Source: Bacteroidota bacterium
GTDB lineage: Bacteria; Bacteroidota; Ignavibacteria; UBA10030
Assembly (NCBI GenBank): GCA_025454835.1
Contig: JALONQ010000005.1
Coordinates: 120,071 to 184,070, forward strand
Length of the DNA stretch: 64,000 nt
Direction of reading: 5' to 3'
This document shows positions 1 to 64,000 of the stretch, one piece after another (position 1 is the stretch's first letter; each line of letters starts with the position of its first letter). A program made the translations under genes and the position numbers. Below the pieces are notes generated by a model, which saw only the letters and a list, made by a program, of their open reading frames with translations, had not been told where the DNA came from and did no database searches.

Positions 1-161
1 TCGGCCGTGATGCTCTTGCCGCCGTCCGTATTCTCTCCATTCACGACGACGCAATCGATCTCGTGCTTCTGGACATAGCTTTTGAGGAGGGTACGGAGAA
101 GCGTGAGGCCGGGGCGGCCGTTCACGTCACCCACGAACAGGACATTCAGCGTACGGGACAC
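1..161 (-). CDS. YmdB/TIGR00282-like metallophosphoesterase (partial, runs off the left edge)
   Basis: Reverse-strand translation from GTG at 161: VSRTLNVLFVGDVNGRPGLTLLRTLLKSYVQKHEIDCVVVNGENTDGGKSIT, with GDVxGxPG and NGEN motifs. Confidence 0.7.
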   Translation of the reverse strand, partial: MSRTLNVLFVGDVNGRPGLTLLRTLLKSYVQKHEIDCVVVNGENTDGGKSITA

Positions 162-223
162 AGGTCGGTCGGGAGATGGTCGGATGATCCAATATACGAC
201 GAAAACGGCCGGGTTGACGGCCG

Positions 224-1273
224 TCAGCGGCTGCCGGATGGAGCGGCGAGCGCTGCCGCGTAGACCTCGGCGGTCCGGCGGGCGACATGCTTCCAGAGGA
301 ATTGCCCGGAAATGTGTTGGGCGAGCGCTTCGTTTCGGGGACGGTCGAGGGCGGTCTGGATCTTCCGACGGATGTCGTCGACGTTGTACGGATCGACGTA
401 GTCGGCCAACGGCCCGAAATACTCGCGCGGCCCTCCGTGCGGCGTGATGACGACCTTGGCCCCGCTCAAGCCTGCCTCCAGGGCCGCGATGCCGGGCGTT
501 TCGAACAGCGAGGGAAGGACGAACGTGTCGCACGCGGCGTAGGCCGAAGCCAACAGGTCGCTGTCGTGGTCGATGTGATCAAGGATCAAGAGGCGAGGAT
601 TGTGCTGCGAACGGGCCAGCACCTCCGCCGCCTCGCGCGTCTCCTCCACCCTTCCGATGATGACGGCCTGGCGGTCGATGCCCTCGAGGGCCTCGACGAG
701 CCGCATGACATTCTTTCGGGACGGAGCAATGTGGCCGACGGACAGGACGAAGCCGCTGCGGTCGTAGCGCTCGACGAACTGCGCCGGACCCGCCGTACGG
801 AACCGCTCCTCAACTCCGTTCGGAATGACCGCCAGCTTCTCCCGAGGTACGCCAAAGGCCTCATGAAAGAGCGTCGCTTCTTCCTGCGTGTTGGGGGCCA
901 CCATGCGCGCCCACCCACACATCTCGGCGATCATCGCGTAATCGGTCCAGAAAGCGGCGTAGACCTTTCGCATGGCCGTTTCGACCGCTCGGAGCGAACG
1001 CACCTGCCAGGCTGGCCGGCGCGTGATGTAGATCGGCGAGACCACGATCGGAATGCCCTGCTGACGCAAGGCACGGGCGAGATGAAAGGTCTCGAGTCCC
1101 GCGCCGAAGATGTGTACGAGGTCCACATCCCCCTTACGAACCTCGGTGAACGCGTCAAACAACCGCACCTCGTGGCCGAGCCTCTGAAGCTCCGAGGCAG
1201 TTTGGAGCACCTGCGTTCGCGGACCGCCACGGAGGACCGCGGTCGCTTGATGGGTGGCGAGTGCGATCTTCAT
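224..1273 (-). CDS. Glycosyltransferase family 4 protein
   Basis: MKIALATHQATAVLRGGPRTQVL..., IPNGVEERF, FVLPSLFETPGIAALEAGLSGAKVV; start re-assigned to 1273 (ORF track extends to 1471). Confidence 0.85.
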   Translation of the reverse strand: MKIALATHQATAVLRGGPRTQVLQTASELQRLGHEVRLFDAFTEVRKGDVDLVHIFGAGLETFHLARALRQQGIPIVVSPIYITRRPAWQVRSLRAVETAMRKVYAAFWTDYAMIAEMCGWARMVAPNTQEEATLFHEAFGVPREKLAVIPNGVEERFRTAGPAQFVERYDRSGFVLSVGHIAPSRKNVMRLVEALEGIDRQAVIIGRVEETREAAEVLARSQHNPRLLILDHIDHDSDLLASAYAACDTFVLPSLFETPGIAALEAGLSGAKVVITPHGGPREYFGPLADYVDPYNVDDIRRKIQTALDRPRNEALAQHISGQFLWKHVARRTAEVYAAALAAPSGSR

Positions 1274-2823
1274 CGTCGGCGACCGAATGAGGCCAGCCGG
1301 TCGACGGCCAGCGTGAGCGGGATGCGGTAGTTGAAGGCGCGGGCCCGAGCGAGATCGGTCGGGTCGGTCACCGGCGGCGGACCCGGCTTCCACGGCAGCG
1401 ACGCCAACTCGATCCGCGGTTCGACGCGGTGGAAGGTCTCCTGCCCGTCGGGCCGGACGACGTGCAGCCACGCGCGGGGCGAGCCGTCGGGCGTCGCCAC
1501 CAGCAGACGGTCGTCCTGCAAGGTCATCTCGACGGGATGCGATTCACGATCGATCCACCACTCGGCATACTCCTGCATCGTCAGATGCACAACGCCGGGT
1601 CCGGACGCAGCACGCACCAAGGCATCGAGCACCTCGGGCTGTCCGTCCTTGGGATGATGGTAGAAGAGGAGCGGTTCCCGGCGCGCGCGCTTCTCGGCAA
1701 CGACGCGTTCGTAGTACGATCGAATGGCGGTATGGTCATAGCCCTGCCGACGGAGCGAACCGATGCTGATGGGATGGACGGGAACCTGGAGCGCTCCCCG
1801 ACGGTCGGTTCCCAGGACCGGCCTCGACGGGAGGTTGTCGAAGTCGAAGCTGAATTCCGACGAATAGAGGAATCGGAAATCCGCGATGACCGTGCCGAGC
1901 ACGCTGCTCCAACGCCCGTACGGAGCGGCAAAGCCAACGGCGCCGACGCGGAGTGTGCGGAACGCGTCGCGAGCTTTGAGGATGTTCGCATGGTTTCGTT
2001 TCGCGTCGGGAAAGACCCGGTGCTCAAAGCAGTGTATGCCGATCTCCTGTCCCTGCATCTGCGCATACCGCCACAGAAAATCTTGCTGGGTTCCGACATC
2101 GACGAACCAGGTGGCGCGCACACGGCGTTCCCGCAGGAATTCGAACAACCCTTCCACCTCTCCGGCACTCCCACGGTCGGTGTCGATGCGAAGCGCGAAG
2201 ACCGAGGATGCGTCTTCCGGATAGTACCATGTGTGGGCATACCAAGCACCTCGCGCATGATGCAAGTGCCGCAAGGATGTCGAGACGATCCGGCGGAGCG
2301 GCGCTTTGTCCACGGCGGCCACCCGCTCAAACGGCAATCGGGGTCCGTTCGAGTAGAACGACTTGCGCAACGCACGCTCGTCGAGCGCCGCCTTCGACGG
2401 GTCCACGGGAAGCGCGATGATGTTCCCCTCGTCGAAGGACCCGACGAACGCCGTCGCCTCTCCCGACTCGGATGGAAGCTCGTTCGCGTTCCATGCCACG
2501 GTCGCCCGTTGGCGCAAGTCGGCGAGGCCTGACCCGCGGAAGATCGAGGCGTCATCGGGCAGTACGTACGAGACCGGCCGACGGCCCGATGTCGTGCCCC
2601 GGATCTCTGCGTAGACCTTGGCCGAACACAGGACACCGCCTCCGAGGCGCAGGTACTGCCGCACCATCTCGATCTCGCGGTCGTCCGACGCATCATTGAC
2701 CACGACGGCGCTGTAGCGCTCGGGCGTCACGTGTCCATGGGCGCGTTCATGCGGAACGCCCTCTTGCTCCAGCAGCAGGCGCCAGCCGGACGGCTCGCCC
2801 AGGATTCCGATGCAGATCCTCAT
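1270..2823 (-). CDS. Polysaccharide deacetylase (NodB-like) with glutamine-amidotransferase-like N-terminal region
   Basis: MRICIGILGEPSGWRLLL..., VFALRIDTDRG...RATWFVDVG...IGIHCFEHRVFPD; 4-bp overlap with neighbours. Confidence 0.75.
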   Translation of the reverse strand: MRICIGILGEPSGWRLLLEQEGVPHERAHGHVTPERYSAVVVNDASDDREIEMVRQYLRLGGGVLCSAKVYAEIRGTTSGRRPVSYVLPDDASIFRGSGLADLRQRATVAWNANELPSESGEATAFVGSFDEGNIIALPVDPSKAALDERALRKSFYSNGPRLPFERVAAVDKAPLRRIVSTSLRHLHHARGAWYAHTWYYPEDASSVFALRIDTDRGSAGEVEGLFEFLRERRVRATWFVDVGTQQDFLWRYAQMQGQEIGIHCFEHRVFPDAKRNHANILKARDAFRTLRVGAVGFAAPYGRWSSVLGTVIADFRFLYSSEFSFDFDNLPSRPVLGTDRRGALQVPVHPISIGSLRRQGYDHTAIRSYYERVVAEKRARREPLLFYHHPKDGQPEVLDALVRAASGPGVVHLTMQEYAEWWIDRESHPVEMTLQDDRLLVATPDGSPRAWLHVVRPDGQETFHRVEPRIELASLPWKPGPPPVTDPTDLARARAFNYRIPLTLAVDRLASFGRRR

Positions 2824-4211
2824 CTCGTTCGTTGTGTAAGTTCGCGAAGGTCCGCCGTCGTCAGGGCTCGCGTGACCATGGCCGCGCCCACATACGCGAG
2901 GGCGCCCCACAGGACGGTCAGCAAAACGTGCATATCTGGAAGGAGCATCAAGATGACGGCGAGAGCGATGCTGGCCATCACACCACGGCCGAAACCGACG
3001 GGGGCTGGAATGACCATCGCAACGCGCACGGCCCGTTGCATGAGCACCAGGCTGAGTCCCTCAGCGAGGAGCAAGCCAACCGCCGCGCCGAGCACGTCAC
3101 CGATCAGAATGCCCCCCGTCACGGCCGCGACGTTGGCGAGCGCACTGACCGCCATGACGTTCCGATAGCGTCGTTCGCCGTCGGAGGCGAGCAGAGCAGA
3201 CGTGTAGACGGTGTGGAGCATCGTCAACATCGCATACCAAATGAGGATGCCGAATACCGGCCCCGACGCCGAGAACGCCTCTCCGTAGACGAGCACGACG
3301 AGCGGGGTCGCGACCATCGCTCCGCCAACACCCATCGGCAATCCCAGGAGCAGGATCCAGCGCATCGACCGCGACAGTACAGAGGAGAGTTGAGCCGCAT
3401 CCAACTGGCGCAGGCGCGTTGACGCCGGCAGCAGAAGGGTGCCGAGGATCCGGTCGGCCATCAGCACGAAGAAGACGAGCTTGTTTCCCCCGGCAAAGAC
3501 GCCTGCGGCACCGCTTCCGAGGATGGCTCCGACGGCGAGGAGGGGGAAGTTCGCCGTGAGGTGTCCGAGCACCGACCCCGCCCCGAACGGCCACGCCGCC
3601 GCGAGCAGCGATCGCCATTCGCCGAACCGGATGCGCAGGATGCCGACCGAGCGGCGGTATCGCAGGAGGAGATAGCCGGTACTGCCCAGGTCGCCGATCA
3701 CCGCCGCCAGAGCCGCCTTTGTCAGATCGCCGGTGTCGTGCACGGCCACCACTAGGAACGACAGATAGAATGCTGCACCCAGGGTCCGCGCAACGGCGAC
3801 CTCGGTCAACCGCTCGCGACCCTGAAAGTACCACTCCAGGAACAGCGCGTGCAACACCCCCGACAGTGACGTGACAAGGACCACCGCCGCAAGCTCCGGC
3901 GGCTCGATCCACAAGACAGAGACGACAGCAACGACAACGATGGCTCCACCGGTCGTCAGAAGGCGCGCGCCGATGAGCGTCCCGGGATCGACCTCTCCGG
4001 TCCCTCTGGCAACGGAACGCGTCCCAAGCACGTGAAGTCCTGCACTGCCGGTGAGCGAGACGTAGGAGAGGGCCGTGAGACCGATCATCACCATCCCGAA
4101 CCCCTCGACACCCAACGTTCGGGCGAGATACGCGACGGCGAAGAAGCCGAGGATGCGACGGGCGATCTCCGACAAGAGCAGCGAAGAGACATTCTGCCGA
4201 ACGGAGCTCAC
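2820..4211 (-). CDS. Lipopolysaccharide/oligosaccharide flippase (MATE/MOP superfamily)
   Basis: Multi-TM protein, SSLLLSEIARRILGFFAVAYLARTLGVEGFGMVMIGLTALSY; GTG start at 4211. Confidence 0.85.
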   Translation of the reverse strand: MSSVRQNVSSLLLSEIARRILGFFAVAYLARTLGVEGFGMVMIGLTALSYVSLTGSAGLHVLGTRSVARGTGEVDPGTLIGARLLTTGGAIVVVAVVSVLWIEPPELAAVVLVTSLSGVLHALFLEWYFQGRERLTEVAVARTLGAAFYLSFLVVAVHDTGDLTKAALAAVIGDLGSTGYLLLRYRRSVGILRIRFGEWRSLLAAAWPFGAGSVLGHLTANFPLLAVGAILGSGAAGVFAGGNKLVFFVLMADRILGTLLLPASTRLRQLDAAQLSSVLSRSMRWILLLGLPMGVGGAMVATPLVVLVYGEAFSASGPVFGILIWYAMLTMLHTVYTSALLASDGERRYRNVMAVSALANVAAVTGGILIGDVLGAAVGLLLAEGLSLVLMQRAVRVAMVIPAPVGFGRGVMASIALAVILMLLPDMHVLLTVLWGALAYVGAAMVTRALTTADLRELTQRTR

Positions 4212-5194
4212 GCGGTCGTCTCCGGTCCGGATTCGATCAGTTGTATCAGGCGATCTCGCCGGCGTGCGAGGCTGAATCGTTGGACAACGTGTTCGCGGGC
4301 AGCCTGACCGTGAGACGGAGGCAGGGCCAAGGCCAGGCGCAGCGCGCGCACGAGCGCGTCTGGATCGTTGGGCTCCACGAGCAGTCCGGCGTTTCCCACC
4401 GCGCGTGGGTTGCCGCCGACGGCCGTCGCCACGGGAATGCACTCGCACAGCATCGATTCGCAAAGAGCATTGGGAAGTCCCTCGCGCCTCGACGGCTGAC
4501 AGTAGACCGAGGCCCGGGAGAGATGCGACAGGAGGCCGCCTTGCGGCGTCCAGGGCACGAGCTCAACGTTCGAAGGCGCACCCAGCGAAGCTGCCAGCTC
4601 TCCGTGGATGCCGATGATCGTGAACCGAAGGTCCGGCGCTCGACGGGCCGCCTCGACCAGCACGTCAATCCCTTTGACCTTCAGACGCACCGCATCCGAG
4701 ACTGCGGCGACGCAAACGATACGCGGCTCTTTCGCCCCGGCACGGGTCCAACGATCGGGATCGAAACCGGTCGGCAGGACCTCGATGTTTCGCCCTTCGT
4801 ACCGCGCGCGTTCCTTCGCCTCGGTCACCAGAGATTCGTCCACCGCCAACACGCGCGTGGCGGTCCGCAGCGCCTGTCCGACGAGCTTTGATTTCCAGCG
4901 GCTTGTCCAAAGTCCATACCCCAGGTCGGGCTCGCTGGCCACATCGACGCCGCCGACCTGGATGAACGTGCGCTTGCCCAGCGAGGCGCCGGTGAGCACG
5001 GCCATCGCGCCGTAGACCGACGCGAACCAGGCGAAGACGACATCCGCGGAAGAGACCTTCATGGAGATCCGACCGGCCTGGATCGGGCCGGACCCGATCA
5101 TCGGCGTGACGTCATACCGTGACCGTAGGAACGCCAGATCGTCCAGAATGAACGGCGTCTCAAAGGCCGCGATAAAGAGGATGCGATGGGGCAT
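4208..5194 (-). CDS. Glycosyltransferase family 4 protein
   Basis: VLPTGFDPDRW, REGLPNALCESMLCECIPVATAVGGNPRAVGNAGLLV. Confidence 0.85.
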   Translation of the reverse strand: MPHRILFIAAFETPFILDDLAFLRSRYDVTPMIGSGPIQAGRISMKVSSADVVFAWFASVYGAMAVLTGASLGKRTFIQVGGVDVASEPDLGYGLWTSRWKSKLVGQALRTATRVLAVDESLVTEAKERARYEGRNIEVLPTGFDPDRWTRAGAKEPRIVCVAAVSDAVRLKVKGIDVLVEAARRAPDLRFTIIGIHGELAASLGAPSNVELVPWTPQGGLLSHLSRASVYCQPSRREGLPNALCESMLCECIPVATAVGGNPRAVGNAGLLVEPNDPDALVRALRLALALPPSHGQAAREHVVQRFSLARRRDRLIQLIESGPETTA

Positions 5195-5200
5195 GGAAGA

Positions 5201-5235
5201 AGTAGCCAGTCGTCGGTCGACAGTCGTCAGACGGC
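5201..5235. repeat. Heptad array
   Basis: AGTAGCC AGTCGTC GGTCGAC AGTCGTC AGACGGC. Confidence 0.7.
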
Positions 5236-5368
5236 GTGCGCCATGATAGAAGCCATCTCAAAGAAGTATGGCGCGGCAATCGCGGCGTCAGAAAACGTCG
5301 AATTGCGTTCGCTGCGAGCGCCGCGCGAGGCACTTGATGCTTGGCCTCCTGGGTCTTTGAATCGACGA

Positions 5369-5848
5369 CTATTCATCAGCAGCCACTTCGAACCGAACGA
5401 CGCGATAGGCCCTGACCGCGTCCATGGCCGAGAAGATGACGCCCATGAGGTCGACGATCATCCCCAAGAGAAAGAGCCCCAGGAGCAGCGGCTGGAGATC
5501 CATGGCTAGCAGGAGCAGGTCGATGCCCAGCAGCAGCGAGACCCCCACGAAGATGCCGATGGCCGTGAAGTACGAGACGTTGGCTTTGCGGATGAGGCTG
5601 CCCCGCTCTTGCAGCGACGCGATCTGACGTATGACGCTCTCCATGCGCTGGTTGTCATGCGTCGCGAAACCGGGCTCGCCCGACTTTCGCGTCAGCCGTC
5701 GCTTCTCTTCGTTGAGCTGGCGGATGCGGTTGAGAATGGCGGAATACTTGTTGCTCACGGTGAGCAGCAGCAGCCCCGTCGCATTGATCATGACGGCGGG
5801 GGCGAGGATGAGCTGAATGACTTGGGTGACGGAGAGGGAGTCGTTCAT
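5369..5848 (-). CDS. DUF2721 family membrane protein
   Basis: ILAPAVMINATGLLLLTVSNKYSAILNRIRQLNEEKRRL...SYFTAIGIFVGVSLLLGIDLL. Confidence 0.7.
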   Translation of the reverse strand: MNDSLSVTQVIQLILAPAVMINATGLLLLTVSNKYSAILNRIRQLNEEKRRLTRKSGEPGFATHDNQRMESVIRQIASLQERGSLIRKANVSYFTAIGIFVGVSLLLGIDLLLLAMDLQPLLLGLFLLGMIVDLMGVIFSAMDAVRAYRVVRFEVAADE

Positions 5849-5961
5849 GATGCCACTCCCCAGAAAGAACGTCCCAGACTCCACATGTCCAGACTCCAAA
5901 GAAATGGCCAGAGGCGGGAAACATCCAAACGGCAACCGAAGGGCATCGAGAGAGAACTTCG

Positions 5962-6948
5962 CTATGCGATCTCGCCCATGACGACGGGTTCTTCTTTCTT
6001 GAGAGCTCTCAGAAGAGCGTCCGCGGCTTTGGGCGGTGCAATGATGATCATGCCCATGCCGAGGTTGAACGTGCGCCGCATGTCGGCTTCGGGTACATCA
6101 CCGGCTTCCTGGATGAGACGAAAGAGCGTCGGGCGCTGCCAGGCCAGCCAGTCGATCTTGAGCGTGCGGCCTTTCGGGACCACCCGCATCGTGTTGCCTT
6201 CGACGCCGCCCCCCGTGATGTGCGAGAGAGCGTGAATGGGATACTTGGAAAGAAGCGGGTGGACCGACCTCAGATAGGACTTGTGAACCGCCAGGAGCGC
6301 ATCTCCCAAAGTCCCGCCGAGCTTGTCGAAGGGTTCGTCCAGCCTGAACGTGTCGAGCAGCACCTTCCTGGCAAGCGAGAAGCCGTTCGTATGCAGGCCA
6401 GAGGACGGCAACCCGATCAGCACATCCCCCTTCTCCACTTTTGAACCGTCGAGGATCTTCTTCTCATCTACGACGCCGACGATCGTGCCGGCGATGTCGT
6501 AGTCTTTGCCTGAATAGACGCCTGGCATTTCGGCCGTCTCGCCGCCGATCAGGGCACAGCCATTCTCGCGGCAGGCCTTCACGAACCCGAGGATCACCTG
6601 CTCCGCCGTGTCGGGGTCCAGCTTCCCGGCGGCGAAGTAGTCCATAAAATAGAGGGGCTTCGCCCCGCAGACGAGGATGTCGTTGACGCAGTGATTGACC
6701 AGGTCCTGGCCGACAGTGTCGTGCCGGTCCATGGCCACCGCCACCTTCAGCTTTGTTCCGACGCCGTCGACCGAGGAAACGAGAACGGGTCTGCTGTAGC
6801 CCTTGAAATCGGCCCGGTAGAAGGCGCCGAACAGGCCGATGTCGTTGAGTACGTTCTTGGTGAAGGTGGTCCGGACCGGCTTCTTGATGCGTCGGACCAG
6901 TTCTTCTCCGGCGTCAATGTCGACGCCGGCGCTTCTGTACGTTGTCAT
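5962..6948 (-). CDS. purM: Phosphoribosylformylglycinamidine cyclo-ligase
   Basis: YRSAGVDIDAGEELV, SSVDGVGTKLKVA, NDILVCGAKPLYFMDYFAAGKL, GGETAEMPGVY, ITGGG. Confidence 0.95.
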   Translation of the reverse strand: MTTYRSAGVDIDAGEELVRRIKKPVRTTFTKNVLNDIGLFGAFYRADFKGYSRPVLVSSVDGVGTKLKVAVAMDRHDTVGQDLVNHCVNDILVCGAKPLYFMDYFAAGKLDPDTAEQVILGFVKACRENGCALIGGETAEMPGVYSGKDYDIAGTIVGVVDEKKILDGSKVEKGDVLIGLPSSGLHTNGFSLARKVLLDTFRLDEPFDKLGGTLGDALLAVHKSYLRSVHPLLSKYPIHALSHITGGGVEGNTMRVVPKGRTLKIDWLAWQRPTLFRLIQEAGDVPEADMRRTFNLGMGMIIIAPPKAADALLRALKKEEPVVMGEIA

Positions 6949-7042
6949 GCGTTCGCCATGGTCGTCTCGGGTGGTCAGCGCCGAGCGTAAGATACGCCAA
7001 ATTGCGGTCGGAGGAAACGACCGTGGCTCGCCGGCCGTCGTC

Positions 7043-7071
7043 TTGAATGTCCCCGCGGCGGTCTCTATATT
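7043..7071 (+). promoter_or_regulatory. Sigma70-like promoter TTGAAT-N17-TATATT
   Basis: Upstream of ATG 7157. Confidence 0.6.
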
Positions 7072-7156
7072 GTTGGTCGCCGGTGGTCGGGTTTCGCGGT
7101 CACGTGCAACCCCCCGGCCTCGACTTGATCCTGGACACGTCGCGACACCATCGAAC

Positions 7157-7819
7157 ATGCCGACCGTTTCGCTCGATTCGCGCTCCATCGCCGTACCCAA
7201 GATCCTCTGCATCGGCCGCAACTATGCCGAGCATGCCAAGGAAATGAAGGCCGAGATCCCGTCGGCCCCCGTCTTCTTTTTGAAGCCAAGCACCGCGCTG
7301 GTCGCCGATGGCGGCGTCGTCAGGATCCCCTCCATCTCGAACGACATGCACCATGAGGTGGAACTGACGGTGCTGGTCGGCACTGGCGGGAGCCATATTC
7401 CGGAATCGGAGGCCCGGAAGCACATCGCCGGCTTCGGCGTTGGCCTCGACATGACGCTTCGCGACGTCCAAGCTGAGGCGAAGAAGAAGGGGCTTCCGTG
7501 GGCGCTGGCCAAGGGATTCGATACTTCGGCCCCAGTTTCGTCTTTCGTGGCCGCCGATCGGGTGCCGAAGGTGGCGTCCCTGAGCCTCGAACTGCTTGTG
7601 AATGGGCAGGTGCGCCAACGCGGATCGCTGGCCGACCTGATCTTTCCTGTCGAACAGCTCATCGCCTATCTCTCGCGGTTCGTCACGCTGGAGGCAGGCG
7701 ACATCATCTATACCGGCACGCCCGAAGGGGTGGCCCGCGTCATCCCCGGAGAAACAATGGAAGCGAAGCTTCTCGGCGGAACGTCGACGCTCACCCGGGT
7801 GACCGTTTCCGTCCAATGA
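7157..7819 (+). CDS. Fumarylacetoacetate hydrolase family protein
   Basis: ILCIGRNYAEHAKEM, VFFLKPSTAL, HHEVELTVLVG, GDIIYTGTPEGV. Confidence 0.9.
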   Translation: MPTVSLDSRSIAVPKILCIGRNYAEHAKEMKAEIPSAPVFFLKPSTALVADGGVVRIPSISNDMHHEVELTVLVGTGGSHIPESEARKHIAGFGVGLDMTLRDVQAEAKKKGLPWALAKGFDTSAPVSSFVAADRVPKVASLSLELLVNGQVRQRGSLADLIFPVEQLIAYLSRFVTLEAGDIIYTGTPEGVARVIPGETMEAKLLGGTSTLTRVTVSVQ

Positions 7820-8193
7820 ACCGGTTCGTCAGCTTCCTCAAGAACTACGAGGGCGCGCTCGTCGCGTGGGTGGTGATCCTCTGGGTTGTGGTCATGGGGA
7901 TCTACTATTCGTGGGACCGGTCACTCATCACGGCCGCCGTCATTCTCGTCGGCACGATCGGCCAAGCCTTTGCCGCCCTGGGTGTGTGGGTCGGCCTGGT
8001 ACCTGTCGTCGGTCCTCTTGTCGTGCATTTTCTGGCGCTCCCGTTCATTTGGCTCCTGAACGGGGTTGGATACATCGTCTCCATCTTCGCCATCAAGCGC
8101 GGATATACGAAGGATATCGTGGCCACACGGGCCATGACGATCATGCTGTTGATCGGATTGACCGTCGGGTATATCCTGGGAAAGATCCTTTAG
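7816..8193 (+). CDS. Hypothetical membrane protein
   Basis: Overlaps the upstream gene by 4 bp; several hydrophobic segments. Confidence 0.7.
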   Translation: MNRFVSFLKNYEGALVAWVVILWVVVMGIYYSWDRSLITAAVILVGTIGQAFAALGVWVGLVPVVGPLVVHFLALPFIWLLNGVGYIVSIFAIKRGYTKDIVATRAMTIMLLIGLTVGYILGKIL

Positions 8194-8197
8194 AAGA

Positions 8198-8343
8198 GAT
8201 GGAAGTATGAGGATGTAAGATATAAGACTGAACCAAAAAGCCATTCACTCTTCAGAGCTTCGGTCTTTCATCTTTCTACTTCCATCTCACATCTTTCATC
8301 TTACATCTTACATCTTTCATTTCAACATCTCTCATCTTTCATC
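8198..8343. repeat. Inverted heptad array
   Basis: Left GATGGAA GTATGAG GATGTAA GATATAA GACTGAA; right 11 units of consensus TTWCATC. Confidence 0.9.
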
Positions 8344-8364
8344 CCCCTCGGACCTCCTCTGTCA

Positions 8365-9192
8365 ATGGGCCGCATCATCACCATCGCTATCCCAAAAGGA
8401 GGCGTCGGCAAGACGACGACGGCGGTGAACCTGGCCGCGTCGTTCGCGGCGTTCGAGCGCCGGACGTTGCTCATCGACGCCGACCCGTTCGGCGCGTGCA
8501 GCATGTCGCTCGGCTTCACGCCCGAAAAGACGAAAGGGGGCCTCTACGAGGTCTTCAACTTCGTCTACTCGATGACGCAGGTGATTCACCGGACGGAACT
8601 GGCGTTCCTCGACTTCGTGCCGGCCAACGTGAAGGCGCCGCAGCATGAGGACCGGCTTCAGCGGCTGTCGGAGAACCGAACGATGCTCCGGAATGTGCTG
8701 CGTCAGCTCGTCCCCCACTACGACTACATCCTTATCGACACGCCGCCGTTCCTCCGCGGCCTGACGACGAACGCCCTCTCGTGCTCCGACAGCGTTCTCG
8801 TGCCCATGAAATCCGGACACTTCTCGCTCGAAGGGGTCGACAAACTGTTCCGGCACCTCGAGTGGATCCGTGAGACGGCCAACCGCACGTTGCAGGTCGA
8901 AGGCATCCTGCAGACGATGTACGAACCGCATCTCAAGGTCACCGAGATCTCCGATCGTGAGCTCCAGCTCCGATACCGGAAACATCTCCTCCGCACCTCC
9001 ATTCCGAAGAACACGCACCTCACCGAGGCGTCGTTCTACGGCAAGCCGGCAATCCTCTTCAACGCCACCTCGCGCGGAACGCTCGGCTACATGGAACTGG
9101 CCCGCGAACTCATGGGTCGGCATGCCGTCCCGAACGCGGCCGCTCAAGCAGGAACGCCGGCATCCGGGCTCCAGGGGCCTGCACAGGGATGA
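8365..9192 (+). CDS. ParA family ATPase (orphan, no ParB seen)
   Basis: Deviant Walker A KGGVGKTTTAVNLAASFA; YDYILIDTPP. Confidence 0.9.
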   Translation: MGRIITIAIPKGGVGKTTTAVNLAASFAAFERRTLLIDADPFGACSMSLGFTPEKTKGGLYEVFNFVYSMTQVIHRTELAFLDFVPANVKAPQHEDRLQRLSENRTMLRNVLRQLVPHYDYILIDTPPFLRGLTTNALSCSDSVLVPMKSGHFSLEGVDKLFRHLEWIRETANRTLQVEGILQTMYEPHLKVTEISDRELQLRYRKHLLRTSIPKNTHLTEASFYGKPAILFNATSRGTLGYMELARELMGRHAVPNAAAQAGTPASGLQGPAQG

Positions 9193-11474
9193 CGACGCTT
9201 CGACGGTCGGCCCTGACTCTGTTCTCCGCGGCGGCGGTGTTCACGATGGCATCGTTCCGACCGTCCCCAACGTCCGTTCCTTCCGTGCCCGAAGCGCCGA
9301 CGGAACTCGAGCGCGTCTACGCTCCGTTCGATTCCATTGCCACCGACCTCAGCGACTACCGCTGGCCCATGCCGGATGAGTACTTCACAACCTCCGTGTT
9401 CGGTGACTTCCGGTCGACGCATTTTCATGGAGGCATCGACATCTCAACGCGGGGGCACGAAGGGATCGAGGTGCGGAGCATGCGCTCTGGCTGGGTCTCC
9501 TTGCTCCGGTACGCGCCCCAGGGGTATGGCAACGTCGTTGAGGTGACCCACGCCGACGGCTTCACGACGTGGTACGCCCATCTCAAAGACTTCGCGCCAC
9601 GATTGCGGACACGTATCCGGCCTCTGCTTGAGCGCTCGGGCGGTGTCAGCGCCGATTTCAGGCCCGATTCGGGCGAGGTCGTGGTCGACGCCGGCGAACT
9701 CATCGCCTATTCGGGCAGCACCGGTGCTGGCGGCCCGCATCATCATTTCGAGATCCGCGATGCCCAACGGAATCCCATCGATCCTATGCTCGTGCCCGCA
9801 TTTCGCGACCGAGTCGCCGACAAGATCGCGCCAACGATCGAAGAACTGGGGATCGTTCCCCTCTCAGCGGGCACGATCGTGCAGGGAAATGTCCGGCCGG
9901 TCTATGTGCGCCCCTCTCGTCGTTCGGGCGATGTGGCGATCGAGCAACGATTGCGTGTCACGGGGGATGTCGGGTTGACGGTCCGCGTGCGCGACGCCGT
10001 CGGGCCGCGCCGGTTCAGCAACCGCAACGTCGGGCTGGAACTACTGGTCGACGGCGTCAGCGTCTATGCATCGCATGCGGCCCGGCTTCCATCCGACGAT
10101 TCGAAACAGATCGCGCTGCACTACGATTGGACGGCCAAGTCGAAGGGACATCCCTATCATCAGAAGCTCTTCATCGAAGAAGGGAACCGTCTTCCCTTCT
10201 ACGCGCGCGCGCCCTACGGAAGCGGCATCCTCCGCTCATCCGCTTTCGCCGATGGACCGCACACGCTCGAGGTGGTGGCCCGCGACCTGAACGGCAACGA
10301 ATCGCGTCTTCGCGCGAACGTCGTTTTCAATCATCCTCCCGGGGTGCACGCCGAACGGTCGGGACGTCGGCTCTCCGTTGCGCCGACCAACGAGGCCGAG
10401 ATCGAACGGCTCGTCATCGGAACGTCGCTTGACGGCATCCGTATCACGCCCGTGCGTTCGCTCGACGCCGCCGGACTGACAAGCATCGACGGCCGCTGGC
10501 TCATCGATGCACCGACCGGGGCGCCTTTCATTGCCGTCACCGCCCTGAATCGGTACGGGACGGCGTCGGACCCCGCGTGGGTTGCTGCGGTCCCGACGAG
10601 CCCCGGCATGCTTCGCGCGGCGGTTGAGATCGTCCGCGACATGGCGATCGTGACGGTTCGTTCGGAGGCTCCGCTGCCGGCGGCCCCCCGCGTGCGGGTC
10701 CTGGCAGAAGGCAGCGTTGCCGAACCGACGGTCCGGTCGTTGTCAGCCCGGCAGTACGTTGCGAGCTTCCCCCTGCGGCCGGAGATGGGACGTTCGTTCA
10801 CGGTTGAAGCTTTCGTGGAAGGAAGGAGCGGGATCGCAGCACGCGGCACCGTCGACGTTGAGGTCGCACCCATCACGCCGTCGACGGGGGGCATCGCCGA
10901 ACTGGCCGACCGGAGCTTCCATCTCCATTTTGCACCGAACGGCGTCCTGTCTGACACGTATGTGCAACTCGAACGCGTCCACAACGGCGTTCGTGCGGAA
11001 CCTGCTGACCGCGTCCTCGACGGAGGGGCGACGGTTGAGATGGAGGTGCCGACAGAGCTGCTCGGCCGCAAGGCCGGTCTGTTCCTCTTCAACGGAGGCG
11101 ATGAACAACTGCTGGCGTGGCGACATGCCTTTGGCGACCGCCGATTGACCGGCCGCATCCATCGGTTCCTTGGGACCTTCCGCGTCCTCGAAGACGAGAC
11201 CCCCCCGCAATTCGACCGCGCCTACATGTCGTATCGCTCCGAAACCCTCGCCATGGAACTGCGTATCCGGGATGACCGTTCCGGCCTTTCGACCTCTTCC
11301 ATTCGTGTCAAGGTCAACGGCGAGCCGGTCCCTGCTGCATTCGACAGCGACCGAAAGCGCCTCAACGTGAACGAACGCCTCCCGCTGCCGAAGGGACGTC
11401 ACCGCGTCGAGGTCAGGGCCAGCGACCGGATGGCGAACGAAGGTGTCTGGTTGAGCACCGTCGTCGTGCGATGA
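9189..11474 (+). CDS. M23 family metallopeptidase, large secreted
   Basis: HFHGGIDISTRGHEGIEV, WYAHL, GPHHHFEIRD; 4-bp overlap with the ParA gene. Confidence 0.88.
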   Translation: MTTLRRSALTLFSAAAVFTMASFRPSPTSVPSVPEAPTELERVYAPFDSIATDLSDYRWPMPDEYFTTSVFGDFRSTHFHGGIDISTRGHEGIEVRSMRSGWVSLLRYAPQGYGNVVEVTHADGFTTWYAHLKDFAPRLRTRIRPLLERSGGVSADFRPDSGEVVVDAGELIAYSGSTGAGGPHHHFEIRDAQRNPIDPMLVPAFRDRVADKIAPTIEELGIVPLSAGTIVQGNVRPVYVRPSRRSGDVAIEQRLRVTGDVGLTVRVRDAVGPRRFSNRNVGLELLVDGVSVYASHAARLPSDDSKQIALHYDWTAKSKGHPYHQKLFIEEGNRLPFYARAPYGSGILRSSAFADGPHTLEVVARDLNGNESRLRANVVFNHPPGVHAERSGRRLSVAPTNEAEIERLVIGTSLDGIRITPVRSLDAAGLTSIDGRWLIDAPTGAPFIAVTALNRYGTASDPAWVAAVPTSPGMLRAAVEIVRDMAIVTVRSEAPLPAAPRVRVLAEGSVAEPTVRSLSARQYVASFPLRPEMGRSFTVEAFVEGRSGIAARGTVDVEVAPITPSTGGIAELADRSFHLHFAPNGVLSDTYVQLERVHNGVRAEPADRVLDGGATVEMEVPTELLGRKAGLFLFNGGDEQLLAWRHAFGDRRLTGRIHRFLGTFRVLEDETPPQFDRAYMSYRSETLAMELRIRDDRSGLSTSSIRVKVNGEPVPAAFDSDRKRLNVNERLPLPKGRHRVEVRASDRMANEGVWLSTVVVR

Positions 11475-11576
11475 TGCAGCTTCGCTGACCGAGGCCCGCC
11501 GGGACACGATCTGCCGATCGCCGGCCTCTCCTTACCGTTCCCTCTTTTGTCACCCCAACTACGCCGGGAGTCATCC

Positions 11577-13451
11577 ATGCCGATCATTTTCCGAATTCTG
11601 CACGCCTTCATCATGGCCCTCACGCTCACCGCGTCGACCCTGGCTCAGGGCTTCGACATGAAGGAGCGGTACACCAAGAACGAGGTCATGATCCCGATGC
11701 GCGACGGCGTGAAGCTGTTCACCTCCATCTACACGCCCAAGGACCTCTCGACGCCCCGGCCGATCTTGATGATGCGGTCGCCGTATTCGGCCCGGCCGTA
11801 CGGCGAGGACCAATTTCCGCGCTTCCTGGGTCTGCAGGGGCGCTACTACGCCGAACGCGGCTACATTCTCGTGACGCAGGACGTTCGGGGGCGCTTCATG
11901 TCGGAGGGAACGTTCATGGACGTGCGACCCGTGAAGACGAAGCGGACCAGCCCGAAGGACATCGACGAGACGACCGATACGTACGACACGGTCGACTGGC
12001 TCGTGAAGAATGTCGCCGGGAACAACGGCCGCGTCGGCATTCATGGGATCTCGTACCCCGGATTCTACGCTTGGATGGGAACGATCAACGCCCATCCGGC
12101 GATGAAGGCCACCTCGCCGCAAGCTCCGGTCTCACAGTGGATGTCGGGAGACGACTTTTCCCATAACGGCGCCTTCCTCGTCTCGCATGCGTTCCAGTTC
12201 TACGCGAACTTTGGATGGCCGCGGCCCGAGCCGCTGAAGGAATATCCCCGCCGCTTCCAGCTGCCGCATCCCGACGGCTATCGGTTCTTCCTCGATCAGG
12301 GAGCGCTCGCCAATCTGAACACCCGCTTCCTCAAGGACTCCGTCGAGTTCTGGAACCTCATCACCCAGCACGGCACGTGGGACGACTTCTGGGCCGAGCG
12401 GTCCGTTCTTCCACATCTCAAAGCCCTCACGCCCGCCGTGCTCGTGGTCGGAGGCTGGTTCGATGCGGAGAATCTGTACGGGGCCCTGCATAGCTACAAA
12501 GCCGCGGACGCCAACACCACCAACAACCAGATCCGTCTCGTGATGGGCCCCTGGTCCCATGGCGCGTGGCAGGCCCCCGGCCTCGACTCGCTGGGCGACA
12601 TCAAGTTCGGTTCGGCGACCACGGAGTGGTTCACAAACAGCGTGATCGGCCCCTACTTCGACCACGAATTGAACGGTGGGCCCGAGCCGAAGCTGGCCGA
12701 GGCGACCGTCTTCATGACGGGAGCCAACGAATGGCGTCAGCTTGACGCCTGGCCCCCGCGCGTCGAGAAACGCCTGCTCTACTTTGGCGATCGTCGAACG
12801 CTTTCGTGGTCGAAGCCTCCCCGGACGAAGACCGCCTACGACGAGTACGTGAACGACCCCCAGGCTCCGGTCCCCTACTCCGAAGAGATCCGTCCGTGGT
12901 ACAACCCGGCTTACATGCTCGGCGACCAGCGATTCGCGTCGCGTCGGCCGGATGTGCTGACCTATCAGACCGACGTGTTGGAGGAGGACGTGACGATCGC
13001 CGGACCGATCACCGTGCGACTGACGGCCTCCACCTCCGGGACGGACTGCGACTGGATCGTGAAGGTCATCGACGTCTTTCCCGACACGACGACGACGCCG
13101 CGCAACACGGCGGCCCGTGGTGTCCGGCTCGAAGGATATCAGATGATGGTGCGAGGTGACGTGCTGCGCGGGAAGTTCCGTAACTCGATGTCAAAGCCGG
13201 AGGCGTTCAAGCCCAACGTGCCGACGGAGATCACGTACGACCTGCAGGATGTCTTCCACCGATTCAAGAAGGGGCACCGCATCATGGTGCAGGTGCAGAG
13301 TTCGTGGTTCCCGAAGATCGACCGCAACCCCGGCGTCTTCATGGACATCTTCAAGGCCAAGGATGACGACTTCCAGAAGACGACGCAGCGGGTATATCGG
13401 AACGGGGCAGGTGTGTCGGGAGTGGAGCTGGGTGTGTATCGAGGAGAGTAG
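11577..13451 (+). CDS. CocE/NonD family hydrolase
   Basis: MRDGVKLFTSIYTPKD, GIHGISYPGFYAWMG, GGWFDAENLYG; signal peptide. Confidence 0.9.
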   Translation: MPIIFRILHAFIMALTLTASTLAQGFDMKERYTKNEVMIPMRDGVKLFTSIYTPKDLSTPRPILMMRSPYSARPYGEDQFPRFLGLQGRYYAERGYILVTQDVRGRFMSEGTFMDVRPVKTKRTSPKDIDETTDTYDTVDWLVKNVAGNNGRVGIHGISYPGFYAWMGTINAHPAMKATSPQAPVSQWMSGDDFSHNGAFLVSHAFQFYANFGWPRPEPLKEYPRRFQLPHPDGYRFFLDQGALANLNTRFLKDSVEFWNLITQHGTWDDFWAERSVLPHLKALTPAVLVVGGWFDAENLYGALHSYKAADANTTNNQIRLVMGPWSHGAWQAPGLDSLGDIKFGSATTEWFTNSVIGPYFDHELNGGPEPKLAEATVFMTGANEWRQLDAWPPRVEKRLLYFGDRRTLSWSKPPRTKTAYDEYVNDPQAPVPYSEEIRPWYNPAYMLGDQRFASRRPDVLTYQTDVLEEDVTIAGPITVRLTASTSGTDCDWIVKVIDVFPDTTTTPRNTAARGVRLEGYQMMVRGDVLRGKFRNSMSKPEAFKPNVPTEITYDLQDVFHRFKKGHRIMVQVQSSWFPKIDRNPGVFMDIFKAKDDDFQKTTQRVYRNGAGVSGVELGVYRGE

Positions 13452-13476
13452 CCCGTCAGCGTGAAGCGCCAAGATG

Positions 13477-13597
13477 AGCAGGCAGTAAGCAGGAACCTTC
13501 AGGTTGTCGGCAGGCTAGCGTCAGGGATCCCTCCCGGGATATTTGTCCTTGGATCTCATCCTGCCCGCAACGTGCAGGCACCTGCCTGCTGCCTACT
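13477..13597. repeat. Long-armed palindromic intergenic element, copy A
   Basis: Left arm 13477-13514 and right arm 13560-13597 are imperfect inverted repeats of 38 nt (AGcAGGCAGTAAGCAGG..CCTtCAGGTTG..GGCAGG). Confidence 0.85.
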
Positions 13598-13665
13598 TCT
13601 CCTTGGATCTCTCCCGTCCGCTTTCTGTCATCTCACAACCTGATTTCGTAGATTGGTGAGCGGCA

Positions 13666-13767
13666 AGTAGGCAGTAAGCATGTACCTTCAGGGTTGGGGC
13701 AGGACGAGATCTGTTGTGCAAGACCTGCGCCTGCCGCTGACCTGTCGGCACCTGCTTACTGCTTACT
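13666..13767. repeat. Long-armed palindromic intergenic element, copy B
   Basis: Arms 13666-13703 and 13730-13767, same arm sequence as copy A (AGTAGGCAGTAAGCATGTACCTTCAGGGTTGGGGCAGG). Confidence 0.85.
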
Positions 13768-13817
13768 CATATGGCCCTGACCGATTTCTCGTCGCTTCTT
13801 CTTACGTGAAGAGCAAG

Positions 13818-16535
13818 ATGTCCTCTACTGAACTCCCCAAAACGTACGACCCCAAAAGCGTCGAAGACCGCTGGTACGCCTCGTGGGAACAGGGGCGCCA
13901 TTTCCACGCTTCCGTCCATCCTGACCGCAAGCCTTACACCATCGTCATCCCTCCGCCGAACATCACCGGCATCCTGACGATGGGGCACATCCTCAACAAC
14001 GCGATCCAGGACATTCTCATCCGGTACAAGCGGATGCAAGGGTTCGAGGCCTGCTGGGTCCCGGGCACCGACCACGCCGGCATCGCGACGCAGAACGTTG
14101 TCGAGAAGGCGCTGGCCCGCGACGGTGTTGATCGCCGCGAGTTGGGGCGCGAGAAGTTCGTCGAACGGGTCTGGTCGTGGCGCGAGGAGTACGGCAAGAC
14201 GATCATCCGCCAGCTGCGCAAACTTGGCGTCTCGGCCGACTGGGACCGCGAACGGTTCACGATGGACGAGGGCCTGTCGGAGGCGGTCAAGGAAGTGTTC
14301 GTGCGGATGTTCGACAAGGGGCTCATCTACCGAGGCAAGTACATCGTCAACTGGTGCCCGTTCCACCAGACCGCGCTGTCCGACGACGAAGTCGACACGA
14401 ACGAGACCGAAGGAAGTCTCTACTATGTCCGCTACCGCATCGAGGGGACGAACGACGTCGCCGTGGTGGCGACGACGCGCCCGGAGACGATGCTGGGCGA
14501 CACCGCGCTCTGCGTGAACCCCAAAGACGAGCGCTACAAGCATCTCATCGGCCGCACGGCCATCCTGCCGATCGTCGGGCGCCGACTGCCGATCATCGCC
14601 GACGATTACATCGATACCGGCTTCGGCACGGGCTTCATGAAGGTGACGCCCGCGCACGACGCGAACGACTTTCTGCTCGGCCAGCGCCACAACCTGGCGC
14701 ACATCAACGTCATGACGACCAACGGCGTCATGAACCACCACGCTCCGTCGCCGTACGAGGGGCTGGACCGGTTCGAGTGCCGCAAGCGGCTCGTGAAGGA
14801 CCTGCAGGAGCAGGGGTTCATCGAGAAGATCGACAAACACACCGTCAACCTCGGCAAGTGCTACCGCTGTCAGACCGTCATCGAGCCGTACTTGTCGGAC
14901 CAGTGGTTCGTGCGGATGCAGCCGCTGGCCAAGCCGGCGCTCCGCGTGGTGAAGAACGGCTCGATCAAGTTCTACCCCGAGCGATGGGTGAAGGTGTACG
15001 AGCACTGGATGGACAACATCCGCGATTGGTGCATCTCGCGACAGCTCTGGTGGGGCCACCGCATTCCCGTCTACTTCGCGGACGACGGCCGCTACACGGC
15101 GGCGCGGAACGAGGCCGAAGCACGCACGAAGCTGCAGCTTCCGGCCGACGCCCCCGTGCGCCAGGATGAGGACGTGCTCGACACGTGGTTCTCGTCGTGG
15201 CTCTGGCCGATGTCGGTGTTCGGATGGCCGGAGGATTCGAAGGACCTGCGCTACTTCAACCCGACGGACACGCTCGTGACGGGCCCCGACATCATCTTCT
15301 TCTGGGTCGCCCGGATGGTGATGTCGAACATGGAATTCATGCGCGACATGCCGAACCATCGCGGCAAGCCGCGCCATACCGATGAGGAGCTCATCCCTTT
15401 CCGGAGCGTCTACTTCACGAGCATCATCCGTGATTCCCAGGGGCGCAAGATGAGCAAGTCGCTCGGCAACTCGCCCGACCCGCTCGCGGTCATCGACGAG
15501 TACGGCGCCGACGCATTGCGCTACACGATGGCCTACCTCGCACCCCTCGGACAGGATGTGCTGTTCTCGACGGAGAGGTGCGAGATCGGCCGCAACTTCG
15601 CGAACAAGGTCTGGAACGCCGGCCGCTTTCTGCTGATGAACGCCGACGAGATCTGCGGCGCACGGCCTTCGCTCGACGAGATGCCGCTCGACAAGATGGA
15701 CCTGGCCGACCGCTGGATCCTTTCGCGTCTGCAGTCAACGATCCGCGACTACCATGCGCAGCTGGGCGAGTTCCGGATCAACGAAGTGAGCAAGCTGCTC
15801 TACGACTTCATCTGGCACGACTTCTGCGATTGGTACGTCGAGCTCGCGAAGGCCCGATTCACCGGGGACGAACCCTCCGAAGTCAAGAAGGCCGTCGTCA
15901 CGCGTGCTCTGTGGGTGTTCGACCAGGCGCTGCGTCTTCTCCATCCCTTCATGCCGTTCATCAGCGAGGAACTCTGGCAGCACCTCACCGACCGAAAGGG
16001 GGCCCTCCTGATCCGTGCCGCCTTCCCCACGGTCGACGACGACTGGATCGAGGAGAGCACTGAACGGCGCATGGCCTTCGTCCAGCGCCTGATCGAGTCG
16101 GTCCGGACCATCCGCGGTGAGAACAACCTCCCCCCTGGCAAGGAACTGCGACTGCTGGTGATCGCCGACGCCGAGCGCGCCGACACCGTCACGCACTACC
16201 AACGCTACATTTCACGGCTCGTCAAGGCTTCGAGCGTTGAGCTCATCACCGCGTCGCAGAAGCCGAAGCTGGTCGCTGGCTCCGTCGTCGACGGAACGGA
16301 ACTCTACGTTCCGCTGGCCGGGTTGATCGACCTCGGTGCTGAGCGGGCGCGCGTCGAAAAGGAGATCGCACGACTACGCGGACTCGCCGACGGGATCGCG
16401 AAAAAGCTCGAAAATGAGTCGTTTGTCCAGCGCGCACCGAAAGAGATCGTCGAGAAGGAACGGGAGAAGCGCGCTTCGGTGTTGGAGAACATCGCCAAAT
16501 TGGAAGAGAACCTGGCGTCGCTTCGGGACGCCTGA
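13818..16535 (+). CDS. valS: Valine--tRNA ligase
   Basis: PPPNITGILTMGHILNNAIQD, GTDHAGIATQ, KMSKSLGNSPDP, C-terminal coiled coil. Confidence 0.96.
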   Translation: MSSTELPKTYDPKSVEDRWYASWEQGRHFHASVHPDRKPYTIVIPPPNITGILTMGHILNNAIQDILIRYKRMQGFEACWVPGTDHAGIATQNVVEKALARDGVDRRELGREKFVERVWSWREEYGKTIIRQLRKLGVSADWDRERFTMDEGLSEAVKEVFVRMFDKGLIYRGKYIVNWCPFHQTALSDDEVDTNETEGSLYYVRYRIEGTNDVAVVATTRPETMLGDTALCVNPKDERYKHLIGRTAILPIVGRRLPIIADDYIDTGFGTGFMKVTPAHDANDFLLGQRHNLAHINVMTTNGVMNHHAPSPYEGLDRFECRKRLVKDLQEQGFIEKIDKHTVNLGKCYRCQTVIEPYLSDQWFVRMQPLAKPALRVVKNGSIKFYPERWVKVYEHWMDNIRDWCISRQLWWGHRIPVYFADDGRYTAARNEAEARTKLQLPADAPVRQDEDVLDTWFSSWLWPMSVFGWPEDSKDLRYFNPTDTLVTGPDIIFFWVARMVMSNMEFMRDMPNHRGKPRHTDEELIPFRSVYFTSIIRDSQGRKMSKSLGNSPDPLAVIDEYGADALRYTMAYLAPLGQDVLFSTERCEIGRNFANKVWNAGRFLLMNADEICGARPSLDEMPLDKMDLADRWILSRLQSTIRDYHAQLGEFRINEVSKLLYDFIWHDFCDWYVELAKARFTGDEPSEVKKAVVTRALWVFDQALRLLHPFMPFISEELWQHLTDRKGALLIRAAFPTVDDDWIEESTERRMAFVQRLIESVRTIRGENNLPPGKELRLLVIADAERADTVTHYQRYISRLVKASSVELITASQKPKLVAGSVVDGTELYVPLAGLIDLGAERARVEKEIARLRGLADGIAKKLENESFVQRAPKEIVEKEREKRASVLENIAKLEENLASLRDA

Positions 16536-16586
16536 ACCATTCCCCCCCCGGGGCCATGGTTCATCACCCTTCGATCAACGGCCCCC

Positions 16587-16997
16587 ATGGTTCCACAACA
16601 TCTCCTCTTCTTGGGTGAACTCAGGATGGAAGCGGTACACGCTCCATCGGGGGTTCGCCTTTTGACCGACGCGCCCGTTGACAATCACGGCCGAGGCGAG
16701 TCGTTCTCGCCGACGGACCTGGTCGTTACCGCCTTTTCAGCGTGCGCCGTGACCACGGCCGCCATAGCGCTTCAGACGCACGGCGTGATGCTCGACGGCA
16801 CGAAAGTCTACGCCGAGAAGCACATGAGCCCCGATCCGCCGCGGCGTGTTGGCAGGGTCGTCGTTCGCATCGACCTCCCGGCCGGCATTCCGCACGACCG
16901 GCGGCCACTGCTCGAGACCGCCGCGCGCGGTTGTCCCGTTGCCCGCAGCATCCATCCGGATATCCGCGTCGACCTGACGTTCGCCTATCCGGACTGA
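16587..16997 (+). CDS. OsmC family protein
   Basis: DNHGRGESFSPTDLVVTAFSACAVTTAAI. Confidence 0.85.
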   Translation: MVPQHLLFLGELRMEAVHAPSGVRLLTDAPVDNHGRGESFSPTDLVVTAFSACAVTTAAIALQTHGVMLDGTKVYAEKHMSPDPPRRVGRVVVRIDLPAGIPHDRRPLLETAARGCPVARSIHPDIRVDLTFAYPD

Positions 16998-17039
16998 ATA
17001 CCCCCTTCGATCATCCATCATCCCTGATCCGTGACGCTT

Positions 17040-18569
<1,530 letters not shown>

Positions 18570-18576
18570 AGAGTTT

Positions 18577-18670
18577 GCCACATAGAGCACAGAGAACTCA
18601 ATGAAGGAGCGGAACGCATTGTTAAGGGTTTTGTCGTGTTGTCCTTTGTGCTCTCTGTGTTCTTTGTGGC
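18577..18670. repeat. 9-nt-unit inverted repeat element
   Basis: GCCACATAGAGCACAGAGAACTCAA ... TTTGTGCTCTCTGTGTTCTTTGTGGC. Confidence 0.75.
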
Positions 18671-18744
18671 TATTCAACTCTCCTGCTTGCTCCTTGCCGT
18701 AATCTCCCCCATCTTTGCATGGCCCATCACGCCACGGTCCTGCC

Positions 18745-19626
18745 ATGCGCCTCCTCGTCACCGGACTCCTGCTGAGTGCCGGACTGATCTGTTCGCCCAC
18801 ACTCGAGGAGCAACTCGCGCCTCACGGCACGCTGATCCGCCTCGCCCTGTCCACAGCGCCGTTCCCCCACCCGGGCCGTGATTCCGGCCATGTCTACAAC
18901 GGCGTTCGCTATCCTGCCGAGCTCCACTATCGGGATAGCACGGTACTCGTCTTCATTCCCAACGGATTCGATCCGCAGAGGCCGCTCGATCTGGCCGTTC
19001 ACATCCATGGTTGGTGGGCTGGCGTTGAAACGGTGATCTCGAAGTTCCGGTTGGCGGAACAACTCACGGCCAGCGGAAAGAATGCCGTGCTCGTCATCCC
19101 GCAGGGGCCGACGAACGCCCCCGACTCGTTCGGGGGACGTCTCGAGGATCCCGAAGCGTTCCGGGCCTTCATCGAGGCCGTTGGCCGCGAACTGCATGAG
19201 CGAAGGGTGGTGGCGTCTCCGGCCGTCCGCAGCGTGGTCCTATCGGGTCATAGCGGTGCGTATCGGATGATCTCGTTCATCCTTCGGCATGGCGGCGCCG
19301 AAGATCGGATCCGCGAGGTCTATCTCTTCGACGCACTCTACGGCCAGCTCGAAACCTACGCCCACTGGCTGTCGGACGGCAACAGCCGGTTCGTGGCAGT
19401 CTTTTGCGACAGCGGCGGGACCAAGGAAGCAACGGGCGCCCTGATGGATACTCTCGGGCGGAGGAACGTTCCCTTCGCGTCACACGAGGAGACCGATCCG
19501 AGGCTTGACCTGAGGAAGGATCGGATCACGTTCATCCACTCCGACCTGGGGCACAACGAGGTCCTGATGGCGCGGGAGCAGTACCGGAGATATCTCGAAA
19601 GCGGGACCTTGGGCAATAGAAAATGA
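18745..19626 (+). CDS. Secreted alpha/beta-hydrolase-fold protein, function unknown
   Basis: Signal peptide, LAVHIHGWWAG, VVLSGHSGAYRMISF, C-terminal GH motif. Confidence 0.7.
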   Translation: MRLLVTGLLLSAGLICSPTLEEQLAPHGTLIRLALSTAPFPHPGRDSGHVYNGVRYPAELHYRDSTVLVFIPNGFDPQRPLDLAVHIHGWWAGVETVISKFRLAEQLTASGKNAVLVIPQGPTNAPDSFGGRLEDPEAFRAFIEAVGRELHERRVVASPAVRSVVLSGHSGAYRMISFILRHGGAEDRIREVYLFDALYGQLETYAHWLSDGNSRFVAVFCDSGGTKEATGALMDTLGRRNVPFASHEETDPRLDLRKDRITFIHSDLGHNEVLMAREQYRRYLESGTLGNRK

Positions 19627-19643
19627 GGTGAGTACCCTGTTGG

Positions 19644-19678
19644 GTGAATAGAGAATAGTGAATAGTCAATCGTAAGTC
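19644..19678. repeat. Heptad array
   Basis: GTGAATA GAGAATA GTGAATA GTCAATC GTAAGTC. Confidence 0.75.
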
Positions 19679-19693
19679 GGTTTTCAGGAGATC

Positions 19694-20572
19694 ATGGAAC
19701 AACGAGCATTCGGGACAACAGGTCTGACCGTACCCATCCTCGGGCTCGGCACGGGCCGGCTGGGCCGCTTGGAGGTCTCCGAGCGTGAAGCCGAACGCCT
19801 TCTCCACGGGGCTGTAGACATGGGCGTGGCGCTCATCGACACCGCTCGCAGCTACGGCCTGGCCGAAGAGCGGATCGGACGCCATCTCTCGGGACGAAGA
19901 TCAAGGGTCATCCTTTCCACCAAGGTGGGCTACGGAATTCCGGGCATCCCCGATCTGACGTACGATGCGGTGGTCGCCGGCGTGAAGGAAGCGCTTACGA
20001 CCATGCGCACGGATCACATCGACATCGTCCATCTCCATTCTTTCCCCGCCGAGATCGTCCGTTCTCACGGGCTCCTTGACGCATTGCATGCCACGGTGAA
20101 CATGGGCCTGGTGCGCGTCGCTGCGTACTCAGGCGACAATCAGGATCTTGATTGGATCGTGAGCGAAGGACGCGTCGGGTCGGTGCAGTGCTCCTTCAAC
20201 ATCTGCGATCAGCATCTCCTACACGGCGCCCTCGGCCATGCGAAGCATCTTGGACTGGGGGTGATCGCCAAGCGCCCGCTGGCAAACGCACCGTGGACCC
20301 ATACCACGCGGCCGAACGGTGACGATGCCGCGACGTATTGGGAGCGGTGGAACAAGATGGCCTTGCGCTTTGATGCCGCCCCGGAGGAGCTGTTCTTACG
20401 GTTCGCCGCGTTCACGTGGGGAGTCGACGCCGTGATCACGGGGGTATCGGGGCTCGATCACTTGCGTGCGAATGCCGTCGCGCTCGCAAAGGGACCATTG
20501 CCAGCCGACCTCTACGAGGCCGTGCGAAATGCCTTCGAACATCACGGCGCCGGATGGCCGTCGGTGACCTAG
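19694..20572 (+). CDS. Aldo/keto reductase
   Basis: FGTTGLTVPILGLGTGRLG, LIDTARSYGLAEERIGRHL, HIDIVHLHSF. Confidence 0.93.
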   Translation: MEQRAFGTTGLTVPILGLGTGRLGRLEVSEREAERLLHGAVDMGVALIDTARSYGLAEERIGRHLSGRRSRVILSTKVGYGIPGIPDLTYDAVVAGVKEALTTMRTDHIDIVHLHSFPAEIVRSHGLLDALHATVNMGLVRVAAYSGDNQDLDWIVSEGRVGSVQCSFNICDQHLLHGALGHAKHLGLGVIAKRPLANAPWTHTTRPNGDDAATYWERWNKMALRFDAAPEELFLRFAAFTWGVDAVITGVSGLDHLRANAVALAKGPLPADLYEAVRNAFEHHGAGWPSVT

Positions 20573-20817
20573 GAAGAAGAAGGAGCGAAGCGTGAGGTGC
20601 ATGGATGAAGGAGTAAGGATAGAGGATAAGGAAGGTTTTTGAAACTGGAGCAATGGAGTGGTGGAGTTCAGGAGGGATGAAAGTCTGAGAGAAGGAGGAG
20701 TGGAGGAGTTCTATGGAAGGACCTCTCCTGATAGGCCTTCTCGAGACTTTCGTGCTTTGACTTCGTGCTTGGGATTTATTTCGGTTTTAGCATTTCGCAT
20801 TTCGTGCTTGCCGCACC

Positions 20818-22020
20818 ATGGCTTGGATCGCACATCTTGACCTCGACTGCTTCTACGTCTCCGTCGAGCGGATCAACGACCCGTCGCTGATCGGTAAGCC
20901 GGTGGTCGTCGGGGGCAGTCCCAAAGGGCGCGGGGTCGTTGCCTCTGCGTCCTATGAGGCGCGAGCCTTCGGGGTCCGTTCCGCCATGCCGACGGCCCAG
21001 GCCCTGCGGCTCTGCCCTTCTTTGATCGTCGTCCGCGGACATCATGAACAATACGGCGACATCTCGCACCGGCTGTACGAGCGGATGCTCCAACTTGCCC
21101 CCGTCGTCGAGCGCGCCTCGATCGACGAGATGTATCTCGACTTCACGGGGACAGAGCGGCTTTACGACAACGACCTGCCGGGCTTCATGAAGAAGCTGAA
21201 GCAGATCGTCCGCGAGGAGTTCTCGCTCCCCTGCACCGTCGCCCTTTCGGCCAACAAGCTCGTGTCGAAGATCGCCACGGGGGTCGTCAAGCCCGACGGC
21301 GTCGTCACGATCCCTCACGGTGAGGAAGCGCCATTCCTTGCCCCCCTTCCGACCAATGTGATCCCCGGGGTCGGGTCGAAGACCGAAGAGTTCCTGACGC
21401 GGCATGGGTTTCGGACCGTCGCCGATATTCAGAAGCGGACGCAGGACGAGTTCATGTCGTTGCTCGGCAAGCACGGCCTCTGGATCTACGCCGCTGCGCA
21501 CGGCAGGGGCTCGGAACACCTGACGACGGATTCGACCCGGAAGAGCATTTCGCGCGAGGAAACCTTTGGCCACGACATCCAGGACCCGGCCGAACTGGAA
21601 AAGATCCTGTTCGAGCTGACCGAGGACGTGTGCGCCACGCTCCGGAAGAAGGGGTGGAAGACGCGGACCATCTCGATCAAGTTCCGCTACACCGATTTCA
21701 CGACCTTCACCCGCGACCACACGGTCGAGCCGACGGACCACGACGCCGTCATCTACGCGACGGCGGTCGGGCTGCTGCGCGACAACTTCGACCGGCGCCG
21801 CAAACTGCGCCTGATCGGCGTGCGACTATCGAACTTCGCAGAAGAAACACAGCTCGAACTGGACCTCGACTCCGCGGCGGGCAAGAATGAGAACGTTTTG
21901 AAAGCGATGGACCAGATCCGAAAAAAGTTCGGGCACGAAGTCATGCATCTCGGCACCGGCCAAGACGCCCCTCCACTGCCTTCCACCGACCACGGCCGGC
22001 GGCCTCCCCCAAAACGTTGA
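20818..22020 (+). CDS. dinB: DNA polymerase IV (Y family)
   Basis: AWIAHLDLDCFYVSVE, YEARAFGVRSAMP, ERASIDEMYLDFTG. Confidence 0.95.
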   Translation: MAWIAHLDLDCFYVSVERINDPSLIGKPVVVGGSPKGRGVVASASYEARAFGVRSAMPTAQALRLCPSLIVVRGHHEQYGDISHRLYERMLQLAPVVERASIDEMYLDFTGTERLYDNDLPGFMKKLKQIVREEFSLPCTVALSANKLVSKIATGVVKPDGVVTIPHGEEAPFLAPLPTNVIPGVGSKTEEFLTRHGFRTVADIQKRTQDEFMSLLGKHGLWIYAAAHGRGSEHLTTDSTRKSISREETFGHDIQDPAELEKILFELTEDVCATLRKKGWKTRTISIKFRYTDFTTFTRDHTVEPTDHDAVIYATAVGLLRDNFDRRRKLRLIGVRLSNFAEETQLELDLDSAAGKNENVLKAMDQIRKKFGHEVMHLGTGQDAPPLPSTDHGRRPPPKR

Positions 22021-22031
22021 TGATTCCCCTT

Positions 22032-22087
22032 GCCGCATGCTCCATGTTCCTCACTCCATGCACCTGGCTCCATGCCGCATGCTGATC
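22032..22087. repeat. Heptad array (8 in-phase 7-mers)
   Basis: GCCGCAT GCTCCAT GTTCCTC ACTCCAT GCACCTG GCTCCAT GCCGCAT GCTGATC. Confidence 0.8.
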
Positions 22088-22110
22088 TTCTCACCGACCT
22101 CCACGAGACG

Positions 22111-23625
22111 ATGAACGCCACCGGCTTCGACAACGAGAAGTATCTCGCCGAGCAAAGCGCGGCCATTCTGGAACGCGTCACGCGGTTCGACAACAAACTG
22201 TATCTCGAATTCGGCGGCAAACTCCTGTTCGACTACCACGCCGCCCGTGTCCTTCCCGGCTACGATCCGAACGTGAAGCTGCGCCTTTTGCATACGCTCC
22301 GCGACAAGGCCGAGGTGGTCCTGGCCATCTTCGCCGGCGACATCGAGCGGAAGAAAATGCGCGCCGACTTCGGCATCACGTACGAGTCGGATGCAATGAA
22401 GCTCATCGACGACCTCACCGCGTGGGGGATCTCGGTGGCGGGCGTCGTCATCACGCGTTTCGAACATCAGCCGTCGGCGACACTCTTTCGGAACAAGCTC
22501 GAGCGTCGGGACATTCACGTGTACACGCACGGCTACACGAAGGGATATCCGACCGACATCGAGACGGTTGTCAGCGACAACGGATACGGCGCCAACGAGT
22601 ACATCCGGACGTCGCGCCCGATCGTGGTCGTGACCGGTCCGGGCCCGCTCAGCGGCAAGCTCGGCACCTGCCTCTCGCAGGTCTATCACGAATGGAAACG
22701 CGGGGTCCACGCAGGCTACGCGAAGTTCGAGACCTTTCCCATATGGAATCTCCCGCTTCAACACCCGGTGAACGTGGCGTATGAAGCCGCCACAGCCGAC
22801 ATTCGCGACTTCAACGTCATCGATTCGTTCCATCTCGAGGCGTACAACGAAAGGGCGGTGAACTACAACCGAGATGTGGAGGCGTTCCCTCTCCTGCGGC
22901 GCATCATCGAATCGATCACGAACGAGTCCTCCTTCTACCGGTCGCCGACCGACATGGGCGTGAACCGGGCTGGATTCGGCATCACGGACGACGCCGTGGT
23001 GCGGAAGGCCGCGACGCAGGAGGTCGTTCGCCGCTATTTCCGGTATGCGTGCGAGTACGCCATGGGTCTCGCCGACAAGGAGACCGTCCAGCGCGCAGAG
23101 CTCATCATGAAGGACCTGGGAGCCTCGCCCGAAGACCGGATCGTTGTCGCGCCGGCACGGGTAAAAGCCCAGCAACACAGCATATCCGATCCCGGCGCTC
23201 ATCGTGTTTCCTGCGCGGCGGCGATCCAACTGCCGGACGGCACGATCACGACGGGACGCAATTCGGACCTCATGCATGCCGCATCGGCCCTCGTGCTGAA
23301 TGCCGCCAAGCACCTTGCGGGCATCGCCGATTCGATGCACCTCCTTCCGCCTACCATCATCGCTTCGTTGAGCCACTTCAAGAAAGATGTGCTGAACGGG
23401 CGCGAGATCAGTCTCGACCTCGAAGAGACGCTCGTCGCTCTCAGTATCGGAGCAGCCGCCGTGCCCGAGGCCCGGGCCGCGGTCGAGGCCCTCAAGCAGC
23501 TGCGCGGATGCGAAGCGCACCTGACTCATATCCCAACGCCCGGTGATGAGGCCGGACTCCGGAAGCTCGGCATCAACTTGACCAGCGACGCGACCTTTGC
23601 GACCAAGCAGTTGTTCATGAGTTAA
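22111..23625 (+). CDS. DUF1846 domain-containing protein
   Basis: FDNEKYLAEQSAAILERVTRFDNKLYLEFGGKLLFDYHAARVLPGYDPNVK; start placed after the heptad array (22072 also possible). Confidence 0.85.
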   Translation: MNATGFDNEKYLAEQSAAILERVTRFDNKLYLEFGGKLLFDYHAARVLPGYDPNVKLRLLHTLRDKAEVVLAIFAGDIERKKMRADFGITYESDAMKLIDDLTAWGISVAGVVITRFEHQPSATLFRNKLERRDIHVYTHGYTKGYPTDIETVVSDNGYGANEYIRTSRPIVVVTGPGPLSGKLGTCLSQVYHEWKRGVHAGYAKFETFPIWNLPLQHPVNVAYEAATADIRDFNVIDSFHLEAYNERAVNYNRDVEAFPLLRRIIESITNESSFYRSPTDMGVNRAGFGITDDAVVRKAATQEVVRRYFRYACEYAMGLADKETVQRAELIMKDLGASPEDRIVVAPARVKAQQHSISDPGAHRVSCAAAIQLPDGTITTGRNSDLMHAASALVLNAAKHLAGIADSMHLLPPTIIASLSHFKKDVLNGREISLDLEETLVALSIGAAAVPEARAAVEALKQLRGCEAHLTHIPTPGDEAGLRKLGINLTSDATFATKQLFMS

Positions 23626-23752
23626 GTTTGGAAAAGGCACGGTACCGCAGAGACGCTGAGACGCAACGAAGAACGGGTGCTCCAAACCACACAGCAGTGA
23701 CCCGACGTCGAACCCTCTATCCGAAGTGATCCTCGATCAACTGACAATCTGA

Positions 23753-23781
23753 TGGCGAATGCGCCTTCCATCCCGTAGATT
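23753..23781 (+). promoter_or_regulatory. Candidate promoter TGGCGA-N17-TAGATT
   Basis: Exact match to two other sites (26145, 34340), upstream of the GTG start at 23825. Confidence 0.5.
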
Positions 23782-23824
23782 CCCAGACCGTCAAGCCCAC
23801 ACCTGTATCGGAGGAGATCGTACC

Positions 23825-25978
23825 GTGAAGAAGATGGCTTTCTTGTTGCTACTTGTCATTCCTTTCACGGCTGTTGCCCAGCCGAAAGTTCTGACCGCAG
23901 ACGACTATGCTCGCGCCGAGTCATTCCTCGGCGCCACGCTCAATCCCCTCGTCGTGAACGGCTCCATCAGCGTCACCTGGAAGAAGGACGACACCTTCTG
24001 GTACCGCGTCACGACCGACAAGGGGAATGAGTACGTCCTCATCAACCCCGCAAAGAAGACCCGTTCGCCGTACACGCCGACCGCCGAAGACTCGGTCTCG
24101 ATGCGATCCGGACGCCGTGGTATGCCGCTCGGTCCCCCGACCGCCGTCTCGCCCGACGGGAAGAAGGAAGCCTTCATCCGCTCGTGGAACCTCTGGGTGC
24201 GCGACCTCGCGACCAAGGAAGAACGCCAGTTGACGACGGACGGCGCCCAAAACTTCGGCTACGCCACCGACAATGCCGGCTGGAAGACGAGCGACCGGCC
24301 GATCCTGCTCTGGTCACCCGATTCGCGCAAGATCGCCACGCAGCAGCAGGACGAGCGCAACGTGGGCGATATGCACCTCGTCGAACCGACCGTCGACCAT
24401 CCGAAACTGAAGAGTTGGAAGTATCCGCTCCCCGGCGATTCGATCGTCGCGATGCTGCATCGCGTCATCATTGAAGTCGACGGGCCGCGCGTCGTTCGCC
24501 TGCAGCTTCCGCCGGAGTATCACCGCGCGACGCTGGGCGACGACATCTCGATGGACGACTACAAGTGGAGTCCCGACGGATCGCGGCTGGCATTGGCCTC
24601 CACGTCTCGCGACCACAAGCACACCTGGGTGCGTGTCGCCGACGCCGCCACAGGGACCGTACGGACGGTCTTCGACGAGGTCGTGACCACCCACTTTGAG
24701 TCGGTCTCGGGCTGGTCCGTGCTCTGGGGGTCCGAAGAGATCATCTGGTTCTCGCAACGCGACGATTGGGGCCAGCTCTATCTGTACGACATGAAGACCG
24801 GCAAGCTCAGGAACCAGATCACGTCCGGTCCCGGCATGACGTCGCAGATCGTCAAGGTCGACGAGAAGGCACGCACCGTGATGTTCGCGGCGTACGGTCG
24901 GGAGAAGGGGCGCGACCCGTACTTCACCCACTACTACCGCGTGAAGCTCAACGGCAGGGGGATGACGCTGCTGACCCCCGAGGACGCGCATCACTCCATT
25001 CAACTGTCTCCCTCGGGCGCGTATTTCGTCGACTCCTACTCTAAGCCGGACGTCCCTCCGGTCCATGTTCTGCGCGACGCCGACGGCGACCTCGTCATGA
25101 GCCTCGAGAAGGCCGAGATCTCAAAGCTGCTCGCGACGGGTTGGAAGCCGCCGACCCCCATCGTCATGAAAGGACGCGACGGCAAGACGGACATCTACGG
25201 ACTCATGCACGTGCCGAGCAACCTCGACACGACGAAGAAGTATCCGATCGTCAATAACGCGTATCCCGGTCCGCAGAGCGGCAGCGTGGGACCCCGCAGC
25301 TTCGCGGCCGCCCGAGGCGATCGGCAGGCGCTGGCGGAACTTGGTTTCATCGTCGTCTCGATAGACGGCATGGGTACGCCCAACCGCTCGAAATCGTTCC
25401 ACGACGCATACTATGGAGCGATGGGCCGCGACAACACGCTGCCCGACCAGGTGGGAGGCATGAAGCAGTTGGCGGAGCGGTATCGCTGGATCGACATCGA
25501 CCGGGCCGGTATGTGGGGGCACTCGGGCGGCGGGTTCATCACGGCGGCGGCGATGTTCCGCTATCCCGACTTCTTCAAGGTCGGAGTGTCGCAGTCCGGC
25601 AATCACGACCAGCGCAACTACGAAGACGACTGGGGCGAACGCTATCAGGGGCTGCTCGTCAAGAACGCCGATGGCACCGACAACTACGAGGCGGAAGCGA
25701 ACCAGGTCGTCGCCAAGAACTTGAAGGGGAAGCTGCTGCTGGCCCACGGGATGATGGACAACAACGTCCCCCCCTACAGCACCTATCTGGTGATGGAGGC
25801 GCTCGTCAAGGCGAACAAGGATTTCGACCTTATCCTGTTCCCCTATCAGCAGCACGGATACGGGCCGCATAACAACTACATGATGCGCCGGCGGTGGGAC
25901 TACTTCGTGAAGTGGCTGATGGGTGCGGAACCGCCGAAGGAGTTTCAGTTCAAGCCGCCGACGATGCGGCCAATGTAG
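23825..25978 (+). CDS. S9 family peptidase (DPP IV-like, beta-propeller N-terminus)
   Basis: Signal peptide; WSPDSRKIATQQQDERNV; WGHSGGGFITAAAMFRYPDFFKVGVSQSGNHD; GGAGG upstream of GTG. Confidence 0.92.
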   Translation: MKKMAFLLLLVIPFTAVAQPKVLTADDYARAESFLGATLNPLVVNGSISVTWKKDDTFWYRVTTDKGNEYVLINPAKKTRSPYTPTAEDSVSMRSGRRGMPLGPPTAVSPDGKKEAFIRSWNLWVRDLATKEERQLTTDGAQNFGYATDNAGWKTSDRPILLWSPDSRKIATQQQDERNVGDMHLVEPTVDHPKLKSWKYPLPGDSIVAMLHRVIIEVDGPRVVRLQLPPEYHRATLGDDISMDDYKWSPDGSRLALASTSRDHKHTWVRVADAATGTVRTVFDEVVTTHFESVSGWSVLWGSEEIIWFSQRDDWGQLYLYDMKTGKLRNQITSGPGMTSQIVKVDEKARTVMFAAYGREKGRDPYFTHYYRVKLNGRGMTLLTPEDAHHSIQLSPSGAYFVDSYSKPDVPPVHVLRDADGDLVMSLEKAEISKLLATGWKPPTPIVMKGRDGKTDIYGLMHVPSNLDTTKKYPIVNNAYPGPQSGSVGPRSFAAARGDRQALAELGFIVVSIDGMGTPNRSKSFHDAYYGAMGRDNTLPDQVGGMKQLAERYRWIDIDRAGMWGHSGGGFITAAAMFRYPDFFKVGVSQSGNHDQRNYEDDWGERYQGLLVKNADGTDNYEAEANQVVAKNLKGKLLLAHGMMDNNVPPYSTYLVMEALVKANKDFDLILFPYQQHGYGPHNNYMMRRRWDYFVKWLMGAEPPKEFQFKPPTMRPM

Positions 25979-26016
25979 GCTGGCCGATCGTCATCAGCCA
26001 CACATGGTCTTTGGTC

Positions 26017-26052
26017 CAAGCCCGCCTCTCTGGAGCGCGGGCTTGACTTTTT
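26017..26052 (+). terminator. Rho-independent terminator
   Basis: CAAGCCCGC / GCGGGCTTG stem followed by ACTTTTT. Confidence 0.85.
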
Positions 26053-26144
26053 CTGGCACATCCAGTTCCCCTCCCATCGCTTTTCAGGAGTGTAGAGTTT
26101 CCCTACACTCACTATTACGTCTGAGTGAATCCGCAACAAACTTG

Positions 26145-26173
26145 TGGCGAATCCAGCGGCCAAAGCGTAGATT
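26145..26173 (+). promoter_or_regulatory. Candidate promoter TGGCGA-N17-TAGATT for the kinase operon
   Basis: Exact hexamers and spacer as at 23753 and 34340. Confidence 0.5.
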
Positions 26174-26184
26174 CTTATGTTTCG

Positions 26185-26223
26185 GAATTGGGATGAGCGG
26201 GAGGTCAAGGCTCATCCCAATTC
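26185..26223. other. Perfect 14-bp hairpin in the kinase-operon leader
   Basis: GAATTGGGATGAGC gggaggtcaag GCTCATCCCAATTC. Confidence 0.75.
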
Positions 26224-26455
26224 TGTTACAGTCTCACCAAGTACCAGCGGCTTCCCGTTTCAACCACTCCTCAGAAGACTCTGCTGCCTCATCGACGCAT
26301 CATTCGACGGGGCGATTCACGTCGTTTCGAGGAGCCAGTTCACACATGGCGTGAACTGATCCGACGTTTGAAGCATCTCTCGCACCGGTCGCATGGTCTG
26401 CCGGCGTGCGACGATGCCGGCAGCGCCTTCCCCATTCTGAACACGAGAATAGGAC

Positions 26456-28585
26456 ATGATCGGAACGAATGTCACTCACTACAAGATCCTCGAGAAGCTG
26501 GGCGAGGGTGGAATGGGTGTTGTTTACAAGGCGCAGGACACGTCGCTCGATCGGCTTGTCGCGATCAAGTTCTTGCCATCGCACCTGTCGGCCACGCCGG
26601 ACCACCGGGCCCGGTTCCTCCATGAGGCGAAAGCGACAGCGGCCCTGAGCCACCCGAACATTCTCTCGATCTACGAGATCGACGAGCACAACGAGCACGC
26701 CTTCATCGTGCTCGAGTATATCGACGGACAAACACTCAAAGACCACCTCGCCACGCTCCAGACCGGTTCCGGCGTCTCCGTCGACCGCGCCATCGAGTGG
26801 ACCGAGACGATCGCGCGCGCGCTGAAGGTCGCCCACGACAAGAACATCATTCACCGGGACATCAAGGCCGAGAACATCATGCTGACGCGGTCGGGTCAGC
26901 TGAAGATCATGGACTTCGGCCTTGCCAAACTCCGCAGCCACGGTACGCTGACCAAGGCTGGTTCCTCGCTGGGAACGTTGTCCTACATGTCTCCGGAACA
27001 AGCTCAGGGCTCGAGTGCCGACCATCGCTCCGACCTCTGGTCGTTGGGCGTGGTCTTCTTCGAATTGCTGACCGGGGACCTGCCCTTCAAATCGGAGCAT
27101 GAGGCCGGGCTCCTGTATCTCGTCGTCAACCAGTCGCCTCCGTTCCCGAGCGAGCTGGACCGTCGCCTCCCCGAGGCCGTCGACGCCGTCGTCATGAAGA
27201 TGCTCGAGAAGGACCCCGACCGGCGCTTCCAGAACGTCGACCAACTGCTCGACGCCCTCTCGGGGCTCAGAGCGCAGATCGCGTCGAAGCAATCCAACGC
27301 CAAGCGTCTGGCCATCGCCGTCCTTCCGTTCGCTACGATCGGCGGCGACAAGGAGAACGAGTACTTCGGCGACGGCCTGACGGACGAGCTGATCGTGAGT
27401 CTTTCGCAGCTGAAAGACTTCGACGTCATCTCGCGCACGAATTCAATGCAGTACAAGAACACGACGAAGGACATCAAGACGATCGGCAAGGAGCTCGGGA
27501 TCCGCTACCTGCTCGAGGGGAGCGTCCGGAGGTTCCAGGACAACCTGCGGATCACGCTTCAGTTCGTCGACGTCGAGAACAGCCGGCAGCTCTGGGCTGA
27601 ATCGTTCAAAGGAAAGATGGAGGACGTGTTCGACATCCAGGAGAAGGTGTCGAAGCATGTCGTCGATGCCTTGATGATCAAGCTCTCCCCGAACGAGAAG
27701 ATCATCCTCACGAAGAGGTCCACCGTCAACGCCGAAGCGTTCGATTGCTATCTGCGGGCCCGGGAGTTCCTGTATCGCCGGACGAAGAGCAGTCTGCAGT
27801 TCGCGATCCATCTGTTCCAGAAAGCCATCGAGCTGGACACGCGCTACGCCGCGGCGTACGCCGGACTTGGCGAAGCGTATGCCACCTTGCACTACGACTA
27901 CGATACGAAGGAGATCTGGGTCGACAAGGCCATCGAATCGAGCCTCAAGGCGCTGATGTACGATTCGACCGTGGCGGAGGCGTATGCGGCCTTGGCCATG
28001 GCGTATTTCAGCAAGAAATCGATCCAGGAGGCCGAAGCGGCCGCCCGAAAGGCGATCGACCTCGGGCCGAACATCTTTACGGGCTACTGGGTGCTGGCCC
28101 GCATCTGTCATGTGATGGACCGCGACCAGGAATCGGTCGAACTCCTCAAGCGGACGATCGATCTGAATCCGGACTTCCACACCGCCCACGGAGAGCTGCG
28201 TATGGCCTATGAGCGGCTCGGCGACAAGGAGAAAATGGCCGAGGTCATCGAGGTGATGCTCGAGCGCATCCCCGTTTATCTCTCGAAGCATCCCGATGAC
28301 GCCCGCTCGCACATCCACTACGCAACGCAATTGGCCGTCGTCGGACGTGAGAAAGAGGCGCTGGAGCAGACGGCGAAGGCGATCGCGCTCAGTCCGGATG
28401 ATCCGCTCATGTTCTACAATGCAGCCTGCGTGTACTCGCGCCTGGGCCAGAAGGCGCAAGCCGTCGACACGCTCCGACGATCGATCGTCGCCGGCCTCGA
28501 AGACTACGAGTGGATCAAGACAGACCCGGACTTCGATGCCATTCGCACCGAGCCGGGCTACATCGATATGATGAAGGGCAAATAG
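26456..28585 (+). CDS. Ser/Thr protein kinase with TolB-like/TPR C-terminus
   Basis: LGEGGMGVVYKA, IHRDIKAENIM, DFGLAK, IAVLPFATIGGDKENEYFGDGLTDELI, TPR repeats. Confidence 0.92.
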   Translation: MIGTNVTHYKILEKLGEGGMGVVYKAQDTSLDRLVAIKFLPSHLSATPDHRARFLHEAKATAALSHPNILSIYEIDEHNEHAFIVLEYIDGQTLKDHLATLQTGSGVSVDRAIEWTETIARALKVAHDKNIIHRDIKAENIMLTRSGQLKIMDFGLAKLRSHGTLTKAGSSLGTLSYMSPEQAQGSSADHRSDLWSLGVVFFELLTGDLPFKSEHEAGLLYLVVNQSPPFPSELDRRLPEAVDAVVMKMLEKDPDRRFQNVDQLLDALSGLRAQIASKQSNAKRLAIAVLPFATIGGDKENEYFGDGLTDELIVSLSQLKDFDVISRTNSMQYKNTTKDIKTIGKELGIRYLLEGSVRRFQDNLRITLQFVDVENSRQLWAESFKGKMEDVFDIQEKVSKHVVDALMIKLSPNEKIILTKRSTVNAEAFDCYLRAREFLYRRTKSSLQFAIHLFQKAIELDTRYAAAYAGLGEAYATLHYDYDTKEIWVDKAIESSLKALMYDSTVAEAYAALAMAYFSKKSIQEAEAAARKAIDLGPNIFTGYWVLARICHVMDRDQESVELLKRTIDLNPDFHTAHGELRMAYERLGDKEKMAEVIEVMLERIPVYLSKHPDDARSHIHYATQLAVVGREKEALEQTAKAIALSPDDPLMFYNAACVYSRLGQKAQAVDTLRRSIVAGLEDYEWIKTDPDFDAIRTEPGYIDMMKGK

Positions 28586-28588
28586 CAT

Positions 28589-31270
<2,682 letters not shown>

Positions 31271-31285
31271 CGAAAGGCCGGGACC

Positions 31286-32041
31286 ATGATCATTCGCTTC
31301 GTCCAAATGCGCGCCGCGGATACCAACGGCGCCAACCTGAAGCTGGCCTATGAGCGCCTTGTTATTCCAGCGCTGCGGGCTACGGCCGGCTGCCGCTCGG
31401 CCTCGCTCCTGCAGAAGAACGGCGACCCCCAGGTGTGCATCTCCATGACCACCTGGCGGTCGATCGACGACGCCGAACGGTACGAGCGGAGCGGCGAGTT
31501 CAAGAAGCTCCTCGACGGCCTGCAACCGTATTTTGCGGAAGCCGACGACTGGAAACTCGGTCTCAGGCCCGACCTAACGGTCTCGTTCGAACCCGTGGTC
31601 AACGAGCCGATCGTCCAGCGGTTCGAGGTCGCGGCCGAAGGCGCATCGTCGACGCCGAGCGCGTTCATTCCCGACTATCTCCGCGTTGTGTCGCATCGTA
31701 TCCGGCCGGGGGCCGCGGGAATCTTCCGCAAAATCTACGAGGATCAGGTCCTCCCGCTCCTGCGCGTCCAAGAGGGCTACCGACGTGCCTATCTCGTCGA
31801 GGACCCCACGGACATCAATAAGCTGCTCTCCGTCACCGCGTGGTCATCCAAGCGCGACGCCGATCGCTACGAGCGCAGCGGCCTCTTCCTTACGCTCCTC
31901 GAGCGACTCGCCCCGACCCTTACGGACCTGGCTCATTGGAAACTGAGCGGGCAGACGGCGGACCATGCCCGCATCGCGACGAGCGACGATGTCGCGGTCG
32001 ATGGATACACGCTCCTCATCGGCGAGGAGTTCATCGCGTGA
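31286..32041 (+). CDS. Protein with two ABM-like (dimeric alpha/beta barrel) repeats
   Basis: Internal repeat WRSIDDAERYERSGEFKKLLDGLQP / WSSKRDADRYERSGLFLTLLERLAP. Confidence 0.65.
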   Translation: MIIRFVQMRAADTNGANLKLAYERLVIPALRATAGCRSASLLQKNGDPQVCISMTTWRSIDDAERYERSGEFKKLLDGLQPYFAEADDWKLGLRPDLTVSFEPVVNEPIVQRFEVAAEGASSTPSAFIPDYLRVVSHRIRPGAAGIFRKIYEDQVLPLLRVQEGYRRAYLVEDPTDINKLLSVTAWSSKRDADRYERSGLFLTLLERLAPTLTDLAHWKLSGQTADHARIATSDDVAVDGYTLLIGEEFIA

Positions 32042-32062
32042 TCGTCCATCGCTGACCGTCCT

Positions 32063-32764
32063 GTGCGCATCGCGATCGTCTCCGATATCCACGGCAATCT
32101 GGAGGCCCTGACGGCCGTCCTGGAGGACATCGACCGCCGGCCGGTCGACGAGATCGTCTGTCTGGGCGACATCGTCGGCTACGGTCCCGACCCGGCGGCG
32201 TGTCTCGCCGTCATCCGAGGTCGGCGGATACCGTCGTTCATGGGCAACCATGACCAGGCGGCGTTCGACGCCGACCTGCGGACCACATTCAGCCTTCTGG
32301 CGCGGACGGCCATCGAATGGACAGCGCCTCGGCTCGACGACGGCGACCTTGCCTTCCTGCGCTCGTTGCCGTACCGGGCCGAGCTCCACGGCGCCACGTT
32401 TGTCCATGCTTCTCCAAGGGACCCGGGGGAGTTCGAATACGTCATGGACGACCTCGACGCGGCGCGCCAGTTCGGAAGCTTCACGACGCCGATCTGCTTC
32501 ATCGGGCACACGCACGATCCCGAGATCTTCCGCGAAGACCTGGGCCCCCGCATGGTCGACGCGGAACATCGATGCCTTGTCAACGTTGGCAGTGTGGGAC
32601 AACCGCGGGACGGCAATCCGAAGGCCTGCTATGGGTTGTATGATACCGGACCGCTCTCGTTCGAGCATGTCCGGGTGGCGTACGATGTGCCGGCGACGGC
32701 CGCGAAGATCTATCAGGCGGGCCTTCCGGCCCAACTCGCCGAACGGCTGGTACTGGGGGTCTGA
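32063..32764 (+). CDS. Metallophosphoesterase family protein
   Basis: RIAIVSDIHGNLEAL, LGDIVGYGPDP, GNHD, IGHTHDP. Confidence 0.9.
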   Translation: MRIAIVSDIHGNLEALTAVLEDIDRRPVDEIVCLGDIVGYGPDPAACLAVIRGRRIPSFMGNHDQAAFDADLRTTFSLLARTAIEWTAPRLDDGDLAFLRSLPYRAELHGATFVHASPRDPGEFEYVMDDLDAARQFGSFTTPICFIGHTHDPEIFREDLGPRMVDAEHRCLVNVGSVGQPRDGNPKACYGLYDTGPLSFEHVRVAYDVPATAAKIYQAGLPAQLAERLVLGV

Positions 32765-32789
32765 CAACGAGAGCACTTGCCAAGGCTTT

Positions 32790-32822
32790 GGCCACAAAGA
32801 GCACAGAGAACACAGAGAGGTG
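32790..32822. repeat. 9-nt-unit repeat arm, same family as 18577
   Basis: GGCCACAAAGAGCACAGAGAACACAGAGAGGTG. Confidence 0.65.
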
Positions 32823-32873
32823 TGGCGGGATCATGAGAAGTAGCTCTGCGCCTTTCGCCTTCTTCGTTGCGAC

Positions 32874-34199
32874 ATGATTCTTCATGAGAGGATGATGCAG
32901 ATGGCTGGATCGGAGATCATCGACAGACTCAAAGGACTCGAGGACGAGAACGTCCGGTTGCGGCGCGCGGTCGAGGAGTTGTCCATCCTGAACGACCTTT
33001 CGCGAACCATCGGCGCGTCGCTCAATACTGAGGAGATCATCCAGACGGTCGTCCGCCGCTCGCTGCGGGCGGTGTCGGCCGAGCAGGGCGTGGTGACGCT
33101 CGTCGAGGAATCGGAACAGGATTCGATGAAGACCCTGATCCGGACGGCCGAGGTGTCGATGGAGCGGGTCAAGTACCATTTCAACCAGGCGCTGCTCGGG
33201 TGGATGTACATCAACAAGAAACCGCTGGTGATCAACGACCCGGCCACAGACGAACGGTTCCGGGGCATCCAGTGGGATGCGTCGATCAAGTCGCTCCTCG
33301 TCGTTCCGTTGATCGTGAAATCCAAGATCCGAGGCGTGTTGTCGGTCTACAACAAGAAGGACGGGAAGAAGTTCACCGACGACGATCTGCGCCTGCTGTC
33401 GATCATCGCCGCCCAGTCCGCCCAGATCGTCGAGAACGCGCGGTTGCACGAGCAGGAGAAAGCCCTCGTCAAGATGCAGGAAGAGCTGACGATGGCCGCG
33501 GCGATCCAGAATGAGCTCTTGCCGGCGACGCTGCCGGCGATCCCCGGCTATGATGTCTTCGCCGACACCATCCCAGCGACGTCCGTCGGAGGAGACTCGT
33601 ACGACGTGATCCAATCCTCAGGCGACGGACTCGCCCTCTGCATCGCCGACGTGTCCGGAAAAGGAATGGGAGCCGCTCTTCTCATGGCGAACCTCCAGGC
33701 GACCCTTCGCGCAACCGTCGAAACCCGCGAAAAGCCGTCGCTGATCCTTGACCACTCGAATCGCCTGCTGTACAGGAGCACCAGTCCGGAAAAGTTCGCC
33801 ACCGTGTTCCTGGCCATGCTGGACCCGGCGCAACATCGCCTGACGTATGCAAATGCGGGACACGACCCCGCGATCCTCATCACCTCCAACGGATCGACCT
33901 CCGAGCTCCCATCGACCGGACTGCCGGTGGGGTTGTTCGAGGGGGTCAGCTACGAAGAGTCGTCGGTGTCCCTGAACCCGAGCGACGTCGTCGTCATCTT
34001 CACCGACGGGATCACCGAAAGCATGGATACCGCTCAAGCGCAGTTCGGGCGCGAACGCATCCTCGAGGTGATCACCGCTCATCGCATCGGCTCGGCCAAG
34101 GAGATCGGCAAAGCTCTGCTCGATTCCGTCGCCGCGTTCAGCAAGGGCATGCCCCCGTCGGATGACCGAACCGTACTGGTCGTCAAGCGTTTCGTCTAG
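32874..34199 (+). CDS. GAF domain-containing SpoIIE/PP2C-type phosphatase (start possibly 32892)
   Basis: GAF region LNTEEIIQTVVRRS..; SpoIIE: MAAAIQNELLPATLP, GGDSYDVI, CIADVSGKGMGAALLMA, FTDGITE. Confidence 0.9.
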   Translation: MILHERMMQMAGSEIIDRLKGLEDENVRLRRAVEELSILNDLSRTIGASLNTEEIIQTVVRRSLRAVSAEQGVVTLVEESEQDSMKTLIRTAEVSMERVKYHFNQALLGWMYINKKPLVINDPATDERFRGIQWDASIKSLLVVPLIVKSKIRGVLSVYNKKDGKKFTDDDLRLLSIIAAQSAQIVENARLHEQEKALVKMQEELTMAAAIQNELLPATLPAIPGYDVFADTIPATSVGGDSYDVIQSSGDGLALCIADVSGKGMGAALLMANLQATLRATVETREKPSLILDHSNRLLYRSTSPEKFATVFLAMLDPAQHRLTYANAGHDPAILITSNGSTSELPSTGLPVGLFEGVSYEESSVSLNPSDVVVIFTDGITESMDTAQAQFGRERILEVITAHRIGSAKEIGKALLDSVAAFSKGMPPSDDRTVLVVKRFV

Positions 34200-34339
34200 A
34201 AACTTGCGGAAAATCGTCTCGCGCCCGTCTCGTCCCGCGGTCGCTGGGACGGGCGGCGGCCGGAATCTGTCATCAACAGAGCGATCGCAACGCTTCTGTG
34301 AAGTATTCCATCCCGTTGCGCACGCGGCTCAAAAGGCTC

Positions 34340-34368
34340 TGGCGATTCAGCCCCCAGATGAATAGATT
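34340..34368 (+). promoter_or_regulatory. Candidate promoter TGGCGA-N17-TAGATT
   Basis: Exact match to sites at 23753 and 26145, upstream of ATG 34457. Confidence 0.5.
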
Positions 34369-34382
34369 CTCAGTACTGAGAA
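34367..34382. promoter_or_regulatory. Perfect 16-bp palindrome, candidate operator
   Basis: TTCTCAGTACTGAGAA, overlapping the candidate -10/TSS. Confidence 0.5.
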
Positions 34383-34456
34383 CTCGCCCGAGAGCGTTCG
34401 TTTCGCGCCTGACGACGTGCTGTTACAACCGATCGGATCAACAACGTGAGGGTGCT

Positions 34457-34894
34457 ATGGCCACGGTCCATTCGATTCTGGCAGGAAAGGGTTCAGCCGT
34501 TCACTCGGTCGGCCCCGACACCACGGTCATCGATGCGCTTCGTCTGATGGAGGAACACAACATCGGCGTCCTCGTCGTGACCGATAACAACGAGATCGCC
34601 GGCATCTTCTCGGAGCGTGACTACGCACGCAAGGGCGCTCTGCTTGGCCGCTCGGCGGTCACCTCCACGGTCGCCGAGATCATGACGAAGCATGTCTATA
34701 CCGTCACGCCGGAACATTCTATGGAAGCGTGTATGGCTCTCATGACCGCGCAGCACGTGCGCCACTTGCCGGTGGTCGAGGCCGGCCGCCTGGCCGGTAT
34801 GATCTCCATCGGCGACGTGGTGAAGTCCGTGCTCTCAGAAAAAGAGCAAACCATACGGGACCTGACGAACTACATCGCCGGGTCCGGCGCGTAG
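34457..34894 (+). CDS. CBS domain pair protein
   Basis: VIDALRLMEEHNIGVLVVTDNNEIAGIFSERDYARKG ... MTAQHVRHLPVVEAGRLAGMISIGDVVK. Confidence 0.92.
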   Translation: MATVHSILAGKGSAVHSVGPDTTVIDALRLMEEHNIGVLVVTDNNEIAGIFSERDYARKGALLGRSAVTSTVAEIMTKHVYTVTPEHSMEACMALMTAQHVRHLPVVEAGRLAGMISIGDVVKSVLSEKEQTIRDLTNYIAGSGA

Positions 34895-34967
34895 TCAACG
34901 CGCGCCGTTTCCTCGTGTTTTCCCATCACTGCTGAAATCGGTCCTTCACGTTTCTCGAGGAGCACCT

Positions 34968-36269
34968 ATGACGTTTCGACCGCTTTTGTTGGGCCTGCTC
35001 TGCGCCGGACTCCTATCCGCCGGCTTCGCCCAGGAACAACCCATAGCCTTCCGCGGCGCGCGGATCATGCCGGTCGAGGGCACGCCCTTCGACAACGGCG
35101 TTCTCGTCGTTCAACACGGCAAGATCATCTCGGTCGGTCCATCGTCCACCGCGATCCCGTCCGACGCCACGGTGGTCGACGTCTCGGGCAAGACCATCCT
35201 CCCCGGCCTCGTCGACACCCATTCCCATATCGGCGGCGGCTCCGGGGGCGACCGCTCCTCCGCCCTCCATCCTGACGTTCGGATCCTCGACGGCATCAAT
35301 CCGCGCGACGAGTCCTTCAAGCGGGCCCTCGCGGGAGGCATTACGACCGTCAACATCATGCCCGGCTCCGGCCACCTCATGAGCGGCCAAACGGTCTACG
35401 TCAAGCCCCGTCCTGCCAACAGCGTCGAGGAGATGCTCGTCTACGTCGACAAGGGCAAGACCATCTACGGCGGCATGAAGATGGCGAACGGCACCAATTC
35501 CATCGGAGAGAAGCCGTTCCCCGGCACGCGGGCCAAGTCGGCCGCGCTCGTTCGCCAGCTCTTCTTGAAGGCGCTCGACTACAGGGCGAAGGTCGCCGCG
35601 GCCAACGGGAACGCCGAGAAGATGCCCAAGCGGGACCTGGAAATGGAGGCGATGCTGGAGATCCTCGACGGTCGGCGGATCGTCCATCACCACACGCATC
35701 GGGCCGACGATATCATCACCGTCCTCCGCCTCCAGAAGGAATTCGGCTTCCGGGTCGTCCTGCACCACGTGACCGACGCCTATCTGGTCGCGAAAGAGAT
35801 TGCCGAGGCCAAGGCGGGAAGCTCGATCATCGTGATCGATTCCCCCGGCGGCAAGGAGGAGGCGCTGAATCTCAACTTCATCAATGGCGCGGCTCTCGTC
35901 AAGGCCGGCGCGTTGTTCGGATTCCACACCGACGACGGCATCACGGACTCGCGTCTGTTCTTACGGTCGGCGGCGCTCGCCGTCCGGGGTGGCTTGGACC
36001 GCACCGAGGCGATCAAAGCCCTGACGCTCAACGGCGCGAAGATGCTCGACCTTGGAGACCGGGTCGGGTCGCTCAAGCCGGGAAAGGATGCCGACTTCGT
36101 CGTCCTTTCCGGAGATCCATTCAGCGTTTACACGCATGTCGAGCAGACGTGGATCGACGGCAAGAAGGTCTGGGACCGCAGCAACCCCAATGACTACCCA
36201 TACGCAGTCGGCGGCTACGATGTCTACCCGGACGGCTTCTCCCTCGACGTCTGCGGAGGAGGTGAATGA
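34968..36269 (+). CDS. Amidohydrolase family protein (metal ligands intact)
   Basis: Signal peptide; ILPGLVDTHSHIG, VHHHTHRADD, VLHHVTD, GFHTDDG. Confidence 0.88.
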   Translation: MTFRPLLLGLLCAGLLSAGFAQEQPIAFRGARIMPVEGTPFDNGVLVVQHGKIISVGPSSTAIPSDATVVDVSGKTILPGLVDTHSHIGGGSGGDRSSALHPDVRILDGINPRDESFKRALAGGITTVNIMPGSGHLMSGQTVYVKPRPANSVEEMLVYVDKGKTIYGGMKMANGTNSIGEKPFPGTRAKSAALVRQLFLKALDYRAKVAAANGNAEKMPKRDLEMEAMLEILDGRRIVHHHTHRADDIITVLRLQKEFGFRVVLHHVTDAYLVAKEIAEAKAGSSIIVIDSPGGKEEALNLNFINGAALVKAGALFGFHTDDGITDSRLFLRSAALAVRGGLDRTEAIKALTLNGAKMLDLGDRVGSLKPGKDADFVVLSGDPFSVYTHVEQTWIDGKKVWDRSNPNDYPYAVGGYDVYPDGFSLDVCGGGE

Positions 36270-37546
36270 TGAGAACTGAACATTTCCTCCTGCCAACCCG
36301 GTGCCGATTCCTCATGGGATCTTTGCGTTCTTTGCGGCCAATCGTCTTGATGTCCGGGGCCGCGATAGCACTCGTTTTCGTGGCCGCGGTCGCCCCGGCC
36401 CAGGTCGCCATCAAAGGTGCCGTCGTCCACACCATGGCCGGCGCCCCCATCACCGACGGCGTCGTCCTCGTGAAGGACGGCAAGATCGAGCGGGTGGGAC
36501 CGGCCTCCGCAGTCGCGATCCCGGCCGGCTACAAGATCATGATCGGTGCCGTCGTGACGCCCGGCCTCGTCGACGCACACTCGACGGTCGGCCTGTCGGG
36601 CATCTTGAACATCACCGCGGATCAGATGCAATTGGAGAAGTCCGACGCGTTCCAGCCCGAACTGAGGGCCATCGACGCGTATAATCCGCGCGAGGCTCTG
36701 GTGAAGTACGTGAGAGATCTCGGCACGACCACGCTGCACACCGGTCACTCACCCGGGGCCCTCGCGAGTGGAACGACCATCGTCGTCAAGCCGGTGGGCG
36801 GAACGGTCCAGGAGGCTATGGTGGCTGAAGGCATGGTGGCCTTTACGCTCGGACCGTCAGTACAGGGCACGTACCGAAATCCGGGCACGTCGGGCAAGGC
36901 CATCGCCATGCTGCGCGGCGAGTTCATCAAAGCACAGGACTATGCGAAGAAGCTCGGCTTCAAGGACCCGGAGAAGCGCCCGACACGTGATCTCAAGATG
37001 GAACTGCTCTCGCGCATCCTCTCGGGCGAGGTGCGGATCCTCTATACCGCCAACCGAGCCACGGACATTCTGACGGTGCTCCGGCTGCAGAAGGAGTTCG
37101 GCTTCGAGCTCGTCCTCGACGGCGCGGCGGAGGCATACCTGGTGCTCGATGAGCTCAAAGCGGCGGGCGTTCCGGTCGTCCTCCATCCGACGATGGCCCG
37201 ACCGGGGGGCGACATGAAAAACCTTTCCGTGGAAACGGCGTCCAAGCTGAAGGCAGCCGGCATACCGTTCGCCTTGCAGACCGGCCACGAAGGCTATGTG
37301 CCGAAGACGCGCGTCCTCCTGTACGAAGCCGCGGTGGCCGCGGCCAACGGCCTCTCGTTCAACGACGCCCTCGCGGCCATCACGATCGACGCGGCCCGGA
37401 TCATCGGCGTGGACAAGCGGGTCGGCTCGCTGGAAGCGGGGAAGGATGCCGACGTCGTCATCTTCGACGGCGACCCGTTCGAATACACCAGCCACGTCTG
37501 CGGGGTGCTCGTGAACGGCGTGGTCGTGAGCGAGACCTGTCACTGA
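36266..37546 (+). CDS. Amidohydrolase paralogue with substituted metal ligands (true start probably within 36314-36350)
   Basis: VTPGLVDAHSTVG, ILYTANRATDILTVLRLQKEFGF, VLDGAAEAYLV; 4-bp overlap with upstream paralogue. Confidence 0.85.
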   Translation: MMRTEHFLLPTRCRFLMGSLRSLRPIVLMSGAAIALVFVAAVAPAQVAIKGAVVHTMAGAPITDGVVLVKDGKIERVGPASAVAIPAGYKIMIGAVVTPGLVDAHSTVGLSGILNITADQMQLEKSDAFQPELRAIDAYNPREALVKYVRDLGTTTLHTGHSPGALASGTTIVVKPVGGTVQEAMVAEGMVAFTLGPSVQGTYRNPGTSGKAIAMLRGEFIKAQDYAKKLGFKDPEKRPTRDLKMELLSRILSGEVRILYTANRATDILTVLRLQKEFGFELVLDGAAEAYLVLDELKAAGVPVVLHPTMARPGGDMKNLSVETASKLKAAGIPFALQTGHEGYVPKTRVLLYEAAVAAANGLSFNDALAAITIDAARIIGVDKRVGSLEAGKDADVVIFDGDPFEYTSHVCGVLVNGVVVSETCH

Positions 37547-37565
37547 TTCGCGACGACCGAATGCG

Positions 37566-37599
37566 GCGGGGTCCGGCTCCCGGGCCCCGCTTTTTTTTT
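37566..37599 (+). terminator. Rho-independent terminator
   Basis: GCGGGGTCC ggctccc GGGCCCCGC followed by TTTTTTTTT. Confidence 0.92.
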
Positions 37600-37648
37600 G
37601 TACCGACCGCTTGACATCCGCGGGTTAACTCTCCACATTCGTTTCGCC

Positions 37649-38884
37649 ATGGCTTTCGTCCTGTCCATCCGCCATCGTCGCTCCGACGATATCGCCGGCC
37701 GCCTCCGCCCCTTCCATCCGCTGATCGATACGGTCGAGGCTGGAGGCATCAGTGCGACGCGCGTCACGGGCGAGTTCTGGACCGCAGGACAGCGCAAGGC
37801 GTCGTCGCTGCACGAGGTCTCGTATCGGGCGTGCTTCAAGCCGCAGCTCCCCCGTTTCTTCATCGACCTCCTCACGCAGCCTGGCGACGTCGTGTTCGAC
37901 CCGTTCAGCGGCCGCGGAACGACTGCGCTCGAGGCCGGATTGGCCCAGCGCCGCATCGTCGCCAACGACATGAACCCGCTGAGCGCGATGCTCGCACGTC
38001 CTCGGTTGTTCGTTCCGGACCTCGAGGCGCTGCGACAAAGGCTGTCGTCGCTCCGCTTCCGTACCGGCCGCCGGGCCGACGTCGATCTGTCGATGTTCTA
38101 CCATCCACGCACCGAGTCGGACCTGATCGGCCTCCGTTCGTACCTCCACCGGCGCCATCGTAACGGCAGCGAGGACGCGATCGACCGTTGGATCCGGATG
38201 GTGGCGACGAACCGGCTCACCGGGCATTCGACAGGGTTCTTCTCGGTCTACACGCTTCCGCCGAATCAGGCCATCACGGCCGAGCGGCAACGGATGATCA
38301 ACCGCCGGCTTCGTCAGCGGCCTCCGGAACGGGATGTCCGTTCGATCATCCTCCGGAAGTCCGCCAGCCTCCTGCGCACCGTCACACCGGACCAGATGCG
38401 GGTCCTCCGCGAGGCAGGTCGACACGCCCGATTCATCACGGGCGATGCGCGTCGGGTGCGATATGTCCGGGCCGGCAGTATCCGCCTGACCGTCACATCT
38501 CCCCCGTTCCTGAACATGGTCGACTACGCGGCGGACAATTGGTTGCGATGCTGGTTCAACGGGATCGACGCCGACGCGGTCGCAGATCGGATCACTGTCA
38601 CCAGTTCTCTGACGGCCTGGGAGCGGGCCATGGACGGGGTGTTCGCCGAACTCCACCGCCTCACCGCCCCCGGAGGCTGGGTCGCGTTCGAAGTGGGCGA
38701 GGTTCGCCGCGGCCATCTGCGCTTGGACGAATCGATCCTGCCCATCGGTGTGCGGCGCGGCTTCGAATGTCGCGCCGTGCTCATCAACCAGCAACGCTTC
38801 ACGAAGACCTCCAACATCTGGGGGATCGGCAACAACCACAGCGGGACCAACACGAATCGAATCGTTCTCTTCCAGAGAGCGTAA
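37649..38884 (+). CDS. DNA methyltransferase (N4/N6 amino-MTase type), no restriction partner visible
   Basis: VVFDPFSGRGTTALEA, TVTSPPFLNMVDYAADNWLRCWF. Confidence 0.82.
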   Translation: MAFVLSIRHRRSDDIAGRLRPFHPLIDTVEAGGISATRVTGEFWTAGQRKASSLHEVSYRACFKPQLPRFFIDLLTQPGDVVFDPFSGRGTTALEAGLAQRRIVANDMNPLSAMLARPRLFVPDLEALRQRLSSLRFRTGRRADVDLSMFYHPRTESDLIGLRSYLHRRHRNGSEDAIDRWIRMVATNRLTGHSTGFFSVYTLPPNQAITAERQRMINRRLRQRPPERDVRSIILRKSASLLRTVTPDQMRVLREAGRHARFITGDARRVRYVRAGSIRLTVTSPPFLNMVDYAADNWLRCWFNGIDADAVADRITVTSSLTAWERAMDGVFAELHRLTAPGGWVAFEVGEVRRGHLRLDESILPIGVRRGFECRAVLINQQRFTKTSNIWGIGNNHSGTNTNRIVLFQRA

Positions 38885-38929
38885 GAGGAGCACCAAGGCC
38901 GGATCGCGCGTTGGTGAGAGGGAACGAAG

Positions 38930-38962
38930 AACGGGAAGCCCATGAGAAGAGCTTCCCGTTTT
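38930..38962 (+). terminator. Rho-independent terminator
   Basis: AACGGGAAGC ccatgagaaga GCTTCCCGTT TT. Confidence 0.85.
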
Positions 38963-39004
38963 CCTTTCCCGGCCGGATTCCTGAATATTTCTCTATATTG
39001 GCCC

Positions 39005-39871
39005 ATGGCATCGGCATTGCACCCTGAGGTCCTTGAAGCGATCCGGCGCGCGCTCGCGGAGGACGTTGGCGGCGGCGACGTAACATCGCTCGCGACGATC
39101 CCCGACTCCGCTATGGCCCGGGGGTTGTTCCGGGCGAAGAGTCCCGGTGTCGTGGCAGGACTGGAAGTGGCTGCTGAGGTCTTCCGGGCATTGGACTCTG
39201 GCTCGCAGTTCGAACCCCACGTCATTGACGGTCAGACGGTTGACCAAGGGACGCACCTCGCCACCGTTTCGGGACCGGCACGCATCATTCTGACGGGCGA
39301 ACGGACGGCGCTCAATTTCCTTCAGCGCATGTCGGGCATCGCCACGATGACGAATGCGTTCGTCAAGGCCGTCGAAGGCACTCGGGCGATCATCCTGGAC
39401 ACTCGAAAGACCGCGCCAGGACTCCGGCAGTTCGACAAGCTCGCCGTTCGGCTCGGGGGTGGCACTAATCATCGGGCCGGATTGTTCGATATGGTGCTGA
39501 TCAAAGACAACCACATCGACGCGGCCGGTGGGATCACGGCGGCGATCCAGGGAGCCCGGTCCTTCTCGGGTGGGCGATTGCCCATCGAGGTGGAATGCCG
39601 TACGTTGGACGACGTCCGGGAGGCCTTCGGGCTGAAGGTGGACCGTATCATGCTGGACAATATGGACCTCTCGACGATCCGGAAGGCCGTGCATCTCGTG
39701 GATGGACGGATCCCGCTCGAGGTCTCCGGAAACGTAACACTCGAGACTGTCCGGGCCTATGCCGAAACGGGCGTGGACCTCATCTCGGTGGGGGCGTTGA
39801 CGCATTCGGTGAAGGCGATGGATATTAGTATGAAGATCGTGACGAGCGAGAAGAGAACCAGTATGCAGTAG
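39005..39871 (+). CDS. nadC: Nicotinate-nucleotide pyrophosphorylase (carboxylating)
   Basis: LAEDVGGGDVTS, ERTALNFLQRMSGIAT, DTRKTAPGLR, GGGTNHRAGLFDMVLIKDNH. Confidence 0.95.
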   Translation: MASALHPEVLEAIRRALAEDVGGGDVTSLATIPDSAMARGLFRAKSPGVVAGLEVAAEVFRALDSGSQFEPHVIDGQTVDQGTHLATVSGPARIILTGERTALNFLQRMSGIATMTNAFVKAVEGTRAIILDTRKTAPGLRQFDKLAVRLGGGTNHRAGLFDMVLIKDNHIDAAGGITAAIQGARSFSGGRLPIEVECRTLDDVREAFGLKVDRIMLDNMDLSTIRKAVHLVDGRIPLEVSGNVTLETVRAYAETGVDLISVGALTHSVKAMDISMKIVTSEKRTSMQ

Positions 39872-39986
39872 GCAAGGACCATCAGGTTGTGACAGGCAGA
39901 GGTCCAGGGACAGGGATCCGGGAATAGGATCTGTGTCCCATGACTGCCACCTGTCACATCCTGCCTGCTCGTGCCTACTGCCGACT
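39860..39986. repeat. Long-armed palindromic element, copy C (between nadC and nadA)
   Basis: Arms AGTATGCAGTAGGCA..CAGGTTGTGACAGG and CCTGTCACATCCTG..TGCCTACTGCCGACT. Confidence 0.8.
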
Positions 39987-40006
39987 CATATTGAAGAGAT
40001 ACCGGA

Positions 40007-41047
<1,041 letters not shown>

Positions 41048-41251
41048 CATCTTGGCACAAGCGCACAACATCGCGCTCGGCGCCCCCCGTGTTCTAGGAG
41101 ACAACGTGGTGCAAAACTCGGTCCTTGGTCCGCGCATGCATGAATCTCCGATCGTGAGATCAACAGGACGATCGTCCCATCTCATCTGCTCTGCGACCGC
41201 TGCGGACCGCTGTGATCGCCGCGCGAAATGTCTTTTGGCCATTCGCTGATC

Positions 41252-42823
41252 ATGCCCCACGACCTGATCAAGACCGACGTCCTCGTCATCGGATGCGGCA
41301 TTGCCGGCGGCGTCGCGGCACTCGAGCTGGCTGAAGCCGGCGTGCATGTGACCGTCGTGACCCTTTCGCCGAAGCCCGAAGAGACGAACACATGGTACGC
41401 GCAGGGGGGCATCGTCTATCAAGGGGACGCCGATTCCCCGGAGCTCCTCATCGAGGACATTCTCCGCGCCGGGGCAGGCTATTCGAACCGCTCCGCCGTC
41501 GAGATCCTCGCACGCGAGGGGCCTGAACTGGTCCGCACGGTCCTGCTCGACAAGATCGGCGTACCGTTCGACCGGACCACCAACGATGAGCTCTCGCTGG
41601 TCCGCGAAGGCGGACACTCGCTCCATCGCATCCTCCATGCCGCCGACGCCACCGGCAGCGCCATCGAGCGGCGCCTGCTCGTTTCGCTCGGCCGGTTCAA
41701 GAACGTGCAGTTGCTGACCGGCCACACGGCCGTTGACCTCCTGACGCCGGCCCATCACGCGATCGACCGGCAGTGCTTGTACCAGCCCACGTCGTGCGTC
41801 GGCGCCTACCTGCTCAACCAGTCCACGGGCCAGGTGATCAGGTGCCTGGCGAAGGCGACCGTCCTCGCCACGGGCGGACTCGGCCAGATCTTCCTGCGTA
41901 CGACGAATCCCGCGGGAGCGCGCGGCGACGGCCTGGCCATGGCGTGGCGCGCAGGCGCGAGGGTCATCAATAGCGAGTTCATTCAGTTCCATCCGACCTC
42001 GTTCTACAAAGAGAATACTCCCTGCTTCCTGATCTCGGAGGCGGTCCGGGGCGCGGGGGCGAAGCTCGTCGACGAGAGCGGACGGGCCTTCATGGAAGAC
42101 TACGACCCCGAATGGAAGGACCTCGCGCCCCGTGATGTCGTCTCGCGCAGCATCCATCACGAGATGCTCAAACGCCGGCTTCCGAACGTCTATCTCGACA
42201 TTGCCTCGCATCTCCCGGCAGCGAAGATCCGTGAGATGTTCCCGTCGATCCATGAACAATGCATGAAGTACGGCATCGATATGAGCCGCGAGCCGATACC
42301 CGTGGTCCCGGCCGCGCACTACTTCTGCGGCGGTGTGTGGGTGGATGAATGGGGCGCAACGACCGTCCAGCAGCTGTTCGCCATCGGCGAAGTGTCCTGT
42401 ACTGGCATCCACGGCGCCAACCGGCTCGCCAGCACGTCGCTGCTCGAAGGGCTGGTGTGGGGCCATCGGGCGGCCAGACACCTCCATGGCTCTTTGCGTT
42501 CGTTGGATCTGCACGACCCCCACGACATCCCGCCATGGGTGGAAACCGGCACACAGGAGCCCGACGCCGCGCTGATCCTGCAGGACATGAGCGCCATCCA
42601 GCATGTGATGTCGAACTACGTCGGACTCGTCCGCACCGACCGACGGCTCCAGCGGGCGATCCGGGAACTCCGCCATCTCGAGTACGAGATCGAGCGGTTC
42701 TACCGGGCCGTCCAACTCACCGACGGACTCATCGGCCTTCGCAACGCCGTCCGCACCGCGCTCATCGTGACGATCTCCGCCTGGGAGAACAAGAAGAGCG
42801 TCGGGTGCCATTATAGAGTCTGA
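41252..42823 (+). CDS. nadB: L-aspartate oxidase (alternative start 41228)
   Basis: TDVLVIGCGIAGGVAALELAEAG, WYAQGGI, FIQFHPTSF, PVVPAAHYFCGGVWVDEWGATTV, LLEGLVWGHRAA. Confidence 0.94.
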   Translation: MPHDLIKTDVLVIGCGIAGGVAALELAEAGVHVTVVTLSPKPEETNTWYAQGGIVYQGDADSPELLIEDILRAGAGYSNRSAVEILAREGPELVRTVLLDKIGVPFDRTTNDELSLVREGGHSLHRILHAADATGSAIERRLLVSLGRFKNVQLLTGHTAVDLLTPAHHAIDRQCLYQPTSCVGAYLLNQSTGQVIRCLAKATVLATGGLGQIFLRTTNPAGARGDGLAMAWRAGARVINSEFIQFHPTSFYKENTPCFLISEAVRGAGAKLVDESGRAFMEDYDPEWKDLAPRDVVSRSIHHEMLKRRLPNVYLDIASHLPAAKIREMFPSIHEQCMKYGIDMSREPIPVVPAAHYFCGGVWVDEWGATTVQQLFAIGEVSCTGIHGANRLASTSLLEGLVWGHRAARHLHGSLRSLDLHDPHDIPPWVETGTQEPDAALILQDMSAIQHVMSNYVGLVRTDRRLQRAIRELRHLEYEIERFYRAVQLTDGLIGLRNAVRTALIVTISAWENKKSVGCHYRV

Positions 42824-42874
42824 GGAGGGCGGAGGCAGAGGACGGGCATCAGAGGTCAGATGCAGAGGAGAGCC
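42819..42874. repeat. Heptad array
   Basis: GTCTGAG GAGGGCG GAGGCAG AGGACGG GCATCAG AGGTCAG ATGCAGA GGAGAGC. Confidence 0.6.
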
Positions 42875-42979
42875 GCCATGTCGCAAACCCGCGGACTTGT
42901 GTTCCCTACCCGCCCGGGCATTCATCCTGTCGCTGAGGTCATGAAGCATCATTCGAACCCTAAACCGATGATCCATCAA

Positions 42980-44200
42980 ATGAATCGTACGATGTTACAA
43001 GCGATGTTTTCGATCTGCGCGGCGGTCGTGTTGTCTCTCGCGGCCTACGCACAGTCTCCCGATCCCGTTCTGCTGATCTCCCTCGATGGCTTCCGTAACG
43101 ACTATCCCGAGAAGACCGAGACGCCCAACTTGACGGCGCTTGCAAAGGCCGGCGTTCGAGCCGAGGCGCTGCGCCCCGTCTTTCCGAGCAAGACCTTCAC
43201 CAATCACTACACCATCGCCACAGGTCTGCTTCCCAAACACCACGGCGTGATCTCCAACACGATGTACGACGCCGAGATGAACGCGTGGTTCCGGTTGAGC
43301 GACACCGGCGCCGTTCGGAATGCCGCTTGGTGGGGAGGCGAGCCGATCTGGGTCACGGCGGTCAAGCAGCGACAGCGCTCCGCCTGCTTCTTCTGGCCCG
43401 GGACCGAAGCAGCGATCGGCGGCATCCGGCCGACCTATTGGAAGCCCTATGTGCATCAGACGCCGCACGAGGAGAGGATCGCGCAGGTCCTCGCATGGTT
43501 CGATCTGCCGTCAGAAGAACGCCCCTCGATCATTACCCTCTACTTCAGCGATACCGACGACGCCGGCCATCGGTTCGGTCCTGATGCACCCGAGCTCAAG
43601 GCAGCGATCCAGAAGGTCGATTCATCCGTCGGCCGGCTGCTCGATGGGCTGGCCGCCCGCGGGCTGCGCGATAAGGTCAACATCTTGGTGGTGTCCGATC
43701 ACGGCATGTCGGCCGTTGATACCTCGCGCATCGTCTACTGGGACGACGCGTTGGACGCAAGCACGGTCAGATCCATCGAGGAAGGACCGGTCCTCACCTT
43801 CAATGCCCCGGCCGACAGCGTGCCGGTCTATGTGCAGCGGCTCAACCGTTTGAGCCTGCACCTGAAGGCCTATGCGAACGCCGACCTGCCAGCTCGCTTC
43901 TTGTACAGCGGCCACCGCCGAATACCGTCCATCATCGGTCTGGTGGACGACGGCTGGACGGTCACGCGCCGAAACCGACGGGGCGGCTATCCGATCTCCG
44001 GGGGCGCGCACGGCTACGATCATGAGTTCCCCTCGATGCAGGCGCTCTTCATTGCTGACGGCCCCGCCTTCAAGAGCGGCGCCCGAGTTGACACCGTGAT
44101 GAACCTGGATGTCTATGAACTTCTGTGCCATCTGCTCAAGCTGAAGCCGGCACCGAACGACGGTTCGTTCGAACGGATCAGAAGCGTCCTTGAACCTTGA
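42980..44200 (+). CDS. Ectonucleotide pyrophosphatase/phosphodiesterase family (alkaline phosphatase superfamily)
   Basis: LLISLDGFRNDYPEKTETPNLTALAKAGVRAEALRPVFPSKTFTNHYTIATGLLPKHHGVISN. Confidence 0.9.
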   Translation: MNRTMLQAMFSICAAVVLSLAAYAQSPDPVLLISLDGFRNDYPEKTETPNLTALAKAGVRAEALRPVFPSKTFTNHYTIATGLLPKHHGVISNTMYDAEMNAWFRLSDTGAVRNAAWWGGEPIWVTAVKQRQRSACFFWPGTEAAIGGIRPTYWKPYVHQTPHEERIAQVLAWFDLPSEERPSIITLYFSDTDDAGHRFGPDAPELKAAIQKVDSSVGRLLDGLAARGLRDKVNILVVSDHGMSAVDTSRIVYWDDALDASTVRSIEEGPVLTFNAPADSVPVYVQRLNRLSLHLKAYANADLPARFLYSGHRRIPSIIGLVDDGWTVTRRNRRGGYPISGGAHGYDHEFPSMQALFIADGPAFKSGARVDTVMNLDVYELLCHLLKLKPAPNDGSFERIRSVLEP

Positions 44201-44288
44201 TGGCCTCAACCGTCGCTGCCTTCTCATCGCCACCTTCACATCACCTTCATCTTCACACCTGCCACCTGTCTCAGCTCTCCGCCGGCAA

Positions 44289-44711
44289 ATGCCCCGCCTT
44301 CGGCTCGACCTCCCGGCTTCGCTCCCGTTCCGCACCCAAATCCCGGTGCGGATCACCGACGTGAACTACGGTGGGCATTTGGGAAATGACGCCGTGCTTT
44401 CGCTCGTGCACGAAGCCCGTCTGCAATTCCTGGCCTCGATGGGCTACTCTGAAACGAACATCGAAGGCGCCGCCGTCATCATGGCCGATGCTCAGATCGT
44501 CTACCGGTCGGAAGGTCACTACGGCGACCTCCTCGATGTCGCGGTGGGGTTCGGTGAGATCTCCGGGGTCTCCTTCGAGATCTTCACCCTGCTCTCCCGC
44601 TCGGATTCGGGACAGGAAGTCGCTCGCGTCAAGACCACGCTTGTTTGCTACGACTACGCCCTTCGGAAACCGCTGCCGGTGCCGGCCCCCTTGAGGTCCC
44701 GCCCGACCTGA
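44289..44711 (+). CDS. Acyl-CoA thioesterase family (hotdog fold)
   Basis: PVRITDVNYGGHLGNDAVLSLVHEARLQFLASMG. Confidence 0.8.
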   Translation: MPRLRLDLPASLPFRTQIPVRITDVNYGGHLGNDAVLSLVHEARLQFLASMGYSETNIEGAAVIMADAQIVYRSEGHYGDLLDVAVGFGEISGVSFEIFTLLSRSDSGQEVARVKTTLVCYDYALRKPLPVPAPLRSRPT

Positions 44712-44765
44712 GCTTCATATTTTGGTTGCATTCGGTTCATAGATTCCTGATACTGAGAAGGAAGA

Positions 44766-44799
44766 GGGTCTGGCGCCCCTTTTGGTACTCGCCAGACCC
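44766..44799. other. Perfect 10-bp hairpin upstream of an uncharacterised gene
   Basis: GGGTCTGGCG ... CGCCAGACCC. Confidence 0.7.
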
Positions 44800-44864
44800 A
44801 TGTGCCACCAGTTCTGGGTGTCTGCGCCGTGAATGCCGCATATCATCTTTTCCACATTCCCGTG

Positions 44865-46649
44865 ATGGGGACGGGCCATTCGATCGACACACCCATCCGC
44901 GTGGCCCCGTTCGGCATTTCGTCCGTGATCTCCATCGTCGACGACCTCCTCGTCGAACGCGTCCGGAAGCATTACGCCCACCAGGAAGGTCTTCCGTACG
45001 AACAGATCCCGCGCTACGCCGAGGACGGCCGATCGCGGCGGATCACTGCCTATCTCGACCTCGTTCGCGAGATCGTCCACCGCCGTCTTGAAGCGATCAA
45101 GCAGCTCCCCTTCTTTGAGAAGAACGACAAGTCGAAGTATTTCGAGATGCTCCCCGACTCGTGTGACCTGAAACAGGACTACGAGGCAATGCTCCGCATG
45201 TCCCCGGGACCGGATCGGGAAAGGCAAGAACGGTCCTTGACTCAACGCATGCTGCCAGGCTCGATCGACGTCAACATCATGACGAAACTCGACCGGCTGA
45301 CGTTCACGCGCGAAGGGAAGCCGCTCAGCGACGAATACTCCGACGCCAAGACCGCTCTGCGCGGTTATGCCGAAAGCGCCTTGAACTCGGCCGTCATCTT
45401 CTCCGCCGGACTCAACCAGAGTCTCTTCGGCTACATGACCCGCTTCCGGGATTTCTACCGGAGTGAGATGGGCGAGATCCGCAAGAAGGTTGTCCTCAAG
45501 GTCAGCGATTTCCGATCGGCCCTGATCCAGGGCAAGCTTCTCGCGCGCAAGGGGCTCGAGGTCCACGAATTCCGGATCGAGTCCGGGCTCAATTGCGGCG
45601 GACACGCGTTCGCCTCCGATGGCGAATTGCTGCCGACGCTGCTGAGGGACTTCAAAGAGAAGCGCGATCAACTGAAGGCTGAGTTCCTTCCCATGATTCG
45701 TCGATACTATGAATCCATGGGATGGGAGTATCCGAAGCTGGCAGAATCTGAGATGCCGCTCGTAACCGTTCAGGGCGGGATTGGAACGCCTGGAGAGGCG
45801 GAGCGGATGCTCAAACAGTTCGGAATGGATCGAACAGGCTGGGGGTCCCCCTTCCTCCTCGTGCCTGAAGCAACGTGCGTGGATGAGCCAACGCGGCGTC
45901 TGCTCGCCGATGCGTCCGAGAAAGATGTCTACCTCAGCGACGTTTCACCGCTTGGCGTTCCGTTCAACAATGTCCGCCGCACCGGGTCTGAGCAATGGAC
46001 ACAGCAGCGCGCTGACGAAGGCCGACCTGGTTCACCGTGCCCAAAGGGATTCCTTGTTTCGAACACGGAGTTCACGGAGCGCCCCATCTGCACGGCATCG
46101 TCCGAGTTCCAGGACCTCAAAGTGCAACAACTCGACGCCGCTAATCCTGCGTCGGACGAACGTCGGGCAGCGTACGCCAAGATCGTCAGGAAGGTGTGCT
46201 TGTGCGATCACCTCGGCAACGGCGCCCTGATCGCCCTCGGCATTGCACCCCCGGCCAACCACCCGCAGGCCATCTGCCCGGGCCCGAACATTGCGTGGTT
46301 CAACCGGGAGTATACGTTGCGCGAAATGGTGGACCACATCTATGGACGCGGACCCTCGATCGTACCGGCTGAGCGGCCGCACATGTTCGCGAAAGAAGTG
46401 ACGATGTACGTCGATTACTTCGAGCGCCTGCTGCAACAGTCCGATCGGAGCCCAAAATCGATCGCGGCGCTCGGCGTCTTCCTGACCAACCTCCTCGCCG
46501 GCATGGACTACTGCCTCGAGCTAGCCGCGGGCGAAGCCTACGGCGACGAGAACCTGGCCTCGATCGAGCCAAGGATCCATGAGCAGCGTGAGCGGCTTGA
46601 GATGCTCGCGCTTCAACTCGAACCGGTCGAAGCCCGCGCGGCTTCCTGA
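44865..46649 (+). CDS. Uncharacterised conserved-looking ~595-aa protein
   Basis: Open frame 44802-46649; ATG 44865 preferred (MGTGHSIDTPIRVAPFGISSVISIVDD). ESGLNCGGHAFASDG, VQGGIGTPGEAERMLKQFG, KVCLCDHLGNG. Confidence 0.75.
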   Translation: MGTGHSIDTPIRVAPFGISSVISIVDDLLVERVRKHYAHQEGLPYEQIPRYAEDGRSRRITAYLDLVREIVHRRLEAIKQLPFFEKNDKSKYFEMLPDSCDLKQDYEAMLRMSPGPDRERQERSLTQRMLPGSIDVNIMTKLDRLTFTREGKPLSDEYSDAKTALRGYAESALNSAVIFSAGLNQSLFGYMTRFRDFYRSEMGEIRKKVVLKVSDFRSALIQGKLLARKGLEVHEFRIESGLNCGGHAFASDGELLPTLLRDFKEKRDQLKAEFLPMIRRYYESMGWEYPKLAESEMPLVTVQGGIGTPGEAERMLKQFGMDRTGWGSPFLLVPEATCVDEPTRRLLADASEKDVYLSDVSPLGVPFNNVRRTGSEQWTQQRADEGRPGSPCPKGFLVSNTEFTERPICTASSEFQDLKVQQLDAANPASDERRAAYAKIVRKVCLCDHLGNGALIALGIAPPANHPQAICPGPNIAWFNREYTLREMVDHIYGRGPSIVPAERPHMFAKEVTMYVDYFERLLQQSDRSPKSIAALGVFLTNLLAGMDYCLELAAGEAYGDENLASIEPRIHEQRERLEMLALQLEPVEARAAS

Positions 46650-46775
46650 CCGACGCACACGCCGTTCCCATCTCTGCGAACCGCTCCTCCGCAGGTCTGT
46701 CTGCGAACGAAATTCTCCGTACAATGAGCCAGGTAGCGATCACGGCTGCCGACCCACCGTTTTCGGAGACCTTCC

Positions 46776-47225
46776 ATGGACCTCGCCGAACTTCTTGAAC
46801 ACCGTCAGGCGGCGATCATCTTCGATGCGCACGAATCGTTGAATAAATCGCGCCTTCCCCATTATCGTCAAAGCCACGCCGTCGAGAACACGCAACGCCT
46901 GACCAATCTCTTCCGTCTCGTCCTCCAGAGCGTCAAGACGAAGAACCTCATTCCGATCATCACTTTTTCTCAGGACCTGGCCCGACAGCGATATCATCAG
47001 GGCTTCGATCTCTCCGAAGTGCAGACGGCCTACCACGTGCTGGAAGAAACCCTCTGGCGCCATCTGACGAAGCTCATCCCGCCGGAGGACTATCCCACCG
47101 CCTTCGGGATGGTCGGAACCGTCCTCGGAGCGGGCACGGATGCTCTCGCTCTTGAGTACGTCTCGCTGGCCTCCAAACGCCGCGCCCAGACGCTCGATCT
47201 GAGCGCGATGTTCACCGGCACCTGA
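46776..47225 (+). CDS. RsbRD-N-terminal-like sensor protein
   Basis: All-helical; LLEHRQAAIIFDAHESLNKSRLPHY...YHQGFDLSEVQTAYHVLEETLWRHL. Confidence 0.55.
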   Translation: MDLAELLEHRQAAIIFDAHESLNKSRLPHYRQSHAVENTQRLTNLFRLVLQSVKTKNLIPIITFSQDLARQRYHQGFDLSEVQTAYHVLEETLWRHLTKLIPPEDYPTAFGMVGTVLGAGTDALALEYVSLASKRRAQTLDLSAMFTGT

Positions 47226-47282
47226 GTCACAACTTTTTCCGGGACTCAACGTAGTCTTGGATGTCGTTCATTGGAGGCCGCT

Positions 47283-47714
47283 ATGGAGAAGCACGTCACG
47301 TTGGCAGGCATCTTCAACATCGTCTACCGGTCGCTCCTGTTGCTGATGTCATTCGTCCTGTTTGGGGTCGCGATGTTCTTCGATTGGCTCTTGGGCATCC
47401 TGCAGCGTGTGCGGGCCTTTGACTTCGAAGAAGTGCCGGTCGAGGTCTTTGACCTCGTTTGGGGCATCCTCATCATCGTGGCTGTCCTGATGGCCGTGGT
47501 TTCGATCGCCGGTATCATTGGTGGCGCTGCCGTCCTGAAACGCAAGGAGTGGGGCCGCATCCTGTTGTTGATCGTCTCCTTCCTGAACCTCTGGCGTATT
47601 CCCCTGGGCACCTTGCTCGGCGCCTACACGATCTGGGTGCTCTTCAACGACGAGGCGATCAAGCTGTTCCAGACCGCGGCCCCGACGCGGTCCGTGGGCG
47701 AAGGTGCACCTTAG
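47283..47714 (+). CDS. Hypothetical membrane protein
   Basis: Three to four hydrophobic segments; ATG 47283. Confidence 0.65.
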   Translation: MEKHVTLAGIFNIVYRSLLLLMSFVLFGVAMFFDWLLGILQRVRAFDFEEVPVEVFDLVWGILIIVAVLMAVVSIAGIIGGAAVLKRKEWGRILLLIVSFLNLWRIPLGTLLGAYTIWVLFNDEAIKLFQTAAPTRSVGEGAP

Positions 47715-47924
47715 CGGAGGATCGCTGTGACACGTTCGAAGCGGGTCGGCATCTCATGATGTCGATCCGCTTCGCTGTGTATGTCCGTTGGTCCCGAACC
47801 ACCGACTGATCCTGAAGTCCTGCGACGTTCTCCCCTGACCGCGCACTGATCGAGGCACACGTCGCACGGCATGGTCACCTCCCCTCACCCGACACCCGAA
47901 CACCGAGCCCTCGCGACCTCTCCT

Positions 47925-47953
47925 TTGACTACCCCCTCACTTTGCCTTATATT
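47925..47953 (+). promoter_or_regulatory. Sigma70-like promoter TTGACT-N17-TATATT for carA
   Basis: -10 ends 8 nt before ATG 47962. Confidence 0.7.
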
Positions 47954-47961
47954 TGATACCG

Positions 47962-49107
47962 ATGAAAGCACGACTGATCCTCGAGAACGGGACCGTTTTT
48001 CACGGCGAAGCTTTCGGTGCCGCGGATAGTGAGACCACCGGCGAAGTGGTCTTCAACACGAGCATGACCGGATACCAGGAGATCCTCACCGATCCCTCCT
48101 ACGCCGGACAGATCGTGACCATGACCTATCCGCAGATCGGCAACTACGGCGTCAACGTCGACGATATGGAATCGGCGAAGCCGCAGGTCGCAGGGTTTGT
48201 CGTGCGAGAGTATTTCGAAGCCTACAGCAATTTTCGGGCGAGCCAGAGCCTCGGACAATGGCTAACCCAGCACGGGATCATAGGCATTCAAGGGGTCGAT
48301 ACCCGGAAACTGACGAAGATCATCAGGACCACCGGAGCGTTGCGCGGCATCATCACCACGTCGGACCGTGCGGCGAACTCCGTGCTCGACGCTGTCTGCG
48401 CCAGCCCGCAGATGACCGGCCTCGACTTGGCCAAGGTCGTGACGACATCCGCCCCGTATGCCTGGTCCGAGGTCGACCGGACGCCTTTCGCCCTCCCTCC
48501 GAACGCTCGCGCGCACCTCAACAGCAGGAAGTGGAAGGTCGTCGTCTATGACTATGGCGTGAAGCACAACATCCTGCGGAGGCTCGCCTCGTACGGCTGC
48601 GACCTGACGGTCGTTCCGGCGGCGTTCCCCGCCGAGGATGTGCTGGCGATGAACCCCGACGGCGTCTTCCTATCGAACGGACCGGGCGATCCAGCCGCCG
48701 TGCGCTACGGCATCGCCAACATCAAGAAGCTCATCGGCAAGAAGCCGGTCTTTGGGATCTGCCTCGGCCACCAGCTTCTCGGCCTGGCCCTCGGAGGCAC
48801 GACCTTCAAGCTCAAGTTCGGCCACCGCGGCGCCAACCACCCCGTCAAGAACCTGCTGACGAACGCGATCGAGATCACGTCGCAGAACCATGGCTTCGCC
48901 GTCGACCCGGACACGCTCGACCCGGCGACGACCGAGATCACGCACGTGAACCTGAACGACGGCACCAACGAGGGCTTCCGTCACCGGACCCTGCCGCTCT
49001 TCTCCGTTCAGTACCACCCCGAAGCGTCACCGGGTCCGCACGACAGCGACTACCTGTTCGCGCACTTCGTCCAGTTGATGGAGCGCGCGGAGAAGGCCCC
49101 GGCCTGA
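47962..49107 (+). CDS. carA: Carbamoyl-phosphate synthase small subunit
   Basis: [66 protein letters not shown]. Confidence 0.96.
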
Positions 49108-49126
49108 CCATCCCCACGGAGGCCGC

Positions 49127-49993
49127 ATGCAATGCGCTCCGATCATTCCGGCGATCCTGCTCGCAGCCCTTGCATGCATAGGCTGTGAGAACTCGTCCAG
49201 TTTGGATGAGGCCGGACTCTCCGCGTACCGTCACCTTCGACCCTTCTGGTCGCCGGCTGGCGACCGTATCGGCTTCACAGACACGAACGTCGATCACCTG
49301 GGGATCTGGTCGGTGGACTCTACCGGCCGTTCCTCGACGTTGATCCATGCCGGCGACGTCAGCGGCGGGTCGTGGTCGGCCGACGGTCAATGGGTGGCAT
49401 TCGCTCGGTCCGGCCAGATCGTGGCACGGAAGGTCGGCGGCGACAGCCTGCGCGTTCTTGTCACAACCCCGGGAAGCCTGCGTCCCAGCTGGTCGACGGA
49501 CGGACGCACCATCGCTTTCATCCGGGGCGGCGTACGGGCCTACGATGTCGGTTCGGGGATCGAATCATGGGTGAGCTCAACCGGATCGTATGCCCATTGG
49601 ATCCGGAACACACGCAGCGTCCTCGTGACCATCGTCAACGTCCAATCGGGTCACTACGCGTACGAACTGCAACGCGTGCACGTCGACTCAGCCTACGCTC
49701 AGGACCTGGCCACCTTCCGGACGAGCGACGACTGCGCCTTCTTCGTCCCCTCGCAGGACGGTCAAACCGTCTACTTCGGCCGCAAGCCTTCCGACGGGCG
49801 GTCGGAGGTCTGGTCGCTCTCGCTCACGACGTTCCAATCCCGACGGCTGACGACGGACGGCGGCGACTATCCGGCCGTCAGCCCGGACGGAGAGTGGATC
49901 GTGTACACGAGAACGGCTTCGGACGACGGGGGGTTGTGGCTGATGAGGAAGGATGGAAGCGAGAAGCGGAGGTTGACAGACCCGGTTCGTTGA
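49127..49993 (+). CDS. TolB-like beta-propeller lipoprotein
   Basis: Lipobox LACIGC; repeated FWSPAGDRIGF, SWSADGQWVAF, AVSPDGEWIVY blades. Confidence 0.82.
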   Translation: MQCAPIIPAILLAALACIGCENSSSLDEAGLSAYRHLRPFWSPAGDRIGFTDTNVDHLGIWSVDSTGRSSTLIHAGDVSGGSWSADGQWVAFARSGQIVARKVGGDSLRVLVTTPGSLRPSWSTDGRTIAFIRGGVRAYDVGSGIESWVSSTGSYAHWIRNTRSVLVTIVNVQSGHYAYELQRVHVDSAYAQDLATFRTSDDCAFFVPSQDGQTVYFGRKPSDGRSEVWSLSLTTFQSRRLTTDGGDYPAVSPDGEWIVYTRTASDDGGLWLMRKDGSEKRRLTDPVR

Positions 49994-50006
49994 AGATCGT
50001 TAGAAG

Positions 50007-50132
50007 GCATGCAGTAAGCAGGTACAATCGGGTCGTAGCAGGAGGAAGTCCGAGGGACAGAACGAGGATATGGACACTTCCTCCACGATCTCAGCCTGCC
50101 ACAGCCTGCGGGCACCTGCACACTGCTTACTC
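50007..50132. repeat. Long-armed palindromic element, copy D
   Basis: GCATGCAGTAAGCAGGTACAATCGGGTCGTAGCAGG ... CCTGCCACAGCCTGCGGGCACCTGCACACTGCTTACT. Confidence 0.75.
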
Positions 50133-51335
50133 CCCCTCTCCCTGCATTCTCTTCGCCACCGTTTCATTCTGCTCCCACACCCGCAACAGATTCTCTCCGC
50201 AGATCTTCTTGATATCTTCTTCCGAGTACTGGCGACGCAGCAACTCGGCGATGAGGTTCGGATAGTCCGCCACCGATTTCAACCCGATGGGGAGCGAATC
50301 GCCAACCCCGTCGAAATCGGACCCGATCCCGACGTGGTCGATACTCGTCATTCGCACGATGTGGTCGATGTGGTCGGCCACGTCGCTGACCATTGCGTAA
50401 GGGGTCGGATGCTGGCGTTGATACTCTTTGATGATCTCCTGGGCGCGGGGATCCGTGAACCGTAGACCTTTTGATCGCAGGAGTCGCATGACCTCCCGAC
50501 GGGCTGATTCCTCATACTCTTGAAATGTCGCGGTCAAGAAGGACGAGCCGAAATTCACCATGACGACGCCCCCGTTGGCCGCAATGGCCTTGATGAGCTC
50601 GTCGGAGAGATTTCGCTCGAACCCGGGAGTGAAGGCCCGGCAGGACGAGTGCGAGGCGATCACGGGCGAACGAGAGACCCGCAGGCAATCGTCGACGGCC
50701 GCGTCGGTCAGATGCGAGACGTCGACCATGATGCTCCATCGATTCATCTCCCTCACCACCTCCTCGCCGAACGGACTCAGCCCGCCCCAAGGACGAGTCG
50801 TGTCGTAGGCGGCGTCGCTGATGTGGTTCGCCTTCGCGTGCGCCAGCGTGATGTAGCGCACGCCGCGGTCGGCAAAATACCTCACGTTCTCGAGTTTCCG
50901 TTCGATCGGTGAGCCATTCTCCATCCCCATCGGAAGGGAGATGAGCCCTTTGGCCGCGTTAGCCCGGATGTGGGCCGGCGTGGTCGCAAGGGCGAACTTG
51001 TCAGGGTGCCACTTGGCCATGTTCTCAACGCCCATGATGAGCGTGTCGGCCAGTGCCTTGGCCCCACGGTCCTCTTTTTCGGACGGCACGTAGATGGCCA
51101 TGAAAGGCGCGTCAAGCCCCCCCACCCGGGCGCGAGGATAGTCGAATTCGCCTCCCGGCGCCGACTTGGAGAGGTCTTCCCATTTCTCGCGAATGCGGTA
51201 GGGAGCATCCACATGACCGTCGATGATGATGTATTGCTGGGCCAGCTGGCGGGCCCGCGTGAGCACGGGGTCTGCTGGTTGAGCGTCGACGACCGCAACC
51301 GCGAGCAGAAGAAGGAGACCCAAGAAGCGTTTCAT
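50127..51335 (-). CDS. Membrane dipeptidase-like protein (M19 family)
   Basis: Signal peptide; IIDGHVDAPYRI, LAHAKANHISDAA, VDVSHLTDAAVDDCLRVSRSPVIASHSSCRAF, IGSDFDGVGD. Confidence 0.92.
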   Translation of the reverse strand: MKRFLGLLLLLAVAVVDAQPADPVLTRARQLAQQYIIIDGHVDAPYRIREKWEDLSKSAPGGEFDYPRARVGGLDAPFMAIYVPSEKEDRGAKALADTLIMGVENMAKWHPDKFALATTPAHIRANAAKGLISLPMGMENGSPIERKLENVRYFADRGVRYITLAHAKANHISDAAYDTTRPWGGLSPFGEEVVREMNRWSIMVDVSHLTDAAVDDCLRVSRSPVIASHSSCRAFTPGFERNLSDELIKAIAANGGVVMVNFGSSFLTATFQEYEESARREVMRLLRSKGLRFTDPRAQEIIKEYQRQHPTPYAMVSDVADHIDHIVRMTSIDHVGIGSDFDGVGDSLPIGLKSVADYPNLIAELLRRQYSEEDIKKICGENLLRVWEQNETVAKRMQGEGE

Positions 51336-51553
51336 GATGATTGACGTGGTGATGGACGCGCTTAGAGTAGCGCGATTCGAGGTGAAATGCAATGTCCAGC
51401 CGCGTTCAGCCGTCTTGATTCTGGCCGCATTTCTCGCCAAGTTCGGTCACGCGAAACATCAACTGAAACGGACCGCCGCGGAGACGCGAAGACGCCAGTG
51501 GCCCATCTTGGCGTCCGTTCGAGCGCACTGGTCACACTTGTGGACTGAGCCCT

Positions 51554-52054
51554 ATGCAACGAATGACCCTCGACGAAGCCTTGGCGACCCTTCGCCGGAT
51601 GCTCAAGGAATCGGAGTACTGTTTCTTCCTCACCCACGGAGAAGGCGGCGAGATCCAGGCCCGCCTGATGCAGCCGTTCTCTCCGGAGCCCGATTTCACG
51701 CTCTGGTTCGGTGCCGCTCCGAATTCACGCAAGGTGCAGGAGGTCAAGAAGAACGCCAACGGCACGATCTCCATCATGAACCCGAAGAACGCCGGCTACG
51801 CGTCCTTCGTGGGGGCTCTGACGATCGTGAACGACCCTGACAAGAAGGCCCACTATTGGAGGGCCGACTGGACCGACCTGTATCCCGGCGGACCAGACGC
51901 CGATGACTACGTGCTGATCAAGTTCACGCCGTCGCGGATCGAGATGATGGACTTCTTCAATGAGACACAAGGCCGTCCGTATGCGCTGAAGCCTGTCGGC
52001 CTGGAGAAGAGCGGGAGCGGATGGAGACTGATCGAGGACGTCAGCAAGCTGTAG
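51554..52054 (+). CDS. Pyridoxamine 5'-phosphate oxidase family protein
   Basis: Split-barrel pattern: CFFLTHGEGGEIQARLMQPF..., LWFGAAPNSRKVQEVKKNANGTISIMN. Confidence 0.75.
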   Translation: MQRMTLDEALATLRRMLKESEYCFFLTHGEGGEIQARLMQPFSPEPDFTLWFGAAPNSRKVQEVKKNANGTISIMNPKNAGYASFVGALTIVNDPDKKAHYWRADWTDLYPGGPDADDYVLIKFTPSRIEMMDFFNETQGRPYALKPVGLEKSGSGWRLIEDVSKL

Positions 52055-52142
52055 AGAGCGCTCCGGAGGCCACACAGACGTCGAAAGGCCCGGAACTCGG
52101 TTTCGAACATCCGATCTGCATCGATCGGCAATCAGAAAAACA

Positions 52143-52178
52143 GAACGGGTGGTTCTCCATGTGGAGGACCACCCGTTC
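52143..52178 (-). terminator. Rho-independent terminator of the RNR gene
   Basis: 16-bp stem GAACGGGTGGTTCTCC atgt GGAGGACCACCCGTTC; minus-strand read continues TGTTTTTCTG. Confidence 0.85.
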
Positions 52179-52259
52179 GTCATTCTGGCGACTTCGAGGG
52201 TAGAGGTCCGTCAGAGGATCACCAAATGAACCTCTCTCCAGACTCCTTCACCCTTCTCC

Positions 52260-55019
<2,760 letters not shown>

Positions 55020-55099
55020 GTATCCTCCCCTGATGCTGATCTCGTGAAAAGATGGACGAATGTCGAATGGATCCGGCGCAACGCTGGCCCTCCGGGCGG

Positions 55100-55296
55100 G
55101 CTCCGAAAAAGAGCGAAAAGCCCTCCCCGCCGCAGCCGTCGTGGAGCGGCCCTGCAGTAACGCCTTACGATCGACTCTCTATTAGATAGGGAACAGGTGG
55201 TGACGACGCTTGCTTCAGGAGAACGACCGGTCGCACTTCCTCAGAAACTGAGCTAGGTGGGACTCCCGCACCCGGTCGTTTGAACCTCTGTAAGTG
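55100..55296 (-). ncRNA. Candidate structured 5' leader of the class II RNR gene
   Basis: AACGACCGG/CCGGTCGTT stem enclosing two hairpins, downstream of a near-consensus promoter. Confidence 0.45.
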
Positions 55297-55302
55297 GTGT
55301 TG

Positions 55303-55331
55303 AATATATACGGTTGCCGTCTGCTTGTCAA
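55303..55331 (-). promoter_or_regulatory. Sigma70-like promoter TTGACA-N17-TATATT
   Basis: Minus strand CTTGACAAGCAGACGGCAACCGTATATATTCAAC. Confidence 0.8.
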
Positions 55332-55551
55332 GTTAATTCTCAAGAAGTGGGCGCTTCAAGTTGTACTTCAAATATGTTGCCGCACGCGAAATTCACTTGA
55401 CACAACCTTAACACAATGTTGACCGCTGGCAATTATTCAACGTTGAACCATCTGTCGCAGGGGCGAACAGCCATGGCTTCGCTTCGAATTGCACCTTCCG
55501 TTCTCCCCCCGTACTTTGGAGCGCGCTTCTCACGAACCCGCCGCCGGCTCC

Positions 55552-57366
55552 ATGACCAACGCGCCTCCGTTCACCACGATCATCGAGATGTATCACTCCG
55601 TCACGTCGCGCTTCTCGCGCGAACAACGGCCGTTCCTCATGCACAAGGTCGACGGCGCGTATCGTGGGACCACGTTCAGCGACTATCGCCGCCAGGTCGA
55701 GCGCTTCGCCGGCGGACTGGCGTCGCTCGGCATCGTGCGCGGCGACCGCATTGCCATTGTGTCGGAGAACCGGCCCGAGTGGGTCGTCGCCGATATGGCC
55801 ATCGTTGGCCTCGGGACGGTCAGCGTGCCCGTCTATCCGACCCTCACACCGAAGCAGCTGGAGTTCATCTTCAAAGACGCCGGGATCACAGCCGTCATCA
55901 TTTCCAACCCGTTCCAGCTCGGCAAGGTCTCGAAGATCCGCGAGGAGGTCCGCTCCCTCAAGCATGTCATCCTGATGACCGAGCCGGCGCACGACCAGCC
56001 GCACACTCTCGGCTGGTCGCACGTCAGCGACCTCGGCGACGCCTACGAACGACAACATCCAGGTTTCTTTCAGGAATCCGCCGGCCGCGTGAAACCGGAC
56101 GACGTCCTGACGGTCATTTACACCTCCGGCACGACCGGCAACCCGAAGGGAGTCATGCTCTCGCATCGCAACATGGTGAGCAACGTCGTCGCTTCTTCGA
56201 GCGTCATCCCCTTCGGTCCGTCGGATACCTTCCTCTCGTTCCTCCCGCTTTGCCATTCCTTCGAGCGGATGGCCGGCTACTACACCGCCATGTCGCTTGG
56301 GGCCACGATCGCCTATGCGGAGAGCATCGACACGGTGCGCGACAATCTCGTCGAGATACACCCGACGATCGTCACGACCGTCCCCCGGCTGTTCGAGCGC
56401 ATCCACAGCCGGCTCATGAAGCAGATCGATTCCGCCCCCGCCCCCAGGCAGAAGATCTTCCATTGGGCAGTGGCGGTCGGCAAGGAGTACGCACGGGCAC
56501 GAAGGCGCGAAAGACTGACGGCCGGCCTTCGGTTCAGGCACTCCCTGGCCGACAAGCTGGTCTATTCCAAATTGCGGGAACGGACCGGCGGACGCATCCG
56601 GTTCTTCGTTTCCGGCGGCGCGGCCCTCCCGCGTGAGCTGGGCGAATTCTTCGAGGCCGTCGGCATCAAGATCATCGAGGGCTACGGACTGACGGAGACC
56701 TCACCCGTCCTCACCGTGAACAGGCTGGACGACTATCGATTCGGCACGGTGGGCAAGACGATTCCGGGCGTGGAGATCAAGATCGCCGACGACGGTGAGA
56801 TACTGGCCAAGGGCCCCAATGTCATGCTGGGGTACTACAACAATCCCAGGGCCACAGCTGAGGTCATCGATAAGGATGGTTGGTTCCACACCGGCGACAT
56901 CGGCATGTTCGACGGTGAAGGACACCTCATGATCACGGACCGGAAGAAGCACCTGTTCGTGAGCTCCGGCGGAAAGAACATCGCCCCACAACCGATCGAG
57001 AACCTCTTCCTGCAGAGCAAGTATATCGATCAGTTCGTCCTCGTCGGCGATGGCAGGATGTTCTGCACCGCGCTCATCGTCCCCGACTTCGATAACGTGA
57101 AGGAGTTCACAACCTCCAACGGGATCCCCGAAACCTCCGAGGACGCGTTGATCGCCAACATCGACGTGCGCAAGCTGTTCCAAGGGGAGATCGACCGGCT
57201 TCAGAAGGACCTGCCCCACTATGAGCGAGTCCGGCGCTTCGAGCTGCTCGCGGCCCCCCTCACGGTCGAAGCGGGAGAGGTCACGCCGACGCTGAAGGTG
57301 AAAAGAAGAGCGGTGGAACAGCGATACAGCTACCTTATTGAAAAGATGTACGAAGGGACGAGCTGA
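55552..57366 (+). CDS. Long-chain acyl-CoA synthetase (AMP-dependent)
   Basis: YTSGTTGNPKGVMLSHRNM, GYGLTETSPVLT, GWFHTGDIG, ITDRKKHLFVSSGGKNIAPQPIEN. Confidence 0.94.
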   Translation: MTNAPPFTTIIEMYHSVTSRFSREQRPFLMHKVDGAYRGTTFSDYRRQVERFAGGLASLGIVRGDRIAIVSENRPEWVVADMAIVGLGTVSVPVYPTLTPKQLEFIFKDAGITAVIISNPFQLGKVSKIREEVRSLKHVILMTEPAHDQPHTLGWSHVSDLGDAYERQHPGFFQESAGRVKPDDVLTVIYTSGTTGNPKGVMLSHRNMVSNVVASSSVIPFGPSDTFLSFLPLCHSFERMAGYYTAMSLGATIAYAESIDTVRDNLVEIHPTIVTTVPRLFERIHSRLMKQIDSAPAPRQKIFHWAVAVGKEYARARRRERLTAGLRFRHSLADKLVYSKLRERTGGRIRFFVSGGAALPRELGEFFEAVGIKIIEGYGLTETSPVLTVNRLDDYRFGTVGKTIPGVEIKIADDGEILAKGPNVMLGYYNNPRATAEVIDKDGWFHTGDIGMFDGEGHLMITDRKKHLFVSSGGKNIAPQPIENLFLQSKYIDQFVLVGDGRMFCTALIVPDFDNVKEFTTSNGIPETSEDALIANIDVRKLFQGEIDRLQKDLPHYERVRRFELLAAPLTVEAGEVTPTLKVKRRAVEQRYSYLIEKMYEGTS

Positions 57367-57373
57367 CCAAGCT

Positions 57374-57421
57374 GAAGTCAGAGGTCAGAGGCCAGAAGTC
57401 AGGCATCGGAGGTCAGAGTCA
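57374..57421. repeat. Heptad array
   Basis: GAAGTCA GAGGTCA GAGGCCA GAAGTCA GGCATCG GAGGTCA GAGTCA. Confidence 0.8.
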
Positions 57422-57605
57422 GAGGAGGGCCATGATGTCGTAACGATGACGGGTTGGCTCTCATACCCGCCCGATGATGCAGCTTCGGGAAGCGCCTTTC
57501 AGGACACGAAACGCGATCTCGCAACTTCAGCAAACGGTGAGGGCGCAGACGGTCCGACAGACCTCCTGCGCCCTTCGTATTGAAGCCCCTTGGGCTTCGA
57601 GGATG

Positions 57606-57640
57606 TCTCGCATTTCGTGTCTCATGTTTCGAGCCTCAAC
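57606..57640. repeat. Heptad array (14-nt higher-order period)
   Basis: TCTCGCA TTTCGTG TCTCATG TTTCGAG CCTCAAC. Confidence 0.55.
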
Positions 57641-57643
57641 ACC

Positions 57644-58192
57644 TCACTCCGGCCTTACGACGGGCACCCACTTACGCCGCACGACCTTGTCCGGAACGAC
57701 CCAGGCGTCCGGATATCCCCCTTCCTGGAGCTGCGGAAGACGCTGATTGGCCTCCAGACGCGTCATGAAGTCTCCAATCCGCACTTTGTAGACCGGTGGG
57801 TCATAGACCACATAGACGGAATCAGACAAGAAGAGCCCTTGGGCCGCCATTCTCACCGCACCGGCGTCATCGATGCTGGCCGATGAGGCGATCTGGATCC
57901 GGAATCCAAGGATCGACTCTTGTTCAAGCACCAGACTGTCCCTCGGGATCTCCAGGGTCTGCCGTTCGCGCTCTTCCTCATGCACACGCCGGACCGAATC
58001 CACATCGGCATCGAACATCGATGGCCGGAGGGTCGACTCATAGTACGACAGGGGATGCTTCTTCGGTTCCTTCTTGACCTGGCGTTCAGCGGTCGGGGCG
58101 GCTTGGCGGGTCGCTTCTTCCCCACCACCGCACCCTGCCGCTGCGATGGCGGTCAGAAGAAGGATCAGGGTTTTTTGTAGGTGACCCAACAT
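57644..58192 (-). CDS. SPOR domain lipoprotein
   Basis: Lipobox AAAGC; GFRIQIASSASIDDAGAVRMAAQGLFLSDSVYVVYDPPVYKVRIGDFMTRLEANQRL. Confidence 0.75.
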   Translation of the reverse strand: MLGHLQKTLILLLTAIAAAGCGGGEEATRQAAPTAERQVKKEPKKHPLSYYESTLRPSMFDADVDSVRRVHEEERERQTLEIPRDSLVLEQESILGFRIQIASSASIDDAGAVRMAAQGLFLSDSVYVVYDPPVYKVRIGDFMTRLEANQRLPQLQEGGYPDAWVVPDKVVRRKWVPVVRPE

Positions 58193-58701
58193 TGGGCGTA
58201 TGCTGACGAATCAGAGGCGATCAGGCGGCGGCGGAAAGCGGCAGCTTCGGAGATCCTCGAGAATCTACCCACCGTCACGCGATACAATCGATCGACGGCA
58301 TGATAGTCATTGTAGGCTGGCTGGGTCGGGAACTGCTTCCTCACGACCTGCTGCAGACCGAGAGCGTTCGATGCGCGGCGAAAGGCTCCTACTTGCACGG
58401 TGTAGGCCGCGTTCGCGGGCTTCACGAGTGGGGCGGACTTTACGGCCGGACGGGTCTTGCGGGCTTTGGAAGCACGCACGGTATCCTGACTGCTACGCAC
58501 GCGCGGAACCGACTTCGTTCGCCGCGGTGCGACGACGGTGGTCTCAGGTCGGCTGGCCGATGGGGGTGGCTCGACGACCGATGGAGGCACCATTTCCGGC
58601 TGAGGATCGCCCGCACGATTGCTGGCACCAGTCTCGGCCGACGTGCATCCGGCCAGGACCGCCAGCACGACCGTCGTGACGATGAGAGCGCTTCGGTTCA
58701 T
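58165..58701 (-). CDS. SPOR domain lipoprotein
   Basis: Lipobox LAGC; YTVQVGAFRRASNALGLQQVVRKQFPTQPAYNDYHAVDRLYRVTVGRFSRISEAAAFRRRL. Confidence 0.8.
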   Translation of the reverse strand: MNRSALIVTTVVLAVLAGCTSAETGASNRAGDPQPEMVPPSVVEPPPSASRPETTVVAPRRTKSVPRVRSSQDTVRASKARKTRPAVKSAPLVKPANAAYTVQVGAFRRASNALGLQQVVRKQFPTQPAYNDYHAVDRLYRVTVGRFSRISEAAAFRRRLIASDSSAYAQCWVTYKKP

Positions 58702-58744
58702 GAAGAGAGGGGACCGTTCAGATCGAAACATGAAGAACGGCATC

Positions 58745-58772
58745 AATATACCAGAAATTGACAGACATCCAA
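58745..58772 (-). promoter_or_regulatory. Sigma70-like promoter TTGGAT-N16-TATATT for the SPOR genes
   Basis: Minus-strand reading of 58745-58772. Confidence 0.5.
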
Positions 58773-58938
58773 GATGAGCCCGCGTGAGTCGAGGCACACG
58801 GGTGCTTCACGTTTGACGGCACTCCCCGTCTTGCGAAGAGCCTCATGCCCTTCGGCTCGCCCCGCGATTCGGCATGCACCCCTGACGGTGCGTGAATGAG
58901 CAGCAGCGATCGAATCGCAAACGCGTCGGGGCATCGCC

Positions 58939-58967
58939 TTGACTTGGCCCGTCAAATTGCGTAAATT
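58939..58967 (+). promoter_or_regulatory. Sigma70-like promoter TTGACT-N17-TAAATT for hrcA
   Basis: TTGACT 58939-58944, TAAATT 58962-58967, GTG start at 58994. Confidence 0.65.
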
Positions 58968-58993
58968 TGAATGAATTTTAGGATTTCCCATTC

Positions 58994-60040
58994 GTGCAAA
59001 CCCCTGAACAAAGGCTGGAAGACCTGAACGACCGCGAAGCGAGCGTCCTCCGGCACGTGGTCTACAACTTCATCCAGACCGCGGTACCGGTCGGTTCTCG
59101 CTTCATTTCGAAGCATTTCGAATCGCACCTCAGCCCAGCGACGATACGCAACGTCATGTCTGACCTGGAGGAAGCCGGGTATCTCTCCCATCCGCACACA
59201 TCGGCGGGCAGGATACCGACCGATCTGGGGTACCGGTACTACGTCGACTACCTGATGGAAGTGGAGCAGCTGTCGAAGGGGGACCAGGAGACGATCAAGA
59301 GTCAGTTGGCGGCGGTCAACGATCCAACCGAGCTGTTGCGTGAGACATCGAAGCTCCTGGGCAAGATCACGCACCACCTCTCCATCGTCACGTCTCCCCA
59401 GTTGAATGCCGGTATCTTCGAGAGGATCGAGCTCGTCCCGGTCTCCAGCTCCAAGATCCTTGTCATCATCTCCATTCGCTCCGGCCTCGTGCGGACGATC
59501 ATGCTCGAGGTTGGAGCGGAAGTGCGGCGCGAGATGCTCGATCAGGTGGCCCGGCTCCTTAATGAGCGGCTGTCGGGCTTGACGTTGTTGCAGGTGCGGG
59601 AGAGCTTTGCCGAACGCGTGCGCGACCTGCAATCTGAAGGGACTGGGCTCGTCCGTCTCTTCATCGAGTCCGTCGACCAGCTTTTCACCGACGCTCGCGA
59701 CGGAGAGAAAGTGCACATCGGCGGCACGGCCAACATCATCGAACAACCCGAGTTCGTCGACCCGCGGAAATTCCGCAGCGTCATCGAACTCGTCGAAAAC
59801 GAAGAGATCATTGTCCATCTGCTGGAGCGCCACGACGACCCGACGAAGAACGTCGTCGTCACGATTGGCAGCGAGAATGCCGGCGATGCGCCCGACATCA
59901 GCCTCATGACGGCGACGTACGACGTCAACGGGGTGACCGGCCGTGTCGGCATCATCGGCCCCAAGCGGATGAACTATGCCAGGATGATCCCCGTGGTGGA
60001 CCATGTCGCACGGACCATCGCCCGAATCCTGGCTTCATAA
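58994..60040 (+). CDS. hrcA: Heat-inducible transcriptional repressor HrcA
   Basis: VGSRFISKHFESHLSPATIRNVMSDLEEAGYLSHPHTSAGRIPTDLGYRYYVD; C-terminal GPKRMNYARMIPVVDHVA. Confidence 0.95.
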   Translation: MQTPEQRLEDLNDREASVLRHVVYNFIQTAVPVGSRFISKHFESHLSPATIRNVMSDLEEAGYLSHPHTSAGRIPTDLGYRYYVDYLMEVEQLSKGDQETIKSQLAAVNDPTELLRETSKLLGKITHHLSIVTSPQLNAGIFERIELVPVSSSKILVIISIRSGLVRTIMLEVGAEVRREMLDQVARLLNERLSGLTLLQVRESFAERVRDLQSEGTGLVRLFIESVDQLFTDARDGEKVHIGGTANIIEQPEFVDPRKFRSVIELVENEEIIVHLLERHDDPTKNVVVTIGSENAGDAPDISLMTATYDVNGVTGRVGIIGPKRMNYARMIPVVDHVARTIARILAS

Positions 60041-60053
60041 CGTGTGGAAACGT

Positions 60054-60671
60054 ATGACGGAACCCAACGACAGCGTCCCTCCGGCGCCGGGCGAGATCCC
60101 CGCCTCTCCCCCGGCTGAGACCGCCGTTCCGCCCGCGGACACTTCGACCGCTCCGGCATCTGTCGGGCCATCGACGGAACAACAACTGACGCAGCTGAAG
60201 GACCTCCTGTTGCGTCGGGCCGCTGAATTCGAGAACTACAAGCGCCGCGTCGAGCAGGAATCCTTGACGACGATCCGCATGGCAAACGAGGGACTCATCC
60301 TGGCCATGCTCCCCATCATGGACGACCTCGAGCGGTCGCTGAAGGCCGGCAAGCCCCGACCCTCAGACGACGCGGACGACCGGGCCAAAGAGCCTCAGGA
60401 TCCGGCGGCATTCTACCGGGGTGTCGAACTGATCGCGCAGAAGCTGTTGAAGGTCCTCGAAAGTCAGGGCGTTCGCACTTTCGAATCGGTCGGTCAATCG
60501 TTCGACGTTCACCGTCACGACGCGCTCCTGCAGGTGCCCAGCACGACTGTGCCGACCCACACGATCCTCGAGGAAGTGGACCGCGGTTACACCATGCACG
60601 ACAAGGTGATCCGGCACGCCAAGGTGGTCGTGTCGTCCGCACCGCCGGAGTCCCCGGCGGAGGAGGCGTGA
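60054..60671 (+). CDS. grpE: Nucleotide exchange factor GrpE
   Basis: [56 protein letters not shown]. Confidence 0.93.
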
Positions 60672-60678
60672 AGACCGC

Positions 60679-61839
60679 ATGACGAAGCGCGACTACTACG
60701 AGGTCCTCGGCGTCTCCCGCTCGGCATCGGAAGATGAGATCAAGAAAGCCTACCGCCAATTGGCGCTGAAGTACCACCCCGACCGCAATCAGGGCAACAA
60801 AGAGGCCGAGGAGAAGTTCAAGGAGGCGGCCGAAGCGTACGAGGTGCTCAGCGACCCCGATAAGCGGCGCCGCTACGATCAGCTTGGACATGACGGATTG
60901 CGCGGCACGAACTACCGCGACTTCAATAACGTCAACGATGTCTTCTCCGCCTTCGGCGACATCTTCGGACAGGGATTCGGCGGGGGCATTTTCGAAGAGG
61001 TCTTTAGCGGCGGCCAGAGGCGACGGCGGACCGGCCACGGCCAGCCGGGGTCCGACCTGCGCATCCGCCTGCCGCTGACGCTCGAGGAGATCGCCAGCGG
61101 TGTCGAGAAGAAGCTGAAGATCAAGCGTCAGAGAACGTGCGAGACCTGCAAGGGGAGCGGCGCGAAGGGAAGTTCCGGCCGCTCGGCGTGTACGCAGTGC
61201 AACGGCACCGGCGAGTTGCGCCAGGTGTCACGATCGATGTTCGGCCAGTTCGTGAACATCTCCGCGTGTCCGACATGTGATGGCGAAGGCAAGGTCATCC
61301 GTGACCCGTGCGGCACCTGCCACGGCGAAGGGCGTGTCCAGGGAGAATCGACGATCAAGGTCACCGTTCCTGCAGGCGTCAGCAATGGCAACTACATCCC
61401 GCTCCAAGGGCAGGGGAATGCCGGTCGTCGCGGGGGTCCTCCGGGCGACCTCATCGTGATGATCGAGGAAGAGGAGCATCCGCAGTTCACGAGGAACGGC
61501 GACGACATCATCTATGATCTTATCATCTCCTTCCCCGTGGCGGCGCTCGGTGGCGAGGTGGAGGTGCCGACGCTCGGCGGGAAGGCGCGCCTCGGGATCG
61601 AGGCGGGAACGCCCGCTGGTCGTATGCTCCGAATGCGCGAACGGGGCATCCCCCATTTGAACAGCTACGGCCGCGGAGATCAGATCGTTCGCATCCAGGT
61701 ATGGGTGCCACGCAAGTTGACGGCAAAAGAGAAAGAATTGCTGAAGGAACTGGCCAAGTCGGAACACATCTCTCCGACTGAAGAGGAGACGCGCGGTGCC
61801 AGATCGTTCTTCGAAAAGGTGAAAGACGCGTTTTCGTAG
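60679..61839 (+). CDS. dnaJ: Molecular chaperone DnaJ
   Basis: J domain [32 protein letters not shown]; four CxxCxGxG zinc motifs. Confidence 0.97.
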
Positions 61840-61851
61840 AAGAACGGAGTC

Positions 61852-61886
61852 ATTTCGGATTTCGAATTGTCGATTTCGGATTATCT
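61852..61886. repeat. Heptad array
   Basis: ATTTCGG ATTTCGA ATTGTCG ATTTCGG ATTATCT. Confidence 0.75.
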
Positions 61887-61949
61887 GTGAAGGACGCCTT
61901 TTTGTAGCGGTACCGTGTCAGTTCGAATATCGTATTTGCGGAGGATGCC

Positions 61950-62357
61950 ATGCTGAGGGGGCTGGCAGACCGGCTCGCGCTCACTTCCATCGAGCGGCGG
62001 GCCATCACGATCTTGGTGGGGACCTTCATCGTCGGTCTCGGCGTACGGCTCTGGCAGGTGACGTTTGCATACCCTCCGAAATTTGATTACTCTGCCTCGG
62101 ATAGTGCTTTTACGGCGCTCAGTGCCGAGGTCCCGGCGCCTTATGCGGCTCCGGAAACGACGGCGGCGGTCAACCTGAACACCGCCTCGAAGGAACGGCT
62201 CATGTCCCTTCCCGGTATCGGCCCCGCCACCGCCGAGCGGATCATGCTCGAGCGCGACGACGGCGGCCCGTTCCGGACCGTGGACGACCTTCGCCGGGTC
62301 CGGGGCATCGGTACCAAACGCATCGAACAACTTCGTCCCCTCGTTACCGTCGACTGA
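61950..62357 (+). CDS. ComEA-like helix-hairpin-helix protein with N-terminal TM
   Basis: AVNLNTASKERLMSLPGIGPATAERIMLERDDGGPFRTVDDLRRVRGIGTKRIEQLRPLV. Confidence 0.88.
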   Translation: MLRGLADRLALTSIERRAITILVGTFIVGLGVRLWQVTFAYPPKFDYSASDSAFTALSAEVPAPYAAPETTAAVNLNTASKERLMSLPGIGPATAERIMLERDDGGPFRTVDDLRRVRGIGTKRIEQLRPLVTVD

Positions 62358-62362
62358 CCCGC

Positions 62363-63283
62363 ATGCTTCGCAAGCCGCGCATCCTCGGCGTCTCGTTCCT
62401 CCAAGGCCGTCTCCAGATGGCCGAAGTCGAACACGGTCGCACCGTCCAGCTCACGGCCCTCGTCGAAGGCGAGTCGACGACCGACCTGACGCACGCCGCA
62501 CACGAACTCACGCCCGATCATCCCCAACTTGACGTCTTCGTCAAAGAGTTGCGCGCGCTCCTGACCAGCCACAAGCTCTCCCCGGAAAAGATCTCCTTCG
62601 CGCTCCCGACGGCGCCGCTGTTCATCAACCTTATTCCCATCGATCCCACGCTTGCCGGCCCGGCGCTCAAGGCGCACCTCGCGTGGGAGATGCAGCAGTT
62701 CTATCCGGAGAACGACCCGAAGGACTTCATGCTCGGGTCGGACATCATTCCCGCCGCCGACGGGGGCGCGTCGCAGGCATTCATGGTCGGTTTGCCGAGG
62801 GGACTCGTGGGGTTTGTCCAACGCGCGGCCCAAGAATTGAAGCTGAAGATGTCGATCGTCGACGTGGACCAGTTCAGCGTCGAGAAGACGGTCCTCCTCA
62901 ACTATCCGGAGATCCTTGAACACGCGATCGTGCTGTTCGGACTTCGTTCGGGGGCGGTCGACGCCAGCCTCATCCATGAAGGCCGGATGACCGATTACCG
63001 TCTATACACGATGGAACCCGACACCGACCCCACGTGGGCGATCACGGCCTATTTGCACTATCTGCAGGACCGCAGCATTCCGGAGCCGGCGGCGCTGATC
63101 CTGCACGGTTCAGACATCCCGAAGGAATTCGTCGCCGCCTTGCGCGAAGAGACCGGCATCAAGCAGACCGTCGCCCTCAACGCCGTCCGCAAACTCCCGG
63201 TCGCCAAAAGCGTGCACGCACCGTTCGTCAAGGCCAGCTACCGCTTCGGCGCCGCCATCGGGCTGGCGCTCCGCACACAATGA
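62363..63283 (+). CDS. PilM-like (actin-fold) protein
   Basis: ILGVSFLQGRLQMAEV..., FINLIPIDPTLAGPALKAHLAWEMQQFYPENDPKDFMLG; remote resemblance only. Confidence 0.5.
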   Translation: MLRKPRILGVSFLQGRLQMAEVEHGRTVQLTALVEGESTTDLTHAAHELTPDHPQLDVFVKELRALLTSHKLSPEKISFALPTAPLFINLIPIDPTLAGPALKAHLAWEMQQFYPENDPKDFMLGSDIIPAADGGASQAFMVGLPRGLVGFVQRAAQELKLKMSIVDVDQFSVEKTVLLNYPEILEHAIVLFGLRSGAVDASLIHEGRMTDYRLYTMEPDTDPTWAITAYLHYLQDRSIPEPAALILHGSDIPKEFVAALREETGIKQTVALNAVRKLPVAKSVHAPFVKASYRFGAAIGLALRTQ

Positions 63284-63828
63284 GGGTCATCGCCGGCACG
63301 TACGGCGGCCGCACGCTCCGGACCGTCAAGGACCTCTCGGTCCGGCCGACGACCGACCGCGCCAAACAGGTGATCTTCGACCTCCTCTCGACCCGCGTCG
63401 ACCTGACGGACGCTCGCATCCTCGACCTGTTTGCGGGAAGCGGCAGTCTCGGCCTGGAAGCCCTCAGTCGCGGAGCCGCTTCGGTCACGTTCGTGGAGCA
63501 GGCGGTCGCCTCGCTCGATGTGTTGTGGATGAATATCCGCGCGCTAAAAGTGGAACGGCAGAGTGAAGTGATCCGGAGCGATGTCTTCAGGTTTCTGAAG
63601 GGGAATGCGCGCGCCTATGACGTGGTCTTCTGCGACCCGCCGTACAAGCTCGAGACGATCACGACGCTTCCGCAGGTGGTCGGTGCCTCGGCGGCTCTCA
63701 AGCGGGACGGTTGGTTTGTGATGGAACATAGCACGTTCACCCCCTTCGATCCGGACCCATCGATGTTCGCCGTGGTCCGTAAGGAACTGGGTCAGACCGT
63801 CGTCCTCATCCTGCAGAAGAGGACTTGA
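63280..63828 (+). CDS. rsmD: 16S rRNA (guanine(966)-N(2))-methyltransferase
   Basis: MRVIAGTYGGRTLRT...RPTTDRAKQVIFDLLS, ILDLFAGSGSLGLEALSRGA, VVFCDPPY; 4-bp overlap with upstream. Confidence 0.93.
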   Translation: MRVIAGTYGGRTLRTVKDLSVRPTTDRAKQVIFDLLSTRVDLTDARILDLFAGSGSLGLEALSRGAASVTFVEQAVASLDVLWMNIRALKVERQSEVIRSDVFRFLKGNARAYDVVFCDPPYKLETITTLPQVVGASAALKRDGWFVMEHSTFTPFDPDPSMFAVVRKELGQTVVLILQKRT

Positions 63829-64000
63829 GAGGATCTCCCGGTTCGGTTGCGATCGGTTTCTCCTGTGGTGGTGTGTCTGGCAATCCGGCCATCTGGACTT
63901 TTAGCAGGATGCTGAAAAATGGTCGATTACCAACTTCGAGTTGAGTTGGGTGCGTTTGAACGAAGCTGCGGCACGCTGAGCGCGTCCCTCATCGTGCATG

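Follow-up and report, generated by a model that had tools for sequence, protein, structure and literature searches.

The 64,000-nucleotide stretch analysed here (the window) contains several long imperfect palindromes that lie between genes and share the sequence of their arms. In form they look like mobile repeats of the MITE or REP kind, and the question is whether they are such repeats or, rather, signals belonging to the gene ends that they adjoin.

Elements of the window

The window holds exactly four copies of the family, denoted here A to D and given without strand; all four had been listed in the first-pass annotation, with positions right within about a base. The surrounding genes, here and at the other copies, were delineated by a simple codon-usage gene caller made for this analysis.

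Element A (positions 13477–13597, 121 bp) begins 25 nt past the stop codon of a gene for an S15/PepX-type peptidase (11547–13451). The same gap contains a second copy, element B (13666–13767), a 102-bp short form without about 21 bp of the centre. It ends 50 nt ahead of the ValRS coding frame (13818–16535) and, at 214 nt from the upstream stop codon, is one of the few family copies that are not close behind a stop.

Element C (39860–39986, 127 bp) is situated in the gap between nadC and nadA. The final codons of nadC (38942–39871, plus strand) lie inside the element, which provides the TAG stop codon (39869–39871); the C-terminus reads ...SMQ*, and this end of NadC reaches beyond the end of NadC in the congener. 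Element D (50006–50131, 126 bp) is located between convergent genes. It starts 12 nt past the stop codon of a PD40 gene, and its right arm provides the stop codon (50127–50129, minus strand) of the gene for an M19 membrane dipeptidase (50127–51440, minus strand).

The inverted arms described initially are present, but not at the suggested length of 38 nt: in elements B and C they extend ungapped over 47–60 nt at 72% complementarity. In RNA folding, elements A, B and C are far below their dinucleotide shuffles (z-scores of −5.5, −5.4 and −6.8, respectively), and element D folds more weakly (−2.65). A co-directional gap at 8196–8323 of the window harbors a 128-bp palindrome of the same form as A to D but of different, GATGTAA-like words.

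Family size and distribution

Homology of the copies had been suspected in the first-pass annotation, which proposed a covariance-model scan of the genome. Model R1, trained on 18 copies after a pattern search, indeed recovers a multi-copy intergenic palindromic family, whose members in the draft genome (3.23 Mb, 47 contigs) are 23 full copies and a half copy. The five copies outside the training set score 58–87 bits (E about 1e-17 to 1e-11). The arm pattern has 30 matches in the genome against 7 in the reversed control, and hence a chance origin is excluded. Most copies are 120–128 bp long. Two are about 102 bp and lack the centre, namely element B and the copy at C16:94679, the latter with an altered outer left end. 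The copies are spread over 10 or 11 of the 47 contigs; none was found on the 470-kb contig C1, either in the whole-genome scan or in sampled parts of this contig.

The half element (G000:C40:24676–24782, where G000 denotes this genome) has an intact left arm and a right arm of AATTCGA/TCGACAATC words; it is a mosaic of two palindrome families. A weak model match, L208 4514–4618, is a mosaic of other words and was excluded from the count. A small palindrome, CCTGCCTGCC...GGCAGGCAGG, abuts one end of two copies, the right end at G000:C3:107746 and the left end at G000:C44:74475. It occurs inside other palindromes too and is apparently a separate short repeat. The Rfam scan of the elements yielded no family above the threshold, matches to microRNA precursors being far below it.

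No family copy was found in the congener (G001), the nearest relative, by the R1 scan. Among 98 genomes of the order, real R1 matches were seen in only two other genomes, and a weak match in one. B4_bin.17 (G029) has a single 99-bp copy (L125, 900–998), the sole one elsewhere in the taxonomic family. The match in G023 was rejected as an independent copy: its contig is 99.98% identical to G000:C3 over 5.7 kb, and therefore it is the same locus, the contig being either conspecific or misbinned. In an exact scan covering about 85,000 species, the only matches were the MAGs G023 and B4_bin.17, each deposited under Bacteroidetes, plus an archaeal one, L126, a chance match within a coding sequence. 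No related copies were found in viral contigs scanned with the exact pattern or in plasmids and phages searched with distant BLAST. Given these scans, the family is one of a single species, or nearly so, and its conservation is measured below among copies of one genome, the only one that carries the family. The stretch of this genome homologous to the site of the B4_bin.17 copy (G000:C16, about 54313–54410) is diverged and has no model match; a CACAGAG palindrome is situated about 170 nt further on.

Structure of the arms

The alignment of 47 arms yields the rough consensus AGTARGC AGTARGC AGGTAC NN TCAGG NNNN GGCAGG C N GA N RTC NNN GGACAARGATC. The element as a whole is bounded by AGTARGC and GCYTACT, and A-GTAR at both outer ends is a GTAG-type tag with a degenerate last position.

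The element is asymmetric, with arms of two types, GTCAGG and GGGCAGG..ACAAGAAC. The linkage between arm positions is strong (the likelihood is 5.7 SD above the column-swapped null), and leave-one-out typing gives a lod above 2 in 21 of the 23 copies. There is less certainty that the two types are combined within each element (1.5 SD above re-paired arms). The left arm is purine-rich and the right arm is C-rich and G-poor on either strand (C 0.38, G 0.19); the left flank is also purine-rich (0.65) and the right one pyrimidine-rich (0.68).

Position relative to genes

Of the 24 copies, 21 are in co-directional gaps and three in convergent ones, and none is in a divergent gap. Within co-directional gaps, copies are separated from the upstream stop codon by a median of 8 nt and from the downstream start codon by 50 nt (Wilcoxon p = 0.001). 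The upstream gene takes its stop codon from the element in nine or ten copies, as TAR at positions 3–5 or 10–12 of the arm. The orientations of the copies with respect to the gene are split 16 to 7 (p = 0.09), and no preference is claimed. The location at 3′ ends, taken by itself, is also expected if insertions are tolerated there, and this niche is shared by REP and ERIC repeats.

Conservation and age of the copies

The closest pair of copies is about 0.73 identical over all columns, and the genealogy is nearly star-like, hence there has been no recent movement. No structure is seen in the genealogy in the contig orientation, and slight structure is seen with oriented arms (P = 0.03).

At that, the columns are conserved very unevenly. 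Under uniform decay, a simple null model, 2.9 of the 119 columns are expected to exceed 0.9 identity, whereas 31 are observed, the maximum in 2,000 simulations being 10. Conversely, 25 columns are at or near random (identity below 0.35) versus 0.7 expected, some of these variable columns being added by the loosely aligned centre. Since dead copies would have lost the blocks along with everything else, we infer selection on most copies in place. Thus, judging by the alignment, the copies are apparently old and kept by selection.

Orthologous gaps in the congener

The G001 orthologs were located via the C-termini of the upstream genes, and the sequence past their stop codons was read. None of the orthologous loci has an R1 element. 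The empty sites that the first-pass annotation proposed to seek in relatives were found in part. In three cases where a neighbour is conserved, the gap is almost empty, at about 29, 3 and 51 nt versus 183, 214 and 145 nt here, but other gaps hold palindromes made of different words: CGCAAAG behind nadC, CACGAAG at C37:28813 and CGCGAAT at C3:168998 (loci with such palindromes are L085, upstream of nadA, and L142 and L132, behind orthologous genes). In the gap corresponding to C47:9952, the conserved leader is kept and no such element is present.

A putative signal of gene 3′ ends

With a probability of about 0.45, the elements are best explained as old, no longer spreading, lineage-specific, asymmetric imperfect palindromes, selectively kept as 3′-end signals, that is, putative two-way terminators or insulators, or else definers of mRNA 3′ ends. 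This reading rests on the position next to stop codons, the lack of copies in divergent gaps, the fixed blocks beside randomised columns, the two arm types, and the absence or replacement of the element in the congener.

One ancestral element would have been propagated by some agent and then fixed as a 3′-end signal. A cellular factor would recognise the conserved blocks, either in DNA or in the 3′ UTR of the transcript, and as a result transcription would be ended or insulated in both directions, or mRNA 3′ ends would be set. One conjecture is that Rho could be loaded at the right arm, given its C-rich and G-poor composition on either strand.

Should recognition of the blocks extend to every copy, they would form a sequence-specific 3′-end signal, one that is undescribed for this phylum in the searchable literature; a literature search for the element words as sequences gave no match. 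Such a signal, if true, would help to account for many long palindromes of odd words at gene ends in this genome. Moreover, the exchange of word families in one gap between two congeners makes the choice between a selfish repeat and a terminator testable by RNA mapping.

Other palindromes at gene ends

We surveyed gaps of 90–700 nt in about 0.65 Mb of this genome around the copies. Significantly palindromic were 82 of 291 gaps. Divergent gaps make up 3 of these 82 versus 38 of the 209 others (p = 0.0007), and the difference persists without the family considered here, denoted AGTARGC by its outer word (3/65 versus 38/203, p = 0.005). In the 65 palindromic gaps outside the family, the median span is 111 nt, and 50 are purine-rich on the left and pyrimidine-rich on the right (p = 2e-5). 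Word palindromes similar to the family are common at 3′ ends in this genome.

The CRCARAG word pair, for one, occurs 193 times in this genome versus 7 in the control; its palindromes are formed by the words CACAGAG, CGCAGAG, CACAAAG and CGCAAAG, an example being G000:C3:138616–138832. Of 297 sampled genomes of Bacteroidota, 52 contain a three-word pattern of the CRCARAG class, for which the control gave almost no matches. Pairs of AGTARGC are found in 32 of 396 genomes, often as pure heptamer runs and mostly without the inner blocks of the family, and here there are some control matches.

The AGTARGC family is probably one of several palindrome word families doing the same job in this genome. 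A broader generalisation, tentative and rather doubtful, is that the Bacteroidota have a patchy class of palindromes at gene 3′ ends, built from lineage-specific words of 7 to 9 nt (AGTARGC, CRCARAG, CACGAAG, GATGTAA, TGTCGA, CGCGAAT) and acting as two-way terminators or insulators in place of the hairpin with a U-tract. In this case the slot would be retained and its word family would change from one congener to another; the AGTARGC palindromes, with recognition blocks of their own, would be one such family.

Mobile repeats

An alternative to be taken seriously, albeit an unlikely one, is a non-autonomous mobile repeat similar to MITEs or ERIC and spread by some transposase. The copies would survive behind genes since insertions elsewhere are harmful, and the blocks would be remnants of transposase recognition without a function for the host. 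Indeed, the elements are dispersed, palindromic, intergenic and limited to one species, and like MITEs they are non-coding, with inverted repeats at both termini. The nearly empty congener gaps and the altered C-terminus of NadC also look like traces of insertion, the latter at a gene end. However, the check for target-site duplications proposed in the first-pass annotation yielded none: the best score is 9.0, with a mean of 8.6 and a maximum of 13.0 in the re-paired null. The low identity even of the closest pair and the almost star-like relation also speak against mobility, and blocks that stay intact while the variable columns are randomised are not expected of dead copies. Plasmids, phages and viral contigs, as noted above, are without related copies. 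The arm matches form pairs about 100 bp apart or are single, and no autonomous version was seen, although in a draft assembly a longer repeat could drop out at contig ends.

Pairing of the arms

It is improbable that the elements are plain bidirectional terminator hairpins, in which the RNA structure is selected and the shared sequence reflects common origin only. While the full elements fold strongly, are situated at 3′ ends and have other palindromes as counterparts in some of the same gaps of the congener, the compensatory changes across copies that the first-pass annotation had looked to are nearly absent, with a double change in only one of the 16 consensus pairs. Conservation thus does not concern an RNA helix as such. 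At mirrored variable positions, pairing (0.315) does not exceed the chance level (0.362), and it is the sequence blocks that are conserved, not the pairing. In elements A, B and C, the scan revealed no T-tract terminator spanning the element with a T-tail after the main stem, which counts against a classical terminator; one small hairpin was found inside element A, no more than by chance. Selection against arm pairing was also considered, as pairing is below chance (p about 0.01), and rejected, since the asymmetry of the element, with its two types of arms, can largely account for the effect.

Binding sites and REP elements

It is very improbable that the elements are chromosome-organising or recombinase binding sites (similar to matS, parS or attC) tolerated at gene ends. 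Sequence-specific symmetric blocks and the distribution of copies over contigs, with none on C1, would fit such sites, but the congener has no element, unlike the situation with chromosome-organising sites, a close tie to stop codons is not expected, and the 10–11 bp helical spacing considered for the CAGG blocks was rejected, the periodicity of the information profile not being significant (P = 0.27). Integron attC sites (VCR) are imperfect palindromes of about 123 bp directly behind a stop codon, with a genome-specific consensus. The family shares the size, the position and the genome-specific consensus; on the other hand, it has neither the RYYYAAC/GTTRRRY core nor a cassette array, and has ordinary chromosomal genes as neighbours, nadC and the gene preceding valS among them.

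Still less credible is a REP/REPIN family moved by a resident RAYT (Y1) transposase: the genome does have two PF01797 genes, the element ends with GTAR as GTAG-REPs do, and REPs likewise lie less than 20 bp from the ends of genes, to which they provide TAG stops (PMC3733652), but single 50-nt arms form no hairpin, their folding being on the level of shuffled sequences (mean z 0.06), neither RAYT gene, sought at the suggestion of the first-pass annotation, is flanked by the element (one flank ends at the contig end), the gene on C33 is flanked by a different GTAG hairpin, and compensatory changes, frequent in REPIN spacers (PMC3116915), are nearly absent here. At the C33 locus, L082 (G000:C33:1–2116), the flank of the Y1 (PF01797) transposase gene is GTAGGAAAGAAACCCGAAGGGTTTC, a sequence similar to GTAG-REPs that has no relation to the family.

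Thus, of the initial likeness to MITE and REP, the form and the niche stand, and membership does not. With no target-site duplication, no arm hairpin, no element in the transposase flanks and almost no compensatory changes, the family occupies a niche similar to that of REP and ERIC without belonging, by the features tested, to MITE, REP/REPIN or ERIC. Such repeats should not be classed as MITE or REP by appearance alone.

Comparison with known systems

The ERIC (IRU) repeats of enterobacteria are dispersed 127-bp imperfect palindromes in transcribed intergenic regions, occasionally fused to gene ends, with TA termini and target-site duplication (PMC2229807). The family is similar in being a dispersed intergenic imperfect palindrome of about 120–127 bp, sometimes fused to gene ends. 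It is set apart from ERIC by the described features: it has no TA termini with TA duplication, its arms are of two types, and its fixed blocks alternate with randomised columns.

GTAG-REPs lie behind genes and donate the stop codon (PMC3733652). Their dimers, or REPINs, resemble the family in the GTAR outer ends, a distance from the preceding stop codon of mostly no more than about 30 bp, stop donation and avoidance of divergent gaps. Unlike them, the family has no arm hairpins and no copies at RAYT loci, and its full copies number only 23, no two of them being close. The TIRtrons, Y1 transposases with long TIRs (PMC3733652), provide another parallel, as their TIR families also have long inverted arms, moderate copy number and species specificity; however, the two Y1 genes of this genome have no such arms in the sequence searched, which on one flank reaches the contig end.

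Finally, direct repeats of the TAACTGA heptamer are known in the Beggiatoaceae, the Cyanobacteria and five Bacteroidetes, mostly ahead of start codons (PMC4679880). These, too, are words of 7 nt in intergenic regions, able to provide stop codons and patchily distributed across phyla including the Bacteroidetes, whereas the words of the family make up the outer portion of inverted arms located past stop codons.
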